In this document: positions 1 to 64,000 of the stretch, in pieces
Position numbering within the stretch: position 1 is the stretch's first letter
Layout: each line of letters starts with the position of its first letter
Assembly: GCA_913009205.1 (NCBI GenBank)
Contig: CAJVYC010000013.1
Span: 1-64,000 of the forward strand
Reading direction: 5' to 3'
Source of the DNA: an uncultured Fluviicola sp.
GTDB taxonomy: Bacteria > Bacteroidota > Bacteroidia > Flavobacteriales_D > Crocinitomicaceae
Length of the DNA: 64,000 bases
Translations under genes and position numbers: made by a program
The notes under the pieces: generated by a model
Databases searched by the model: none
What the model saw: the letters and a program-made list of their open reading frames with translations, nothing else
What the model was told of the DNA's origin: nothing

Positions 1-3000
1 CACAAGATTTGTATGCAGATAACGGAAGTTTAAGTTCTAATGACACCATTACTTGTGCCAACTTCTTTACCACGACAACAAACTCTAGAAGTATTGACTT
101 TGATGGTGTATACTTTAATCTTCAAGATTCTGTTTGGGAAGCGAATCCTAATTCTTTAACATGGAGTTCACTAACATCTACGATTAACTTGAACAAATTG
201 GATACAGTAAGCTTCATTGGAGGTAGTTTAACTTATGACACTATTCGGGTTTACACAAACGAACTTGAAGTTTACAATGACAATTCGATAACCTTATTGT
301 CCCTAGCATCAAATTCTAACCTAACGCTTGACAATGGATCAATTCAAAACATTGATTCCTTAGAAACTCAAGGGGCCTGTGGTTCTTATACTCGAATTCA
401 TAGTTTGGATGATGGCCTAGCTTCGGCTCAATTGAATAAAACTGGAAATCCGATTCTTTATTTATCTAATATTGACGTCAACAATGTTGATGCTTCACTA
501 CCGGCGATTTATAACATTCAACTTTCTGACACAATCAATGGCGCTGATGGTTGGAACCATATTGGAACAAGTTACTTCTGGATAAGTGATGGAGGTTCAT
601 GGTCTGACACTTCGCATTGGTCATTTAGCACAGGCGGCCCAATTGCTGGCTGTTCTCCGGGACAACCTGATTTTGTGATTTTTGATGATTTATCTTTTAC
701 TGCAGCTGGTGAAGTTGTTTTAGTGGATAGTTTGGCAAGATTTACTTCAATGGATTGGTCAACAACAGCATTTCCTGCAACACTAGACCTTGACACAAAC
801 ATCGAGACTTTCGGAGACATCACTTTCTACAATGACTTATTCGTTACCCGCGATAGTACGCAGCATTCGCTTAAGTTCATGCAACAATCAAACTTTAGTC
901 CTGATTCTGCATTGGTAGACTGTAACATTGGCGTATTCATGCCTTTAACTGACTCTTTATTGTTAATAAGTGATTTAATCATGACCGATTCAACGGCAAT
1001 AATTCTATTCGGGGGTCGCACATATTCACAAGGAAACTATATTAGAACAGGGTCAATTCTATCTATCGATAATCCACTTGACTCGCTTGATGCCCGTCTA
1101 TTGGATTTTGGTAGTTCAACAGTTGCTATTATTCGGAATTTCAATTCTAAACTGGATTCAGCATTTACTTTTAATGGTGGAACTTCTAATTTAACAATTG
1201 CAGATACATCTAATTTTATAAACAATCTAGAAACGGGTGGATTGACGTTCTACAATGTCACTCTAGATTTCCAAACGCTAACAACAAATAATCCTACTCC
1301 AGGAACTCCACTTCTTCAAAAAGTTACTGGAAACAACACCTTCAATGAACTTAGAATATTAAAAGGCTCTTCAGTTTATTTTGCATCGGCTTCGACTCAA
1401 ACTATTAATGACAGTCTTGTCATTGTAGGAAATTGTAGAGATTCAATTTTCATTTCTACTACAGATACAGCTTCATTTGTAGCAGCCAACTTAAACAAAG
1501 CAATCACAACAGATATCTCTGTACAATGTGTGGATATTTCAGGAATGTCAAATTCTACTGGAAATATAACCGCATTATTCTCCAAAGACAATACAAACAA
1601 TACAAACTGGACATTTGACGCAACGCCGCCTATTACAGCAGGCTTCTTTACTAATGGTCCTTTTTGTTTTGGGGACACCACACTCTTTACCGACACGACA
1701 TCTACATTCCCAATTCCAACAGCATATTCTACGGAATGGTATTACAATGACAATACAACCGGATTCTTTGAATATCCTCCAAATACAACTGATTCAATTT
1801 TTATCAATTATGAAGAAGATACCTTGCAGCATTTATTCGGGCTTGCAGGATCACTCAACGTAGAGCTGGTAGCAATTGGAGAGAATTTCTGTACAGACAC
1901 CGCCTCTCTGTTGGTTCAAATCAATGATCCAATTCTTGCACTAATTCCTTCTGAATCTGATACAACACTTTGCGCAGGCGATTCAATTGCATTTTCGGCA
2001 ATTGGTCTAAGCCCTGGAATGGAGTATGAGTTTTTCTTAAACGGAGTATCACAAAATTCCCCCTCCATTAATGATACTTTATACACCTCTACAACGTTAA
2101 TCACTGGCGATGCCGTTGGGGCCTTAGGCTATCTAAATGGATGTGTGACAGATGACACAACAATTTTTGAATATTCAGTAACTCCTCTTCCATCTTATTC
2201 CTGGAACTATTCATCAGGGCCTGCAATTTGTGATGGGGATAGTGTTGCGTTTATTGTTTCACCTACCAACCCTCTAGACACATTCACCTACCAATTCACG
2301 ATAAACTCTAGCAGTGTAGCATTCACATCTGTTGGATTCTATGCATCTGACACATTGAATAATAATGATACTGTAGGTGTTATTGTTACTGATTCTTTGA
2401 GTTGTCAGGCTTCATCTGAATATGTGTTTTCCGTAAACCCAGCAGCGACAACAACTTTGGCTCAATCAATAGTGGGCAATGTCATTTGTGCTGGAGATTT
2501 AGTGACATTTACAGGAAGCGGCGCAACTACCTATGAATTCTTTGTTGATGGTACATCTCAAGGACCGCCGGGAGTAAACGTCTGGTCTTCTTCTACGTTA
2601 GCATCCGGCGACACAGTCAGTGTTATTGGATACACTCCATTTAACTGCGCTAAAGAAGCTCCAGAATTTTACACCTACATAGTTAATCCTTTGCCGAACA
2701 CAAGTATGTCTGTTTCTGATGCAGACACTTCTATTTGTTCGGGAGATTTAGTAACATTTAATGGGTCCGGAGCTTCGCTTTATGAATTCTTTATAAACGG
2801 GGTGTCTCAAGGCCCTGCATCTGCAACCAGTACTCTTAACTCAGCTTTACTTACAAATAATGATACAATATACGTTGAAGGCGGGTTTAGTGGTTGTAGT
2901 GCAAGAAGTGATAGTGCAATTTTCACCGTATTAAACGCTCCCACAACTGGATTGATTTCAAGCCAAGGAAATAGCATCTGTCAGCAAGAACTCGTTGCAT

Positions 3001-6000
3001 TTACCGCTTCAGGAGCAACAAACTATGAGTTTTTGATTGATGGAATATCTCAAGGAGTTTCATCTCCAACAGCGACTTTCTCTACTGCCTCATTAAGTAA
3101 CGGACAAATAGTTACTGTAATTGGTGAATCTAATACATGCATCATTCCGCAAAGTATCACATTTACAGTACTTAACATTCCATCTGTTAGTTTGTTTTCG
3201 GATGATCCAAACAATATTTTATGTGATGGAGAGAACATTACCTTAACTGGAGCAAATGCTGATTCTTATGACCTTTATATTAATTCAGTACTTTCAGTAA
3301 GTCAACCTTCCCCGACTTTTATTAATCCAGCCCTTACAGTAGGACCGAATAGTGTTTATTTAATTGGAACCGCTGCAAATGGCTGTTCAGATACAAGTCA
3401 AACAATATTATCTATTACGGTAAATCCGATTCCAACAGTAACTCTTTCTAGCTCTGATGCGGATGATATAATTTGTTCAGGAGAGTCGGTTACCTTCTCA
3501 GGAGCTGGAAGTAATAACTATCAATTCTTTATTGACGGTAATCCTCTAGGAAGCATGTCTGCGGTCAATAATATAACAACCACTAGTTTATTAGACGGAC
3601 AAGTCATTAATATTCTTGGTTCTTCAATAGGATGTACGAGTTCTTCGAACTCTATTTCAATTACAGTGAACGCCATTCCGTCTGTAACACTTTCTAGTAC
3701 GGATGTAGACAATGTCTATTGTGAGGACGAGATCGTTGACTATACTTCTGGTGGAGCAACCAACTACGAGTTCATTGTTGATGGAGTGTCTCAAGGGCCT
3801 TCTTCACCATTAAATACAATTAACTCTTCAGCATTTCCAATTGGCAGCTATTCTGTTCAAGTTATAGGAGAGTCAAATAACTGCTCAAATACAGCGGTAA
3901 ACATGATTACCATTAACCCTCTTCCTATTGCAGGTTTATTGAGTTCAGATATAGATAACATAATTTGTTCGAATGAATCTGTCACCTACACTGGCTCAGG
4001 AGGAACTTTTTACGAGTTCTTCGTGAATTTAGCATCTCAAGGAATCTCTAGTCCGGTTAATACTTTTACATCATCGACTTTAGCGGATAACGATAACGTG
4101 TCAGTGAATGTTAGTTCGCCTGAAGGATGCATAAGTTCGGAAGTGTTTCCGGCAATCACAGTGAATCTAACACCGACGGTTTCTTTAACTAACTCTGAAG
4201 CAGATACTACTATTTGTATAGGCGATAATGTCGACTTCAACGCAGCCGGTGCAACAGATTATGAATTCTTTATTGCAGGAATATCACAGGGGCCTCCAAG
4301 TCCAGTATCTGCAATCTCCACAACAGGATTATTAAATGGAGTTACAGTTGAAGTATTTGGTTCTACTAATGGATGTATATCAACTTCCAACGATTTCGTA
4401 TTTACCGTTTATGGAAATCCTATTGTTACTCTAACGAATAACTCTGACACAACAATTTGTACGGGAGAATTATCTGATCTTGTCGCAGGAGGAGCGACAA
4501 ATTACCAACTAGTAATTAATGGAACTCCAATTGGTGGATTCAGTCCTGGTCCTAACTTCAATACCGCCTTGAATAATGGTGATGTTGTAACTATAAATGG
4601 TGAAACAAATGGATGTGTTAGTACTTCAATGTCTGGTGTAAGTTATACTGTATTCACATATCCGACGATAGCATCAAGCATTAATACCGCTACTACAATT
4701 TGTTTAAATGACTTAGTAACATTTACTGCTTCTGGGGCAATGACTTATGACTTCGATATCAACGGGACGGTTGTTCAATCTGGACCATCAACTACATTTG
4801 ATGTAAGTACTCTTTCTAATAGTGATGTAGTAACCGTAACTGGATATAACGGTGATTGTGCTTCGACTCCAGACGTATACAATTTCATTGTGAATTCAAT
4901 GAACTTGGACATGACAGTTACGGCTTCAAATATGATTTGTGCAGGCGAAAACGCAACGTTTACTGCAATTGGAGCTGACGAATACGAATTCTTCTTGAAT
5001 GGTGTTTCTCAAGGTCCTTTGAGTACTAATGATACTTATAGTTCATCTACATTAAATGATTTAGATGAAATCACATTTACTGGTTATTCAACATCAACTT
5101 TATGTACGCAACCATTTAGCGATTACATTTTAATGAATGTTATTGACGAGCCAACGATCACAGCAATGTCGAATCTCAGTTTTTGTGAAGGTGATTCTGT
5201 TATTCTTGTGAGCAATCTAGAATACGGAAACCAATGGTACGTAGACGGAAATCCAATTACTGGAGAAACTGACACTTCATATGTTGCATATTCATCTGGG
5301 TCTTATTCTTTAGATGTTACTTCTGGTGGTTCTGCAGATGTATGGTCTTTTGGACAAAATGCAACTGGTACTTTCGGAAATGGCAGCAATTTAAATTCAG
5401 CTGAACCTACGACAGCTGTTACAACGGAACTGTTTGAGCAACTATCATCAGGCTATGACTTCGTGCTTGGAGTAACGAGTACAAATGAAGTTTATGCTTG
5501 GGGAGAAAATAGTTCAGGACAATTAGGCGACGGTACATTCACAAGTAGCAACTTACCTCAGTTAGTTCCGACTTTAGCTAATATTAAAACCGTTGCAACC
5601 TCAGAGTCAAGTTCTATGGCAGTTGATGTTACTGGAAATACTTTTGTTTGGGGGAATAACAATATAGGACAACTTGCAACTGGTAATACCAATGTTGTTA
5701 ACTTCCCATTTGCGAACCCTGCATTAACAAATGTTGATTCTATCGCTGGAGGAAAAAGCCACTTCGTTATTCTAAGGAATGATGGCACCGTTTGGACAGT
5801 AGGTGAAAATAACAACGGACAACTTGGTCAAGGAAACTTAACAAATTCAATGAATGCGATTCAAGTTCCTGGCTTAACTAATATTATTTCCGTCGGAGCA
5901 GGTGAATATCAAAGTTTCGCAATTGACAATAATGGTAATCTTTATGTTTGGGGGAACAATGGATCTGGTCAGTTGGGGTTAGATGATTTAACAAATCGCC

Positions 6001-6890
6001 TTGACCCTACTTTATCTCCTCTTGAAAATGTAATCAATGCACAAGGTGGTGCTGCGCACAGTGCGTTCTTAACATCAGATGAAAAAGTCTTTACCGCAGG
6101 TGATAATTCATTCGGACAACTTGGTACAGGAAACTTTACAAATTCTACAGTTGTAATTCAAGTTGGAGTTTCTGGAGCTGATATGATTTCAACTGGACAA
6201 TATACCACTCTCGTTAAAAGAGCAGACATGTCTGTATTTGGATTTGGTAATAATACTGAAGATCAATTATCATTAACAGGACTATCAGTTAACACTCCAG
6301 AGCATATTATTGATCTGGATGGGGTATCATTTATTGAGGCTAGTAAATCTTCTTCTCACGTGATCTATTCGACAACTAAATTGTGCTCATCGCAAGACGT
6401 TCTTGTTAACATGCTTACAACTCCGCTAATAACAATTACGGCGGTTAATGACTTGTTGAGTGCAATAAGCGGAACGTCGTACCAATGGTATTTCAACGGG
6501 AATCCAATTCCTGGAGAGACTAACCAAACAATGATAGCTTCGCAAACGGGTGATTACTCAGTTGAAGTTACATTTGCGAATGGTTGTACTGGAATTTCGG
6601 ATGTTTATTTCTTCAGTATGGTATCGATTGAAAACTTAACATTTGAAAATGTAAATGTTTTCCCGAATCCAACGAATGATTTAATTAATATTCAATTAAC
6701 TCAAGAATTGAACGAGTTAACATACATTGAAATTAGAGATCAAGCGGGCCGACTGGTTAAAGAAGTTGAATTTAATAATGGCAACTTACTAACGATCAAT
6801 GTTTCAGAGTTAGAGAATGGGATTTATCATGTTTTAATTCAAAACGCGTCAGTTTCAGGAAATATTCGCTTTGTTAAATCAACTAAATAA
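1..6890 (+). CDS. Giant T9SS-secreted Ig-like/RCC1 repeat protein (5' end outside window)
   Basis: The reading frame is open from the left edge, so the true start and signal peptide lie outside the window; at least 2295 codons are present. The visible order is: about 640 residues of beta-rich, Thr/Ser/Asn-rich sequence; about 13 tandem Ig/PKD-like units of roughly 80 residues, each with an [VI]CxGD/E-type motif and a YEFFxxGxSQG-type motif; a 14th unit broken by about seven RCC1 repeats (WGxNxxGQLGxG type); the rest of that unit; and a C-terminal T9SS type A sorting domain starting near FPNPTNDLINI and ending RFVKSTK. By family knowledge such proteins are exported by the type IX system and displayed or released as adhesins or matrix proteins; the ligand cannot be read. 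No neighbour shares an obvious operon with it. Confidence 0.9.
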   Translation, partial: QDLYADNGSLSSNDTITCANFFTTTTNSRSIDFDGVYFNLQDSVWEANPNSLTWSSLTSTINLNKLDTVSFIGGSLTYDTIRVYTNELEVYNDNSITLLSLASNSNLTLDNGSIQNIDSLETQGACGSYTRIHSLDDGLASAQLNKTGNPILYLSNIDVNNVDASLPAIYNIQLSDTINGADGWNHIGTSYFWISDGGSWSDTSHWSFSTGGPIAGCSPGQPDFVIFDDLSFTAAGEVVLVDSLARFTSMDWSTTAFPATLDLDTNIETFGDITFYNDLFVTRDSTQHSLKFMQQSNFSPDSALVDCNIGVFMPLTDSLLLISDLIMTDSTAIILFGGRTYSQGNYIRTGSILSIDNPLDSLDARLLDFGSSTVAIIRNFNSKLDSAFTFNGGTSNLTIADTSNFINNLETGGLTFYNVTLDFQTLTTNNPTPGTPLLQKVTGNNTFNELRILKGSSVYFASASTQTINDSLVIVGNCRDSIFISTTDTASFVAANLNKAITTDISVQCVDISGMSNSTGNITALFSKDNTNNTNWTFDATPPITAGFFTNGPFCFGDTTLFTDTTSTFPIPTAYSTEWYYNDNTTGFFEYPPNTTDSIFINYEEDTLQHLFGLAGSLNVELVAIGENFCTDTASLLVQINDPILALIPSESDTTLCAGDSIAFSAIGLSPGMEYEFFLNGVSQNSPSINDTLYTSTTLITGDAVGALGYLNGCVTDDTTIFEYSVTPLPSYSWNYSSGPAICDGDSVAFIVSPTNPLDTFTYQFTINSSSVAFTSVGFYASDTLNNNDTVGVIVTDSLSCQASSEYVFSVNPAATTTLAQSIVGNVICAGDLVTFTGSGATTYEFFVDGTSQGPPGVNVWSSSTLASGDTVSVIGYTPFNCAKEAPEFYTYIVNPLPNTSMSVSDADTSICSGDLVTFNGSGASLYEFFINGVSQGPASATSTLNSALLTNNDTIYVEGGFSGCSARSDSAIFTVLNAPTTGLISSQGNSICQQELVAFTASGATNYEFLIDGISQGVSSPTATFSTASLSNGQIVTVIGESNTCIIPQSITFTVLNIPSVSLFSDDPNNILCDGENITLTGANADSYDLYINSVLSVSQPSPTFINPALTVGPNSVYLIGTAANGCSDTSQTILSITVNPIPTVTLSSSDADDIICSGESVTFSGAGSNNYQFFIDGNPLGSMSAVNNITTTSLLDGQVINILGSSIGCTSSSNSISITVNAIPSVTLSSTDVDNVYCEDEIVDYTSGGATNYEFIVDGVSQGPSSPLNTINSSAFPIGSYSVQVIGESNNCSNTAVNMITINPLPIAGLLSSDIDNIICSNESVTYTGSGGTFYEFFVNLASQGISSPVNTFTSSTLADNDNVSVNVSSPEGCISSEVFPAITVNLTPTVSLTNSEADTTICIGDNVDFNAAGATDYEFFIAGISQGPPSPVSAISTTGLLNGVTVEVFGSTNGCISTSNDFVFTVYGNPIVTLTNNSDTTICTGELSDLVAGGATNYQLVINGTPIGGFSPGPNFNTALNNGDVVTINGETNGCVSTSMSGVSYTVFTYPTIASSINTATTICLNDLVTFTASGAMTYDFDINGTVVQSGPSTTFDVSTLSNSDVVTVTGYNGDCASTPDVYNFIVNSMNLDMTVTASNMICAGENATFTAIGADEYEFFLNGVSQGPLSTNDTYSSSTLNDLDEITFTGYSTSTLCTQPFSDYILMNVIDEPTITAMSNLSFCEGDSVILVSNLEYGNQWYVDGNPITGETDTSYVAYSSGSYSLDVTSGGSADVWSFGQNATGTFGNGSNLNSAEPTTAVTTELFEQLSSGYDFVLGVTSTNEVYAWGENSSGQLGDGTFTSSNLPQLVPTLANIKTVATSESSSMAVDVTGNTFVWGNNNIGQLATGNTNVVNFPFANPALTNVDSIAGGKSHFVILRNDGTVWTVGENNNGQLGQGNLTNSMNAIQVPGLTNIISVGAGEYQSFAIDNNGNLYVWGNNGSGQLGLDDLTNRLDPTLSPLENVINAQGGAAHSAFLTSDEKVFTAGDNSFGQLGTGNFTNSTVVIQVGVSGADMISTGQYTTLVKRADMSVFGFGNNTEDQLSLTGLSVNTPEHIIDLDGVSFIEASKSSSHVIYSTTKLCSSQDVLVNMLTTPLITITAVNDLLSAISGTSYQWYFNGNPIPGETNQTMIASQTGDYSVEVTFANGCTGISDVYFFSMVSIENLTFENVNVFPNPTNDLINIQLTQELNELTYIEIRDQAGRLVKEVEFNNGNLLTINVSELENGIYHVLIQNASVSGNIRFVKSTK
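1946..5160 (+). repeat. About 13 tandem Ig/PKD-like protein repeats
   Basis: Within the giant gene, about 13 consecutive coding units of about 80 codons carry the same skeleton: cysteine-glycine-acid near the start, SGAxxYEFFxxGxSQGP in the middle, a dG-x-V-x-V-x-G strand, then a second cysteine (G-C) and an ITVNxxPxVTLSSSD linker. The paired cysteines would form one disulfide per unit. DNA identity between units is visibly only partial, so they are diverged and not freshly duplicated. Confidence 0.85.
5337..6375 (+). other. RCC1-repeat (beta-propeller) block inside the giant gene
   Basis: About seven repeats of roughly 50 residues with the RCC1 signature, for example VYAWGENSSGQLGDGT, LYVWGNNGSGQLGLDD and VFTAGDNSFGQLGTGN. 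Seven blades is the usual count for an RCC1 propeller. The block starts after a QWYVDGNPITGETDTS Ig-like half and is followed by LCSSQD and a second QWYFNGNPIPGETNQT half, so it appears to sit between Ig-like modules. Confidence 0.8.
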
Positions 6891-6953
6891 ATAGGAATCA
6901 AAGAGCACTAAAGTTTAACACTACTTTTATTAATAAGTATTTTATTTAACACT

Positions 6954-6983
6954 ATGAATCGGGTGATTCATTCTATATATTTG
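6954..6983 (+). promoter_or_regulatory. Palindrome plus -7 element upstream of the saccharopine dehydrogenase-like gene
   Basis: A perfect inverted repeat, ATGAATC / GATTCAT with loop GGGT (6954-6971), lies 4 bp upstream of TATATTTG (6976-6983), which fits the Bacteroidota -7 consensus TAnnTTTG. The start codon follows 19 bp later. The palindrome occupies the spacer and -33 side, so it could be a repressor operator. It lacks a T-run, so a terminator for the upstream giant gene is less likely. Confidence 0.5.
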
Positions 6984-7002
6984 ATCAACGACAATCAATT
7001 AT

Positions 7003-8343
7003 ATGAAAAACATACTTGTTCTAGGTGCTGGACTTTCGTCATCTTCACTTATTAGATATCTACTAGAAAATTCGGTTGAAAACCACTGGAGAGTAAGCAT
7101 TGTTGATCAAGACATTGAAATGGTTCGTTCAAAGATTGATGGCCATGTTAATGGTGAAGCCCTGTCATTTAACGCAACAGATCGTTCTCAACGACTTCCA
7201 GAAATGGAGAAAGCTGATTTGGTGATTTCAATGCTTCCAGCTCGATTCCATGTTCCGATTGCAGAAGACTGTATCGAACTTAAAACGAATCTTATTACGC
7301 CTTCTTACATCTCGGAAGAAATGCGCAATTTGGATACGAAAGCAAAAGAAGCTGGAATTGTAATCATGAATGAAATCGGTGTCGATCCTGGAATTGATCA
7401 CATGAGTGCTATGAAAATTATCCACGAAATCAAAGCGCGAGGTGGGAAATTGATAAGTTTCAAATCATTTACTGGCGGGTTAATTGCTCCAGTAAGCGAC
7501 AACAATCCTTGGAATTATAAATTCACTTGGAATCCAAGAAATGTGATTTTAGCGGGCCAAGGTGGAGCTGCAAGTTTTATTCGCAACGGACAATACAAAT
7601 ACATTCCTTACAACCGTCTTTTTGGTCGATTGGATAATATTTCGATTGAAAACTATGGAGACTTTGTTGGGTACGCAAACCGTGATTCACTTTCATATAG
7701 AGAGACATACGGAATAGAAGATATTCCAACAATATTCAGGGGGACACTTCGCCGTCCAGGATATTGCAAAGCGTGGGATATTTTCATTGAATTGGGAATG
7801 ACGGACGATACTTATGCGATGGTGAACACTGAAAATTTAACCCCACGTACATTTGTTAACTCATTTCTTCCTTACGACCAAAGTAAACCGGTTGAAGACA
7901 AGTTTAAAGAATTCATCAGAGAAGAAAGAATGGAATCTTTTGAGCGATTCAAATGGTTGGGCCTTTTCGAGGACGAACCAATCGTTGGAATAGAGAATGC
8001 TACTCCAGCGCAAGTGCTTCAAAAGATATTGGTAGACAAATTATCATTAGAGGATGGAGACAAAGACATGCTTGTAATGGTTCATGAATTCCAATATGAA
8101 CTAAATGGAAAAAAGAGTCAAATTACCTCTCACATGGTTAATATTGGTGAAGATCAAGTGTACACCTCAATGTCAAATACCGTTGGGTTGCCTGTTGCGA
8201 TTTGCGCTAAGATGATTCTAAACGGGTCACTTAAATCTAGCGGTGTGAGGCTTCCAGTTCAAAAAGAAGTGTATACTCCAATTCTTGAAGAACTTGAAAA
8301 GTTAAATATTCGTTTTGTTGAAAAGGAAATCTCATTGAATTAG
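7003..8343 (+). CDS. Saccharopine dehydrogenase family protein (LYS9-like)
   Basis: A 446-residue protein with an N-terminal Rossmann motif (VLGAGLSSSSLIRYL, residues 5-19), then the conserved MNEIGVDPGIDHMSA segment near residue 126 and a C-terminal substrate domain. This is the layout of saccharopine dehydrogenase (L-glutamate-forming), which interconverts saccharopine with glutamate and 2-aminoadipate semialdehyde in lysine metabolism. Family length is about 440-450, so it appears complete. No lysine-ketoglutarate reductase or aminoadipate semialdehyde dehydrogenase gene is adjacent, so the pathway role rests on family only. Start chosen at the ATG after a TATATTTG promoter element. Cytosolic. 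Confidence 0.85.
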   Translation: MKNILVLGAGLSSSSLIRYLLENSVENHWRVSIVDQDIEMVRSKIDGHVNGEALSFNATDRSQRLPEMEKADLVISMLPARFHVPIAEDCIELKTNLITPSYISEEMRNLDTKAKEAGIVIMNEIGVDPGIDHMSAMKIIHEIKARGGKLISFKSFTGGLIAPVSDNNPWNYKFTWNPRNVILAGQGGAASFIRNGQYKYIPYNRLFGRLDNISIENYGDFVGYANRDSLSYRETYGIEDIPTIFRGTLRRPGYCKAWDIFIELGMTDDTYAMVNTENLTPRTFVNSFLPYDQSKPVEDKFKEFIREERMESFERFKWLGLFEDEPIVGIENATPAQVLQKILVDKLSLEDGDKDMLVMVHEFQYELNGKKSQITSHMVNIGEDQVYTSMSNTVGLPVAICAKMILNGSLKSSGVRLPVQKEVYTPILEELEKLNIRFVEKEISLN

Positions 8344-8425
8344 AGGGAGTCTAAATTCCAAAAGTGTATTTCCCTATCGAAAATAAAGCGTTATCGGAGG
8401 TATTCATGAAGTGAATCGAAATAAC

Positions 8426-8433
8426 TATCTTTG
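8426..8433 (+). promoter_or_regulatory. -7 promoter element of metG
   Basis: TATCTTTG matches TAnnTTTG and ends 24 bp before the metG ATG. No clear TTG -33 box at the usual distance. Confidence 0.5.
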
Positions 8434-8457
8434 CCCCATAAATTCTATCATTTCAGA

Positions 8458-10518
8458 ATGTCAAAAGATAAATACACCGTTTGTGCGGCCTTGCCATATG
8501 CAAATGGACCCCTTCATTTAGGACACGTAGCAGGAGTCTACCTTCCCTCAGATATTTTCACAAGATTTCTACGCATGAACGACCACGATGTCGCATTCAT
8601 TTGCGGTAGTGATGAACACGGTGCAGCAATCACATTGCGCGCTAAATCGGAGGGAACGACGCCCAGGGCTATTGTCGATAAGTACAACAAAATTATTGGT
8701 GATGCTTTCAAAGATTTCGATATCTCATTCGATATTTTTCATAGAACGTCTTCTAAAATTCATCAGGAAACTGCGCAAGACTTCTTTAAAGTACTGAATG
8801 AAAAAGCCCACTTTACGAAAGATACGAGTGAACAATATTATGACGAAGAATACGATCAATTCCTTGCCGATAGATACATTACGGGAGATTGTCCAAATTG
8901 TAAACACGCCAATGCATATGGAGATCAATGTGAGAACTGCGGTTCTGCGCTGAGTCCAACGGAATTGATTAATCCAAAATCAACCTTAAGTGGGAAAATG
9001 CCCGTGATGAGAACGACTTCTCACTGGTATTTGCCAATGGAGCGACACGAGAATTGGTTGAAAGAATGGATCAAAAAGGGAACATTAGATGGTGTTCCAC
9101 ATCACGATGCTTCGAAATGGAGAAATCAGGTTACTGGACAATGCATGTCTTGGATCGACAACGGACTTCGACCTAGAGCAATGACGCGTGATTTAGATTG
9201 GGGAGTGAAAGTTCCTATTGAAGGAGGCGATGGCAAAGTACTTTACGTTTGGCTAGATGCTCCAATTGGATACATTTCTGCAACAAAACAATGGGCGCTT
9301 GACAACAACAAAGATTGGAAAGATTACTGGACAGGAGATCGTAAACTAATCCACTTTATTGGAAAAGATAACATTGTATTTCACGCAATTATTTTTCCGA
9401 TTTTACTGAAAGCACATGAAGGACTTATTCTTCCGGACAACGTTCCTGCCTACGAATTCTTGAATTTAGAAGGAGACAAATTTTCTACATCAAGAAATTG
9501 GGCGGTTTGGTTGCACGAATACATTGAGGCGTACCCAGATAAAATTGATGAATTGAAATACGTTTTGACATCAATTGCACCGGAAACAAAAGACAGCGAG
9601 TTTACTTGGAAAGAATACCAAACGCGTATCAATAGCGAATTGGCAAATATCCTTGGAAACTTTGTAAATAGAGCTTTGGTTCTTACGCAGAAGTATTACG
9701 ATGGAAGTGTTCCTGCACTCGGTGAATTAACCGATTCTGATAAAGATGTTATTGCACAAATGGAAGCAATTCCTGTCAATATTTCAAAGCTAGTTTACGA
9801 TTATAAATTAAGAGAAGCTCAAGCTGAGGCCATGAAACTGGCCCGACTTGGAAACGAATATTTAGCGGAAACGGAGCCATGGAAAATGGTGAAAGATCCA
9901 GCAAATACTGAACGTGTTGCAACAATAATGAACATTGCACTGCAAATTACAGCAAACTTAAGTATTGTTCTGCAACCTTTCTTGCCAGCTACAGCTACAA
10001 AACTTTCTGAGTTCCTTGATTTCCAAACATCGGATTGGAGCCAAGCCGGTAATTCTAGTTTAATTTCTGAGGGACACATGACGAATAAGCCGTCTATTTT
10101 ATTCCCGAAAATTGAAGATGAAATGGTAGAATTAGAAATTGAAAAATTAGAAGCGACTAAAACCATGGAAACAACATTCGAGCCTCAAAAAGACGAAACG
10201 TCATTTGATGAATTCACTAAAATGGACATCCGTTTGGGGACTATTTTGGAAGCCGAAAAAGTGAAGAAAGCAGACAAGCTTTTAAAACTGCTTGTTGATA
10301 CAGGCTTGGATAAAAGAACGATTATTTCTGGAATTGCTAAACACTATTCACCTGAAGAATTGATTGGAAAACAAGTAACCGTTTTAATGAATTTGCCTCC
10401 AAGAACTATTCGTGGGGTTGAATCTCAAGGAATGATTTTAATGGCTGAAAACGAAAATGGTGAATTGAGTTTCGTTGCTTCTGAAAAAGAATTCGGCGCT
10501 GGGAGTGGTATCAATTAA
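8458..10518 (+). CDS. metG: Methionyl-tRNA synthetase
   Basis: Charges tRNA-Met with methionine in the cytosol. The protein has 686 residues from the ATG at 8458; an upstream in-frame TTG at 8431 overlaps the -7 element and is rejected as start. Visible motifs are the class I signature HLGH (residues 20-23), a zinc knuckle CPNC...CENC near residues 145-161, the KMSKS equivalent KFSTS near residue 341, and a C-terminal tRNA-binding EMAP/OB domain from about residue 585 (MDIRLGTILEAEKV to the end). This is the long MetRS form with fused tRNA-binding domain, usual in Bacteroidota. It is transcribed alone or with the small lipoprotein gene 42 bp downstream. Confidence 0.97.
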   Translation: MSKDKYTVCAALPYANGPLHLGHVAGVYLPSDIFTRFLRMNDHDVAFICGSDEHGAAITLRAKSEGTTPRAIVDKYNKIIGDAFKDFDISFDIFHRTSSKIHQETAQDFFKVLNEKAHFTKDTSEQYYDEEYDQFLADRYITGDCPNCKHANAYGDQCENCGSALSPTELINPKSTLSGKMPVMRTTSHWYLPMERHENWLKEWIKKGTLDGVPHHDASKWRNQVTGQCMSWIDNGLRPRAMTRDLDWGVKVPIEGGDGKVLYVWLDAPIGYISATKQWALDNNKDWKDYWTGDRKLIHFIGKDNIVFHAIIFPILLKAHEGLILPDNVPAYEFLNLEGDKFSTSRNWAVWLHEYIEAYPDKIDELKYVLTSIAPETKDSEFTWKEYQTRINSELANILGNFVNRALVLTQKYYDGSVPALGELTDSDKDVIAQMEAIPVNISKLVYDYKLREAQAEAMKLARLGNEYLAETEPWKMVKDPANTERVATIMNIALQITANLSIVLQPFLPATATKLSEFLDFQTSDWSQAGNSSLISEGHMTNKPSILFPKIEDEMVELEIEKLEATKTMETTFEPQKDETSFDEFTKMDIRLGTILEAEKVKKADKLLKLLVDTGLDKRTIISGIAKHYSPEELIGKQVTVLMNLPPRTIRGVESQGMILMAENENGELSFVASEKEFGAGSGIN

Positions 10519-10560
10519 TTGTGTAGTTTATAGTTTGATTCAATAACTGAAAAGACAATT

Positions 10561-10983
10561 ATGAAAGCAATATACCTATTTATAGTCGCAGGATTTTTAT
10601 TAGTGAATTGTTCTGAGCCCGTTCAAAACGACTCAAAAGATAAAGCCAAGGAAAAAGGGGCAAAAGCAACGGCTATTAAGAAAAACAATATCGAAGCAGT
10701 TGACAAACTTCCTATACATCGTTTTCGTTCAACGGAAACTGGAGTTGAGGAATACATGACGATGCGCCAAAATGCCGAAGGGGTAAAAGAGTGGTTTTAT
10801 TCATCTGCGGCAAATCCGAAAGATGTAAAATTGGGTGTTACTTCAAAAAACGGAAAACACGCTGTTTGTTTTATGAGCAAACCGCAAGTGCTGTATGTCC
10901 TAGATCTAGACGATTGTGGTTTTATGCTTACGGATGAAGAAGGTGAAACGCAATGGTATCGACAAGTTGAACCGGAATGTTAG
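10561..10983 (+). CDS. Small lipoprotein of unknown function
   Basis: 140 residues. The N-terminus (MKAIYLFIVAGFLLVNC) is a lipoprotein signal with lipobox LVNC, so it is expected to be anchored in a membrane after cleavage before Cys17. A Lys/Ala-rich linker follows, then a domain with two internal cysteines and a final EPEC. No family is recognised. It follows metG by 42 bp on the same strand and may be cotranscribed. Confidence 0.75.
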   Translation: MKAIYLFIVAGFLLVNCSEPVQNDSKDKAKEKGAKATAIKKNNIEAVDKLPIHRFRSTETGVEEYMTMRQNAEGVKEWFYSSAANPKDVKLGVTSKNGKHAVCFMSKPQVLYVLDLDDCGFMLTDEEGETQWYRQVEPEC

Positions 10984-10984
10984 A

Positions 10985-11024
10985 GTCGATCTTTCGACTG
11001 TTCGATTTCTCGATTGTTCGAAAT
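10985..11024 (+). repeat. Short TTCGATT-rich intergenic repeat
   Basis: The spacer holds repeated short words: GTCGATCTTTCGACTG, then TTCGATTTC and TCGATTGTTCGAA. Similar TTCGATT words recur near 41850 and 42670. GTCGA...TCGAC forms a small hairpin. Function unknown. Confidence 0.45.
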
Positions 11025-11035
11025 GAATACCTCAA

Positions 11036-11389
11036 ATGAAAACAGCACTTTCCATATCTCAATTAGAAACTGAATTTAAATCCTCTGATTTTGTTCTAAA
11101 AACGCAACATCAAATTGCAAAGGATTTTGGAACAAGCGGAATTGAATTTACCACGGCTTTCTTTACAGCCCCGCTCTCCTATTTGGAACTAATTAATTCC
11201 GTTGGAGAAAAATTGGGACAGATAATGACACTCGGAGAAACGCAAACTTTGCAACTTCTTTATCGAATAGATATTCCACAACAGGATTTTTTAGCCCTCG
11301 CAACGGATACTGAATTTATTCAGAAAATGAGTATTTTGATCATCAGAAGAGAGGCCTATAAGATCTATTTGAGATCGGTTTACAAATAG
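11036..11389 (+). CDS. Hypothetical protein, 117 residues
   Basis: A soluble, mostly helical 117-residue protein with no signal peptide, no cysteine motif and no family that I recognise. It starts at an ATG 52 bp downstream of the small lipoprotein gene and ends about 150 bp before sucA. Codon use resembles its neighbours and no overlapping gene competes, so it is probably real. Confidence 0.6.
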   Translation: MKTALSISQLETEFKSSDFVLKTQHQIAKDFGTSGIEFTTAFFTAPLSYLELINSVGEKLGQIMTLGETQTLQLLYRIDIPQQDFLALATDTEFIQKMSILIIRREAYKIYLRSVYK

Positions 11390-11501
11390 TAGTATTCTTC
11401 CCCTCAAATTCAATACAATTTTGAAATCGTTCAAAGACATTTTAAAATAATCACACTTTTCCATCCATTTTTCTCGAATTGATTAGTCCTAAGTCTTCAA
11501 A

Positions 11502-11530
11502 TTGTCTAAATTTGGTATTCCATAAACTTG
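11502..11530 (+). promoter_or_regulatory. Promoter of sucA
   Basis: TTG (11502-11504), an 18-bp spacer, then TAAACTTG (11523-11530), one mismatch from TAnnTTTG. The sucA ATG lies only 10 bp beyond, giving a very short leader. Confidence 0.5.
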
Positions 11531-11540
11531 CGCAAGAAAA

Positions 11541-14273
11541 ATGGATAAAATATCATACGTTGGCAATGCAGATGTAAATGCAATTGATCATCTACACAAA
11601 CAGTACATGCAAGACCCGCAGAGTGTAGATATCGGCTGGCAAAAATTTTTTGAAGGATTCAATTTCGCACAAACGAGTTTTGAAGACGGAGGAGAAGTCC
11701 CTCAGAATTTCCAAAAAGAATTTAAAGTAATAAACCTGATCAACGGATACCGTGAGCGTGGACATTTGTTCACGAAAACGAATCCTGTTAGAGATCGAAG
11801 AACATATACGCCAACTTTGGCAATCGAAAACTTCGGCCTTGAACAATCAGACTTAGATACTGTTTTCCAAGCCGGAGAAGAAATTGGTGCCGGGCCGACA
11901 ACACTTCGTGCAATTATCGCCGATTTAGAAAATAACTACTGCCAATCAATCGGAATTGAGTTCACTTACATGAGAGAGCCCGATTCTATTGCTTGGTTCA
12001 AAAATCATATTGAGCTGAAGAACAGACCTCAGTATGACGCATCCAAGAAAAAAGAAATTTATAGAAAACTGGCAATCACAGCTGGTTTCGAATCATTCCT
12101 TGGGAAGAAGTTTGTTGGACAAAAAAGATTCTCGGTCGAAGGACTTGAGGTTTTGGTTCCAGCACTTGACGCCTTGGTTCAAAAAGGAGCAGACAATGGC
12201 GTTGAACAATTCGTTGTTGGAATGGCACACCGTGGTCGATTGAATACCTTGACGAATGTTTTCGAAAAAAGACCGCGCGATATCTTTTCTGAATTTGAAG
12301 GAAAAGAATTTGAAATTGACGAGCGTTTTGACGGAGATGTTAAGTACCACCAAGGCTTCACTTCTTTTGTGAAATCTGAAAACGGGAAAGACTTAACACT
12401 AACTCTATCTCCTAACCCCTCTCACTTAGAAGCTGTAGATCCTGTTGTTGAAGGAATTACAAGAGCAAAAGTAGAAGATGCGTTAGGCAACGACTTCAAG
12501 AAAATTTGTCCCGTATTGATTCATGGAGATGCTGCAATTGCAGGTCAAGGTGTTGTTTATGAGGTGATACAAATGGCCCAATTGGACGGATACAAAACGG
12601 GAGGAACAATTCATATCGTTACGAACAACCAAGTTGGATTTACAACAAATTATAAAGACGGACGTTCGTCAACATACTGTACAGATGTTGCAAAAACAAC
12701 ACGATGTCCAGTTTTCCATGTGAATGCAGACGACGTAGAAGCTGTTGTTCAGGTTATGGAAATGGCGATGGAATACCGTCAGCACTTTGGTGACGACATT
12801 TTTATCGATTTATTAGGATATAGAAAATACGGACACAACGAAGGCGATGAGCCTAAGTTTACGCAACCGAATTTGTACAATTTAATTGCAAAACACCCGA
12901 ATCCAAGAGACATATATTTAAGTCAATTGTTAGCGGAAGGTGTCATGACAAATGACGAAGCGAAGAAAGTTTCTGATGATTACAATGAATTCTTAGAAAA
13001 AGAATTCACAGAGTCTAGAAAGCGTGAAAAAGCACTTGTCTATGACTTCTTAAGTGATTCTTGGGAAGGATTTAGATCTGGAACTGAAGAAGATTTCATT
13101 ACTTCTCCAGAAACTGGAGTGTCTAAGAAAAAGTTAGCAGATCTTGGTAAAAAGCTCTCTACGCTTCCAGAAGGGAAAAAATACTTCAGAAAAATTTCAA
13201 AGATTTTTAAAGAGCGTTTGGAAGGAATTCAAGAAGGAAAAATGGATTGGGGAGCAGCAGAGATGTTGGCTTACGCTTCTTTGTTAGACGAAGGGCATCC
13301 CGTTCGTGTTTCAGGACAAGATGTTGAGCGCGGAACATTCTCTCACCGTCACGCTGTTGTAAAAACAGAAGACACAGAGGAGGAAATCATCACCTTGAAT
13401 TTACTTTCGGAGACACAAGCACCATTTACAATATACAATTCATTCTTGTCAGAATACGGCGTACTTGGATTTGAATACGGATACTCATTGGCGACACCAA
13501 ATGGTTTAACAATTTGGGAAGCACAATTTGGAGATTTTTACAACGGAGCCCAAATTATGGTCGATCAATTTATCACCGCAGGAGAAGACAAATGGTCAAC
13601 TCAAAGTGGATTGGTAATGCTACTTCCTCATGGTTACGAAGGACAAGGAGCTGAGCACTCAAGTGGCAGAATGGAGCGATTCTTGCAACAATGTGCGGAT
13701 TTGAATATCCAAGTTGTGAATACTTCAACGCCAGCGAATCACTTCCACGTTTTGAGAAGACAAATGAAAAGAGAGTTCAGAAAACCATTGGTTGTCTTCT
13801 CTCCAAAAATGCTTTTACGCCACCCAAGAGCAACTTCATCTTTAGATGAAATGTCGAAAGGTAGCTTCCAAGAAGTATTGGATGATCCAAAAGCAAAAGT
13901 GGCAAACGTTGATACGGTTGTTCTCTGTTCAGGTAAATTCTACTACGAAGCAACGGAAAAAGCAAAAGAATTTGACGCTGAAAACATGGCCTTTATTCGT
14001 GTTGAACAATTATACCCATTACCAAAAACACAGATCGATGCGATTTTAAAGAAGTATAAAAATGCGAAGAACATTTTGTGGGCGCAAGAAGAGCCGTCAA
14101 ATATGGGAGCATGGACATACATGGCAATGGAATTAAGAAAATTGAACCTTACAGGCATTTACAGAAGACCATCCGCTGCAGCCGCTGAAGGATCACATGA
14201 TTTGCACAAAAGAAGGTTGGAGCGTTTGTACGGCGAATTGTTTGCATACGCGAAAACGAAAGTTGAAGCTTAA
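11541..14273 (+). CDS. sucA: 2-oxoglutarate dehydrogenase E1 component
   Basis: Thiamine-diphosphate-dependent decarboxylase that starts conversion of 2-oxoglutarate to succinyl-CoA in the TCA cycle. 910 residues, normal for the family. The N-terminal segment (SYVGNADVNAIDHLHKQY) is the conserved E2-docking arm. The TPP region carries HGDAAIAGQGVVYE and NNQVGFTT near residues 330-370; the transketolase-like middle domain includes MLLPHGYEGQGAEHSSGR near residue 695. The E2 gene sucB follows 66 bp downstream. The E3 gene (lpd) is not in the window and is presumably shared from another locus. Confidence 0.97.
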   Translation: MDKISYVGNADVNAIDHLHKQYMQDPQSVDIGWQKFFEGFNFAQTSFEDGGEVPQNFQKEFKVINLINGYRERGHLFTKTNPVRDRRTYTPTLAIENFGLEQSDLDTVFQAGEEIGAGPTTLRAIIADLENNYCQSIGIEFTYMREPDSIAWFKNHIELKNRPQYDASKKKEIYRKLAITAGFESFLGKKFVGQKRFSVEGLEVLVPALDALVQKGADNGVEQFVVGMAHRGRLNTLTNVFEKRPRDIFSEFEGKEFEIDERFDGDVKYHQGFTSFVKSENGKDLTLTLSPNPSHLEAVDPVVEGITRAKVEDALGNDFKKICPVLIHGDAAIAGQGVVYEVIQMAQLDGYKTGGTIHIVTNNQVGFTTNYKDGRSSTYCTDVAKTTRCPVFHVNADDVEAVVQVMEMAMEYRQHFGDDIFIDLLGYRKYGHNEGDEPKFTQPNLYNLIAKHPNPRDIYLSQLLAEGVMTNDEAKKVSDDYNEFLEKEFTESRKREKALVYDFLSDSWEGFRSGTEEDFITSPETGVSKKKLADLGKKLSTLPEGKKYFRKISKIFKERLEGIQEGKMDWGAAEMLAYASLLDEGHPVRVSGQDVERGTFSHRHAVVKTEDTEEEIITLNLLSETQAPFTIYNSFLSEYGVLGFEYGYSLATPNGLTIWEAQFGDFYNGAQIMVDQFITAGEDKWSTQSGLVMLLPHGYEGQGAEHSSGRMERFLQQCADLNIQVVNTSTPANHFHVLRRQMKREFRKPLVVFSPKMLLRHPRATSSLDEMSKGSFQEVLDDPKAKVANVDTVVLCSGKFYYEATEKAKEFDAENMAFIRVEQLYPLPKTQIDAILKKYKNAKNILWAQEEPSNMGAWTYMAMELRKLNLTGIYRRPSAAAAEGSHDLHKRRLERLYGELFAYAKTKVEA

Positions 14274-14277
14274 GAGA

Positions 14278-14331
14278 AATTATGAATGAGGAATTATAAA
14301 TTCATAAATAAGGAATTTATAATTCATAATT
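14278..14331 (+). repeat. A/T-rich nested inverted repeat between sucA and sucB
   Basis: A perfect 13-bp inverted repeat GAATTATAAATTC (14291-14303) / GAATTTATAATTC (14313-14325) with a 9-nt loop, nested in a second pair AATTATGAAT (14278-14287) / ATTCATAATT (14322-14331). No T-run follows. It fills most of the 66-bp spacer. It may be an intergenic palindromic repeat element, an mRNA processing or stability hairpin, or an attenuator tuning the E1:E2 ratio. Confidence 0.75.
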
Positions 14332-14339
14332 AGAAAGAT

Positions 14340-15611
14340 ATGTCAGTGTTAGAAATGAAAGTGCCAAGTCCAGGAGAATCGATCTCAGAAGTTGAGATTG
14401 CTGCATGGTTGGTATCTGATGGAGATTACGTTGAAAAAGATCAGGCGATCGCAGAAGTAGATTCTGATAAGGCAACGCTCGAACTTCCTGCTGAAGAAAG
14501 CGGAACCATTACTCTTAAAGCAGAGGAAGGTGACGCCGTAGCTGTAGGTGCCGTTGTTTGCTTAATTGACACGTCGGCTGAAAAACCTGCTGGGTTTGAA
14601 TCATCAACGGATAGCGCACCTGCTGCGGCTGTGGCTGCACCTGTTCAAGAAAAGAAAGCGGAGCCAGCGAAAGCCGCTGCGCCAAGTCCAGACCCGGTTA
14701 ATAAATCATCCTATGCTGCTGGAACACCTTCAATTGCTGCCGCGAAAATCATGGCGGAAAATGGAATTTCTTCGAATCAAGTGAATGGTACAGGAAAAGG
14801 CGGAAGAATTACAAAGCAAGATGTTCTTGCTGGATTGTCTGCTGGATTTGATTCTACTGCAACACAAGGTTGGGGTGGAACGAGAGATCAACATCCTGAA
14901 AAAATGTCGATGATGCGTCGTAAAATCGCTGAGCGTTTGGTTGCAGTGAAAAACGAAACGGCCATGCTTACGACATTCAACGAGGTGGACATGAAACCAA
15001 TAATGGATCTTCGTACGAAATACAAAAAAGCATTTGCTGATCACCACGAGGTGAACCTAGGATTTATGTCCTTCTTCACAAAAGCGGTGACTGAGGCATT
15101 GCACTTGTACCCCTCTGTAAATGCACAAGTGGACGGAAAAGAAATGATCCTTCACGATTATGCGGATATTGGAATTGCAGTTTCATCTCCAAAAGGATTA
15201 ATGGTTCCTGTTGTTCGCAATGCTGAACGCATGTCTTTGGCAGAAATCGAAAGAGAAATTAAACGTTTGGCGATTAAAGCGAGAGACGGAAAAATTACTC
15301 CAGATGAAATGACAGGTGGAACCTTTACAATCACAAATGGTGGTGTTTTCGGCTCTATGCTTTCAACTCCGATTATCAACCCTCCACAAGCTGCTATTTT
15401 GGGAATGCATAATATCGTGCAACGACCAGTAGCTATTGATGGTGAAGTTGTTATTCGTCCAATCATGTATGTTGCCTTATCGTATGATCACAGAATCATT
15501 GACGGTAAGGAATCTGTTAGCTTCTTGGTAAAAGTGAAAGAGATGCTAGAGAACCCTGAAAGAATGTTATTCGGAGCGAAAGATCCTGTGGAAGTTTTGT
15601 TAGGACTATAG
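14340..15611 (+). CDS. sucB: Dihydrolipoyllysine-residue succinyltransferase (E2 of 2-oxoglutarate dehydrogenase)
   Basis: Forms the core of the complex and transfers the succinyl group from lipoyl-lysine to CoA. 423 residues. One N-terminal lipoyl domain has the lipoylated lysine in [13 protein letters not shown] (Lys44). An Ala/Pro-rich linker follows, then an E3/E1-binding domain at about 130-162 ([24 protein letters not shown]) and the catalytic acyltransferase domain ending with [12 protein letters not shown] (catalytic His near 384). It is cotranscribed with sucA unless the intervening hairpin interrupts. A hairpin terminator follows the stop. Confidence 0.97.
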
Positions 15612-15629
15612 AGTTTCCTTAAAAATATA

Positions 15630-15664
15630 AAAGTCGTCACTGAAAAGTAACGGCTTTTTTTTTG
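15630..15664 (+). terminator. Rho-independent terminator after sucB
   Basis: Imperfect stem AAGTCGTCAC / GTAACGGCTT (one wobble, one mismatch), loop TGAAAA-type, followed by nine or more T residues. It lies 20 bp after the sucB stop. Confidence 0.75.
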
Positions 15665-15948
15665 TCTACTATTCTTCCATTATCGATGGATATCCTTCTA
15701 ACCATGGTGACCTCTCTAGCATCCCTGTCACAATTAAACACCTCATCAATTGGTCCAATTTTAAAATTTCAACAAAATGCGGACCGTCAAGCCTTTAATC
15801 AAACACTTATAAAATTTAATCATCTGTTATTCATTATTTTAAATCTAATTTCGCAACCCTTGAAATCCCATGTTTTGAATGGTAAAATCACTTATCTTTA
15901 TAATTAATTATTTAGTTAAATATTTATGAAATTTTAAAAATCCATACT
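15665..15948. other. Non-coding spacer with a possible -7 element
   Basis: About 280 bp without a convincing gene on either strand. An 81-codon frame here has no family features. TATCTTTA at 15893-15900 is one base from TAnnTTTG and could serve the Omp28-like gene 48 bp downstream. Confidence 0.4.
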
Positions 15949-17043
15949 ATGAAAAAAACAATTACTCTTTTTGCTATGGGAGTCTTATCTATAGGTTCTT
16001 ATGCACAAACTCTTGTTTCAACAGCACCTTCAAATCGAAATGTGATAATTGAAGAATTTACCGGCACAAACTGCCCAGCTTGCCCATCTGGTCACTCTGT
16101 CTTGTCTGGCATTTTAACTTCAAATCCAGGTAAAGTATTTGGAATTGGTTACTCTCCTACAAATTCAAGTTTAACAGGACCATATAACGGTGGGTTGGAT
16201 TTAACTAACCCTTTCTCTAATTCGTTCTATACAAATCCATATTACGGAAACGGAGACGGCCGGTCAATGCCAACTGGACATGTTAACAGAACAAAGTATG
16301 GCGGAAGTAGAAAATCATCAACAGGTGATTGGGCTGCTCGTGCTGCTGATATAAATATGATTTCTTCTCCAGTAAATGTTGGGTTGTCTTCAACTTACGA
16401 TGCAGTAACTGATATGGTTGATGTAACTGTTGAAATGTATTTTACTGCTGACGTTATGGATGCGGCATTTGTAACTGTTATCTTGACTGAAGATGATATT
16501 ATTACAACTCAGTCTGGAGCTGGAACTGCAGCAGATTATAATCACAAGCATGTAATGAGAGCTAACCTTCAAAACGGACAATGGGGTGAAGCTTTAACTG
16601 GAACTACAACGCAAGGTAGTTTAGTAACAATGACTTTCTCATTTGACAATTCATCAACGAATTATGTTATTGACAATTGTGACATTACTGCGTTCGTTTC
16701 AACCGGAACTGACGACAACAGTGAAATCCTTACAGGAAGCGCTGCCGGTGCAAACGGAGGTAGCACTGCTGGAATCACTCAGTTATCAGCGAACAACCAA
16801 ATTAAAGTATTCCCTAACCCAACAAACGGCGAAATCAACATTGCGTTGAGTGAAAACACAGCATCTGGATTAGTTTCTATTTTAAACCTTGCCGGACAGG
16901 TTGTTTATACAAATGATTTAAACGTAGAAGCAGGTGCTGTTCTTACTTTTCAAAAGTCTGATTTAAACTTGGAAGCTGGAACGTATTTCGTTTCGTTTAC
17001 AAATGAATCAATTGTTGCAACGAAAAAATTAATTATTCAGTAG
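15949..17043 (+). CDS. Omp28-related thioredoxin-like protein with T9SS tail
   Basis: 364 residues. Signal peptide MKKTITLFAMGVLSIGSYAQ; then EEFTGTNCPACPSGH with Cys42 and Cys45 as a CxxC of the Omp28/thioredoxin-like fold; then a beta-sandwich region; then a T9SS type A sorting domain from about residue 287 (FPNPTNGEINI to KKLIIQ). It should therefore be secreted through T9SS. By family, Omp28-like proteins are surface-exposed with a thioredoxin-like N-terminal part; redox activity is inference from the CPAC motif. Monocistronic, with a strong terminator behind it. Confidence 0.85.
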   Translation: MKKTITLFAMGVLSIGSYAQTLVSTAPSNRNVIIEEFTGTNCPACPSGHSVLSGILTSNPGKVFGIGYSPTNSSLTGPYNGGLDLTNPFSNSFYTNPYYGNGDGRSMPTGHVNRTKYGGSRKSSTGDWAARAADINMISSPVNVGLSSTYDAVTDMVDVTVEMYFTADVMDAAFVTVILTEDDIITTQSGAGTAADYNHKHVMRANLQNGQWGEALTGTTTQGSLVTMTFSFDNSSTNYVIDNCDITAFVSTGTDDNSEILTGSAAGANGGSTAGITQLSANNQIKVFPNPTNGEINIALSENTASGLVSILNLAGQVVYTNDLNVEAGAVLTFQKSDLNLEAGTYFVSFTNESIVATKKLIIQ

Positions 17044-17074
17044 GCTTAAATCTTCTGAAGTAGAAATAGCAATT

Positions 17075-17109
17075 GGGCTATCGTATTTTGTACGATGGTC
17101 CTTTTTTTT
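17075..17109 (+). terminator. Rho-independent terminator after the Omp28-like gene
   Basis: An 11-position stem GGGCTATCGTA (17075-17085) / TACGATGGTCC (17091-17101), two G-U wobbles, loop TTTTG, then eight T residues. Confidence 0.9.
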
Positions 17110-17265
17110 CGATGAATTAATCGTGCAGAAACAGAAAATACAATTTCACGGCAGTTCAACTGCTCCGTAATCGGGAATTGGCTATTATTAACGAACGTTA
17201 GAAGTATAGATCACCAAGACAAGCTAGGTTTTGACTATTTTTAGAGTTCTTAAAATAGAACCGCC

Positions 17266-19032
17266 TTGCCAAAAGAATATTACCGCAACAAATCCAACGA
17301 ACTTCGAGCCTCAATTGCCGCCTTAAGAAAAAGGTTAATTGCTTTTTCAATGCTTCGCTTAGGAGTGTTTTTCGCAATCATTGCCGCTGTATATTTCTTC
17401 TACGGAAATTTCATGATAATTTCTATTTCTTTGGTGGTCGGACTTTTTATATTCTTCTTTTTAGTAACTCGCTTTTCAGACCTTAAAAACAAACAGCGCT
17501 ATTTAAATAATATGCTGAAAATTAACCAACTTGAACTTGCAGTTTTCGATGGTAACATTTCAGAACTGAAAACGGGCGATCAATATATTTTCGAAGAACA
17601 CGATTTCAATCAAGACATAGACCTTTTCGGACAAGGCTCGTTGTTTCAGATTATCAATAGAACGGCAACACCTAATGGAGAGAAGCACCTTGCGGATTGG
17701 TTGAATTCAAACACGATTGATCAGATAGCGGAAAAACAAAAAGCAACGGAAGAACTCGGTTTAAAAATCGAATGGAGACAAAAATACACTGTGGTCGCCT
17801 CCTTAATTGAATCTGATATTCAATCCCAAGACATTTTGAAATGGGTGAAGAATTACAACACTTTTGTTCCTCCTTTTTTCAATTGGTTCCCAATTCTATT
17901 CTCCACCTTATCTTTAGCTTTATTCACAACTTATGTCCTGGATCTAGTTCCAATTGGCGCACTTATTAGCTGGATGTTTCTTGGATTCACAATTTCAGGA
18001 GTCTACTTCAAAAAAGTAACCGCGCTCTACAATATCTCAAGTAAAATCAATGATACCCTTGCGCAATACTCGAAACTTCTAAAGTTGATTGAGAATGAAG
18101 ATTTCGAAAGTGAATTGCTGATCAAATGGAAAAATGAAATTCAATCAAAGGATATTAAAGCTTCTGAGCATCTAGAAATTTTAGCCCAAGAAATAACTCA
18201 TTTAGCGAATCGAAACAACCTTCTTTATGGTTTCGTTTCCAGTGCATTCCTGCTCTTGGATTTACGCTATTCCTTTAAAATCGAAAAATGGCTAAAAGAA
18301 TTCGACGGAGCCATGGGCGATTGGTTTGAGGCAATTGAACGTTTTGACGCCATTAATTCTCTTGGAAATTACCGTTTCAACCATCCCAATTACATTTATC
18401 CACAAATTATTTCTGACAACAAACAGCAATTGAATGCTAAGGACATTGGCCACCCACTTTTAAGTCCGAATTCAATCGTTACTAATTCAATCAAAGTCAG
18501 TACAGAGGACTTCTTTATTATCACAGGAGCTAACATGGCGGGAAAAAGCACGTTCCTAAGAACGGTTGCTGTGAACATCGTTATGGCGAACAATGGACTT
18601 CCGGTCTGCGCCAAATCTTTTATTTACCGTCCAGTTAAGCTTATATCAAGTATGAGAACATCGGATTCTTTAATGAATGATGAATCTTACTTCTTCTCTG
18701 AATTGAAACGGCTGAAGTTTATTGTTGATGCAATCAAAACGGACACCTATTTTATAATCCTCGATGAAATTCTGAAAGGGACAAATAGTAAAGACAAGGC
18801 TGAAGGGTCGCAGAGGTTCGTCGAGAAATTAGTTGGGTCGAAATCTACTGGGCTTATTGCAACGCATGATTTAAGTCTTTGTAAACTAGCAGACAAACTT
18901 CCTCAAATTCAAAATTACTATTTCGATGCAGAAATTGTAGATGATGAAATGTTCTTTGATTACACCTTCAAAAAAGGAATCTGCCAAAACATGAACGCCT
19001 CTTTCCTACTGAAGAAAATGGAAATCGTTTAG
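17266..19032 (+). CDS. Membrane-anchored MutS-family ATPase
   Basis: 588 residues. A TTG start is the only candidate: an in-frame stop lies at 17251 and the next ATG would remove part of the first membrane segment. Hydrophobic segments at about residues 29-66 and 205-245 predict two membrane hairpins. The C-terminal 200 residues are the MutS ATPase domain with Walker A GANMAGKSTFLRT (about 420), the switch region SMRTSDSLMNDESYFFSEL, and Walker B YFIILDEILKGTNS (about 500). No mismatch-recognition domain is present, so it is not MutS1. Such MutS-domain proteins are common in Bacteroidota and their substrate is unknown. Probably monocistronic. Confidence 0.8.
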   Translation: MPKEYYRNKSNELRASIAALRKRLIAFSMLRLGVFFAIIAAVYFFYGNFMIISISLVVGLFIFFFLVTRFSDLKNKQRYLNNMLKINQLELAVFDGNISELKTGDQYIFEEHDFNQDIDLFGQGSLFQIINRTATPNGEKHLADWLNSNTIDQIAEKQKATEELGLKIEWRQKYTVVASLIESDIQSQDILKWVKNYNTFVPPFFNWFPILFSTLSLALFTTYVLDLVPIGALISWMFLGFTISGVYFKKVTALYNISSKINDTLAQYSKLLKLIENEDFESELLIKWKNEIQSKDIKASEHLEILAQEITHLANRNNLLYGFVSSAFLLLDLRYSFKIEKWLKEFDGAMGDWFEAIERFDAINSLGNYRFNHPNYIYPQIISDNKQQLNAKDIGHPLLSPNSIVTNSIKVSTEDFFIITGANMAGKSTFLRTVAVNIVMANNGLPVCAKSFIYRPVKLISSMRTSDSLMNDESYFFSELKRLKFIVDAIKTDTYFIILDEILKGTNSKDKAEGSQRFVEKLVGSKSTGLIATHDLSLCKLADKLPQIQNYYFDAEIVDDEMFFDYTFKKGICQNMNASFLLKKMEIV

Positions 19033-19214
19033 TCATACCCCTCTTTTTGATTCAATTAATTCGCTAGGATTGATAGTCTCATATGATAAACTCTCTCTGT
19101 TTTTCAACCTTTACCTATTCACATACGTTATTCAAAAAGGTGGAAATTTCCCCAATTAAAAAGTCTTTGTTACTTTTATGAACAAATAACTATATCTACA
19201 TCTTAAATTCAGCT

Positions 19215-20999
19215 ATGAAAAAAATTTACTTATCAATTTTATCGTTGTCGCTTGTTAGTGTTGCTACTGCACAAACTACAACACCTGCGGAAGCAGTCGG
19301 AAAAATTCAATCACCTGTAATTAAATCAAGCAAAAAACCTACTAACATTGCTTCAGATAAGGCAATTCTTTGGGGACCAAACACATTTGGAACTCCAAGT
19401 GAATGGTCTTTTACTGATAATGCTACTTCTGGTGACAACTGGGTAATTGGAACTGGTGCTCCTTCTGGATCATTCGCAATTGCTGCTATTACTTCTACAA
19501 CTGCAGCTGACGGATTTGCATTGTTTGATTCGGATCTATTATGTTCTGGAAACCAAAACGCTGATGTTTATTTCAATACACCTATTGATTTAACCGGACA
19601 ATTGGCAGTTGCGGTAGAATTCGAATCTTTTTACAGAGCTTACGTTGGTAACTGTTACGTTATCGCAAGTACTGATGGAGTTACCTGGACAGAAGTTCAA
19701 GTTCACTCTGGTCTTGCTGTAAATGCTTCTACAACTAACTCTGAAATTACTACAGCAAACGTTTCTAGTATCGTAGGTGGATCTTCTACTGCATATTTCG
19801 GATTCAGATACATAGGTGGATGTGATTACGCGTGGATGGTTGATGATGTTTCTATCGTTACTCTTCCAGATAACGACGTTGCTCTTACAACTGGATGGCA
19901 TGCTGATATCGTTACTGATTACGAATATTCAATGACTCCATTGACACAAGTTCGTGAAATGCGCGCTGGTGTTATTGTTGAAAACCAAGGTGGATTAACT
20001 CAAACTGTTGATGTAACGTGTGATGTTTCTGACGGGGCTACTACTGTTGCTACATTGATGCAATCTGTTACTAGTGTTCCTGGTGTAATTGACACATTAT
20101 GGTTCAACACAGGATTCACTCCTTCTGCGATCGGAACGTATACTCCTACTTTCAGTATTCCTGCTGATATGGTGACTACAAATGATATCTTCACTGCTTC
20201 TGGTCTCGAAGTTAACAATAACCTAATGGCACACGACTATGGAACAACAGGTACTTTCGGTTTCAATCCAGCTGCTACTGATCCAACGAATGCTAATTCA
20301 TCTCACTCATGGGGTAACATTTATTATCCAGAGGTAGATCAAATGATCTATGGTATTGATATTAACTTCGCAACTGGAACTACTGCTGATTTATACGTTC
20401 TTGCTAGAGTTCAGGAAATGGATGCAAGTGGTTCTATTCAAGATCCTTTAACATATAACAATGAAACAGATCACACTGTTGTATCAAGTGAAATTGGATC
20501 ATCTATTACAACAATTACATTCCCATCACCGTCTTTATTAGAAGCTGGAAAAGGATATATGATTGATGTACTTAAAGTTGATGGTACAACTGGACCAGAA
20601 GCTATGTACTTTGGAGGAACGGATGCATCTCAAGAAGATGATGATTTCTCTACTGTTGGATACGGACCTTTTGGAGCTGCAAATGCTATTAACTATTTCT
20701 CTGGTTGGGACTTTGCTCCATACATAAGAGCTAATTTTGATGCTTCTTTAGATGTTACTGTTAATACTCTTGAAGGTGTTGCGGTATTCCCTAACCCATC
20801 TCAAGGTGAAATCACTATTACAAACAACAACGGCGATGCTAACGCAATTGAGATCACTAACCTAGCTGGACAAGTGGTTTACACTGTATCTGTTTCTGCT
20901 GCGACAACTGTTGATTTAGGATCTTTTGGATCTGGAGTTTACCTTGTTAAGGTATCTAACGGAATTGGCTCTTTAGTTGAAAGAGTCGTAATTAAGTAA
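19215..20999 (+). CDS. T9SS-secreted protein with jelly-roll (choice-of-anchor-like) domain
   Basis: 594 residues. Signal peptide MKKIYLSILSLSLVSVATAQ. Residues about 60-220 contain a WSFTDNATSGDNWVIG start and a GFRYIGGCDYAWMVDDVSI end, the pattern of choice-of-anchor J/MAM-like beta-sandwich domains. A CARDB/Ig-like middle follows (VENQGGLTQTVDVTCDV), then a T9SS type A domain from about residue 518 (FPNPSQGEITITNN to ERVVIK). No catalytic residues are recognised; a role in adhesion or binding is inference. It stands alone with a strong terminator after it. Confidence 0.8.
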   Translation: MKKIYLSILSLSLVSVATAQTTTPAEAVGKIQSPVIKSSKKPTNIASDKAILWGPNTFGTPSEWSFTDNATSGDNWVIGTGAPSGSFAIAAITSTTAADGFALFDSDLLCSGNQNADVYFNTPIDLTGQLAVAVEFESFYRAYVGNCYVIASTDGVTWTEVQVHSGLAVNASTTNSEITTANVSSIVGGSSTAYFGFRYIGGCDYAWMVDDVSIVTLPDNDVALTTGWHADIVTDYEYSMTPLTQVREMRAGVIVENQGGLTQTVDVTCDVSDGATTVATLMQSVTSVPGVIDTLWFNTGFTPSAIGTYTPTFSIPADMVTTNDIFTASGLEVNNNLMAHDYGTTGTFGFNPAATDPTNANSSHSWGNIYYPEVDQMIYGIDINFATGTTADLYVLARVQEMDASGSIQDPLTYNNETDHTVVSSEIGSSITTITFPSPSLLEAGKGYMIDVLKVDGTTGPEAMYFGGTDASQEDDDFSTVGYGPFGAANAINYFSGWDFAPYIRANFDASLDVTVNTLEGVAVFPNPSQGEITITNNNGDANAIEITNLAGQVVYTVSVSAATTVDLGSFGSGVYLVKVSNGIGSLVERVVIK

Positions 21000-21017
21000 A
21001 TTTTACTTCAAAATATA

Positions 21018-21054
21018 AAAGTCCGTATCGGTTTAACTGATACGGGCTTTTTTT
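21018..21054 (+). terminator. Rho-independent terminator after the T9SS jelly-roll gene
   Basis: A 12-position stem AAAGTCCGTATC (21018-21029) / GATACGGGCTTT (21039-21050) with one wobble; the loop can extend the stem through GGTT/AACT. Followed by a T-run. Confidence 0.92.
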
Positions 21055-21217
21055 GTGTCATTAAACTAGCCATTGTGGCGTTGTTCAGAATAATTAACTG
21101 ACAGCGATGTCATATCGTTTCCTTTCCATTTATTGTTAAAAAATAAGGATTAAGATAATCGCTCTAATTCCAAGTTTTCAAATGTTAAAATCATTTTATT
21201 TCATAAAAATAACACCT

Positions 21218-21522
21218 TACTTTTGCTGTGCATAAATATCTATTTAACAGAGTTGAATATCAATATGTTAGCTATCTGACTTAGCGCCTAAAAACCCATA
21301 AATACCTGGTTTCCATTTGACAACAAATGTTAAAAAACGAATTTAAGTGTAATTTTTTGGAGGCAACAGCGTTTAATAGATAACGTTACGAGTTGATGAA
21401 ACACAAAAAAGTTGGCATACAATTTGACTGTATATAATCAACTAAGTAGAAGTTAGTTTTCATAAGTAGTAGTAGTTTAGGTTTTGTTCGGGAATGACGC
21501 CAGTCATTCCCGTTCATGTTTT
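21218..21522 (+). ncRNA. Possible untranslated transcript in the lepA upstream gap
   Basis: In the 580-bp gap before lepA, TACTTTTG (21218-21225) fits TAnnTTTG. About 260 bp downstream a perfect hairpin, CGGGAATGAC / GTCATTCCCG with loop GCCA (21489-21512), is followed by TTCATGTTTT, a poor U-tract. Between them are a small hairpin CATTTG/CAAATG at 21314-21329 and no credible ORF. It could be an sRNA, a lepA leader with an attenuator-like hairpin, or nothing. No Rfam family is recognised by eye. Confidence 0.25.
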
Positions 21523-21590
21523 ATAGACCTTTTGTTTTATGACAAGCCTTCAATCTTCACACATTGTATATTTAATCCATTAATTTGACG

Positions 21591-21598
21591 TATTTTTG
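21591..21598 (+). promoter_or_regulatory. -7 promoter element of lepA
   Basis: TATTTTTG matches TAnnTTTG, 36 bp before the lepA ATG. A TTG at 21564-21566 is 24 bp upstream, slightly long for the -33 spacing. Confidence 0.5.
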
Positions 21599-21634
21599 TA
21601 GGCTAAAAGTCAATTACAGAGCTTATAATCAGGT

Positions 21635-23431
21635 ATGAAAAACATTCGAAATTTTTGCATCATTGCACACATTGACCACGGGAAGAGTACCCTTGCAGAT
21701 CGTCTATTGCAAACAACTGGTACAATATCAGACCGTGAGATGCAAAATCAGGCTCTTGATGACATGGACATCGAGCGCGAACGTGGCATTACAATTAAAA
21801 GTCACGCGATTCAAATGAACTACAACCACAGCGGTGAAGATTTCATTTTGAACTTAATTGACACGCCTGGTCACGTTGATTTTTCGTACGAAGTTTCTAG
21901 ATCTATTGCGGCTTGTGAAGGTGCGCTATTAATTGTAGATGCTGCTCAAGGAATTGAAGCTCAAACCATCTCAAATTTATATTTGGCTTTGGAACATGAT
22001 CTTGAAATCATTCCAATTCTTAACAAAATGGATCTTCCTGGTGCGAACCCTGAAGAAGTTACAGATCAAATCGTTGAATTGATTGGCTGTGATCCTAGCG
22101 AAGTTATTCAAGCCTCAGGTAAAACTGGACTTGGTGTTCAAGACATTTTAGATGCCGTTATTGATCGCGTTCCTGCTCCAAGTGGAGATGAAAACGCACC
22201 ATTGGAAGCAATGATCTTCGATTCTGTATTCAACCCCTTTAGAGGAATTATCGCCTATTACCGTGTTCGTAACGGGGTTATTAGAAAAGGGGATAAAATT
22301 AAATTCTTCAACACTGGAAAAAGCTACGGAGCCGAAGAAATTGGGATCCTGAAAATGGATCTTGTTGCCAAAAAAGAAGTTCGAGCTGGAGATGTTGGAT
22401 ACATCATTTCTGGAATTAAAAAAGCCGCTGAAGTTAAAGTAGGTGATACGATTACAGCACTAGATAACCCTTGTGAAAAAGCGATTCAAGGTTTTGAGGA
22501 TGTAAAACCAATGGTATTTTCGGGTGTTTATCCAGTTGATACTGAAGATTACGAGGAGTTGCGTTACTCGATGGAAAAATTGCAACTGAATGATTCTTCT
22601 TTGGTTTTTGAACCGGAATCATCTGCAGCCTTAGGTTTTGGTTTCCGTTGTGGGTTCTTAGGAATGCTTCACATGGAAATTATACAGGAACGTTTGGAGC
22701 GTGAGTTCAACATGACAGTTATTACAACTGTGCCCAACGTGTCGTATAAAGCTTTTATGCGTAGAGATCCTGAAACTGCAATTATTGTAAATAATCCTTC
22801 TGAACTTCCCGATCCTTCTGGAATGGAATTGATTGAGGAACCTTATATAAGAGCTCAGGTTATTACCAAATCGGAGTACGTCGGACAAATCATGACTCTT
22901 TGTATTGAAAAAAGAGGTGAATTGACGAACCAAGTATACTTGACACAGGATCGTGTCGAACTTTCTTTCGAAATGCCAATGGGTGAGATTGTATTTGATT
23001 TCTACGATCGTTTAAAAACGGTTTCTAGAGGTTATGCTTCTTTTGACTACCATCCAATTGGATACAGAGCATCAGACTTGATTAAAATGGAGATCCTTCT
23101 CAATGGAGATCAAATTGATGCATTATCGGCTTTAGTTCACAGAAGCAATGCCTTCGATTTAGGAAAAAGAATTTGTATCAAGTTAAAGGAGTTAATTCCT
23201 CGACAACAGTTCGAGATTCCAATTCAAGCTGCCATTGGTGCGAAGATTATCTCGAGAGAGACGATTAAAGCCCTTAGAAAAGATGTTACTGCAAAGTGTT
23301 ATGGTGGTGATATATCACGTAAACGTAAACTTCTTGAAAAGCAAAAAGCAGGTAAGAAACGTATGCGTCAAGTTGGTAGTGTTCAAATTCCACAAGAGGC
23401 ATTCATGGCCGTTCTTAAGCTAAATGATTAA
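21635..23431 (+). CDS. lepA: Elongation factor 4 (translation GTPase LepA)
   Basis: 598 residues, the standard EF4 length. The N-terminal G domain has AHIDHGKST (P-loop), RGITIKSH (switch I), DTPGHVDF (G3) and NKMDLP (G4). EF-G-like domains II, III and V follow, then the LepA-specific C-terminal domain with a basic tail ([20 protein letters not shown]). It is a ribosome-associated GTPase implicated in back-translocation and ribosome assembly. The start is set by the conserved [19 protein letters not shown]. It stands alone and converges on a minus-strand gene. Confidence 0.98.
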
Positions 23432-23456
23432 ACTTCTTCAATAAAAAGTATCGTAC

Positions 23457-23483
23457 AAAAAAATAGAGATGATAAATCATCTC
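23457..23483 (-). terminator. Rho-independent terminator for the DUF3108 gene
   Basis: A perfect 8-bp stem GAGATGAT / ATCATCTC with a 2-nt loop (23466-23483). On the minus strand it is followed by TATTTTTTT, so it terminates the leftward gene; the rightward side lacks T residues. Confidence 0.85.
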
Positions 23484-23505
23484 CACTTCTCACAATTCGT
23501 GCAGT

Positions 23506-24294
23506 TTACTTTGTCACCTTGCTACTCAACTCGTTCTTCAAGCCATTCCATTCAACGAGGTGCATTTTAACCGTACCAACAGGTATCTTTGCTTTTACCA
23601 AAACTGGTATTCTATTTTTATCTGCTGTTACCCAGAACTGTACATCATCTTCATGTTCGAAGTATCTTCCTGTTTGCACTACTGGCACAAACCTATAACA
23701 TTCAAATTTTCCTTTTCTAATTCTAACTTCTTCTTTCCCCATGCACTTGATTTTCAGAGTAAATACCTCATTATCCATAAAGCATTTAAAAGAGAATATT
23801 TTGCCTTTTTTCATTGCGTCAAAATTCAAAGTTCTAGCTCTATAAAAAGAAGAAATCATGTCCTGAATTCCCATTGATACAGTATAGTCCTCTTTACCAT
23901 TGTAAACTTTATTCTGGTTTTGAGAGAAGTCGTATCGTTGGTCAATTTTATAACCACCTTCGTTGACATGTCTCTTAAAGATCCAAGGCATCATTGATTT
24001 CTTATCAATATAGCTCTCGTAAGTATCATATACTTTGTAAAACGAATTGAAACCACCTAATGTTCTTCCTGTTCCCCTTACGTGGTACAATGCACGCCCA
24101 TCTCTTTTATGCTTCGTTGATTTAACTTCGATAATAGCTTCACCCGCATCAACAAATCCGAAGGTAACTCGATACCTCAATCTTTCACCCTCCTCAAACG
24201 CAGTGTTCAAAACCGAAGGGTATTTCACTAAACTCGAGCTTGTCATCGCAATAAACACAATGAATAATCCGATAAAATAAAATAACTTTCTCAT
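23506..24294 (-). CDS. DUF3108 domain-containing periplasmic protein
   Basis: 262 residues from the internal ATG that opens a signal peptide (MRKLFYFIGLFIVFIAM); the upstream ATG at 24309 adds only five residues. The body is beta-rich with GERLRYRVTFGFVDAGEAIIEV near the N-terminus and WVTADKNRIPVLVKAKIPVGTVKMHL near the C-terminus, the pattern of DUF3108, predicted to form an outer-membrane-associated beta structure. Biochemical function is unknown. It lies downstream of the ompA-like gene on the same strand, 66 bp away, and could be cotranscribed with it. Confidence 0.75.
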   Translation of the reverse strand: MRKLFYFIGLFIVFIAMTSSSLVKYPSVLNTAFEEGERLRYRVTFGFVDAGEAIIEVKSTKHKRDGRALYHVRGTGRTLGGFNSFYKVYDTYESYIDKKSMMPWIFKRHVNEGGYKIDQRYDFSQNQNKVYNGKEDYTVSMGIQDMISSFYRARTLNFDAMKKGKIFSFKCFMDNEVFTLKIKCMGKEEVRIRKGKFECYRFVPVVQTGRYFEHEDDVQFWVTADKNRIPVLVKAKIPVGTVKMHLVEWNGLKNELSSKVTK

Positions 24295-24360
24295 AGCAAA
24301 TTGTATCAATGTGCAACGTTAAATACAAATGATATGCCAAACAATTTAATTGTATGAGAA

Positions 24361-25035
24361 TTACTCAATAATCTGTACCTCAGTTCTACGATTTTCGGCT
24401 CTCCCAGTAAGTGTTGAGTTATCGGCAATTGGCTGATTCATTCCATATCCTTCCGTTCTTACACGTCCAGCTAAAACACCTTTTTTCACTAAATATGCTT
24501 TCACCGCAAGGGCTCTATCCTTCGATAGAACTAAGTTGCCATCTGCAGCACCAATGTTGTCCGTGTGACCGGCAACTAGTATTTTAAGAGTCTTTTTACG
24601 GTTCATATAATCTACAAGTTCGTTTAACGAAGAATAACTTCCTGACTTAATAGTAGACTTCCCTGTTTCAAAATTGAGGTTGGATAGAATAAATGAATCA
24701 CCCATCCAATAAGAAATAGAGATAACCATATTCTGAAATTTAGCATTCGCAGGGATATTAGGAATCTCGATTGAATTGTAGTCCATATCGTCACCAATCG
24801 CGCTAATCTTGATGTCATATGTGTCCCCTGCTGGCAATTGGACTAAGAACTTTCCATTCGCATTTGTGATCCCAACGATCTTCTTTTTCGTTTTCTGTCC
24901 GATAAAAACAATTTTGTCATTCGGGATAACCACTCCATCAGGATCTGTTACCGATACAGTTACTGGCGCATCGGGTGATTGTGCATTGAGAATCAAGCTC
25001 AATAGACAAAGAATAAGTGTTGTATAGATTTTCAT
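24361..25035 (-). CDS. OmpA-family peptidoglycan-binding protein
   Basis: 224 residues from the ATG opening the signal peptide (MKIYTTLILCLLSLILNAQ). Residues 25-110 are a carboxypeptidase-regulatory-like/Ig-type domain. The C-terminal half is an OmpA domain: LNFETGKSTIKSGSYSSL, VAGHTDNIGAADGNLVLSKDRA, and the final GYGMNQPIADNSTLTGRAENRR, with the Asp and Arg residues that bind meso-diaminopimelate. It likely tethers the outer membrane to peptidoglycan. It lacks a beta-barrel, so it is of the periplasmic OmpA-like type. Confidence 0.85.
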   Translation of the reverse strand: MKIYTTLILCLLSLILNAQSPDAPVTVSVTDPDGVVIPNDKIVFIGQKTKKKIVGITNANGKFLVQLPAGDTYDIKISAIGDDMDYNSIEIPNIPANAKFQNMVISISYWMGDSFILSNLNFETGKSTIKSGSYSSLNELVDYMNRKKTLKILVAGHTDNIGAADGNLVLSKDRALAVKAYLVKKGVLAGRVRTEGYGMNQPIADNSTLTGRAENRRTEVQIIE

Positions 25036-25109
25036 AATAGTAAAGTTTAAGTTCACTATTAGAATATCATTTATTCAAAAAAGTAACTGTTTATTCTCGG
25101 CAAAGCTTT

Positions 25110-27917
25110 CTAAATAACAACATTAACGATCTTCCCAGGAATAACAATTACCTTTTTAGGTGCATTCCCCTCTAACCATTTCTTTGCTACTTCATGGGCA
25201 AGCACTTCCTTCTCAATATCTTCTTTCCCCATTTCTGTTGGAAGTTCAATTTTGAATCGCATTTTACCGTTGAATGAAACAGGGTATGAATGATTGGCTT
25301 CAATCAAGTTCGCTTCATTGAATTCAGGGAAATTTGTATAGCTTAAAGCTCCAGCGTCGTTTCCAAGTTTAATCCAAAGTTCTTCGGCGATATGAGGTGC
25401 GTAAGGTGAAATCAGAACAACCAGTTCTTGCAGGACGTCTTTGTTGTTGCATTTTTGCTCCGTTAATTCATTCACACAAATCATAAAGTTTGAAACTCCT
25501 GTATTGAATGAGAAACGTTCTAAATCATCACCAATTTTCTTAATCGTTTTGTGCAGTGTCTTCAATGCTTTTGGATCTGCACCTCCTTCACTGATACTTA
25601 CATTCCCATCTTGATCATGGAATAAACGCCATAATTTTTTTAAAAAATTATGCACTCCACTTATACCTTGTGTGTCCCATGGTTTACTTTGTTCAAGGGG
25701 CCCTAAGAACATTTCGTACATTCGAAGTGTATCTGCTCCATATCGCTCAACGAGTTCATCTGGCGTTTGCACGTTGAATTTAGATTTTGACATCTTTTCA
25801 ACTTCGTGACCACAAATGTAAGTCCCATCTTCTTCAAGGATAAATTCAGCGTTAGCAAACTCTGGTCTCCAAGCTTTAAATGCTGCAACATCCAGAACAT
25901 CATTTTCAACCATTGAAATATCTGCATGAATAGGTGTTACATCGTAATAATTCTTTTTAGAATTTGTGACAATCTTATTAGTATCCGAAACACGATAAAC
26001 AAAGCTACTTCTTCCCAAAATCATCCCTTGATTTATCATTTTCTGGAATGGCTCTTCAAAAGGAATCAAGTCCAAATCATAAAGGAATTTTGTCCAGAAA
26101 CGAGAATACAATAAGTGACCCGTAGCGTGTTCTGAGCCACCGATGTATAAGTCAACGTTTTTCCAATAATCCACTTTATCTTTTGCCACGAACTCATTGT
26201 CGTTCGTTGGATCCATATATCTTAAAAAGTACCATGAACTTCCTGCCCAACCGGGCATTGTGTTGAATTCCATACGATCACCTTCAGAGTGATTCCAAGC
26301 TCCTTTCTCAGCACGTGCTAATGGTGGCTCACCATCTTCAGTCGGTAAATATTTATCCACTTCCGGAAGTGTAATTGGCAAGCTTTCATCTGAAACCAAA
26401 TGTGGAATTTCGTCTTTGTAATAAACAGGAAACGGCTCGCCCCAATAGCGTTGTCTTGAGAAAACTGCATCTCTTAAACGGTATTGCGTTTTTCCTTTTC
26501 CGAATCCTCTTTTCTCTATCTCGTAAATCGCAAGTTTGCCTGCTTTTTTTACGTTCAATCCATTTAAAAAATCAGATTTGGTAATTATGGCATCCTTTTC
26601 AGAATAGGCCTCTTCGCTTATGTCTTTGTCTTCAAATATGTTAATAATGTCAATTCCGAAATGCTTTGCGAAATCATAATCTCTTTGATCTCCGCAAGGA
26701 ACTGCCATTACAGCGCCTGTTCCGTAGGATGCCAGGACGTAATCACCAATCCAAATCTGAACTTTATCACCTGTGAATGGATGAATAGCAAACGCCCCCG
26801 TATTTTGACCCGAAATATTTTTCACATCTGCTTGACGATCTCTCTCCGACTTCAACGATGCTTGTTTCTTATATTCTGCTACGCCGTCCGCGAATTCAAG
26901 AGTTGTAATTTCATCTACAAATGGATGTTCTGGTGCTAAAACCATGAACGAAACGCCGTAAATTGTATCCGCTCGTGTTGTAAACACTTCAACATCGTGG
27001 TCGGAACCGTCAATTTTGAAATGAACCGAAGCGCCTTGCGATTTTCCGATCCAGTTGCGTTGCTGATCTTTGATTGAATCTGTCCAGTCTACTGTATCCA
27101 AACCTGTCAATAAACGCTCTGCATAAGCTTTAATTCGCATCGACCATTGGCGCATCAATTTCTGAACAACAGGATGCCCTCCCCTCTCAGAAACTCCGTT
27201 TACAACTTCATCGTTGGCCAAAACAGTTCCCAAAGCAGGACACCAGTTCACCCATGAATCGGCCAAATAAGTCAAACGATAACTCATAAGTGTTTTGCTC
27301 TTATCCGCTTCGCTCATTGCTTTCCATTCCTCAGCCGAGAAAGTTCCTTCGTAATCGTGTGTTGCGTTTACATTTGCATTCCCCTCTGCTTCAAACGTTG
27401 AAATCAAATCTCCAATTCGTACTGCTTTGTCGCTTGTATTGTTGTACCAGCAGTCGAATAATTGCTTAAAAATCCATTGTGTCCATTTGTAATATTCTGG
27501 AGAAGACGTTCTGACTTCGCGGTCCCAGTCGAATGAGAATCCCATGATGTCTAGCTGCTTTCTGTATCCAGAAATTACGTTTCCTTCTTTGTCTGTTCCC
27601 CCGTCAATGTTCGTTATCGTCGTTATCGCGGGATGTTGTCCTGTTTGAATAGCATATTGTTCCGCAGGCAATCCAAATGAATCGTAACCCATCGGATGCA
27701 GAACATTGAATCCTTGCAAACGCTTGTATCTAGAATAAATATCAGATGCGATATAACCAAGTGGGTGACCTACGTGAAGTCCAGCTCCAGAAGGGTATGG
27801 AAACATATCCAACACATAAAACTTAGGTTTTTCTGAGTGATCCTCAGCCCTGAAGGTTTTATTCTCTGCCCAAAATGATCTCCATTTTGATTCTATCTCT
27901 CTAAAATTGTATTCCAT
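25110..27917 (-). CDS. leuS: Leucyl-tRNA synthetase
   Basis: 935 residues from the ATG at 27917; an upstream TTG-initiated extension overlaps the promoter region and is rejected. Class I signatures: PYPSGAGLHVGHPLGY near residues 40-55 (HIGH equivalent HVGH) and EKMSKSKFNVQ near residue 705. The CP1 editing domain lies between, followed by the anticodon-binding domain and a C-terminal tail. The protein is longer than the E. coli enzyme, as usual in Bacteroidota. It charges leucine onto tRNA-Leu, including the tRNA-Leu(CAA) at 61.5 kb. TACCTTTG stands upstream as a promoter element. Confidence 0.97.
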   Translation of the reverse strand: MEYNFREIESKWRSFWAENKTFRAEDHSEKPKFYVLDMFPYPSGAGLHVGHPLGYIASDIYSRYKRLQGFNVLHPMGYDSFGLPAEQYAIQTGQHPAITTITNIDGGTDKEGNVISGYRKQLDIMGFSFDWDREVRTSSPEYYKWTQWIFKQLFDCWYNNTSDKAVRIGDLISTFEAEGNANVNATHDYEGTFSAEEWKAMSEADKSKTLMSYRLTYLADSWVNWCPALGTVLANDEVVNGVSERGGHPVVQKLMRQWSMRIKAYAERLLTGLDTVDWTDSIKDQQRNWIGKSQGASVHFKIDGSDHDVEVFTTRADTIYGVSFMVLAPEHPFVDEITTLEFADGVAEYKKQASLKSERDRQADVKNISGQNTGAFAIHPFTGDKVQIWIGDYVLASYGTGAVMAVPCGDQRDYDFAKHFGIDIINIFEDKDISEEAYSEKDAIITKSDFLNGLNVKKAGKLAIYEIEKRGFGKGKTQYRLRDAVFSRQRYWGEPFPVYYKDEIPHLVSDESLPITLPEVDKYLPTEDGEPPLARAEKGAWNHSEGDRMEFNTMPGWAGSSWYFLRYMDPTNDNEFVAKDKVDYWKNVDLYIGGSEHATGHLLYSRFWTKFLYDLDLIPFEEPFQKMINQGMILGRSSFVYRVSDTNKIVTNSKKNYYDVTPIHADISMVENDVLDVAAFKAWRPEFANAEFILEEDGTYICGHEVEKMSKSKFNVQTPDELVERYGADTLRMYEMFLGPLEQSKPWDTQGISGVHNFLKKLWRLFHDQDGNVSISEGGADPKALKTLHKTIKKIGDDLERFSFNTGVSNFMICVNELTEQKCNNKDVLQELVVLISPYAPHIAEELWIKLGNDAGALSYTNFPEFNEANLIEANHSYPVSFNGKMRFKIELPTEMGKEDIEKEVLAHEVAKKWLEGNAPKKVIVIPGKIVNVVI

Positions 27918-27941
27918 AATTGCACCTTGACTTTGAAGCCG

Positions 27942-27949
27942 CAAAGGTA
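27942..27949 (-). promoter_or_regulatory. -7 promoter element of leuS
   Basis: TACCTTTG on the minus strand matches TAnnTTTG, about 25 bp before the leuS ATG. Confidence 0.6.
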
Positions 27950-28340
27950 AAAGAAAAAGCGATAGCTTTTGATAGCCAAGCGGTAGTATAGGCAGGCAGT
28001 GTTTAGATTTTTACCACAGAGGCACTGTTTTCAACACTGTTTTGACACAAGATTCACACAAATGTCAATCACCATGGTTTGACGGAGACTTGTTGTGCTA
28101 GTTACATTTTTTCAACTGTTGAGAAATCATTGTCTCTTTTGAATAGATGTTGCTGTGTGGACATTTTAACCACAAAGTCACGATGGCACTATTTTAAGTG
28201 TATTGGTTTTGGCACTAGAATTTTTTGAGAAAAAATTAATGATGTTTCATCAATTTTAATTCAGATTCTCAAAGGAAAGCCGTCTAACATCCAAAAGTGA
28301 GGAATGAACGATTCAAAAGACGCAACCGTTCTAATTAATC
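27950..28340. other. Non-coding divergent spacer with degenerate repeats
   Basis: About 390 bp between divergent genes with no convincing ORF. It holds a small hairpin AAAAGC/GCTTTT (27954-27969), two related words (TTTTTACCACAGAGGCAC near 28010 and TTTTAACCACAAAGTCAC near 28165) and a copy of the dispersed word TCTAACATCCAAAAG at 28283-28297. These look like decayed intergenic repeats. Confidence 0.4.
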
Positions 28341-28367
28341 CCGTCTAAAATGTTATTTTTACTTACT

Positions 28368-30578
28368 ATGTTGCGCAAGCCTCTCTTTATTATTCTCTCC
28401 ATCCTTCTTTTGACTGGATCAGATTTGTTTGGGCAAGACTCTCACGAACAGCAGATTATTCGATCCATAGCTACGGAAAAAAACAAAAAAAAGCGCTTTA
28501 GTCACATCATGACTTTAGGGCAATACTACAAGGAAAATAATATTGATCGTGCGGATTCAATTCGTTCCGTGATTGTTAGGGAAAGTCGAAACTTTGAGGA
28601 TTCGATTCGCTTTGGAGCGCTATTCTACAATGCCGAAGTTGCGCTCATATTGGGTGATTTAGATGAATACCACAATACAATTCTGGCGTGTCAACCCTTT
28701 TTAAATAAATTGAAAAGTCCCGGAATTCAATTCAAGGTTTACCGACATCTAGGCTATTACCATAGCAACCAACAAGAGTATGAAACGGCCAAATTTTACC
28801 TGAAACTTTCATTGAAGAAGGCTTTACGTTTGCGCGATGTCTCCAAGCAATCTGAAGCGTATCGATATTTAGGATTGAATTATATGAATTCCAATCAAAA
28901 AGATTCGGCTCTCTATTATTCGGACAAAGCAATTAGTACTGGAAGAAGAAGTGGGAATAAAGCAGTACTTTCTCAGGCCTTTAACGTTAAGGCAGAAGTT
29001 TATGAATTTTTCGGCCAAATTGAATTAAGTGTTGCCAAAAATTTTATCAGCCGCCAACTTGCTGAGGAAATTAACAACCACCTTCTTTTAGCGAAATATT
29101 ATCGCGAAATTGGTTATTCTCAAAAGCAGATTTATAACCTTAAAGATGCCGAGAAAAATTTCAGAAAATCTTTAGAACATTCAAGGCTAATATACGACAA
29201 ACGGCAAATGGCACTGGCTCTAACCAACTTGGCATCCGTTCAGTTGGATAAAAAACAATTTAAAAAAGCGATAGCAAATTCACAGCGCTCCATCTTGTAC
29301 TTAACGGATTTGAACGATTTAAATGGTTTGGGGGAAACACACAACATTCTTGGTATGGTCTACCAAAAGCAGAACGATTATACAAAAGCCTCAAACAATT
29401 TCAATCAAGCCCTAATCTATTACGAATCCACGAGTAACAGGGAGAAAATGGCAGGGGTTTACCATAATGTTGGTACCGTTTTTAAGGAACGCGGAAAGTA
29501 TACGACTGCCTTAAATTACTTGAACAGATCTGTAGAAATTAGAGAACAATACGGAGCAAAAAACCAAATTTACAATACTTACAGGGTGATTGCTGATGTT
29601 TATAAGGACATCGATAATACGGCTGAGTCACTTAAGTATATGGAGCTGTATCTCAATTATATAGATAGCAATACCATATTGCAAGCGGCTAACAAAATTG
29701 CAGAGTTAAGTGAATCATATAATTCAGCACAGCGCGAAAAAATAAATTCGTCGTTAAAAGATTCCCTCATCAGACAAGGGAGCCAAAAAGAAGTTACCGC
29801 TACCCGACTTGAAAACAGTCAACTGAGAAATAATTTTCAGATGTACATTATTATCGCTTTCATTATCATTATCGTGATGGCTGGCCTCATTATATTTTAC
29901 GGCTGGAATCAGACAAAAATTAAGCAGCAACGAAAGGAGGCAGAAATGTCCCAAACACTTTTGAGGACTCAGATGAATCCTCACTTTGTCTTCAACGCAA
30001 TGTCGGTTATACAAAGTTATATCTTCGATCATGACACGGAAAACTCTTCCAAATTCTTGGTCAATTTTTCCAGACTCATGCGACTTATTCTGGAGAACTC
30101 ACCGAAGGAGCACATTCCGATTCCCACTGAAGTTGAGATTTTAGAAAAGTATTTATCAATGCAGAAATTGAGATTCCAAGAGCGTTTCGAATACTCAATT
30201 GATGCGAATTTCGATTTGTATGATGAAAGCGCGAACATTCCACCAATGATTACGCAACCGTTTATTGAAAACGCCATTGAACACGGACAATTGCATACTG
30301 TTGAAGGTGGATTTATATCTGTGACTTTTACAAAAAGTGAAGGCATGTTAATTATTTCTATCGTTGACAATGGCGTCGGTAGGAAGGGATCCAGCATCAA
30401 TAAGAAAAGCTCTGCTCATAAAAGCATGGCAATGGAGATCACACGAGATCGAATTGAAAACCTAAATAAGAAGTACAAGACAGACGGATCCTTAGTCGTA
30501 GAAGACTATAATAAAGAATTGGAAATTGGCACAAAAGTGTTAATTTCACTGCCATACACCACTGAATCAAATCGTTAA
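28368..30578 (+). CDS. TPR-containing LytS-type sensor histidine kinase
   Basis: 736 residues from the second ATG (MLRKPLFIILSILLLTGS), chosen because it opens a compact signal peptide; the ATG at 28350 adds six residues. Residues about 25-480 are tandem TPR repeats (for example LAKYYREIGYSQ, GLGETHNILGMVYQKQNDYTKA), predicted periplasmic. A transmembrane helix lies at about 490-512. The cytoplasmic His_kinase domain has QMNPHFVFNAMSVIQSYI (phospho-acceptor His near 538), and the ATPase domain has FIENAIEHGQ and DNGVGRKG. It presumably phosphorylates the LytTR regulator encoded 18 bp downstream. The signal is unknown. Confidence 0.9.
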   Translation: MLRKPLFIILSILLLTGSDLFGQDSHEQQIIRSIATEKNKKKRFSHIMTLGQYYKENNIDRADSIRSVIVRESRNFEDSIRFGALFYNAEVALILGDLDEYHNTILACQPFLNKLKSPGIQFKVYRHLGYYHSNQQEYETAKFYLKLSLKKALRLRDVSKQSEAYRYLGLNYMNSNQKDSALYYSDKAISTGRRSGNKAVLSQAFNVKAEVYEFFGQIELSVAKNFISRQLAEEINNHLLLAKYYREIGYSQKQIYNLKDAEKNFRKSLEHSRLIYDKRQMALALTNLASVQLDKKQFKKAIANSQRSILYLTDLNDLNGLGETHNILGMVYQKQNDYTKASNNFNQALIYYESTSNREKMAGVYHNVGTVFKERGKYTTALNYLNRSVEIREQYGAKNQIYNTYRVIADVYKDIDNTAESLKYMELYLNYIDSNTILQAANKIAELSESYNSAQREKINSSLKDSLIRQGSQKEVTATRLENSQLRNNFQMYIIIAFIIIIVMAGLIIFYGWNQTKIKQQRKEAEMSQTLLRTQMNPHFVFNAMSVIQSYIFDHDTENSSKFLVNFSRLMRLILENSPKEHIPIPTEVEILEKYLSMQKLRFQERFEYSIDANFDLYDESANIPPMITQPFIENAIEHGQLHTVEGGFISVTFTKSEGMLIISIVDNGVGRKGSSINKKSSAHKSMAMEITRDRIENLNKKYKTDGSLVVEDYNKELEIGTKVLISLPYTTESNR

Positions 30579-30596
30579 TATTAAAAATGAATAACT

Positions 30597-31343
30597 ATGA
30601 AGAAGATTCTAATTATTGATGATGAAAATCGTACAAGAGATTTAATTGCTAAAATGATTGACTCCTTTGGATTTGATGTCGAAACGATTCCTGAAGGTGA
30701 AAGCGTTCAGTCGGGAATTAAGGCGATCGAAACACACAATCCGGATATCGTATTTATAGATATTCAAATGCCAGATGGAACTGGGTTTGATGTGATCCGT
30801 TCCATTGAAAACAAAAAATTCGAAGTTATATTCATTACTGCTCACGAGGAGTTTGCCATTAAAGCAATCAAGTTCAGTGCTTTGGATTACTTATTAAAAC
30901 CTGTTGATACAAGTGAATTAAAAGCGGCATTGGAGAAAGCACTGGCTGTTATTGAAGAAAATAATAATGGGTATTCACAATTTGATGCTTTACAAAAAAA
31001 CATTATTCCCAATGAGAAACGAAGGTTGGTTTTGAAAACTCAACAAAGCGTACATGTTGTGGAGCTTGATCAAATTATCAGATGTGAGGCAGATAGAAAC
31101 TATACCTCTTTCTTCCTATTGGACGATAAAAAGATCCTTGTTTCAAAAACATTAAAGGAGTATGAAATCCTATTATCAGGATACAATTTCCTTCGTGTTC
31201 AGCAATCTCACCTTATTAATGTTAGTTATGTCGACAGGTATGATAAGAAGAATGGCGGAGCAGTTGTTATGAAAAACGGAGATGAAGTTCCATTGTCCCC
31301 AGCCAAGAGAGAGCTGTTTTTCAAGAAATTAGAGAACTTATAA
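30597..31343 (+). CDS. LytTR-family response regulator
   Basis: 248 residues. N-terminal receiver domain with acidic pair Asp8/Asp9, phospho-acceptor Asp55 in FIDIQMPDG, the conserved Thr in FITAH, and Lys in LLKPVD. C-terminal LytTR DNA-binding domain at about 140-245 (IIRCEADRNYTSFFL, FLRVQQSHLINVSYV). It lies 18 bp behind the TPR-kinase gene on the same strand and is its expected partner. LytTR proteins act as transcription regulators at direct repeats; the target genes are not evident. A non-coding RNA candidate follows directly. Confidence 0.95.
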   Translation: MKKILIIDDENRTRDLIAKMIDSFGFDVETIPEGESVQSGIKAIETHNPDIVFIDIQMPDGTGFDVIRSIENKKFEVIFITAHEEFAIKAIKFSALDYLLKPVDTSELKAALEKALAVIEENNNGYSQFDALQKNIIPNEKRRLVLKTQQSVHVVELDQIIRCEADRNYTSFFLLDDKKILVSKTLKEYEILLSGYNFLRVQQSHLINVSYVDRYDKKNGGAVVMKNGDEVPLSPAKRELFFKKLENL

Positions 31344-31397
31344 AACAAAAAATCGCTGAAAATGGTTATATGTTCAATTATACCTAGTCGATATTCA

Positions 31398-31426
31398 TTG
31401 ACCACCTTTCGATCAGAATAAATTTG
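31398..31426 (+). promoter_or_regulatory. Full Bacteroidota promoter with no ORF downstream
   Basis: TTG (31398-31400), an 18-bp spacer, then TAAATTTG (31419-31426): both boxes of the TTG-N(17-23)-TAnnTTTG consensus at good spacing. It lies 55 bp after the response regulator stop and points into a region without an ORF. Confidence 0.65.
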
Positions 31427-31431
31427 GTATA

Positions 31432-31622
31432 CTTACTAATAAGAAATAAGGAGAAATGTCAGGAAGTTTCTTTTAGTTCCGCTTTGAAATATTAGAAGTT
31501 ATGCTGCTTGGAGAGGCAGTTTCATTTTCTAGTTTGATTAAAGAGTATAACAGTTCTTAAAACTTCTGATTTTAAAGCAGTGCTTCGGTGCAAGGCTTAA
31601 AGAAAATTCCTGATTTTTTTTG
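31432..31622 (+). ncRNA. Candidate structured non-coding RNA, about 190 nt, 6S-like layout
   Basis: It starts just after the consensus promoter. TCAGGAAGTTTCTTT (31459-31473) pairs with AAAGAAAATTCCTGA (31599-31613) at 14 of 15 positions, and eight T residues (31614-31621) follow directly, so the long-range stem doubles as terminator. Further pairings inside are GCTTTG (31481-31486) with CAAGGC (31591-31596), and an apical helix AGAAGTTATGCT (31494-31505) with AGTATAAC (31544-31551) and TTCT (31554-31557). One long rod with internal bulges and about 190 nt length resembles 6S RNA. No ORF is present. The 6S assignment is inference. Confidence 0.5.
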
Positions 31623-31719
31623 TTTCTAGTTTTACGTTAAGGTTTAATTCTTCTTTACTACAGAAGAAATTGTTGTTACACTACTTCGGTAAGATGACTT
31701 ACTACTTTTAAATAGGAAA

Positions 31720-31750
31720 AGTGTTAATGGAGATTAGCGCTTTTTTTATT
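31720..31750 (+). terminator. Rho-independent terminator overlapping the convergent gene's stop
   Basis: A 9-bp stem AGTGTTAAT (31720-31728) / ATTAGCGCT (31733-31741), two G-U wobbles, loop GGAG, then TTTTTTTATTTT. The T-run covers the stop codon of the convergent cyclase gene. It is a second stop signal for rightward transcripts. Confidence 0.75.
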
Positions 31751-32492
31751 TTATAGCGTATAGAACCGGGCGACTAGGTGCCGCATCATTATTGAAAGGT
31801 GCTACTTGAAAGCTTAAAATGTACTTTCCATCCTTAATCACATTATCGACATAAATAAGTTCAGTAATCGTTCTTTTAAAGTTCGGTGCTTGTGGTACTT
31901 CCCAAAATGCATGATGAAATGCCAAAGCCCCACCATCGCTCTCGCGGTCAACAGAAGGCAAATCGATCAATAAATGTTCAATCCCGTTTTCTAACAACAC
32001 ATTAACGCATTCCACATCTAAGTAAGGTGGATTCGATTCAGAATAGTTCTTAGTTGTCTTTACTCTATCGTTTGGCATTGTTCTAATTACCAGGGCTTCC
32101 CCTTGAAAATTGATCTTCCTCATTTGATCCGGAGTAATGATAAAATCAATATCTCCATTTGCTTGCTCAACACGTTTTGGTAAAATTGAAACCAATGTAG
32201 CCTCGAAAAAGTAATTTTTCAATACATCATTTATCGAATGAACCTCTTCTGTTATGTGTCCCAAACACTCCGTGTGCGTCCCATGTCCATGCGGATTAAA
32301 ATAAATATCCCTGAAATTTACAGCACCACCTTCTTTTACAGAACCAATATAATTTTCTGTTCTAACCGGTTCAAATCTCGGTACATCAACATACCAAGCC
32401 CTTGGGTTTCTAGCGTCATTAGTGAGCGGTATAGATAAATCCAATGGAGAATTGGTATCTATAAATTGATTGTTACTTAGGTATAATTTCAT
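31746..32492 (-). CDS. Cyclase/kynurenine-formamidase-like metal-dependent hydrolase
   Basis: 248 residues. The cyclase family motif is HGHGTHTECLGH near residues 68-79, a variant of HGTHxDxPxH that binds the catalytic metal. The C-terminal part has IDLPSVDRESDGGALAFHHAFW. Family members hydrolyse N-formylkynurenine or open cyclic amides. Substrate is not predictable here, and no tryptophan-degradation gene is adjacent. No signal peptide, so probably cytosolic. Family length is about 210-260, so the gene is intact. It is convergent with the kinase/regulator/ncRNA unit. Confidence 0.8.
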   Translation of the reverse strand: MKLYLSNNQFIDTNSPLDLSIPLTNDARNPRAWYVDVPRFEPVRTENYIGSVKEGGAVNFRDIYFNPHGHGTHTECLGHITEEVHSINDVLKNYFFEATLVSILPKRVEQANGDIDFIITPDQMRKINFQGEALVIRTMPNDRVKTTKNYSESNPPYLDVECVNVLLENGIEHLLIDLPSVDRESDGGALAFHHAFWEVPQAPNFKRTITELIYVDNVIKDGKYILSFQVAPFNNDAAPSRPVLYAIK

Positions 32493-32553
32493 ATTAATCG
32501 AAGGTACTTATTTCATCTTTCAAAGCAATAATAAAAAATAAACTTTACTTATT

Positions 32554-32584
32554 TATTTACCATGGTAAATATTACGTACATTTG
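32554..32584 (+). promoter_or_regulatory. 18-bp operator-like palindrome and -7 element upstream of the YceI gene
   Basis: TATTTACCATGGTAAATA (32554-32571) is a perfect 18-bp palindrome ending 5 bp before TACATTTG (32577-32584), a TAnnTTTG match. The ATG follows 22 bp later. The palindrome covers the spacer and -33 region, the position expected for a dimeric repressor or activator. Confidence 0.65.
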
Positions 32585-32606
32585 CCGAAATAAAAAACAA
32601 TAAGTT

Positions 32607-33221
32607 ATGAAAAAGATAGTATTTTTAATGATGGCTGCAGTTACATTAACAGCTGTTTCGTGTTCAATAGACGCTGACAAAAATGAAGAAGAGAAAGAAA
32701 AAGTTGAAGCTATAACATATACACTTGACGCTTCAAAATCGACATTAACTTGGGCTCATGCTGAGCATCAGGGAACTGTTTCAATTAGCGAAGGCTCAAT
32801 GACAATGGAGGGTGAAAAGTTATCTTCTGGTTCTTTCAAAATTGACATGAATTCAATTGCAAGCACTGATTTAGCAGAGCCAAAAGCGACGTACCTTGCA
32901 GGTCACTTAACAGGAACAATGCCAGATGAAGAACACCCAGTAAACTTGGCCTTCAATACACCTGCATTTCCAAATGTTGGCGTAACTTTAGGAGATTATT
33001 CTGATGGCAACCTAGATTTGACATTGGATATTTTAGGACAGGAGTTAAAGAAAACTGTTACTGCGAAAATTTCTGCTGACGAAAATGGAGCTTCAATTAA
33101 AAGTTCATTCGAACTTGATTTAACTTCATTAGGAATTATGCTATTGATGCCAGATCCAGAAACTGGAGAAGGAATCAGTCCAATGGTTAGATTTGAATTA
33201 CACGCTGCTTTAACTAAATAA
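32607..33221 (+). CDS. YceI-family lipoprotein
   Basis: 204 residues. Lipoprotein signal MKKIVFLMMAAVTLTAVSC with lipobox TAVSC (Cys19), an acidic linker, then a lipocalin-like YceI domain: TLDASKSTLTWAHAEHQGTV, SGSFKIDMNSI, and KKTVTAKISADENGASIKSS. YceI proteins bind isoprenoid or other lipidic ligands in a beta-barrel. It is anchored to a membrane instead of being free in the periplasm. An 18-bp palindrome at its promoter suggests specific regulation. Followed by a strong terminator, so monocistronic. Confidence 0.85.
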   Translation: MKKIVFLMMAAVTLTAVSCSIDADKNEEEKEKVEAITYTLDASKSTLTWAHAEHQGTVSISEGSMTMEGEKLSSGSFKIDMNSIASTDLAEPKATYLAGHLTGTMPDEEHPVNLAFNTPAFPNVGVTLGDYSDGNLDLTLDILGQELKKTVTAKISADENGASIKSSFELDLTSLGIMLLMPDPETGEGISPMVRFELHAALTK

Positions 33222-33241
33222 GGAACTAACAAAAAAATATT

Positions 33242-33280
33242 AAAGCCTTCGCTCCATTTTCATGGTGCGAAGGCTTTTTT
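33242..33280 (+). terminator. Rho-independent terminator after the YceI gene
   Basis: An 11-bp perfect stem AAAGCCTTCGC / GCGAAGGCTTT enclosing a further CCAT/ATGG pairing, followed by TTTTTTAT. Confidence 0.92.
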
Positions 33281-33326
33281 ATGTCCATAAGTTTCTTCCA
33301 ATCGAAATGATTTGTTTCTTTGATCT

Positions 33327-33944
33327 GTGATAGATGAAAAAATACACAATATCATTTTCGACTTTGGAGGAGTAATCATTAACATCGATTATGAGATAAC
33401 GATTGAAGCATTCAAAAAATTGGGTATTGATAATTTTGAGGTTTTATACTCCCAAGCGAGTCAATCCAACTTATTCGATGACATTGAAACGGGTAAAATA
33501 TCACCTCAACACTTCATCAATGGACTGTTAGAGCTTTTACCAAGTGGAATTAGTCCGAATAAGGTAGTTCATGCCTGGAACGCAATGTTGTTAGATATTC
33601 CAAAGGATCGAATTGAGCTTTTGCAGAAACTTTCAGCAAAATACCGCATATTCCTTCTTAGCAACACGAACTCCATTCATATCGACGCAGCCTTAAGGAC
33701 GTGGAAGAAAGTCTCTGAAACACCAATAGAATCGATTTTTGAGAAAATCTACTTCTCGCACATGGTCGGAATGCGTAAACCAAATATAGAAATCTTTGAT
33801 TATGTCTGTGAACAGCATAAATTGAATAAGCGAGAAACCTTATTTTTAGATGATTCCATTCAACACATTGAAGGTGCTAAAAAGTCAGGATTGCATACAC
33901 TTCACTTAACCGGCGGATTAGATATTCAAGACGTTTTTTCCTGA
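33327..33944 (+). CDS. HAD-superfamily hydrolase (phosphatase-like)
   Basis: 205 residues from a GTG start; no in-frame ATG precedes the first motif. HAD motif I is FDFGGVIINID (nucleophile Asp, residues 11-13 region), motif II LLSNTN, motif III Lys in MRKPNIEIF, motif IV LFLDDSIQHIEGAK. This is the subfamily around YihX-like sugar phosphatases and epoxide-hydrolase N-terminal phosphatases; the substrate is unknown. Cytosolic. Its 3' end overlaps the convergent methylmalonyl-CoA epimerase gene by 19 bp. Confidence 0.85.
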   Translation: MIDEKIHNIIFDFGGVIINIDYEITIEAFKKLGIDNFEVLYSQASQSNLFDDIETGKISPQHFINGLLELLPSGISPNKVVHAWNAMLLDIPKDRIELLQKLSAKYRIFLLSNTNSIHIDAALRTWKKVSETPIESIFEKIYFSHMVGMRKPNIEIFDYVCEQHKLNKRETLFLDDSIQHIEGAKKSGLHTLHLTGGLDIQDVFS

Positions 33945-34333
33945 CACAACTCTACCAACAAACCTTTGGTTGATTTAGGATGTAAAAAAGCAATCCTTTT
34001 GTTGTCCGCTCCAGATTTTGGAGTCGCGTGAATCAGTTGAAACCCTTCAGATTCAAGTCGTATTAATTCCTCATTTATATTATCCACTTCAAAAGCAATA
34101 TGATGAAAGCCACCTTTGTTTTTGGCTAGGAACTTAGCAATAGCCGAATCTTTATTTGTTGCTTCGAGCAATTCAATCTTCGATTCACCGACTTTCAAAA
34201 AAGCAGTTCTTACGCCTTCAGACACAACAATTTCCTCCTTATAAACCTTTGAACCAAGTAAAGCTTCAAATATTGGCAACGCACTTTCCAAGTTGTCTAC
34301 GGCGATTCCGAGATGTTCGATTCTTTTTATCAT
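33926..34333 (-). CDS. mce: Methylmalonyl-CoA epimerase
   Basis: 135 residues, the family's usual size, in the vicinal-oxygen-chelate fold. Conserved features are IEHLGIAVDNLE at the start (metal His), TAFLKVGESKIELLE (metal Glu), GGFHHIAFEVDNI (metal His) and KGLLVELCQ at the end (metal Glu). It interconverts (R)- and (S)-methylmalonyl-CoA on the route between propionyl-CoA and succinyl-CoA. The mutase is not in the window. The start lies right after a terminator on the same strand, so its own promoter or readthrough must supply transcription. Confidence 0.93.
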   Translation of the reverse strand: MIKRIEHLGIAVDNLESALPIFEALLGSKVYKEEIVVSEGVRTAFLKVGESKIELLEATNKDSAIAKFLAKNKGGFHHIAFEVDNINEELIRLESEGFQLIHATPKSGADNKRIAFLHPKSTKGLLVELCQEKTS

Positions 34334-34338
34334 AGCAT

Positions 34339-34382
34339 AAAAAACCCTCTCTCGTTTCGATTAACCGATATGAGAGAGGGTT
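34339..34382 (-). terminator. Rho-independent terminator between the small secreted-protein gene and mce
   Basis: A perfect 11-bp stem AACCCTCTCTC (34343-34353) / GAGAGAGGGTT (34372-34382) with an 18-nt loop. On the minus strand the stem is followed by TTTTATG. The ATG of mce lies only a few bases past the T-run. Confidence 0.85.
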
Positions 34383-34401
34383 CAATTTTTTTATATCTGG
34401 A

Positions 34402-35199
34402 TTAGTTCTTAATGAACTTCTCGTTTACATTATCAAAGTTGATATAATAAACACCTCTAAGAAGATTTGAACAGTTCACCGAAGAACCTACACCCTTCTT
34501 AACGATATTACCATAAGCATCGTAAATTTCGTATCTCGTTTCGATAAGGGCAGAGTTCGCTAAAAACTTGATTTCATTCTTTACTTTAGCTGGAGTCTTT
34601 ATTACAGTGAGAGAACTCGACGTAAATTTCTTTTCTTCAGAAGGACGTTTTGTTCCAGAATGATCCGTTTGTACAATTCTTACTGTGTTTTCTCCAGAGT
34701 GAGGTGATACCTGAAACTCATATGAGTTTTCTCCTCCTGAACCTTTTCCTGCAACTTCACCAACAGCAACCCATTTGTTCCATCTGTATTGCTCAATAAC
34801 AAATGGTAACTTACCTTGCTCATCTGTTGTCTTCCAAGTAAATTTTCCGTCATCCGAAACTTTCATGTCAACACCATTGTAAGTAGATCTAGGCAAAAGA
34901 ACCTCGGGATTTAAAATTTTTGGCTTACAACCGTCATTGTGCTCAATAACAATAAAAACAGGTTCCCCTATTTCGATGTTAAACATAGAGAAGTCGATTT
35001 CAAACGCTCCCATACTTGTTCCACCTGGCATAATGTCACCATTAATAGTAACTTTCGTGGCACAATAACCAAACCCTTCATCATCCATTGGGTTTTGAAC
35101 GTACAGGTTCTTCCCTTGATAGGTTCCTTCTACAGAAAGCGCGGCCATGGATGAAACGCTTAATAGACAAATTACCAGCACAAATAAAAAATTCTTCAT
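34402..35199 (-). CDS. Secreted protein with T9SS-like C-terminal domain
   Basis: 265 residues from the ATG that opens a signal peptide (MKNFLFVLVICLLSVSSMA); a longer frame upstream adds 15 non-signal residues. The middle is beta-rich, with no recognised family. The last 70 residues (RYEIYDAYGNIVKKGVG, LRGVYYINFDN, EKFIKN) have the strand pattern of a T9SS type A sorting domain without the usual FPNP opening. Secretion to the surface is therefore probable but not certain. A terminator follows; the upstream gap of 270 bp holds nothing recognisable. Confidence 0.7.
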   Translation of the reverse strand: MKNFLFVLVICLLSVSSMAALSVEGTYQGKNLYVQNPMDDEGFGYCATKVTINGDIMPGGTSMGAFEIDFSMFNIEIGEPVFIVIEHNDGCKPKILNPEVLLPRSTYNGVDMKVSDDGKFTWKTTDEQGKLPFVIEQYRWNKWVAVGEVAGKGSGGENSYEFQVSPHSGENTVRIVQTDHSGTKRPSEEKKFTSSSLTVIKTPAKVKNEIKFLANSALIETRYEIYDAYGNIVKKGVGSSVNCSNLLRGVYYINFDNVNEKFIKN

Positions 35200-35469
35200 A
35201 TTATACTTTCCGTATGAACAGTTTTCCAATCTGGCTAAATACAACTTAATCTGACATACTTAGCTTTAATTCAACGTTAAATATAATACCTTTTTAATTT
35301 ATAAGCACGTTTTCAAACAAAAAAGATTGAGCAAACGCTTGTCTAGAAATCCACTCTGTTCAGAAGAAACACCATTTTGTTCATGGGCTTTCTTCATAAT
35401 ATTTGGAACGACCCATTTAGCAGATTTTTATTATCCTTGTAAAACTAAAAACCAATTGAACTGAACTGG

Positions 35470-37212
35470 ATGAAATGTATTTTACTTTTTTATTTGCTTC
35501 TGGTAATTATTAGCTCGTGTTCTGAGCCTGAAAAGAAACAGTTCAAATATGCAGGCGGAAAAATTACCATGGCTCTTGATAACGAGCCAACCACTTACAT
35601 TCCGAGGAAAGTAATGGATTACTATTCAGCTGCTGTTCTAAGCCAGATTACGGAAGGACTTGTTGGTATGGATAGCAAAACAACGAAAATTGTACCTCGT
35701 TTGGCCAAGTCATGGACAGAAAGCGAAGATGGAAAGGTTTATACGTTCACTTTACGAGAAAACGTAAAATTTCATCCCCACAAAGCATTCAAGTCCGATG
35801 AAGATCGAATCTTAACAGTAAAAGATGTTTTAAAAAGCTTTGAACTTGGCTGTTCAGCAGATAAAAAAGGAAGAGAATGTGCTACTTACTCAATGGTCTG
35901 TAAATCAATTGTTGTCGGAGCAGATAATTACTTTCAGAAGAAATCAAGTAAAATTAGTGGAATCACGGCTAAAGGGAATAAAATTACGTTCAAGCTGACG
36001 CGAAGTGACCACAATTTCCTTTACAAATTGGCCAATGTAAATTCAGCTATTATTTCGAAAAGAATAGTGGAATCTGGAAATGAATCTGACGTTGTTGGAA
36101 CTGGACCTTTTTTGTACGGCAAATATAGAGGAGGAGATCAGGCATCATTGGTATTAATTAAGAATCAAGATTATTATCTAAAAGACACAAAAGGAAACGC
36201 ACTTCCGTATTTGGACAGATTGGAATTTATTTTCCAAAGCCGGAAGATGGAACAATTGGAAATGTTCGAAACTGGACAAATTGATCTGATCCTAGGGCTT
36301 CCAACAAGTCGAATTACTAGAATGCTTGAAGGTCGAATTGAAGACTTTAATTCAAAACCGCCTAAGTTAATTCTAGCGAATAACCCGTTACTCGAAACGA
36401 ACTACTACTTTTTCAATCTACAAGATGAAAGGTTTAAAGATCCTAAAGTTCGTAAGGCGTTTAACTATGCCGTTGACAAGCAATTAATTGGACGTGAAAT
36501 TCTTAGAAATCAATATTATGACATTGGAGATTATGGAATTACACCACCAATTTCAAAAGCAATTAAAGGATACGATTTTAAAAGCATTAAAAAAGCAGGT
36601 TATTCTTTCGACCCAGTCAAGGCAAGAAAATTACTCACAGAAGCAGGTTATCCAGATGGAGAAGGGTTTGGATCTGTTGAATTGAGATACAGCATCAACG
36701 ATACACATTCAGCTGTTGCTGATGAATTCTCAAAGCAAATTGCTAAGGTTCTTAAAATTAACGTCAATATTGATGGCTCTACTTTCGAACAATTAATTAA
36801 GGATGGCGAATCTGGAAACGGCGACATCTTCAGATTGGGATGGAATGCCGATTATCCAAGTCCGGAATCGTTCTTAGTCAATTATTACGGCAAAAATGTT
36901 CCAGATGATCCAAACGAACCTTCTAGAGTTAACAAGAGCCGTTACAAGAACCCTGTTTTTGATGAGTTTTTTGAACGTGCAACAGGAACTAAGAAAAAGT
37001 CGGATCAATTGAAATACTTCGCGAAAGCAGAATTAGCGCTACTTCAAGACCCACCTTTCATTCCTCTTTGGTATACAGGCGACATAGGGATTACGAATTC
37101 TTACATTCGAAACTTTCACTTCAACGCCTTGAACTACATGGACTTTACCTATGTCTACATTAAAGAATGGACAGAAACTGAATACCAAAAAAAAATGAGT
37201 TCTAAAAAATGA
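35470..37212 (+). CDS. ABC-type peptide-binding lipoprotein (SBP_bac_5/OppA family)
   Basis: 580 residues. Lipoprotein signal with lipobox ISSC (Cys17). The body follows solute-binding family 5: ALDNEPTTYIPRKVMDYYS, LAKSWTESEDGKVYTFTLRENVKFH, VRKAFNYAVDKQLI, FRLGWNADYPSPESFL, and LLQDPPFIPLWYTGD near the end. It would bind oligopeptides or similar ligands for import. No permease or ATPase gene is adjacent, so the partner transporter lies elsewhere. The downstream TonB-dependent receptor is 122 bp away. Confidence 0.88.
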   Translation: MKCILLFYLLLVIISSCSEPEKKQFKYAGGKITMALDNEPTTYIPRKVMDYYSAAVLSQITEGLVGMDSKTTKIVPRLAKSWTESEDGKVYTFTLRENVKFHPHKAFKSDEDRILTVKDVLKSFELGCSADKKGRECATYSMVCKSIVVGADNYFQKKSSKISGITAKGNKITFKLTRSDHNFLYKLANVNSAIISKRIVESGNESDVVGTGPFLYGKYRGGDQASLVLIKNQDYYLKDTKGNALPYLDRLEFIFQSRKMEQLEMFETGQIDLILGLPTSRITRMLEGRIEDFNSKPPKLILANNPLLETNYYFFNLQDERFKDPKVRKAFNYAVDKQLIGREILRNQYYDIGDYGITPPISKAIKGYDFKSIKKAGYSFDPVKARKLLTEAGYPDGEGFGSVELRYSINDTHSAVADEFSKQIAKVLKINVNIDGSTFEQLIKDGESGNGDIFRLGWNADYPSPESFLVNYYGKNVPDDPNEPSRVNKSRYKNPVFDEFFERATGTKKKSDQLKYFAKAELALLQDPPFIPLWYTGDIGITNSYIRNFHFNALNYMDFTYVYIKEWTETEYQKKMSSKK

Positions 37213-37334
37213 TTTTCCAAAATATTACTCTGGTGAATTAAGCAACTAACAACTTTTGAATTGCGCAAATTGGTATTCCCACCGAAACAATTAGCTCTAG
37301 GTTTACATTACTATTAATAATTAAACTTCTACAA

Positions 37335-39827
37335 ATGAAAACGATTTTAATACTGCTTTGCCTTGGAATTAGCAGCGCATTCGCTCAGCAACCGACACAA
37401 ACAGTGAGAGGGAAAGTATTTGACTCTGAGAGCCAATTCCCACTAGTTGGGGTAAAAGTGCAAATTTTCACTTCGGATTCCACAAGTAAATGCCGTGCTG
37501 TGACAGATTTTGATGGTGAATTCAAAATTCCAAACATCCCTGTTGGTAAACACGAATTGACGACGACCATACTAATGTATGATGTTAAAACGATTACAAT
37601 AGAAGTCAACTCGGGAAAAGAAACGATTGTACAAATTCCAATGACGGAAAGCTTTATTGAACAGGAAGCGGTAGTTGTAACTGGGCGAAAGAAAGGTCAA
37701 GTTATCAATGAACTCGCATTAATTTCATCTCAGCAATTCAGTGTTTCTGAAACGGATCGCTATCCTGGTTCACGTTCAGATCCTGCAAGAATGGCGTCTA
37801 ACTTCGCTGGAGTAGGTGGTGCTGATGATTCAAGAAACGATATTGTAATTAGAGGAAATTCACCCCTTGGCGTTGTGTGGAGAGTTGAAGGAGTTGATAT
37901 TCCTAATCCATCTCACTTCTCAATTTCTGGAAGTACAGGTGGACCCGTTTCTATTTTGAACAACAAGATTCTTGCAAACTCTGACTTCTTCATGAGTGCT
38001 TTCCCCGCTGAGTATGGGAATTCTACTTCAGGTGTTTTCGATTTAAAGTTGAGAAAAGGAAATGACTCCAAACATGAATTTACAGGACAGTTTGGTTTCT
38101 TGGGAACTGAATTGATGGCAGAAGGACCAATGGGCAAGGACGGAAAGTCAAGTTATTTAGTGATGGGACGTTATTCTACATTGAGTCTATTCAGTTCGTT
38201 AGGAATTAAAATAGGAACGGATGCTATTCCTACTTATGGCGATGGTGCCTTTAAATTCAATTGGAAGCTGAAAAATGGTGGCGCTCTTTCTTTGTTCGCT
38301 ATTGGTGGCGCAAGCGATATCGCAATTGAAATTGAAAATCCGGGGACATTGGCTGAACAATTGGCTGCAGGAGTAACTACTGAAGAAACATCTGAATTAT
38401 ATGGTGAAGGCGATAGAGACCAATTCTTTGGAACGGCTATGGCAGTTGCAGGATTGACATATAAGAAACCGTTGAATGAAAAAACATTCTTAGCTGCAAC
38501 CCTTGCTTATTCATATGAACAACAAAAATCGAATCATGATTTTATTGATCGAACAGGCAATATCATCGGAGATGATTCAATTGTGGTGCACAATGGTCGT
38601 TACGACTTGATGGCATACGCTTTTAAAATATCAAAAGGATCTGGGTTCTTTAGTATTAACCATAAAATCAATAAAAAACACTTGATCAAGGTAGGAATTA
38701 ATTTAGATGCCTATTTCTACAACATGCATGATTCTGTTTTGGAGGCTGGTCATACAATGGACCCTTCCACGCACGTTTGGGATGAAAGATGGGATTACGA
38801 AGGAGCATCTATGCTTGTTCAACCTTTTGTGCAATGGAAATGGAGAATGACTGAGAAAATGGCATTCACTGGAGGAATACACAATCAATTCTTCTCGTTT
38901 ATGGGGAATGACAAAATCAACATGAGTATTGCAGAGCCTAGAATCGGTTGGAAATTAAAAATGAAAAACGGACAAGCTATTTCCGCCGGTGCAGGAATGC
39001 ATAGTATGACACAGCCAATGTATACCTACTTATACCATCAAGAAGATACGGATGGGGAGAAAGTGTATGAGAACATGGACATGGACTTTTCTAGAAGCTT
39101 ACATACAGGAGTTGGTTATGAAAAAGCATTCAAAAAGAGTTTAAATCTTAAAATGGAAGCATATTACCAGCACTTATATAACATCCCCGTGACTGTCGCT
39201 CCATCTGCGTTTTCATTAATTAATATGGGTAGTGGGTTCCAAAGATTTTTCCCGCAGGATTTGCAGAATTCAGGAACAGGTACAAATTACGGTGCTGAGA
39301 TTACACTTCAGAAGTACTTTGATAAATCATTCTTCTTTATGTTCTCAGGAACTGTTTTTAACTCAACGTATGTTGCTAGTGACAACATTGAGCGCAGCAC
39401 TTCTTACAACGGAAACTATATATTCAACTTGTTGGCCGGTAAAGAATGGAAAGTTGGAGAAAAGCAATCGATCTCATTAGGATTTAAAGCAACTGTCGCT
39501 GGAGGAAAATTATACGGAACTGTTGATACCGCAGCAACTAATACATTTCAAGAATTGATTTATTTGGACGAAGATTTCAATTCAAGACAGTTCCCAGTGT
39601 ATTATAGAATTGATGCTAAAATCAACTGGAAGTTCAACGCGAAGAAAGTAACCCACGAAATTGGATTGGATTTGGTAAACGTTACTGCTCGCCAAAATTT
39701 ACTTGGATTGTCTTATGCTCCTAATTTGTTTGATTCAGTTGCAGAACCGGTAGCAGAAAGATATCAATTGGGTTTCTTACCGCTTTTCTATTACAAGATC
39801 GACTTTAGATTCGACGGTAAAAACTAG
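37335..39827 (+). CDS. TonB-dependent outer membrane receptor with carboxypeptidase-like N-terminal domain
   Basis: 830 residues. Signal peptide MKTILILLCLGISSAFAQQ. Residues about 23-107 are a carboxypeptidase-regulatory-like domain (VRGKVFDSESQFPLVGVKV, DFDGEFKIPNIPVGKHEL). A plug follows with AVVVTGRKKGQ and the NDIVIRGNSPLGVVWRVEGVD segment, then a long beta-barrel of alternating aromatic strands. No SusD-like partner is adjacent, so it is not a polysaccharide-utilisation SusC pair; substrate unknown. Transport would use TonB/ExbBD energy. Confidence 0.9.
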   Translation: MKTILILLCLGISSAFAQQPTQTVRGKVFDSESQFPLVGVKVQIFTSDSTSKCRAVTDFDGEFKIPNIPVGKHELTTTILMYDVKTITIEVNSGKETIVQIPMTESFIEQEAVVVTGRKKGQVINELALISSQQFSVSETDRYPGSRSDPARMASNFAGVGGADDSRNDIVIRGNSPLGVVWRVEGVDIPNPSHFSISGSTGGPVSILNNKILANSDFFMSAFPAEYGNSTSGVFDLKLRKGNDSKHEFTGQFGFLGTELMAEGPMGKDGKSSYLVMGRYSTLSLFSSLGIKIGTDAIPTYGDGAFKFNWKLKNGGALSLFAIGGASDIAIEIENPGTLAEQLAAGVTTEETSELYGEGDRDQFFGTAMAVAGLTYKKPLNEKTFLAATLAYSYEQQKSNHDFIDRTGNIIGDDSIVVHNGRYDLMAYAFKISKGSGFFSINHKINKKHLIKVGINLDAYFYNMHDSVLEAGHTMDPSTHVWDERWDYEGASMLVQPFVQWKWRMTEKMAFTGGIHNQFFSFMGNDKINMSIAEPRIGWKLKMKNGQAISAGAGMHSMTQPMYTYLYHQEDTDGEKVYENMDMDFSRSLHTGVGYEKAFKKSLNLKMEAYYQHLYNIPVTVAPSAFSLINMGSGFQRFFPQDLQNSGTGTNYGAEITLQKYFDKSFFFMFSGTVFNSTYVASDNIERSTSYNGNYIFNLLAGKEWKVGEKQSISLGFKATVAGGKLYGTVDTAATNTFQELIYLDEDFNSRQFPVYYRIDAKINWKFNAKKVTHEIGLDLVNVTARQNLLGLSYAPNLFDSVAEPVAERYQLGFLPLFYYKIDFRFDGKN

Positions 39828-39949
39828 TTGAATTGGGGATTGTGAATTTGACATTCATAGTCTCTTTTTGGTAGAGTGATCATCTAGGGGCATTTCGACA
39901 GGCTTAATGGCAGAAGTGAACTAATTAATGACCTAATCAGTAGTAGATA

Positions 39950-40828
39950 TTACCAAACTGGGCAGCTGTCGCAACCGTTCTTTTGGCGGATATAAAACAA
40001 GAATCCAATGACAGTATTCCAATCGCCGTAACCGAAGGCATGGCGTGCATAGGTTTGAGAGTTGTTCGGTCTTGTCTTCACTCTTAATTGATGCATAAAG
40101 CCTCCTGAAAAACCTGTTTGAACGAAGAAATGCCTGAGGAATTCAGCTCTTAAATTGGCGTGCAAAGAAACTCCATAACCCGACATGCTGATTGTTCTCA
40201 TGTCATAATCTCCACCAAAACGAAAATCGTTAAACGATAAAATACCACCAGCTGCAATTCCCAAATTAGAGGAAAGAACAAATTGATCGTTACTCCCAAA
40301 TTCGGCTAAGTGATCGGTACGCGTTAATTCAAGACGCAGATAGTTCATCCCATCTGAGTTTTCGTAATGGAAAAAATTTCTATTGGTAACAACAGGTTCA
40401 GCTTCGTAATCTCCAGACCATCCAGTCACTGGATCTGCATTTGGGCCTAAGTTTCCGCTTAAAAAAACTTTATTCTCATTATCCATCACATATTTCATGT
40501 GGTCGTAACCGAATGAAATTGCCCAATGATCTTTGAAATAATATCCAATTCTTGCGTTGAACTGAGGAACCGTTAGGTTCGACAATTTCAAATATTGAGA
40601 ACCTGTTATTACAGAAGGATTATCGGATGCTTTAACACCATCAAGCGTAAAGTCATAATCGACTCCGACAAAGTTGATGTTACTTTTTGTATAAGCTGAT
40701 CTATTGTAACCCCAATAACCAAACAAAGTTCCTTTGGCTTTAGAATCCTTGTTCTTGTTTCTATTGTGTTGCCCATTGGAAAACAAAGGCAAGACGATCA
40801 TCAATACTGCAAATGTTACCTTCATCAA
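39950..40828 (-). CDS. Predicted outer membrane beta-barrel protein
   Basis: 292 residues. Signal peptide MMKVTFAVLMIVLPLFSNGQ, then alternating aromatic/polar strands (FNARIGYYFKDHWAISFGYDHMKYV, LHANLRAEFLRHFFVQTGFSGGF reduced here to their pattern) and a terminal Trp, typical of outer membrane proteins. A CDSC pair lies just before the end. No named family is recognised. It begins 2 bp after the stop of the pseudouridine synthase gene on the same strand, so the two are almost certainly cotranscribed. Either ATG of the MM start is possible. Confidence 0.75.
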   Translation of the reverse strand: MMKVTFAVLMIVLPLFSNGQHNRNKNKDSKAKGTLFGYWGYNRSAYTKSNINFVGVDYDFTLDGVKASDNPSVITGSQYLKLSNLTVPQFNARIGYYFKDHWAISFGYDHMKYVMDNENKVFLSGNLGPNADPVTGWSGDYEAEPVVTNRNFFHYENSDGMNYLRLELTRTDHLAEFGSNDQFVLSSNLGIAAGGILSFNDFRFGGDYDMRTISMSGYGVSLHANLRAEFLRHFFVQTGFSGGFMHQLRVKTRPNNSQTYARHAFGYGDWNTVIGFLFYIRQKNGCDSCPVW

Positions 40829-40830
40829 TT

Positions 40831-41796
40831 CTATTTTTTCGTATCTATTGCTTTAACCATTTTCAAAAATGAAACTTCCTTCTCCGTCAAATGACGATAC
40901 ATTCCTCTTGGAAGATCTTTCTTTGTCAATCCAGAAAAAGTCACACGATCCAATTTCGTTACTTTATATCCTAATGCTTCAAACGTTCTTCGAACAATTT
41001 GGTTTTTACCTGAGTGCAATTCAACCCCAACCAAGCGCGCGTCTTCTTCATTAATAAATTCCGCAGCATCGTATTTGATTGTTCCATCTTCCAATTTAAT
41101 TCCTTCGATCAATCTCTTTAAATCAATAGAAGTCACTTTTTTATTCAACTCCACTTGATAAATTTTAGATGCCTTATGAAGCGGGTGCGTAAGCTTCTTA
41201 GCCATATCTCCATCATTGGTGAACAACATTAAACCCGTTGTTTCTTTATCCAATCGACCAACAGGATAAACGCGTTCCTTACAGGCTTTATGAACCAGCG
41301 ACATCACTGTTTTTCTTCCCTGAGGATCGTCCATTGTTGTAATGAATCCTTTTGGCTTATTCAATAAGACGTATCTTTTGTTTTGAGCTTTGATTGATCC
41401 TCCGTCATACTTAACAACATCAGTAGGCTTGACCTTGTAACCCATTTCTGTAATGGATTCACCATTTACGGTTACGACTCCAGTTTTGATCAAAACATCC
41501 GCGTCTCTTCTTGAGCAGATTCCAGCATTGGAAAGGTATTTATTCAATCGAACTTCATCGCTAAAGCTTGGTAAAGGATCCCCCTTTTTCACTCTGTCTT
41601 TAAAGTCTGCAAAACGCCCTTGTCCTTTAGCAGTCTTCGGTTTTTCAGCACTCTTACTTGTGTCTTTCCCCGTTGTTTTGCCTGTCGTTCTTGTTCCAGA
41701 CTTACTTGCCGCCTTAGCGCCTTTGTTCGTTCTAGTTCTACCTTTTAACGCCCCTTTCTTGGTATCGTTAACGGTTCTTGTTTTTCTTGTGTTCAT
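40831..41796 (-). CDS. rluB: RluB/RsuA-family rRNA pseudouridine synthase
   Basis: 321 residues from the ATG at 41796. A TATCTTTG element 21 bp upstream makes the earlier ATG at 41805 less likely. The N-terminal 75 residues are a Lys/Thr/Gly/Arg-rich disordered tail. An S4 RNA-binding domain follows (VRLNKYLSNAGICSRRDAD), then the synthase domain with VGRLDKETTGLML containing the catalytic Asp, and HSGKNQIVRRTFEALGY. It isomerises a uridine in large-subunit rRNA; the exact site (RluB versus RluE/F or RsuA) is by closest family only. Confidence 0.87.
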   Translation of the reverse strand: MNTRKTRTVNDTKKGALKGRTRTNKGAKAASKSGTRTTGKTTGKDTSKSAEKPKTAKGQGRFADFKDRVKKGDPLPSFSDEVRLNKYLSNAGICSRRDADVLIKTGVVTVNGESITEMGYKVKPTDVVKYDGGSIKAQNKRYVLLNKPKGFITTMDDPQGRKTVMSLVHKACKERVYPVGRLDKETTGLMLFTNDGDMAKKLTHPLHKASKIYQVELNKKVTSIDLKRLIEGIKLEDGTIKYDAAEFINEEDARLVGVELHSGKNQIVRRTFEALGYKVTKLDRVTFSGLTKKDLPRGMYRHLTEKEVSFLKMVKAIDTKK

Positions 41797-41816
41797 CGCG
41801 AGCATAATAATTTGTG

Positions 41817-41824
41817 CAAAGATA
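41817..41824 (-). promoter_or_regulatory. -7 promoter element of the rluB-like gene
   Basis: TATCTTTG on the minus strand, a TAnnTTTG match, 20 bp before the chosen ATG. Confidence 0.55.
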
Positions 41825-41927
41825 GGGATTTCGACACTTAGATTGTTCGATTATAGGATAATTCAAGAATTCGAGAGCTTGGTGAGAGTTGTTGGGTATT
41901 ATAAATTAGATGTTAGACGACGGAAAC

Positions 41928-42287
41928 CTACCTCAATGGGTAAAATGCCGATTCAATGTGATCGATTTTAGTTTGGTATTGATTCTTAACAATCGAAACA
42001 ACGTCAAACCGAACTTCCAATTCAACATCGTTTTCTTGAATATACCGATTGGTCACTTTGATTATTTGCCGCTGTTTAGACTTTGTTACCGCCTCAAACG
42101 GTTGACCATAAACGTCGGTTTGTCTGGTTTTTACCTCCACAACGACGAGAAGATTATCGTCTTTACAAACAAGGTCAATTTCTGCCTTTCCCCATTTATA
42201 ATTTCGCTCTAGAATTTCGAAATTCTTCAATGTTAAGTATTGAGCCGCAAGGTCTTCTCCCAATTGCCCAAGTTCAATGTGTTGCAT
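41928..42287 (-). CDS. yraN: YraN/UPF0102-family putative endonuclease
   Basis: 119 residues, the family length. It shows the PD-(D/E)XK-like core of UPF0102: LGEDLAAQYL, then GKAEIDLVCKDDNLLVVVEVKTR with the Glu, Asp and ExK residues, then RFDVVSI. Members are predicted Holliday-junction-resolvase-like nucleases; function is not established. It stands 120 bp from the rluB promoter region, on the same strand as its neighbours, and probably has its own promoter. Confidence 0.88.
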   Translation of the reverse strand: MQHIELGQLGEDLAAQYLTLKNFEILERNYKWGKAEIDLVCKDDNLLVVVEVKTRQTDVYGQPFEAVTKSKQRQIIKVTNRYIQENDVELEVRFDVVSIVKNQYQTKIDHIESAFYPLR

Positions 42288-42336
42288 AGTGATCGGTTTC
42301 TATTTAAGTTAAGGAAAAGAATAAAAAAATTATGAA

Positions 42337-42712
42337 ATGAAACTAAGTTTAATAATTATTCTCCTCACAGCTTTCCATTGACCTTAATTTTACCGAATTC
42401 TATGCTTTTGACTTTAGGTGCTTTCTTTTATTTTTTCTCGGCAGAATTAAATCCAACGAGCGCAAAAACAGCAAAAGTCAATGAGGCTGTTATTAATGAT
42501 TTGAAGAAGTATATGATTAGAAAGGCACAAAAATCATTCCAGCAGATTTAATTGAACCGAATGAAATCGAGCCTGAATGCTCTATTATGCGATTGATGTT
42601 TTTCTTCTTATTTTTGGGAACGATTGACCCACTCATTTCGAATTATGATTATGAACTGTGTGGACGATCATTCGATTACTTGATAATTAGATGGTTCGAT
42701 TTGAGTATTTAG
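42337..42712 (+). pseudogene. Decayed gene for a small protein with a signal-peptide-like start
   Basis: Piecewise reading gives a start MKLSLIIILLTAFH followed by a stop; then, in another frame from 42402, MLLTLGAFFYFFSAELNPTS and VNEAVINDLKKYMIRK; then, after a one-base shift near 42520, TKIIPADLIEPNEIEPE and MRLMFFFLFLGTIDPL up to TAG at 42710-42712. Each piece has protein-like composition, and a single inserted A in AGAAAGGC would join the last two. At least two frame lesions are therefore needed. The family is not recognised. The end merges with TTCGATT-type repeat words, so the 3' boundary is uncertain. Confidence 0.45.
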
Positions 42713-42740
42713 AGTTTAATAAGAAAAAAACAGATGACTA

Positions 42741-42766
42741 ATATCTAAATTCTAACATCCAAAAGC
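42741..42766. repeat. Copy of the TCTAACATCCAAAAG dispersed word
   Basis: The stretch reads ATATCTAAAT followed by TCTAACATCCAAAAGCG, just downstream of rnc. The same word occurs at 28283-28297 and, in related or inverted form, at 41906-41920, 55835-55855 and 55930-55960. Confidence 0.45.
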
Positions 42767-42779
42767 GCAGTGCATCGAA

Positions 42780-43499
42780 TTATAATTCCCCCATCAGTTC
42801 CAGCGTTTCCTTTGCTGCCGACTGCTCTGCTTTCTTTTTTGAAGTTCCTGAGCCACGACCAAACTCTTGTTCATTGATGATAACTACGACTAGATAATTC
42901 CAATTTACACCCTGATTTTCTTCTTTAAGAACATCAAAAACAATAGGCAATCTATTTTTCTGGCTCCAAATAAAAAGTCTGGATTTGAAATCAATCTCTT
43001 CTTCAAGTATTTGATTTAAATCGATGTATTTCTTTAAAATGTGTGCGTTTAGACTCTTTTTTGTGGCTTGATATCCGCCATCTAAATAAAGAGCTCCTAT
43101 TAACGCTTCAAAGGCATTCCCTTCAATGGTCTCTAATTTTATTGATCTGCCCTTACTGTAGTCCAAAATATTGCGTATGCCCATTTCATGTCCAATGACA
43201 CTCAATGTTCTTCTGCTAACTACTTTGGATTTAATTTTCGTCAAGTATCCTTCGTCTTCGTCTGGATACTTATTGAACAGCATTTCGGCGATAACAGAAT
43301 CCAAAATAGCATCTCCTAAAAACTCAAGACGTTCGTTTGAAATCTCACCATTATTATGCGCTATTGACTTATGCGTTAGTGCCGTACTAAAGAAAGCGAG
43401 ATTTTTAGGTGTGTATCCAAAACTTTTCTCTACAAACCGGATTAGATTCAGTTCGTCTTTTGATCTTTTGCGAGAAAATAATGGAAATAGCGCTAACAA
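42780..43499 (-). CDS. rnc: Ribonuclease III
   Basis: 239 residues. Cleaves double-stranded RNA in rRNA and mRNA processing. RNase III signature NERLEFLGDAILD near residues 55-67, second acidic cluster GNAFEALIGALYLDGG, and a C-terminal double-stranded RNA-binding domain (residues about 170-239, GRGSGTSKKKAEQSAAKETL). The only workable start is TTG, placed immediately after the TAG of fabF with no spacing, so translation is probably coupled. The acpP-fabF-rnc order is common in bacteria. Confidence 0.95.
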   Translation of the reverse strand: MLALFPLFSRKRSKDELNLIRFVEKSFGYTPKNLAFFSTALTHKSIAHNNGEISNERLEFLGDAILDSVIAEMLFNKYPDEDEGYLTKIKSKVVSRRTLSVIGHEMGIRNILDYSKGRSIKLETIEGNAFEALIGALYLDGGYQATKKSLNAHILKKYIDLNQILEEEIDFKSRLFIWSQKNRLPIVFDVLKEENQGVNWNYLVVVIINEQEFGRGSGTSKKKAEQSAAKETLELMGEL

Positions 43500-44756
43500 C
43501 TATTGACCGTTGTACTTTTTAACGATAACGCTTGTGTTGTGACCTCCAAATCCAAATGTGTTTGAAAGGGCAACATTCACCGTGCGTTTCTGAGCTTTGT
43601 TGAAAGTGAAATTCATTTTGTTATCCAGCTCAGGATCGTCTGTAAAGTGATTAATCGTTGGTGGAACAATATCATTCTTAACAGCCAATATGCAAGCAAT
43701 TGCTTCAATAGCTCCTGCAGCGCCAAGTAAGTGACCTGTCATTGATTTTGTAGAACTGATGTTCATGTTGTAAGCATCTTCACCAAAAACTTGTTGAATT
43801 GCTTTAACCTCAGCTACATCGCCAAGTGGGGTAGATGTTCCGTGAACATTCACGTAGTCAACTTTAGAAGGGTCGATTTCGGCATCTTCCAAAGCAGCTA
43901 ACATTGTGTTCCGTGCACCAATTCCATCAGGATGAGGTGCAGTCATGTGGTAAGCATCACCTGACATACCGCCACCGATAACTTCCGCATATATTTTAGC
44001 TCCGCGGGCTTTCGCGTGCTCATATTCTTCAAGAATAAGTGCTCCACTACCTTCGCCTAAAACAAAACCTTCACGTTCCAAATCAAATGGACGCGATGCT
44101 GTTTCTGGAGAATCATTACGTGTTGATAGAGCTCTAAGAGCATTGAATCCTCCAACTCCAGCTTCATTGATTGCTGCTTCCGAACCTCCCGTTACAACGG
44201 CATCAACTTTTCCTAAACGGATGTAATTGAAAGCATCAATTATTGCGTTTGTAGAAGAAGCACATGCAGAAACTGTTACATAGTTTGGTCCACGGAATCC
44301 GTACTCAATTGAAATTAGACCTGCAGCGATATCTGCGATCATTTTTGGAATAAAGAAGGGGTTAAATCGAGGAGTTCCATCTCCACTGACAAAGTTTGTC
44401 ACTTCTTCCTGGAATGTTTGGATTCCTCCAATCCCAGATCCCCAAATCACACCAATACGGTCAAGATTTGGATCAGAATCTAGAATTCCAGAGTCCGCCA
44501 CAGCTTCTTTTGAAGAAACCATGGCATACTGTGAAAATCGATCCATTTTCCTTGCTTCCTTTCGGTCTATGTGATCTTGAACATCTAAGTTCTTAATCTC
44601 ACAAGCAAATTTGGTTTTGAATAACGACGCGTCAAAATGGGTAATTGGTGCTGCTCCACTTTTTCCGTTCAATAAGCCTTCCCAATATTCTTCAATATTG
44701 TTCCCGATTGGGGTAAGTGCGCCTAGTCCAGTGACAACCACTCTTTTCAATTCCAT
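43500..44756 (-). CDS. fabF: 3-oxoacyl-[acyl-carrier-protein] synthase II
   Basis: Condenses acyl-ACP with malonyl-ACP in fatty acid elongation. 418 residues. Catalytic triad visible: Cys in VTVSACASSTNA (about residue 165), His in NVHGTSTPLGD (about 305) and His in SMTGHLLGAAGA (about 340). The N-terminus MELKRVVVTGLGALTPIG fixes the start. It lies 38 bp behind acpP and abuts rnc, forming an acpP-fabF-rnc operon. Confidence 0.97.
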   Translation of the reverse strand: MELKRVVVTGLGALTPIGNNIEEYWEGLLNGKSGAAPITHFDASLFKTKFACEIKNLDVQDHIDRKEARKMDRFSQYAMVSSKEAVADSGILDSDPNLDRIGVIWGSGIGGIQTFQEEVTNFVSGDGTPRFNPFFIPKMIADIAAGLISIEYGFRGPNYVTVSACASSTNAIIDAFNYIRLGKVDAVVTGGSEAAINEAGVGGFNALRALSTRNDSPETASRPFDLEREGFVLGEGSGALILEEYEHAKARGAKIYAEVIGGGMSGDAYHMTAPHPDGIGARNTMLAALEDAEIDPSKVDYVNVHGTSTPLGDVAEVKAIQQVFGEDAYNMNISSTKSMTGHLLGAAGAIEAIACILAVKNDIVPPTINHFTDDPELDNKMNFTFNKAQKRTVNVALSNTFGFGGHNTSVIVKKYNGQ

Positions 44757-44794
44757 AACTGAGCCGTTAGTTCAAAAAATATTATCGTAACTAA

Positions 44795-45031
44795 TTAGTT
44801 AGCGTTCTCTTCGATGTATTTAACAGCATCTCCAACTGTTTGGATATTCTCAGCTTGATCATCTGGAATTGCAATATTGAATTCTTTTTCAAATTCCATG
44901 ATCAATTCAACTGTATCCAAAGAATCAGCTCCTAGATCGTTTGTAAAGCTAGATTCGTTTGCTACTTCACTCTCTTCAACACCCAATTTATCTACGATGA
45001 TAGATACTACTTTTGAATTTACGTCTGACAT
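44795..45031 (-). CDS. acpP: Acyl carrier protein
   Basis: 78 residues, acidic, with the 4'-phosphopantetheine attachment serine in [10 protein letters not shown] (Ser about 37). It carries acyl intermediates in fatty acid synthesis. First gene of the acpP-fabF-rnc unit, behind a TTG-N19-TTTCTTTG promoter. Confidence 0.98.
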
Positions 45032-45061
45032 TTGTTATTTTTTTAAGGGTTAATTCAGCCG

Positions 45062-45091
45062 CAAAGAAAGCCACAAATTATGAAAAGACAA
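45062..45091 (-). promoter_or_regulatory. Promoter of acpP-fabF-rnc
   Basis: On the minus strand, TTG (45089-45091), a 19-bp spacer, then TTTCTTTG (45062-45069), one base from TAnnTTTG. About 30 bp before the acpP ATG. Confidence 0.5.
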
Positions 45092-45096
45092 AATTA

Positions 45097-45771
45097 TTAG
45101 TCATAATATTCAATGACATCAGAATTGGACTTTCGAGTCAATTCTGGTACTTGTGCATCTTCGGCGGCATATCCGACGGGGATTAATAGGAATGGTCTCT
45201 CGTTTTCAGGGCGTTCCAAAGCTTTTGCAATGAAATTCATTGGACTCGGTGTGTGTGTTAAAGCAACCAATCCAGCATTGTGAATTGCCATTAATAAGAA
45301 TCCAGAAGCGAGACCAACGGACTCAGGAACGTAATAATTCTTATGTTTCCCTCCGTCTTCGGTGAACTCATAAGGCCGTTTCATGACAATAACTATCCAT
45401 GGAGCAATGTCTATAAACTCCTTTACTGCATCTGTTCCTAAAGGCTCAAGGTCTTTCAGCCAAGCCTCACTCATTCTTCCTTCATACGATTTTCGTTCCT
45501 CTTCCTCGGCTAATTCTCTAATTCTTGATTTTAGCTTTGCATTCGAAATAAGACAAAACGTCCAAGGTTGCTTGTGAGCTCCAGATGGCGCACTTGAAGC
45601 AGTCATCAATATATTCTCCATCACTTCTTTGGGAACAGACTTCGAAGAGAAGTCTCGAACAGAACGCCTTTTTTCAGCCCATTTATAGAAGGACTTTGAG
45701 CGTTCAATCATTTCTTCTGATGAATACGATTTAACTGAGTACGAAATAAACGAATGTTTTGAATCAGCCAT
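45097..45771 (-). CDS. Nitroreductase-family flavoprotein resembling iodotyrosine deiodinase
   Basis: 224 residues, FMN-binding nitroreductase fold: KRRSVRDFS (residues 34-42), SSAPSGAHKQPW (59-70), ESVGLASGFLLMAIHNAGL, and IPVGYAAEDAQVPELTRKS. The middle reads EEEERKSYEGRM then WLKDLEPLGT and AVKEF. Glu92, Tyr96 and Lys117 have the spacing (4 and 21) of the residues that hold the halotyrosine zwitterion in iodotyrosine deiodinase. This suggests reductive dehalogenation of halotyrosine or a related phenol; that is inference, since other nitroreductases share parts of the fold. A known bacterial homologue group exists in Bacteroidota. Cytosolic; ends 65 bp upstream of acpP on the same strand. 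Confidence 0.85.
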   Translation of the reverse strand: MADSKHSFISYSVKSYSSEEMIERSKSFYKWAEKRRSVRDFSSKSVPKEVMENILMTASSAPSGAHKQPWTFCLISNAKLKSRIRELAEEEERKSYEGRMSEAWLKDLEPLGTDAVKEFIDIAPWIVIVMKRPYEFTEDGGKHKNYYVPESVGLASGFLLMAIHNAGLVALTHTPSPMNFIAKALERPENERPFLLIPVGYAAEDAQVPELTRKSNSDVIEYYD

Positions 45772-45821
45772 ATATAATTAAGCTCTAGCTTGGACTGTAA
45801 ATATAATTATTCCTTTTAGAA

Positions 45822-46572
45822 TTATTTCGTCGTTCCGATTTCAAATCCTTTTGATGTTAAAAAGTAGATGGTGTTGCCAATTTGAACCTTACCCCCAACT
45901 CCAATTTTATTGAGTTTGATTCTTCGTCCATTTAAGATTATATAGCCTCCCGTGACTTTAGCATTATCTGAATAATTAATTCGAATTGCTATGGGTTTTC
46001 CGCAAATTAATACGTACACTTTTTTCTTATGCCTCTTAATAAGTGCATATCGCGTACTTAAGAGTTATTGTCGGCAATTAATAAAGTTGCATCCGCTTTT
46101 GGTGTGGATTGCTGAGCATATCAAAGAACTTCCACAACATTTTCTTGAGAATCTCCTCCATTCTCAGAATACATCGCTTCTATAATTGTTGGTGCAAAGC
46201 GTACCACAAAATTCGTTTGATAAATGCCTCCTATTTCTCTTATCTTCTTTTTACTGTCTTTCTTATTGTCTCCATCATTAAAGAAGGTATAACTAGGAAT
46301 ACGAAGCGTGTCTGTATTATTGTAAATCTACCAACTGAGTCCAGCTAAATTACTGTTCATGCTTGCCGTGACATCCATTACAATAGGCACTTTTTCAATC
46401 TTGTCTAACAAATTGAGGTTTAAATACAAAGGCAAAGATTCCAGGATTTCCATTTTCTGTTCGTCTTCTTCTGAAAGCACCGCTGATTGTATTGGTGTCA
46501 TAATTTCAGACGCACTGAGCGGTAATAAAATCGTAACGATCAAAAAGATAACAAAGCAATGAATTTTTTACG
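45822..46572 (-). pseudogene. Decayed vWA-domain secreted protein gene (three stops, two frameshifts)
   Basis: Reading leftward: KKFIALLSF, then a one-base loss in a T-run (near 46541-46547), LIVTILLPLSASEI (signal peptide), KVPIVMDVTASMNSNLAGL (vWA MIDAS-like DxTxS), TAG at 46328-46330, TLRIPSYTFFNDGDNKK, GGIYQTNFVVRFAPTI and GGDSQENVVEVL, TGA at 46121-46123, YAQQSTPKADATLLIADNNS, TAA at 46058-46060, VRDMHLLRGIRKK, a one-base loss in an A-run (46020-46025), VYVLICGKPIAIRINY, TGGYIILNGRRIKLNK, and a natural TAA at 45822. The start codon is also lost (CGT before KKF). Joined, this gives about 245 residues of a vWA-like protein. Confidence 0.85.
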
Positions 46573-46585
46573 AAAATTTTAATTG

Positions 46586-46619
46586 AAGCCAGTTAAGCTC
46601 ACTCTAGCTGGCTTTTTTT
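46586..46619 (+). terminator. Orphan rightward terminator
   Basis: Stem AAGCCAG (46586-46592) / CTGGCTT (46608-46614), extendable by three pairs, then seven T residues. It faces right, yet no intact rightward gene precedes it; the decayed vWA gene runs leftward. Confidence 0.7.
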
Positions 46620-46706
46620 CCCCAACCTGATTGTCATTTATTGTCCAAATCTATTCTTTTTTAGATCGAATTTTAATTTTGAGTATTCGCATATCATTCA
46701 TATTCC

Positions 46707-46714
46707 TAACTTTG
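46707..46714 (+). promoter_or_regulatory. -7 promoter element of purN-marC
   Basis: TAACTTTG, a TAnnTTTG match, ends only 4 bp before the purN ATG, so the transcript would be leaderless or nearly so. Confidence 0.5.
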
Positions 46715-46718
46715 CCCC

Positions 46719-47291
46719 ATGATAAAAAAGCGTATTGCCATATTCGCCTCTGGGACAGGAAGTAACGCCGTCAATTTGATTCATTTTTTTAAGAATGATT
46801 CTTCAATTGAGGTGGCTTTTGTTTTGAGCAATAAAGCAAATGCTAAAGTTTTGGAATCGGCTGTGGAATTGAACGTTAAAACCTTGAATTACTCAAACAC
46901 TGAAGTCGCGGATGGAAATTTCTTGACCTCTGTGTGCAAAGAGGAAAAAGTGGATTGGGTGATTTTAGCAGGATATTTAAGATTAATCCCCGCGGAATTA
47001 ATTCAAGCGTATTCAAATCGGATGATCAATTTACACCCTGCCCTATTGCCAAATTATGGTGGTAAAGGAATGCATGGGCGAAATGTTCATGTTGCAGTAA
47101 TTGCGAATCAAGAAAACAAATCTGGAATTACCATTCATTACGTGAATGAGGAGTTTGATAAAGGAGAAATAATTGCACAGTTTCATTGTGGTTTGAATGA
47201 AACCGATACTGTGGAATCTCTAGAAGGTAAAATCAGGTATTTAGAACAAACGTATTTACCTTCCGTTGTTCGAGGTGCCATCTTAAGTTAA
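46719..47291 (+). CDS. purN: Phosphoribosylglycinamide formyltransferase
   Basis: 190 residues. Transfers formyl from 10-formyl-tetrahydrofolate to GAR in purine synthesis. It has IAIFASGTGSNAVNLI at the N-terminus (phosphate loop), AGYLRLIP, RMINLHPALLPNYGGKGMHG with the catalytic Asn/His region, and GITIHYVNEEFDKGEIIAQ. The start follows directly on a promoter element. marC begins 4 bp after its stop, so the two form an operon. Confidence 0.96.
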   Translation: MIKKRIAIFASGTGSNAVNLIHFFKNDSSIEVAFVLSNKANAKVLESAVELNVKTLNYSNTEVADGNFLTSVCKEEKVDWVILAGYLRLIPAELIQAYSNRMINLHPALLPNYGGKGMHGRNVHVAVIANQENKSGITIHYVNEEFDKGEIIAQFHCGLNETDTVESLEGKIRYLEQTYLPSVVRGAILS

Positions 47292-47295
47292 TAAT

Positions 47296-47886
47296 ATGAG
47301 TACATTCTTCTATGCATTCAATTGGGTCGAATTGTTTAAAGCGACTATGGTTCTCTTTGCGGTTGTAGATATCGTAGGGTCAATTCCAATTATTATTAAA
47401 CTAAAGGAGCAATCCGGTGAAATTCACGCATTAAGGACGAGTTTGGTGTCCTTGGTAATCATGATCAGTTTCCTGATTCTGGGTGAAAGCATCTTGAGCT
47501 TATTCGGTGTAAACGTGCAGTCATTCGCCGTGGCCGGTTCCATTATATTGTTTGCTATGGCTTTAGAAATGATAATGGGAGTGCGCTTGTTTAGAGATGA
47601 AGTTTCTGGAAAAACAGCAAGTATCGTTCCATTGGCGTTTCCAATTATTGCCGGAGCAGGAAGTATGACATCGATTATTTCATTGCGTGCTGAGTATGAT
47701 GAAATCAATATCATGATCGCGATTTTCATCAATATACTAATTGTGTTTATTGTATTAAAGACGACACGTATCATTGAAAAAGTTCTTGGTGAAGGTGGAA
47801 TTGCAATCTTGAAAAAAGTATTCGGAATCATCCTACTTGCTATCGCAATCCGACTCTTTACTGAGAATGTGAAAGAGCTCTTCTAA
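47296..47886 (+). CDS. MarC/UPF0056-family integral membrane protein
   Basis: 196 residues with about six predicted transmembrane helices. The conserved N-terminal half-repeat has FAVVDIVGSIPIII and the second has PLAFPIIAGAGSMTSII, both carrying the NP/GPG-like re-entrant pattern of MarC. Despite the name, a role in antibiotic resistance is not supported for the family; transport function is unknown. Translated 4 bp behind purN. Its stop overlaps the fossil stop of an SDR pseudogene on the other strand. Confidence 0.88.
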   Translation: MSTFFYAFNWVELFKATMVLFAVVDIVGSIPIIIKLKEQSGEIHALRTSLVSLVIMISFLILGESILSLFGVNVQSFAVAGSIILFAMALEMIMGVRLFRDEVSGKTASIVPLAFPIIAGAGSMTSIISLRAEYDEINIMIAIFINILIVFIVLKTTRIIEKVLGEGGIAILKKVFGIILLAIAIRLFTENVKELF

Positions 47887-48154
47887 GACAACTTCTTAAG
47901 CGCGCTTTCCGGGTCAGAATATTGAAATTTGAAACCATAGTCTTGCAATTTCTTTGTAATCACCCATCGACTTTTTAGAGTCAATTCACTTTCGGTTCGA
48001 ATGATAAATCCTTCAATTTTGAGCATTATTTTTGGGTGTGGAATTCCAATGGGGACGTTTAAAACCCTTTCATAAATTCGCCATTGGTTGGAATTTCAGG
48101 ATCTCTAAAGTTCACTGGCCCTTCGATGTCTTTGTTCTCAATAATGAAGTAAAT
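47883..48154 (-). pseudogene. C-terminal remnant of a TIGR01777-type SDR epimerase
   Basis: Leftward from 48154 the frame gives YFIIENKDIEGPVNFRDP and NGEFMKGF. After a small deletion/frameshift near 48073 it continues LNVPIGIPHPKIMLKIEGF, IIRTESELTLKSRWVITKK and GFKFQYSDPESALKKLS, with a natural TAG at 47883-47885. This is the characteristic C-terminal DUF1731 region of TIGR01777 epimerases. The N-terminal roughly 200 residues with the Rossmann domain are missing. The remnant continues in the same frame as the upstream MORN gene, right after its stop. Confidence 0.85.
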
Positions 48155-49867
48155 CTATCCAGGCGAGAATGAACCATTTCCGCCCGTTTGACCTTCGATG
48201 ATTCTCATTCCTCCGGAATACTTCATTTCTTTAAGAACTTTGCCTCTTTTCCCAAAAACAATGAACTTTCCGTGCTTTAAACCATCCTTGTATTCAATCG
48301 TTTGCATCACTTTTCCACGTCTGCTTAAAATATTCATTACACCATGAAGTTTTCCTTCTTTGTAATGAGAAATTACAGCAGGTGTTCGGCCTCCAGGATG
48401 ATATGCAATCCACTCCCCGTCTTTTTCACCGTTTTTATAATTCCCTAATTCCGTCAGTTTTTTATCTACTTCCGAGTACGACTCCGAATGTCCGTGAAGT
48501 TTACTTTCCATCACAACGTGATCACTCAAAATATTATCATTAAACTTTCGCTTAATTCGAAACAGTTTATAGGTTCTGATGTCTTTCAAATTACCATTGC
48601 TGAAATAATCGCTCCATTCACCAACCTTCATATCGTATTTGTACTTCCCGATCGAAAGTTCCTTTCCGTTTGGGAAATACGATTCCCATTCTCCATTTAG
48701 ACGGCCTGTACTGAACGTTGCTTTATTCTTTAAAGCGCCGTCATCCCAATAGTTGTTCCATTCACTTTCTTCCTCACCGTTTAAATAATCTCCCTCCATG
48801 AGAAGCGTTCCGTCTTCGTACCATGTTTGCCACGTTCCATTCTTCATGTCTTTATCAAAAGTTCCTTCGCGGTGCTTGCTTCCATCTTTATAGAGGTAAG
48901 TCCATTGACCTGATTTAAGTCCTCCTTTATAATGTGCATGGTAGGCAATTTCACCTGTTGGGTGCCAATACGTCCAATCGCCATGTTGATGATCGTTTTT
49001 GAATTGTCCTTGCATATCGCGGGTACCTTTATTGGTGTACCAAATCCATTCTTCGGTTTTCTCGCCGTTTTTGTATTCTCCGGAAACATTCAATTCTCCG
49101 CTATCATAATAGTATTTGTATTCTCCGTGAAGGACATCATCCTCATAATTACTGAGCTTTTCTTTATCGCCAGTGTAATAAAAAAACTCCCACGTTCCAT
49201 TTTTATGTCCATTGCGAAATTCACCCGTCAAGGTTGGGTATCCATAAATGCTCAATTCTTCGAATTTGCCATTTTTTAACCCATCTTTATAATTGTACCA
49301 TTCCTTAACGTTACCTGTTGTATAAAATGTAACAAGCTCGCCGTTTCCTTCCTGAATAATCTGAGTGTGCAAAGAATCGGGCAAGTAAAATTCCCACAAG
49401 TAATTGTCTTCGCCTTTGACCTCTTCAACTGACTTCATTCGGCCGTCGCGGTAATAATAATTCCATTTACCAACAGGGAAATTCAGTCGGTAATTACCTT
49501 CTGTCTTCACATTTCCGTTTTCATACCATTCCGTATAAACACTATCTTGTCTGTTGTATTTAAAATGCCCTTCTTGGCGTTTTTGTCCGTTTGGAGAATA
49601 AAGGATTGTTGAACCGTAAAGTCCATCTCTGTAGTAATTTCTTACCTCTTCAATTTCACCCAAACGATTATAATACGTCCATTTACCGTGCTTTTCATCT
49701 GTTTCTCCTTGTCCATCTACGAAGTTTTTTCCTCTCGACTGTACCTGAAGTTTATTGAAGTCCCAAAACGTGCGTTTGGTCTTGGTTTGGTTTTCTTTTT
49801 TAATCTCGATTTGACCCGATGAATTAAAAGAAAAAATGAACGCTATTGTGAAGAATGTTAATTTCAA
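48155..49867 (-). CDS. Secreted YwqK/MORN-repeat protein
   Basis: 570 residues. N-terminal signal peptide (MKLTFFTIAFIFSFNSSGQ), then roughly 15 MORN_2/YwqK-type repeats of about 24-35 residues with the pattern Y-x-D-G-x-x-x-G-x-W-x-x-Y-x-x-x-G (for example GKWTYYNRLGEIEEV, HGDWTYWHPTGEIAYH). YwqK proteins are annotated as antitoxins in some databases, but long secreted MORN proteins of Bacteroidota have no proven role. The C-terminus ends with a Gly-rich GGNGSFSPG right at the SDR remnant, so the final residues might derive from a fusion junction. It follows lysE by 32 bp on the same strand. Confidence 0.85.
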   Translation of the reverse strand: MKLTFFTIAFIFSFNSSGQIEIKKENQTKTKRTFWDFNKLQVQSRGKNFVDGQGETDEKHGKWTYYNRLGEIEEVRNYYRDGLYGSTILYSPNGQKRQEGHFKYNRQDSVYTEWYENGNVKTEGNYRLNFPVGKWNYYYRDGRMKSVEEVKGEDNYLWEFYLPDSLHTQIIQEGNGELVTFYTTGNVKEWYNYKDGLKNGKFEELSIYGYPTLTGEFRNGHKNGTWEFFYYTGDKEKLSNYEDDVLHGEYKYYYDSGELNVSGEYKNGEKTEEWIWYTNKGTRDMQGQFKNDHQHGDWTYWHPTGEIAYHAHYKGGLKSGQWTYLYKDGSKHREGTFDKDMKNGTWQTWYEDGTLLMEGDYLNGEEESEWNNYWDDGALKNKATFSTGRLNGEWESYFPNGKELSIGKYKYDMKVGEWSDYFSNGNLKDIRTYKLFRIKRKFNDNILSDHVVMESKLHGHSESYSEVDKKLTELGNYKNGEKDGEWIAYHPGGRTPAVISHYKEGKLHGVMNILSRRGKVMQTIEYKDGLKHGKFIVFGKRGKVLKEMKYSGGMRIIEGQTGGNGSFSPG

Positions 49868-49899
49868 TCGAATGGTTTTTAATGTATAACTGTGATTAC

Positions 49900-50541
49900 T
49901 TACTTCGTTACTAACAAGCCCAAGATACCTTGGATTATCAGCACGATACCGAAACCAACAAAAACAGTTCCAATGAGTTTATTTAGGGCAACTAATAGAC
50001 TCCTTGTCAACAAGGGTCTCAATTTTTTAGCGCCAATTATTTTCAAGAAATCAATGGAGAAGAATGTAAAAAGTATGATTCCAACAAATGCGAGTAATGA
50101 AGATTGAGATCCTCCATTTTCAGCGCCCAATGTCAAAACACTGAACCAATAAAAAATAACCATAGGATTGGCTAGATTTAGCAAGAACCCTTTTAGTCCG
50201 AGAAGAAAGTAACCTTTTGCAGTTCCAATGATATCTGCAGGATCAACTTTCGTCTCTTTTACTTTTTTGAAGAAATTCACTACTCCATAAATGACGAATA
50301 AAACACCGCCAATAAGCTTTAAAGTAGAGGCATCATCGCCTTTTGTTAGCTCGGCAACCTGGTTGTAAAAAACAAAAGCAATAAGTACGTATACAACATC
50401 ATTGACAAGAACTCCTAGATCTAAGGCGATTGCGGCCTTTATTCCTTTTGTAATACTCGTTTCAAGTAACACAAAAAACACTGGGCCGATCATGATGCTC
50501 AGAATAAATCCCGTTACAATTCCTTTGAGTATTAATTCCAT
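49900..50541 (-). CDS. LysE-family amino acid exporter
   Basis: 213 residues with about six transmembrane helices. The start MELILKGIVTGFILSIMIGPVF has the conserved G-x(n)-GP of the LysE/RhtB family, followed by LDLGVLVNDVVYVL, FLLNLANPMVIFYW and a C-terminal helix. Exports basic or neutral amino acids or related metabolites; the substrate is unresolved. A TACTTTTG element stands just upstream. Confidence 0.88.
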   Translation of the reverse strand: MELILKGIVTGFILSIMIGPVFFVLLETSITKGIKAAIALDLGVLVNDVVYVLIAFVFYNQVAELTKGDDASTLKLIGGVLFVIYGVVNFFKKVKETKVDPADIIGTAKGYFLLGLKGFLLNLANPMVIFYWFSVLTLGAENGGSQSSLLAFVGIILFTFFSIDFLKIIGAKKLRPLLTRSLLVALNKLIGTVFVGFGIVLIIQGILGLLVTK

Positions 50542-50563
50542 AGAGGTTGCAGGCGCGTTTATA

Positions 50564-50571
50564 CAAAAGTA
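50564..50571 (-). promoter_or_regulatory. -7 promoter element of lysE
   Basis: TACTTTTG on the minus strand, a TAnnTTTG match, 22 bp before the ATG. Confidence 0.55.
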
Positions 50572-50655
50572 CTAATTCCTTTCTCTTTTCACTTATCCAC
50601 TAGTTGTTTTTCAAAATGTTTTGTTGGCATATCTCGATTTTTAATGCAAGATGTT

Positions 50656-50663
50656 TACCTTTG
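50656..50663 (+). promoter_or_regulatory. -7 promoter element of the 119-residue protein gene
   Basis: TACCTTTG, a TAnnTTTG match, 32 bp before the ATG. No TTG box at canonical distance. Confidence 0.55.
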
Positions 50664-50695
50664 TAAAATAGGGAAGAATCCTGAAAAATTTTAAT

Positions 50696-51055
50696 ATGAA
50701 ACTTGCACAAGCAAATCTAAAGTTAGAGGCTATCATCACGAATGTAGAAAAGGATGGTATTAAAGCAAAAAATTTAATCGAAGATCTCAAGGAACTTCGA
50801 GAGTTTGCTCTTAAAGAACAAGATCCTTTGGTAACGAAAGTCTTAAGATTGGCATACGAGTATTTAGGAGAGAAAAAATCTTTCGCAGTTCAAGCTCAAT
50901 ATGAGGAGGATGAAGAAGAGAATGAATACCCTATCGAAATTGAAGAAAATGAGAACTTCATGTACCTTTTGACTCTTTTAAGAAACGCAGATCACAAAAT
51001 AAATCGCGAAGACATTAAAGATTATAGAACAGCGCTTAAGCTAGAGCTGTACTAG
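50696..51055 (+). CDS. Conserved-looking acidic hypothetical protein
   Basis: 119 residues, helical, with a strongly acidic stretch (YEEDEEENEYPIEIEENE, residues about 69-86). No signal peptide and no membrane segment. It has its own promoter element and a strong terminator, so it is a monocistronic expressed gene. No family is recognised. The helix-acidic loop-helix layout would fit a small binding or regulatory protein, but that is only an impression. Confidence 0.75.
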   Translation: MKLAQANLKLEAIITNVEKDGIKAKNLIEDLKELREFALKEQDPLVTKVLRLAYEYLGEKKSFAVQAQYEEDEEENEYPIEIEENENFMYLLTLLRNADHKINREDIKDYRTALKLELY

Positions 51056-51079
51056 GATACAGAAATAAAATAGAGTTTA

Positions 51080-51116
51080 AAAGCTATTATGAATTATCAT
51101 AATGGCTTTTTTTTCA
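51080..51116 (+). terminator. Rho-independent terminator after the 119-residue protein gene
   Basis: A 13-position stem AAAGCTATTATGA (51080-51092) / TCATAATGGCTTT (51097-51109) with one wobble, loop ATTA, then a long T-run. Confidence 0.95.
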
Positions 51117-51210
51117 TCTTTTACCCAACCTTTATATAAACGTTGCCGTCTTTAAAATAATATTGACATTCTGGTTTGTTCAATATTTTGGTTTTATTTT
51201 CCTTGCAGGT

Positions 51211-51257
51211 ACCTGAAAAGATCTTTGTAAAAGAGTTCTTTTCAGGTTTTTTTTTGA
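51211..51257 (+). terminator. Second rightward terminator with no gene before it
   Basis: A perfect 11-bp stem ACCTGAAAAGA (51211-51221) / TCTTTTCAGGT (51237-51247), whose loop holds a further TCTTT/AAAGA pairing, followed by ten T residues. Only about 95 bp separate it from the first terminator and no ORF lies between. It may be a tandem back-up terminator or the 3' end of a small RNA. Confidence 0.85.
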
Positions 51258-51388
51258 AACCAACCGAAATTTTAAAGAAAAAGAATTCTAAACCGTATTT
51301 CTCTCATTTCTCGTAAGCTTCAAGCTCTTGGTGACGCATTCCTTGAAACTCAGTCATTAACTTTACTTTGACTATAATATATTGATTG

Positions 51389-51706
51389 TTAGATTTTTGG
51401 AAGTGTCATTTCATTTTTTCGAATATTCACGGTTGCATTTCCTTTGCCTTTTATTCCAAAATCTTGAGCGCGCTCATTGGTCTTCTTGTCGACAACAAGA
51501 ACCTTGAAGTCAAGATCGCTTTTGTTAATTAATCGAGTGCGGTATCCTGACTTTGAAATTCACCCAAAGCAAATTCTTATTTGGCCGGAATCGTAACATT
51601 CACATTACCCGGCAGCCACTCGTTTTATTAGTTAATGAAGACAAAAATGTAAAAAGAGATATTACAGTTAGCGCTATAGTGCTTTTAATTTAATTCTGTT
51701 TTTCAT
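51389..51706 (-). pseudogene. Decayed gene for a small secreted protein
   Basis: Leftward, MKNRIKLKAL is followed by several stops. A second frame then gives EWLPGNVNVTIPAK, stop, EFALGEFQS. After a one-base shift come GYRTRLINKSDLDFKVLVVD, KKTNERAQDFGIKGKG and NATVNIRKNEMTLPKI, with a natural TAA at 51389-51391. Composition is clearly protein-like over about 85 codons. The family is not recognised; the pattern suggests a small beta-rich domain. The remaining part of this 725-bp gap (51258-51388 and 51707-51781) shows nothing recognisable. Confidence 0.65.
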
Positions 51707-51781
51707 CGGATTATTATTCATTGATTTAAAACAAATGTGGCTTAATATTTTCGATTAAGTATTTCAACTAATTTAGATATT

Positions 51782-54598
51782 TCAATCGCAATACTGGCAG
51801 TATGAGAACATCTCTTTGGCTTGATGTGTAAATGGAACCTCAGTATCATAAACATCGCTTAAAATCATTTCGATGTAGCGCGGAAAATCTTCAACGACAG
51901 CATCCAAGGTGTTCTTTTTTAGATCAATATTAAACGGTTCGTTGTTTCCAGAGACAAATGAAATAATGCATGGTTCGGCCAATACGTTTTCATTCTGATG
52001 GTACAAGAAGGCGTAAAGCATCAATTGGAGAACGTGTTTTTTGTTTCCAATCGACTCGACGATAAACTCTTCGGTAACATCTTTTACTCTCAGTCCGACG
52101 TCATCCGGGTTTACTTTTCCAGATTTATAATCGATGATTCGAACGCGGTCCCCTATTGAATCAATGCGGTCAATGAATCCTCTCAACCGTACTTTTTTCT
52201 GCTCCCCATTTACCGTCACCTCTATGGCAGAAACGTATTCACGCTCGAGCGCTTCAATGAAAACAGGTTCGGTTTGTTCTGAAAGAAACTTGACTTCCGA
52301 CTTGAGAAAACGCTCTGTAAGCTCCATTGCCATTTGGTACGACAATAAGTTCTTTCCTTTTGTAAATGCCTGCTTATCGTTGTTAAAATGAATCATGAAT
52401 TGCTTTTCAAGAATCAAAGGATAGTGTTTCAACATCGCTTCTATATCAAAAGATGTAATGTTCTTTGGAGCAGGTATGTTCTTAACACCTTCCTTATCGA
52501 AGCGGGCAAAAGGCGTGTAAAGTTCTTCTAATGTATCGTGAATAAATGTTCCGAAAGTGCTGTGTTCAATTTCTTCTTCAACGGAATCTTCTTCTCCGAA
52601 ATCCATTACATATCTGAAATAAAAATCAAGTGGACATGTCAAGTATTTTTTAAGCATCGAAGCCGATGTCGAAGCTGGAAACAAATCATCCAATCTGTTT
52701 AAAATCTCTGAAGTCTTAACGATTTCCTTTACCATCAATTCTTTGGGGGTATCCAAAGCGTACATCTTTTTCTTTATCGAAATGTTCTTGTTTATTTGAG
52801 CGAGTTCCATTTCCATCTGCATTAAATACCGGCTCGGTTCGTTACTTCCGATCGATTCGTCTGCGCTGCAATACGTTACATACAGCTCTTCACAATGGTG
52901 TAGCAATCGATAAAAGTGATGTGCAAAAATTCCTTGTTTGTCGCGTGGAGTCGGCATTCCGTTGTAACGACGCAAATCCATTGGAATCATAGTCTGAATC
53001 GGGTTCGTTGGTGGCAGATGTCCTTCATTCATTCCCAAAGCAATGACGCGATTGAAATCCAAGCCACGCGTTTCAAGAAGCCCCATAATCTGGAGCCCTT
53101 TCTGCGGATTTCCATGGTATGCAATACTTTTCTGCGACCAATGTTGATTGAACAATAACTTAAAACTCTTGATTTTCATCGGAGGAATTCCTTCAATAAC
53201 AAGGTTCTCGAATTCTATTAATGCTTGATCAAAACATTCAAGAACTGCACGTTCGAAAGCAAATTCCTCATCCAAATTTTTATAAATCATTTGATTCAAG
53301 CGACGAATCAACTGGGTTGCTTTTACCCAATCATCCTCCCAATCCTCAGTGACTCCGTCTAAAATTCGTTTGGCACTTTCCCCAATTTGAACTTTGGATG
53401 CATTAATGAAAATTCGATTGTAGCGCACGATTTCTTCTTCCACGCTGAGAAGCGTTTCTTTTTCTTCCTGAGACAAACTCGCTAGAACAAACGGATGGCC
53501 CCATAAATTTTGAAGATCATTGAAATATAACGCCTGTGTTCTGAACCTTCTCTTGTTCTCCTGAATCGAGAAAAGAATTTCAACCCATGTTTTTACCGAA
53601 GTGTTTCGAATCGGAAGCCCCAAGGTAATATTAGCTTTTCCGACCTGTTTCGGTAAGTTTTTAACAACGGAAGTTATCAAGGTTTCATCCGCTAAAAGCA
53701 GCAGCGTTTCACCAATTTCTTCCTTTGTCATTTTCGCCAATAACGTTGATGCGACTTTGACTTGACCTGTATTCTGAGCACATTCAATCAATTCAACTTT
53801 AAGTTGTTTTGTTTGAAGAACATCTTGAACAAAATCAATTTGCTTGTTGTCCAAATTTGCCGATAATTGTCTTAAAAACAAACCAGCTTCGTGCGATTTC
53901 TTGTTCAGGTAAAAATCATCGGCATCAATCAGAATATGGGCACGTCCGTAATTCTCTATTTGTTTAATAATACTCGTTTCGGAAGGCGACAATGCGTTAA
54001 ATCCTGCGAATAAATACTGATGGTTTTCATCTTCTTTGAAAAGTAAATCAATGTTTTCCGTTAGGAATTTATAGGCGCGCCCCATATAACACTGACCTCT
54101 TGCGGTAAGCTGTTTGTCTAGATCGAAATAAAATCCAGGAAGACGGTCCCAGAATTCCATGAATCGAATTTGACTTGGCGTAAGGTTCTCTTCTCCAAAA
54201 CTCCAGTTTTCAATTTCTTTGATATCCGCTAAGTTTCTGAAAATCTGTTTTGCATCAAGCAGGTATCGATCGATTTCGTTAAAATCAGCCAAAAGTGTGT
54301 TTCCCCAAGAAATAAATTCATCAAAGGACCTGTCCTCTTCAGTTTTCGCGACTTTCAATTGAATTTCAAAAAGCTGAATAAGCGCTCTGGTGTTGTCGAT
54401 TACAACATGTTCAGAATAGGATTTCACCCACTGATTCATGGTAATCATAATTGGTGCAAGAACAGGTTTTCCGAATTCCAAATACAAGGCGGACGACAAG
54501 TATTTCTTCACCCTTTCGGAAGGCAAAACAATTGTCAAATGCTCCATCGGAATTTTCTCTTCCCTTATATAATGCGCTATTTTTTCTACAAATGTCAT
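51782..54598 (-). CDS. PD-(D/E)XK nuclease family protein, AddB-like
   Basis: 938 residues. The N-terminus (TIVLPSERVKKYLSSALYL) and middle resemble an inactivated helicase of AddB/RexB type. The C-terminus is a PDDEXK_1 nuclease with HSTFGTFIHDTLEELY, RIIDYKSGK (catalytic Asp and Lys motif) and LQLMLYAFLY. CPLDFYFRYV and the final CQYCD supply three cysteines of the iron-sulfur staple seen in AddB; the fourth is absent because the protein stops right after CQYCD. It would act in double-strand break repair with an AddA/UvrD-like helicase not found here. Its ATG directly follows the TAA of the upstream ATPase gene. Confidence 0.85.
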   Translation of the reverse strand: MTFVEKIAHYIREEKIPMEHLTIVLPSERVKKYLSSALYLEFGKPVLAPIMITMNQWVKSYSEHVVIDNTRALIQLFEIQLKVAKTEEDRSFDEFISWGNTLLADFNEIDRYLLDAKQIFRNLADIKEIENWSFGEENLTPSQIRFMEFWDRLPGFYFDLDKQLTARGQCYMGRAYKFLTENIDLLFKEDENHQYLFAGFNALSPSETSIIKQIENYGRAHILIDADDFYLNKKSHEAGLFLRQLSANLDNKQIDFVQDVLQTKQLKVELIECAQNTGQVKVASTLLAKMTKEEIGETLLLLADETLITSVVKNLPKQVGKANITLGLPIRNTSVKTWVEILFSIQENKRRFRTQALYFNDLQNLWGHPFVLASLSQEEKETLLSVEEEIVRYNRIFINASKVQIGESAKRILDGVTEDWEDDWVKATQLIRRLNQMIYKNLDEEFAFERAVLECFDQALIEFENLVIEGIPPMKIKSFKLLFNQHWSQKSIAYHGNPQKGLQIMGLLETRGLDFNRVIALGMNEGHLPPTNPIQTMIPMDLRRYNGMPTPRDKQGIFAHHFYRLLHHCEELYVTYCSADESIGSNEPSRYLMQMEMELAQINKNISIKKKMYALDTPKELMVKEIVKTSEILNRLDDLFPASTSASMLKKYLTCPLDFYFRYVMDFGEEDSVEEEIEHSTFGTFIHDTLEELYTPFARFDKEGVKNIPAPKNITSFDIEAMLKHYPLILEKQFMIHFNNDKQAFTKGKNLLSYQMAMELTERFLKSEVKFLSEQTEPVFIEALEREYVSAIEVTVNGEQKKVRLRGFIDRIDSIGDRVRIIDYKSGKVNPDDVGLRVKDVTEEFIVESIGNKKHVLQLMLYAFLYHQNENVLAEPCIISFVSGNNEPFNIDLKKNTLDAVVEDFPRYIEMILSDVYDTEVPFTHQAKEMFSYCQYCD

Positions 54599-55735
54599 TT
54601 ATACTTTGCGTGTCAAAAAGTTCCAATACGTTGTTTTATTCAAGATCGACGTCTTTACATTCGGATAGAATTCCGTAAACGATTTAGGAATCTTCACATT
54701 CTTTCGTTTTTCCCAACCGATCATTTTTGGATCCGATTTATACGCTATTGTTTGATCTATTCCCACTTCAATAAAATCCATTTGCTGACGGGTATGTGTT
54801 CTCCAGAAGTAGACTTTCTTTTTCAGATTGTTCATCCGAATCCATTTGATTCTTTCCGAAATCATATAGTTTCTCCAAAGATCATTCATGTCATTTCGCA
54901 AAGAAGTTGAATTGAAATTGCTTATCAAAGCGTTACGAATTCCGTTGTCTTGAAAGTAGATACAGTGCGTTTTCTTCAATTCGTATCGGTTGTCATTATA
55001 AAATGCCGGAAGCTTAATTAGAACGAAAGCATCTTCAAACAAATGAATGTATCTCTCAACGGTTTCGTTGTCCAATCCGCATCTTTCGCCAATGTCATTG
55101 TACGAAATTGGCTCGCCAACATTGAACGCCAATAACTGCAGCATACGCATTAATTTATCGCCTTTGTTGACTCTATCTTTCGCCCCCAATTGTGTATTTA
55201 TAATCTCGCTGATCATTTGACGAAGTGTGGATTCAGCATTCTCCAAGTCACTTAAAACAGCTGGATAATTTCCATAAATCAATCGCTCTTCAAGAAGCTC
55301 GCTCTCTTGAGCCAAGCCAAAATGCGTTGCGGACTCATTGAAAGACGGCGCGTAAACATTGAAAAGCATTCCTTCAATTTCCAAGACTTCAATTAATTCT
55401 TCATCGACGATTGGCTTGTACGAACAACAAACGACCAGGGTATGTTTGATCTTTCCCATAAGAACATCTTCAATGATATCTCTGAGTTTCGGAAGGTGTT
55501 GTGCTTCTCTCAAAACGATAATAGTTTCTTTTAATTGAGCGAGATAACCGTTCGATTCAATATTCTTTCGTTCTTTTTTATCATCACAATTTAAGGTACA
55601 AAACGAAGTGTTCGATTCGTTTAGGATGTTTTCAATTAATGATTGCTTTCCTGTTCCTTTCGGACCTCGAATTAGAAGTAGTTTACTCTCAGCCAGTTTA
55701 GCTTTTAAAGAAGGCTTTTGAAGTCTTTCAATCAT
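54599..55735 (-). CDS. AAA-family ATPase with DUF4143 domain
   Basis: 378 residues. N-terminal AAA_14 ATPase with Walker A RGPKGTGKQSLIE (about residues 24-36) and Walker-B-like ETIIVLREAQHL, where the usual acidic pair is weak. The C-terminal winged-helix/DUF4143 region has DKLMRMLQLLAFNVGEPISY, RYIHLFEDAFVLIKLPAF and a restriction-like end. Such proteins are widespread and poorly understood. The stop touches the start of the AddB-like nuclease gene, so the pair is translated together, which hints at a shared DNA-related role (inference). A TACCTTTG element stands upstream. Confidence 0.82.
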   Translation of the reverse strand: MIERLQKPSLKAKLAESKLLLIRGPKGTGKQSLIENILNESNTSFCTLNCDDKKERKNIESNGYLAQLKETIIVLREAQHLPKLRDIIEDVLMGKIKHTLVVCCSYKPIVDEELIEVLEIEGMLFNVYAPSFNESATHFGLAQESELLEERLIYGNYPAVLSDLENAESTLRQMISEIINTQLGAKDRVNKGDKLMRMLQLLAFNVGEPISYNDIGERCGLDNETVERYIHLFEDAFVLIKLPAFYNDNRYELKKTHCIYFQDNGIRNALISNFNSTSLRNDMNDLWRNYMISERIKWIRMNNLKKKVYFWRTHTRQQMDFIEVGIDQTIAYKSDPKMIGWEKRKNVKIPKSFTEFYPNVKTSILNKTTYWNFLTRKV

Positions 55736-55749
55736 TCAATGCGTTTTCT

Positions 55750-55757
55750 CAAAGGTA
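55750..55757 (-). promoter_or_regulatory. -7 promoter element of the ATPase-nuclease operon
   Basis: TACCTTTG on the minus strand, a TAnnTTTG match, 14 bp before the ATG. Confidence 0.55.
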
Positions 55758-55811
55758 AGGAATTCAAATCTTATTCGCTAGATAAGTTTGATTTTTGCGT
55801 TTTTTTGAGAG

Positions 55812-55960
55812 TAGATAATAGATATTAGATCGCCTTCGGCTTTTGGATGTTGGATAAGTCACAAGTTCCTTTTTAGATTTTAGATTAATACTAGTTTCAT
55901 TGAATCCTAAATAAGTCGAAAAGGGCAGCGATCCAACATCCAAATTCTAACTATCTAAAT
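55812..55960. repeat. Inverted copies of a dispersed intergenic repeat
   Basis: On the left, TAGATATTAGATCGCC and CTTTTGGATGTTGGAT (to about 55855); on the right, inverted, GATCCAACATCCAAATT and CTAACTATCTAAATT (55929-55960). The two arms flank about 70 bp. The same words occur at 28283, 41906 and 42747. It resembles a small non-autonomous palindromic repeat. Confidence 0.5.
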
Positions 55961-55983
55961 TGAAAAATCGTGTTTTCGCTCTC

Positions 55984-56754
55984 ATGAAATACCTAATGCT
56001 CATGAGGCAAGTGATTTTTATTTTGTTCATTACCTTTTTACTTGCGGGTTGCGATACTCCAGTAAAGAAGGTTGAGACAAAAGAAGGTCAATATGAAAAC
56101 ATCCTTTTCATAGGGAACAGTTACACGAATAGAATCGGTGGCATTGACTATCATTTAAGCAATTTTTCGACTAGGATGAAATGTACAAAGACAACCTATG
56201 TTACATCGGCTGCTAACGGAAAGTATCATTTAGACATGCATTGGAGCGATTCAAAGACATAGCTCAAATTGATCTCCAAAAAGTGGGACAAGGTAATTCT
56301 TCAGGAATACAGCACAGGGCGCTTGAAGGAAACTAAAAAATTTATGCGGTACGGTAAAAAATGAGGAGGGCGATTGATGCGGATGAATCCAACGACTCAG
56401 ATTTACCTCTTCTCGACTTGGAGATACAAAGAATCCAATTTGATGACCGATTCAATCTACAATAAATATTCTAAACTAGAAAGTGAAATTAACGCTTCTA
56501 CAATTCCGGTTGGATTGATTTGGAAGGATTTAAAGAATAAAGTCAACCTTTACGACGGCGATGGAGCCCATCCCAATTGAAAGGGAACGTTTATCTCCGC
56601 ATGCTTGTTTTATGAACACATTTATAAAAAAGATGTTCGGGAAACAACCAACAATGATATTAAGCTAAGCATTGAAATGCAAACGAAATTAAAGGAATGG
56701 GCACATGATTTCTATAAAGACTATCAAGATAACGAAACAAAAGCCATTCTTTAA
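55984..56754 (+). pseudogene. SGNH-hydrolase-like lipoprotein gene with three in-frame stops
   Basis: One continuous frame from the ATG at 55984 to TAA at 56752-56754 carries three internal stops: TAG 56260-56262, TGA 56362-56364, TGA 56578-56580. The reading holds a lipoprotein signal with lipobox LLAGC, NILFIGNSYTNRIGGIDYHL (block I GNS of SGNH hydrolases), KVILQEYSTGRLKE, YLFSTWRYKESNLM, and YDGDGAHPN, which contains the catalytic DxxH. No frameshift is needed. Intact, it would be about 256 residues, similar to DUF4886-type SGNH hydrolases. Recent inactivation is the simplest reading. Confidence 0.85.
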
Positions 56755-56757
56755 GGA

Positions 56758-57996
56758 TTAGTCTATCCAAACATTATCAAAGAAACCGAAGGCTCGAGTA
56801 GAGTTCATAAACTTGTTTCCTCCATAAGCTTTGATGACGATAAAAGTATCTTCGGATGCAATTACGCGCACCCAATGGATTCCCTCTCTGTAATTTTGAC
56901 CCAATCCTTGATAGGCTTCTCCTCCTTCGTCTAACGTAATCTTATCCATTGAACTTTCTGAAGGGCTTGCAATATGGATTTCTGCCAGTGCTTCGAGCTC
57001 TAAAAGTTCTGAATCTGGATCAGCGTTTCGCTTGTACACTTCAATTTCATAAGAATTTCCTTGACCCAAATCACGATAAATCAAGTTCAAAAGCTGGTCA
57101 TCAGTGGCAAAATAATCTTCTTTTTGAATTGGCTTTCCAGGGAACAAGGCGTGAAATCCTAAAGTATCATTGTCATAAGTATAGTCTCGGAATTCTTTGA
57201 TGTTTTTTTCTGCTTCCGTCTCATTTTCATCGAAACTTGCCACCACTTTTCGAACCGAATACCCTTTTCTTTTCAATAAATTGATGACGCCAACTGCACC
57301 TGCCAAATGGCCTGCTCCAATTCCGCAGAACACAGAATGTATCTGAATCAATGAATCGAGCTTCTCTGCCATTCCAAAGTTTCTTTTCACAATAACCTCA
57401 TCGTATAGGTTTGGGAAAACATGCATGGATCGTTTCACTTTGCTGTCTAATAAATAGATGTCTCCTGCCAAATACAGTTGCAAAATGTCTTCCGGGTCTG
57501 GCAATATTGATTCTATTCCCAAACGTCTCCAGTTTGGTCTAAAATCACTATCTGATAATAGATTCTCTTGAAATTCAACAGTTTCTAATGGAATGAATAT
57601 TTTCCCCGAATTGTGGCAGTACTGTTGAAAAAAAGCGTCTAAAGGATGCGGCATACCATCCTCATTCCCATAGCTTGTCTCTGACCCTTCTTTATTTGAG
57701 GTATACGGCTTTCCTTCCCTATCGAATTTGAATTTCACTTCTTCCAGACGAGTGTCGGCCCGATCGAAAAGCGAAAACATATCGACTTCAAGAGAAATCA
57801 CCTCCGCCTTATCAAGCGCAATAAATGTGCTGTCCGAAATATTGTAGACCCTTTTGTCATTAGTATGCATCGTTCCGAATAGGTAAGATGTTTTGGCACC
57901 GTTGCCCGTAATTTCCCAAAGCAACTCATGATTATTATCAATGGTTTGCGCTGTTCCAAAAAACGGCAAAAGAAAAAATAAGACGTGGTTTTTCAT
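56758..57996 (-). CDS. TraB/GumN-family protein
   Basis: 412 residues from the ATG that opens the signal peptide (MKNHVLFFLLPFFGTAQ); the TTG three codons upstream is rejected. The two family motifs are present: SYLFGTMHTN (GxxH, near residue 40) and CGIGAGHLAGAVGVINLL (GxGHLxG, near residue 240). TraB/GumN proteins are predicted metalloprotease-like, Tiki-related. The C-terminal 130 residues look like an extra beta-rich domain of unknown role. Predicted periplasmic. Its stop lies 3 bp from the fossil stop of the SGNH pseudogene. Confidence 0.85.
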   Translation of the reverse strand: MKNHVLFFLLPFFGTAQTIDNNHELLWEITGNGAKTSYLFGTMHTNDKRVYNISDSTFIALDKAEVISLEVDMFSLFDRADTRLEEVKFKFDREGKPYTSNKEGSETSYGNEDGMPHPLDAFFQQYCHNSGKIFIPLETVEFQENLLSDSDFRPNWRRLGIESILPDPEDILQLYLAGDIYLLDSKVKRSMHVFPNLYDEVIVKRNFGMAEKLDSLIQIHSVFCGIGAGHLAGAVGVINLLKRKGYSVRKVVASFDENETEAEKNIKEFRDYTYDNDTLGFHALFPGKPIQKEDYFATDDQLLNLIYRDLGQGNSYEIEVYKRNADPDSELLELEALAEIHIASPSESSMDKITLDEGGEAYQGLGQNYREGIHWVRVIASEDTFIVIKAYGGNKFMNSTRAFGFFDNVWID

Positions 57997-58067
57997 TAGA
58001 GTCAAGGTAGGAATTTATATTCATATTTTACTTCACTCTACTAGAACTTTATTAATCGTTAACAATA

Positions 58068-59300
58068 CTATGATATAAGTCTTTCAATCAATTGGTCACC
58101 GAACGAATAAGGTATATATGCTAAACTTGGAATTTGTTTCGTAATAATGATCGGTGTCGTTTTTCCTAAGGAAATTGTACCGTGCGAATCCGATAATTCC
58201 ATCGCATAAGCGGCATTGATCGTAAGCGCGTTTAATGCTTCTTCGGGTGTCATTTTCATTTTAACACAAGCCAATGACCAAACAAAACTCAAATTTCCAC
58301 TCGGCGTTGAACCTGGATTGAAATCACTGGCCAATGCAACGGGCAGATCGTTTTCCATCAGGCGACGTGCATCTCCAAACGGAATCGAAAGGAAGTGAGA
58401 GCAACTTGGTAAAATCGTACTCATCGTATTCGAACCCTTTAATACTTCAATATCATCGTCGGAAATTTCCTCTAAATGATCTACAGATAGTGCATTTAAT
58501 TCAACTGCCTTGGCAACACCTCCCATCGCTGAGAATTGATTCACGTGCACTTTTGGTTTTAATCCAATCGCTATTCCAGCCTCTAAAATTTCGGCCATTT
58601 CTTGGACTGAAAAATAGTTTCTTTCACAAAACGTATCGATGTAATCCGCAAGTCCTTCTTCTTTAATAATCGGTAGCATCTGATTGATAATCAAATCAAT
58701 ATATCCTCTGTGGTTTTCTTTGTACTCTGGCGGGAAAGCATGCGCTCCAAGAAACGTTGCTTTAATCTCAATTGAACATTCAGCCTTTAGCCTCTTAATC
58801 ACACGAAGCATTTTTATTTCCGCTTCAACAGAAAGACCGTAACCCGATTTAATTTCTAGCGCTCCCGTTCCATACGACATCAAACGTTCAACTCTTTCAA
58901 GGGCTTGATCAAACAGCTCATCTTCCGACATTTCAGCCAAGCGTCTTGCTGAATTTAAAATCCCACCACCTTTAATTGCTATTTCTTCATAAGTCAGCCC
59001 GTTAATTCGATCCACAAATTCCTCTTCGCGAGAATTGGCGAAAACGGTATGTGTATGTGAATCGCAAAATGCTGGCAAAACATATTTTCCATCGGCATCA
59101 ATCACCTCCAAATCGCGCCAATCATCAATTCCACCCCAATCAGACATCAATCCATAAGCGACAATTACTCCATCTTCAAGCGCCAAAAAAGCATTCTCCA
59201 AAATAGGAAGTTCCTTCATCTCTTTTCCTTTTCGCACGGAAGGAAGGTTTTCACCGTATTGAACAAGACCTTTAATATTTTTAATCAGAATTTTAGACAT
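58068..59300 (-). CDS. hutI: Imidazolonepropionase
   Basis: 410 residues, the standard length. Third step of histidine degradation, hydrolysing 4-imidazolone-5-propionate to N-formimino-glutamate. Amidohydrolase metal site CDSHTHTVFA (near residue 80), GGGILNSARRLAEMS, substrate region EIKSGYGLS, then metal ligands in KVHVNQFSAMGG, SVDHLEE and ASDFNPGS. The start is the conserved MSKILIKNIKGL. No hutH, hutU or hutG is adjacent, so the pathway is dispersed or partial. Cytosolic. Divergent from the CotH gene by 54 bp. Confidence 0.96.
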   Translation of the reverse strand: MSKILIKNIKGLVQYGENLPSVRKGKEMKELPILENAFLALEDGVIVAYGLMSDWGGIDDWRDLEVIDADGKYVLPAFCDSHTHTVFANSREEEFVDRINGLTYEEIAIKGGGILNSARRLAEMSEDELFDQALERVERLMSYGTGALEIKSGYGLSVEAEIKMLRVIKRLKAECSIEIKATFLGAHAFPPEYKENHRGYIDLIINQMLPIIKEEGLADYIDTFCERNYFSVQEMAEILEAGIAIGLKPKVHVNQFSAMGGVAKAVELNALSVDHLEEISDDDIEVLKGSNTMSTILPSCSHFLSIPFGDARRLMENDLPVALASDFNPGSTPSGNLSFVWSLACVKMKMTPEEALNALTINAAYAMELSDSHGTISLGKTTPIIITKQIPSLAYIPYSFGDQLIERLIS

Positions 59301-59354
59301 AGCACAATGTTAAGAATTAAGTCCATAAACGGCTCTATTTTCACTAAATTCACA

Positions 59355-61463
59355 ATGAATCATACCAAAACATTTATGAAATTTCTTCTTGCCGCACTTG
59401 GATTGTTTTTAGGCTCATTCGGATTTTCTCAGACTTTCAATGGAGGAACAGGCCCAATTTTAGACAACCAAACCATCGATATTCCGCTTGTCGTATCTGG
59501 ACTTCCGACTGTAATTAATACTACAACGTTTGGCTTAGAGGAAATTTGTCTTGATTTGAATCACACCTATGTAAGTGACCTAACAGTTACTTTAATCGGT
59601 CCAAACGGAACGGAAGTAGGATTATTTTCTTCCATTGGTGGAGGCGGAGATGATATGCAGGTGACTTGTCTGCGCTGGGATGCTTCAAATTCAATAGCAA
59701 CAGGAAGTACACCTTTTAACGGGACATATAAGCCAATGGGACAAATGGGTTCAGTCAATAATGGGCAAAATCCGAACGGAACTTGGTTCTTAAGAATTAA
59801 TGATAATTATGGAGTTGATGAAGGTGTTCTAAATACGTGGTCGGTGACATTCGGAGCAAATCCAGCAGATTATTTTCAATTCGCAGAGTCGGATTTACCA
59901 ATTGTGGTGATCAATACAAATGGACAATCCATTCCAGATGACCCCAAAATAGTGGCCGATATGGGAATTATTTACAATGGGCCTGGTGTGCGGAATTACA
60001 TGACAGATTCATTGAATGAATATGATGGTAAAATTGGAATTGAGCGTCGTGGAAATTACTCGGCGAGCCTTCCACAAAAACCGTATTCTCTCAAGTTGCA
60101 AGATAATTTTGGAAACCAAATTGACTCTTCATTAATAGGCATGCCTGAGGAACACGACTGGCTTTTGGTGGCGAATTACAACGACAAATCCTTTGCTCGA
60201 AATATAGTTCCGAATCGATTGTTTGATGAAATCGGTCATTATGCTCCTCGAAGTAAATTAGTCGATGTTGTTTTAAATGGAGAGTACAAGGGAATTTATT
60301 TACTTACTGAGAAGATTAAACGAGATGGAAACCGCGTGGATGTTGCAGATTTGTTTCCGTGGGAAGTGACGCCGCCAGATATTACGGGTGGTTATATCTT
60401 GAAAGTTGATTATTGGGACAATACAAATTCATGGCAATTGGCAAACAGCCCAATTGACCATCCTGGCTTTGATGTTCACATGGTTTATGTTTACCCAAAG
60501 GTTACTAATATTGCTGGAGCCCAATCTGTTTTTATTCAAGATTACCTTGATCAATTTGAAACGTCGTTGTACGGACCTAATTTTGCCGATCCGATTAATG
60601 GGTTTAGAAAGTACATTAGTACACGATCGTGGTTGGATTACTTTATCGTAAATGAATTGGCAAGAAACGGTGATGGCTTTAAAAAGAGTCGTTATTTCAA
60701 TAAGGAAAAAGACCATGCTGATGGAAGTATCGGAAAACTGAAAGCGGGGCCCGTTTGGGATTTTGATTGGGCTTGGAAAGACATGTGGGATTGCATTTAC
60801 AGCGCAACGGACGGTTCGGAGTGGGCGTACAAAGTAAACAATTGCAATCCTGATGTGAATTCGCCCGGCTGGTTTGTTCGCATGTTTGAAGACCCTCTTT
60901 TTGAAGATGAAATGCGCTGTCGTTATGAGGACTTGAGAAGAAATGTTTTGAGTGAACAGTACTTGCACGCTATGGTCGATTCTGTTGCCTTGGTTGTCGA
61001 TGAAAGTCAGGAATGGCATTATTTAACTTGGGGGAATATGGGCGCGGCTACTGGGACACCAGAAGTACAAGCTCCAGCTCAGACCTATGCTGAGGAAGTT
61101 CAACGGTTAAAAGATTGGATCACGCGGCGCTTGATTTGGTTGGATGACAATGTGCCTGGAACACTCAATGGATGCAGCTTTACTGGTGTTAATGAAATTG
61201 CCAACACGATTTCCATAGAAAGCTTTCCAAATCCTTTTCACGCTGATTTAACTCTGAGTGTTGCTAAAGCACCGAATGAAGATTGCACCATTCAAATACT
61301 GGATCAATCGAGTAGAAGTTTGATGCTTCAAAATATCAAACCTTCGGATTGGACGGAAAACAGCATAAAACTGATCGGACTGGAGACTTTATCAGTTGGA
61401 GTCTACTTCATTGAAATTAAGTTAAACGGTGTCTCAACCACGAAAAAAATAACGAAATTTTGA
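59355..61463 (+). CDS. Secreted P-domain/CotH kinase-like protein with T9SS tail
   Basis: 702 residues from the ATG at 59355 (another ATG at 59376 opens the hydrophobic core directly). Signal peptide KFLLAALGLFLGSFGFSQ. Residues about 25-170 are a proprotein-convertase P domain (LEEICLDLNHTYVSDLTVTL, NGTWFLRINDNYG). Residues about 220-590 are a CotH domain with RRGNYSASLPQKPYSLKL, GIYLLTEKIKRDGNRVD and GPVWDFDWAWKD, the last two carrying kinase-like metal/ATP residues. A T9SS type A tail follows (FPNPFHADLTLSV to KKITKF). CotH proteins elsewhere phosphorylate secreted proteins; extracellular activity here is inference. Confidence 0.87.
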   Translation: MNHTKTFMKFLLAALGLFLGSFGFSQTFNGGTGPILDNQTIDIPLVVSGLPTVINTTTFGLEEICLDLNHTYVSDLTVTLIGPNGTEVGLFSSIGGGGDDMQVTCLRWDASNSIATGSTPFNGTYKPMGQMGSVNNGQNPNGTWFLRINDNYGVDEGVLNTWSVTFGANPADYFQFAESDLPIVVINTNGQSIPDDPKIVADMGIIYNGPGVRNYMTDSLNEYDGKIGIERRGNYSASLPQKPYSLKLQDNFGNQIDSSLIGMPEEHDWLLVANYNDKSFARNIVPNRLFDEIGHYAPRSKLVDVVLNGEYKGIYLLTEKIKRDGNRVDVADLFPWEVTPPDITGGYILKVDYWDNTNSWQLANSPIDHPGFDVHMVYVYPKVTNIAGAQSVFIQDYLDQFETSLYGPNFADPINGFRKYISTRSWLDYFIVNELARNGDGFKKSRYFNKEKDHADGSIGKLKAGPVWDFDWAWKDMWDCIYSATDGSEWAYKVNNCNPDVNSPGWFVRMFEDPLFEDEMRCRYEDLRRNVLSEQYLHAMVDSVALVVDESQEWHYLTWGNMGAATGTPEVQAPAQTYAEEVQRLKDWITRRLIWLDDNVPGTLNGCSFTGVNEIANTISIESFPNPFHADLTLSVAKAPNEDCTIQILDQSSRSLMLQNIKPSDWTENSIKLIGLETLSVGVYFIEIKLNGVSTTKKITKF

Positions 61464-61492
61464 AAAGGTACTTTCCATTTCAATAAAAAGGA

Positions 61493-61500
61493 TAACTTTG
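61493..61500 (+). promoter_or_regulatory. -7 promoter element of tRNA-Leu
   Basis: TAACTTTG, a TAnnTTTG match, 34 bp before the mature tRNA 5' end. Confidence 0.5.
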
Positions 61501-61534
61501 CGATCGCTCTACCAATATAAAGAGCTTATCAAAT

Positions 61535-61616
61535 GCCTCGGTGGCGGAACTGGTAGACGCGCTGGATTCAAAATCCAGTGCCTTCGGGCGTGCGGGTTCG
61601 ATTCCCGCCCGAGGTA
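61535..61616 (+). tRNA. tRNA-Leu, anticodon CAA
   Basis: Acceptor GCCTCGG / CCGAGGT with A73, D-arm GGCGGAACTGGTAGACGC, anticodon stem CTGGA / TCCAG around TTCAAAA (anticodon CAA, decodes UUG), long class II variable arm TGCCTTCGGGCGT, and T-arm GCGGG-TTCGATT-CCCGC. CCA is not encoded; CAAG follows. The first acceptor pair is G1-U72, a wobble. Confidence 0.97.
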
Positions 61617-61618
61617 CA

Positions 61619-61661
61619 AGACGGGACAAGTTTAAATTATTTGAGCTTGTCCTGTTTTCGT
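61619..61661 (+). terminator. Terminator after tRNA-Leu
   Basis: A 10-position stem ACGGGACAAG (61621-61630) / CTTGTCCTGT with one wobble, loop of about 15 nt, then TTTCGTTTTC, an interrupted T-run. Confidence 0.7.
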
Positions 61662-61772
61662 TTTCTGATGCAGCCCTTTTTAATTGAGGAATCGCGGAGA
61701 ATAAAGAATTTACTCTGTGTTTAGATGGTGTTCTTTTTTTGATGTCAAAAATAAAATCCTGTGTTGTTTTAA

Positions 61773-61907
61773 TTTTCGAAACTCAGTCTAATTCTGGAAA
61801 ATGCTTTAACGAAAAGCCACGGATTCAAATTAGAAGATAATATCGTTGGAATTTCGGGAGCTACAGTTTGTGCTGATTTCTTAATCAAAGATTTTAAACT
61901 CGCTTAA
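61773..61907 (+). pseudogene. C-terminal gene remnant with an SGAT motif
   Basis: A 44-codon open frame without a start reads FSKLSLILENALTKSHGF, KLEDNIVGISGATVCADF and LIKDFKLA before TAA at 61905-61907; a stop lies directly upstream at 61770. GISGATV resembles the (S/T)GAT segment of FMN-binding domains. It is probably the leftover 3' end of a deleted gene. The rest of the 550-bp gap before the HTTM gene (61908-62173) shows nothing recognisable. Confidence 0.5.
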
Positions 61908-62173
61908 TGCTAAACTTAAAAACACAGACTTAACAGCATTGAGCGCTTCAGTAAATTAAATTTATCCTGTCGAGGAAAACAGAAACACAAACTCTCTCCA
62001 TCTTTGTTCTGTAATCAGAATAGTAAAGGAACGGCTCTAATCATAAATCAAATATTGATTTCAATTCTATTTGTTGCATTCCATCCAGATTACTTACGGA
62101 AAAGGTGAAATTCCGATTAAAATATACTTAATACTGAATATTGACAAATCAATTTTATTTCTACTTTTAAGTA

Positions 62174-63484
62174 ATGAAGATTTTAACCTACCTTAATCAA
62201 CCTGCACAACCTCAAGGACTTGGTCTATTTCGAATATTTTTCGGATTAATTATTTTATGGGATTTAAAGCGTTTCAATGAAATTAAAATTGTGGAGAGCT
62301 TCTATGCCCACGATCCAATCTTCCATTATGAATTCTTAAATCTTCCTTTACCAGAAATTGGAACCCTTAAATTGTTAATGGGTGTTCTATTTATCTGCGC
62401 CATTCTAATCACTCTTGGAGTAATTTACCGTTGGGCTATGGTAATCTTTGCCCTTGGTTTTTCGTACTTCTTTTTTCTTGACCCGGTTTTGTACAATAAT
62501 CATTTGTACCTCCTTTGTTTGATTAGTTTTATAATGATTTTTCTTCCTGCTGACGGGGCTTTTTCTCTGAATAAAAAGCGAAAACGGGGCACTGTTCCAC
62601 AATGGTCCTATCGACTGTTACAATTTCACATAGTTCTTGTTTATTTCTTTGGTGGCATCGTTAAATTAAACCCCTATTGGCTTGATTTTCATCCAGTAGA
62701 AGAAGTATTGCACGCCGCCGCAAACAGAACGGGGACCGACCTATTTCTAACTGACTGGATGAAATATCTTTTCGCATATGGTGGAATTGCTTTCGACTTA
62801 CTGATTGGTGCGCTCCTTTTAATAAAGAAAACAAGATTCGTAGCAATCATTTCGGCCGTGCTTTTCAACTTACTGAACAGTTATGTATTTAACGACATTT
62901 TCATTTTCCCGTTTTTCATGATCGCTGCCCTTTTACTTTTCATGGATCAGGAAAAACTGTATGGTTGGCTACAAAGAAGAAAATTAATCGCTTCACCAAT
63001 CTCCAAATTAGCAGGGACTCCCTTAAAGAAGTCTGGTTTAATTCTAATTGGCGCTTATGTTCTGTTCCATTTAGTAATGCCTTTGCGACACTATTTCATT
63101 CCTGGGTATACAGATTGGACGGGTGAGGCTCAGCGCTTTTCTTGGCGAATGAAAATACAGTACCGCGAAGTGGAAGAAGTACAGTTTGCTATTTTCGACA
63201 CGGACAAAAATGTAATATATGAAATAGATCCTAAAAAAACATTATTCCCTGATGAGGTTGATCAAATGTGTAATTCTCCCCAATTGATTCTTCAATTTGC
63301 ACATTACCTGAACGATGTAATAGCGCCAAAAAATGGTGTCAAGAATTGTTGGGTGAAGTGTAAAATAAAGGTTCAATTCAATGGCAAACCATCCACTTAC
63401 ATTTTCAATCCAGAACTTGATCTAATTGAGACATCAGAAAAACACGAGTCAATTAATGATTGGATTAACCAGTTACCGAAATAG
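62174..63484 (+). CDS. HTTM-domain membrane protein (gamma-carboxylase-like)
   Basis: 436 residues. The N-terminal 300 residues hold about eight hydrophobic segments with the HTTM signature: GLFRIFFGLIILWDLKRF, SYFFFLDPVLYNNHLYLLCL, QFHIVLVYFFGGIVKLNPYW, and LFNLLNSYVFNDIFIFPFFM. The C-terminal part (FSWRMKIQYREVEEVQF onward) is soluble. This is the fold of vitamin-K-dependent gamma-carboxylase-related proteins; bacterial members lack a proven substrate. The family often has a C-terminal lumenal domain like this one. Monocistronic, converging on recA. Confidence 0.83.
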   Translation: MKILTYLNQPAQPQGLGLFRIFFGLIILWDLKRFNEIKIVESFYAHDPIFHYEFLNLPLPEIGTLKLLMGVLFICAILITLGVIYRWAMVIFALGFSYFFFLDPVLYNNHLYLLCLISFIMIFLPADGAFSLNKKRKRGTVPQWSYRLLQFHIVLVYFFGGIVKLNPYWLDFHPVEEVLHAAANRTGTDLFLTDWMKYLFAYGGIAFDLLIGALLLIKKTRFVAIISAVLFNLLNSYVFNDIFIFPFFMIAALLLFMDQEKLYGWLQRRKLIASPISKLAGTPLKKSGLILIGAYVLFHLVMPLRHYFIPGYTDWTGEAQRFSWRMKIQYREVEEVQFAIFDTDKNVIYEIDPKKTLFPDEVDQMCNSPQLILQFAHYLNDVIAPKNGVKNCWVKCKIKVQFNGKPSTYIFNPELDLIETSEKHESINDWINQLPK

Positions 63485-63523
63485 TAACCCAAATGCTTGA
63501 TTTTTTCATTTGATTAAAATGAA

Positions 63524-63557
63524 AAACGGCATTTCAACCTAAGTTAAAACGCCGTTT
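63524..63557 (-). terminator. Terminator between the HTTM gene and recA
   Basis: A 15-position stem starting AAACGGC (63524-63530) and closing GCCGTTT (63551-63557), with two mismatches and loop CTAA. The minus strand continues TTTTCATTTT, so it mainly ends recA; the rightward side has only TTTCTC. Confidence 0.75.
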
Positions 63558-63607
63558 CTCTACGATATGCTTGTGCCAAAGTTTAACTTAAGCACTATGC
63601 AGTTGTC

Positions 63608-64000
63608 TTACCCCACCAGTTCAACCTCTCCTGATGGCTTAAGAGCATCTTTAATCTTTTGTTCTAATTCTTCCATCAGTTCTGGATTATCTTTGATAAT
63701 CGATTTAACCGCATCTCTTCCTTGTCCAAGTCTTGTTTCTCCATAAGAGAACCAAGAACCACTTTTATTGATGATATTCATATCTACACCAAGGTCTAAG
63801 ATCTCACCAACTTTAGAAATGCCTTTTCCATACATAATATCAAATTCAGCTCTTCTAAATGGAGGCGCAACTTTATTTTTTACAACCTTTACTTTTGTTC
63901 TGTTACCAATAACTTCATCACCATCTTTAATTTGACTTGATCTTCTGATATCGATACGAACTGAAGAATAAAACTTCAATGCATTTCCACCAGATGTTGT
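63608..64000 (-). CDS. recA: Recombinase RecA, C-terminal part (runs off the right edge)
   Basis: About 131 codons of the 3' end; the frame stays open to the window edge ([20 protein letters not shown]), so the 5' part lies outside. Visible: the conserved [12 protein letters not shown] with the loop L2-adjacent segment, [54 protein letters not shown], and the acidic C-terminal helix region. It forms filaments on single-stranded DNA for recombination and SOS induction. Confidence 0.97.

Follow-up and report, generated by a model that had tools for sequence, protein, structure and literature searches.

The RNA gene and its surroundings

The locus described here lies within a 64-kb window (the whole stretch of DNA analysed, 64,000 nt) and consists of genes for a sensor histidine kinase and a LytTR response regulator, followed by a gene for a structured RNA (Table 1). 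An initial annotation had proposed such an unannotated RNA gene and had given it a 6S-like shape. Homologues, compensatory changes and a conserved promoter lend the gene good support, whereas the 6S reading is not supported. The gene is real and apparently uncatalogued, and it specifies a folded RNA within one family of aquatic bacteria, the Crocinitomicaceae. When the window was scanned with Rfam, only a tRNA reached the gathering score, and since the RNA matches no Rfam family we have not filed it as a member of any. ARAGORN reported neither a tmRNA nor a tRNA at the RNA locus, its sole find in the window being a tRNA-Leu at 61535, and both identities were rejected on this basis. The putative cyclase gene that converges on the RNA (31746-32492, minus strand, PF04199) stays downstream of it in many relatives, also when the upstream gene is a different one.

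Table 1. Features of the kinase, regulator and RNA locus, in positions of the window.
Feature	Positions	Strand	Basis and remarks
Sensor histidine kinase with TPR repeats, putative partner of the LytTR regulator	28350-30578	+	ORF of 742 aa; Pfam TPR_12 and His_kinase PF06580
LytTR response regulator, putative activator of the RNA	30597-31343	+	Pfam Response_reg 84.3 bits, LytTR 57.4 bits; orthologue co-occurs with the RNA
Distal direct-repeat box ATGTTCAAT, putative LytTR site	31370-31378	+	21 bp from the proximal box; part of the only box pair without mismatch in its own genome
Proximal direct-repeat box ATATTCATT, putative LytTR site	31391-31399	+	Box in 52/61 promoters; consensus AATATTCATTTG
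-7 box TATACTTA	31428-31435	+	Position and TATACTTR-like sequence conserved; replaces TAAATTTG at 31419-31426
5′ leader AGAAATAAGGAG	31442-31453	+	Near the inferred RNA start; GAAATAA invariant in the 30-locus alignment; by eye kept in most of the divergent relatives
P1 closing stem, 5′ strand	31459-31478	+	Pairs with 31594-31613; predicted fold and compensatory changes
P2 and P3 stems, 5′ strands	31481-31500	+	P2 31481-31488/31571-31578, P3 31491-31500/31561-31570; predicted fold; own arms pair better than permuted arms
58-nt apical core	31502-31559	+	Hairpin CTGCTTGGAGAGGCAG, then TTTCATTTTCTAGTTTGAT, then a weak hairpin AAGAG..TTCTT; two alignments and a match of core model R1
3′ strands of P3, P2 and P1	31561-31613	+	Predicted fold; small side hairpin GTGC-GTGC at 31580-31591, by eye also in the folds of relatives
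T8 tract after P1	31614-31621	+	Sequence; possible early terminator; missing in some relatives, e.g. L025-L027
3′ domain	31641-31706	+	Hairpin 31649-31654/31662-31667, TTGTTGTTA, TACTAC at 31656-31661 and 31700-31705, ACTACT at 31680-31685; TACTAC on the RNA strand only
A/U-rich hairpin with T run, probable terminator	31710-31751	+	Predicted fold; overlaps the end of the convergent cyclase gene; by eye similar in most of 30 relatives

Homologues of the RNA in the Crocinitomicaceae

When 150 genomes of the family were searched at the DNA level, homologues came up in all 19 sampled genomes of the genus, the source genome included, each at E ≤ 7.7e-29, and the core was also matched in other genera. 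The RNA was detected in 9 of the 24 genera of the family. Among 299 genomes of the order, 76 gave a match to R1, a model of the 58-position core, and 74 of these belong to the Crocinitomicaceae; in a sample of the phylum R1 matched 2 of 296 genomes, both from the same family. The R1 matches in other families (G153 and G232) were weak, inside ORFs and on the opposite strand, and we dismissed them as chance.

A search with the core pattern gave no match in viral contigs. The pattern occurs in at least 119 stretches of named genomes, and among the matches listed, 55 of 80 are titled Crocinitomicaceae or Flavobacteriales and the genomes named include Fluviicola and Taishania. Records titled Chitinophaga pinensis (L129 and L131), Glaciecola amylolytica (L126) and Actinomyces viscosus (L113) contain the pattern as well; L129 and L131 are probably mislabelled members of the Crocinitomicaceae. 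Four further records carry it (L104, L142, L145 and L154), among which the title Chryseobacterium gleum is found.

A long rod with a conserved tip and co-varying arms

The closing stem of the initial annotation was borne out by a check of the sequence, in which 31459-31473 pair with 31599-31613 at 14 of 15 positions and eight T residues follow directly. Folding, which had been suggested as a check, gave -51.7 kcal/mol for 31430-31625 against a mean of -40.1 for 200 dinucleotide shuffles, none of which was as stable (z -2.87). An inner helix proposed between 31494-31505 and 31544-31557 is absent from the predicted fold, where the apical hairpin is formed by 31503-31509 and 31514-31520. This hairpin, CTGCTTGGAGAGGCAG, and the TTTCATTTTCTAGTTTGAT that follows are nearly invariant in alignments of relatives. 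Conservation is strongest in the hairpin and the single-stranded segment at the tip of the rod, and the arms drift in sequence with their pairing kept. This is the pattern of a structured RNA and not of a protein. Conservation in relatives had likewise been named as a check, and homologues in the genus and the family provide it, their arms co-varying.

RNAalifold missed P2 and P3, whose arms differ in length, in a 30-row alignment, and we used an arm-permutation test and a within-genus count. For the permutation test, from which L077, L078, L079, L085 and L086 were dropped, we compared the pairing of each sequence's own arms with that of permuted partners. Across 60 distinct sequences, the P2/P3 arms paired with their own partner at a mean of -22.6 kcal/mol, compared with -12.2 (sd 0.56) for permuted partners and -14.4 for the best of 2000 permutations, and in 21 of the 60 the own partner ranked first among all those available. 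The P1 arms behaved similarly (-17.9 own, -11.9 permuted), whereas an unrelated control stretch showed no gain in pairing (-9.5 own, -10.0 permuted). The within-genus count covered P1, P2 and the apical hairpin in 17 sequences, P3 being left out. Here 92.6% of cells were paired and 20 cells had changed on both sides, compared with 7.5 in shuffles, none of 500 of which reached 20; further pair types did not exceed the shuffles (21 vs 20.7). Slid structures were at most 61% paired, a control biased toward the real structure, which had been obtained by folding one of these same sequences. Together, the two tests demonstrate the rod by co-variation.

A conserved promoter with boxes at a 21-bp period

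The initial annotation read a promoter as TTG-N18-TAAATTTG. Both elements are present (TTG at 31398-31400, TAAATTTG at 31419-31426), however TAAATTTG is not conserved in relatives. What relatives keep is a TATACTTR motif about 7 nt before the leader GAAATAAGG, which would place the RNA start near 31441, just ahead of the leader AGAAATAAGGAG. A simple consensus scan lent no support to a promoter here, listing one promoter-like site on the minus strand (1.2 expected).

Upstream of the -7 box are conserved boxes with a AATATTCATT-like consensus at a period of 21 bp. The promoter set comprised 61 promoters after L078 and L079 had been dropped together with three rows that lack a recognised leader (L069 copy 3, L076 and L087); of these three, L076 and L087 show the 21-bp pair and L069 copy 3 does not. 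Nine of the 61 promoters lack a proximal box as defined. In the 52 that have it, the 9-mer located 21 bp upstream matched the proximal box at 6.50 of 9 positions and that located 42 bp upstream at 5.67, whereas other lags gave 2.87 (sd 0.58); at a lag of 21 bp, 24 of the 52 promoters matched at 7 or more positions. According to an excerpt of PMC4847170, the sites of nearly every LytTR regulator consist of two repeats, direct or inverse, that are 9-11 nt long and 11-13 nt apart, and the 21-bp period seen in the 52 of 61 promoters with a proximal box agrees with this arrangement. As the spacing is typical of LytTR sites and a LytTR regulator is encoded just upstream, we propose that this regulator binds the boxes. 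The even spacing thereby suggests that the neighboring sensor-regulator pair switches the RNA gene on.

In the source genome, only 31370-31399 fits the box-pair pattern exactly. Allowing up to 2 mismatches raises the number of places to 126, compared with 45 for the reversed pattern, so that such sites may be neither rare nor all functional. Ten look-alikes were examined, namely all eight with 1 mismatch and two with 2, and five of these are inside ORFs and five intergenic. We do not claim a wider regulon. The five intergenic ones, with 1 or 2 mismatches (G000:C1:31563, C1:85055, C2:169307, C17:10279 and C1:409541), are possible further sites of the LytTR regulator. In the 650 bases before the kinase gene, the repeat filter printed no repeat.

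Co-occurrence of the RNA with the regulator

The regulator is adjacent to the RNA at this locus and lies upstream of it in 28 of 30 loci. A regulator orthologue (E ≤ 1.6e-87) was found in 96 of the 150 family genomes. In raw counts that ignore phylogeny, 79 genomes have both the RNA and the orthologue, 2 the RNA only, 17 the regulator only and 52 neither. Adding four RNAs recognised by eye behind the regulator changes these counts to 83, 2, 13 and 52. We chose the orthologue cut-off ourselves, at a gap that runs through genus g7, and if the nine intermediate homologues (8 in g7, 1 in g17) are counted as orthologues the table becomes 79, 2, 26 and 43. Each of the nine RNA-bearing genera has the orthologue in some of its genomes.

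Co-occurrence also holds in genera g14, g16 and g22, where the RNA lies away from the regulator (in L019 and L028 it follows cysS); most of these non-adjacent loci keep the boxes, the leader and the core. The regulator is present with no detected RNA in 6 of 18 g22 genomes. The two genomes with the RNA only are 82% and 76% complete. The former, G028, carries at locus L085 one of the nine promoters that have no box, and a box-less promoter in a regulator-less genome fits a link between regulator and boxes, with the proviso that this genome is 82% complete.

A second conserved domain and the end of the transcript

The initial annotation ended the gene at about 31622, for a length of about 190 nt, and in this respect it probably falls short, as the gene would extend to the hairpin at 31710-31751. 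Because the T tract is missing in some relatives and a further conserved element lies downstream, a longer transcript is suggested, and we estimate that the RNA may be about 310 nt, or, with an end at the T8 tract, about 180 nt. The downstream hairpin is a probable terminator by its predicted fold. It is absent from the output of the simple consensus scan, whose one terminator-like site is the apical hairpin at 31503-31520 (0.3 expected).

A second conserved domain after the rod, made up of TTGTTGTTA and UACUAC, is seen across L001-L030. The 3′ domain is kept where the downstream gene differs, as in L019, L022 and L023. Counted over the 170 nt that follow the rod in 64 loci, TACTAC amounts to 80 occurrences and is never on the other strand; 40 of the loci have one or more and 25 have two or more; control stretches contained 0 upstream and 1 downstream, and 200 shuffles had a mean of 3.9 and a maximum of 11. 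A search of seven chosen genomes for AATTAACTTACTACT with up to 1 mismatch found 9 sites, 7 of them at the RNA locus, compared with 19 for the reversed control, and the motif is therefore not enriched genome-wide. In L026, a unit like TTAACTTACTACTAA is repeated in the stretch after the rod.

A proposed LytTR-RNA circuit and its known counterparts

Co-variation, together with a short ORF that is not conserved, marks the RNA as structured and non-coding, a trait expected in the functional class of RNAIII and VR-RNA. We consider it probable, at moderate confidence, that it is a trans-acting regulatory RNA under LytTR control, which acts in the manner of RNAIII or VR-RNA and has no detectable sequence relation to them. 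We propose that the sensor kinase and the LytTR regulator would receive a signal, upon which the regulator would bind the 21-bp-spaced boxes just upstream of the TATACTTR promoter and switch on the RNA. The RNA would fold as a long rod presenting the nearly invariant apical hairpin and the single-stranded core, followed by the UACUAC tail. The exposed core and tail would then bind target mRNAs or a protein, and through this the RNA would carry out the regulator's effects. We infer box binding, activation, action in trans and the choice of partner from sequence.

The arrangement resembles the agr system of Staphylococcus aureus, in which a LytTR response regulator, AgrA, has an adjacent gene for a regulatory RNA, the structured RNAIII. 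An excerpt of PMC4227749 describes AgrA repeats as direct, centred near -60 and just upstream of promoters with sub-optimal spacing, and direct repeats just upstream of the promoter are also what we find here. The differences from agr are that the present RNA matches no Rfam family, the box sequence is another, the kinase has TPR repeats and the phylum is a different one.

In Clostridium perfringens, VirR, which has a LytTR domain, is paired with VirS and controls VR-RNA, a regulatory RNA, as we propose for the regulator here. As reported in an excerpt of PMC4963840, the VirR motif CCAnTT-n15-CCAGTT has a 21-bp period as well, and VR-RNA is 386 nt long, with 5′ and 3′ ends predicted to pair, so that size and closing pairing are similar to those of our RNA. 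The same excerpt has the regulator and the RNA scattered in the C. perfringens genome, a likeness to the loci where our RNA lies apart from its regulator. The two systems differ in box sequence, and the RNA described here, to which the Rfam scans matched no family, is found in nine genera of a Bacteroidota family.

A third comparison is with YpdB of Escherichia coli, which differs in that it controls a protein gene, yhjX, and not an RNA. The YpdB sites in the yhjX promoter, as given in an excerpt of PMC4847170, form a direct repeat GGCATTTCAT that resembles AATATTCATT in its TTCAT part.

Partner of the core and alternative explanations

A search of the source genome for start-codon targets of the core segment UUUCAUUUUCUAGUUUGAU (complement ATCAAACTAGAAAATGAAA) gave 7 sites away from the locus, each with 3 mismatches and none at a start codon, and the idea that the core is antisense to start codons is not supported in this genome. 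With 58 nearly invariant nucleotides, the core is longer than a base-pairing seed usually needs. This length may point to a protein partner, the main alternative to mRNA pairing.

One way in which a protein could be involved is binding or sequestration, where an RNA similar to CsrB or RsmZ under LytTR control would offer the invariant hairpin CUGCUUGGAGAGGCAG and UACUAC as protein sites. The hairpin, which contains GGA, and its single-stranded flank are near-invariant across genera and the tail repeats a short motif, as this explanation would have it, however GGA motifs are few and the known partner is missing, as a search of the source genome for CsrA (PF02599) found none (0/1). We rejected a CsrB-like RNA acting with CsrA, and regard a protein-binding or sequestering RNA in the wider sense as unlikely.

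The RNA could also be a 6S RNA that has diverged strongly and whose rod binds RNA polymerase by imitating an open promoter, an explanation we find improbable. 6S RNAs diverge fast and are usually growth-phase controlled. The present RNA is rod-like and has its own promoter, a small hairpin beyond the first stem in its 3′ strand and, if it ends at T8, a similar length of about 180 nt, and no recognised 6S RNA is found elsewhere in its genome. The related Flavobacterium psychrophilum does have a detected 6S RNA, according to an excerpt of PMC9723704. Of the two Rfam models, 6S-Flavo (RF01685) is insensitive in Flavobacteriales_D, where it matched 2 of 150 genomes of the order, both below the cut-off. 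Against a 6S RNA, neither RF00013 (6S) nor RF01685 matched the region up to E 10, the check that the initial annotation had proposed; the five weak matches returned for 31300-31780 include no 6S model. The source genome has no match to either at E ≤ 1, and RF00013 scored above its cut-off in 0 of 40 family genomes, with one sub-threshold match of 19.4 bits in another genus. Held against the large central bubble that 6S RNA has between closing stem and terminal stem, the predicted fold gives a mixed picture, with the rod and the hairpin on the 3′ side present, P1 leading into a short junction, and conservation centred on the tip. The strong conservation of the tip, the patchy distribution over 9 of 24 genera, LytTR-type promoter boxes that suggest a specific signal and up to three tandem copies in some genomes stand against a 6S RNA. 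On the model results, we rejected membership in the 6S family. Elsewhere, in one genus of another family, 6S-Flavo weakly matched L031 (1398-1518, 46.4 bits) and L032 (1501-1623, 41.4 bits) against a cut-off of 85, and these are possibly diverged 6S RNAs under the Rfam cut-off.

Since the scan listed no terminator-like site from the regulator stop at 31343 up to the RNA, read-through is possible, and the RNA might belong to the LytTR operon as its 3′ untranslated region, a cis element and not an independent gene. Its own conserved promoter with boxes argues against this, as do the loci of g14, g16 and g22 where it stands apart from the regulator, and we hold this explanation to be very improbable.

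A small protein gene can be dismissed almost entirely: the region had been described as free of ORFs and does contain one that coincides with the conserved core, running from ATG to TAA at 31501-31560 and encoding the 19-aa peptide MLLGEAVSFSSLIKEYNSS, but its start codon is found in 5 of 30 loci, start and frame are intact in 3 of 30, and one-base indels in the core break the frame.

Returning to the LytTR-controlled regulatory RNA, LytTR-to-RNA circuits are, to our knowledge, known from Firmicutes, and we know of few Bacteroidota regulatory RNAs with an assigned regulator. A literature search found nothing on small RNAs or LytTR in the Crocinitomicaceae, nor on noncoding RNA in Fluviicola. 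We tentatively suggest, as a possibility that goes further, an independently arisen Bacteroidota counterpart of agr/RNAIII and VirSR/VR-RNA: a LytTR two-component system whose main output would be a structured RNA of a class not described before, with an ultra-conserved apical core of 58 nt, a UACUAC-repeat tail, a new partner or pairing mode and, in one genus, tandem diverging copies. If so, the design of a master RNA would recur independently in a distant phylum, nine genera would share a compact, testable circuit of kinase, regulator, boxes and RNA, and Rfam could gain a new RNA family. With a core this close to invariant, the partner, and through it the mechanism, can be approached directly by experiment.

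Tandem copies and diverged relatives

Some g22 genomes have three tandem RNA copies about 300 nt apart, as in L067 (at 1435, 1760 and 2055) and L069 (at 1334, 1634 and 1927), and also L068 and L070. In L067 and L069, the first two copies keep the 21-bp boxes, and the third lacks a box pair and has an altered core; tandem copies of which one has a changed core fit a diversifying regulatory RNA. Diverged relatives are found directly behind the regulator orthologue in L245 (G034), L249 (G044) and L250 (G007), where the closing stem or the leader is kept and the core has changed. The RNA family may thus be wider than sequence searches show.
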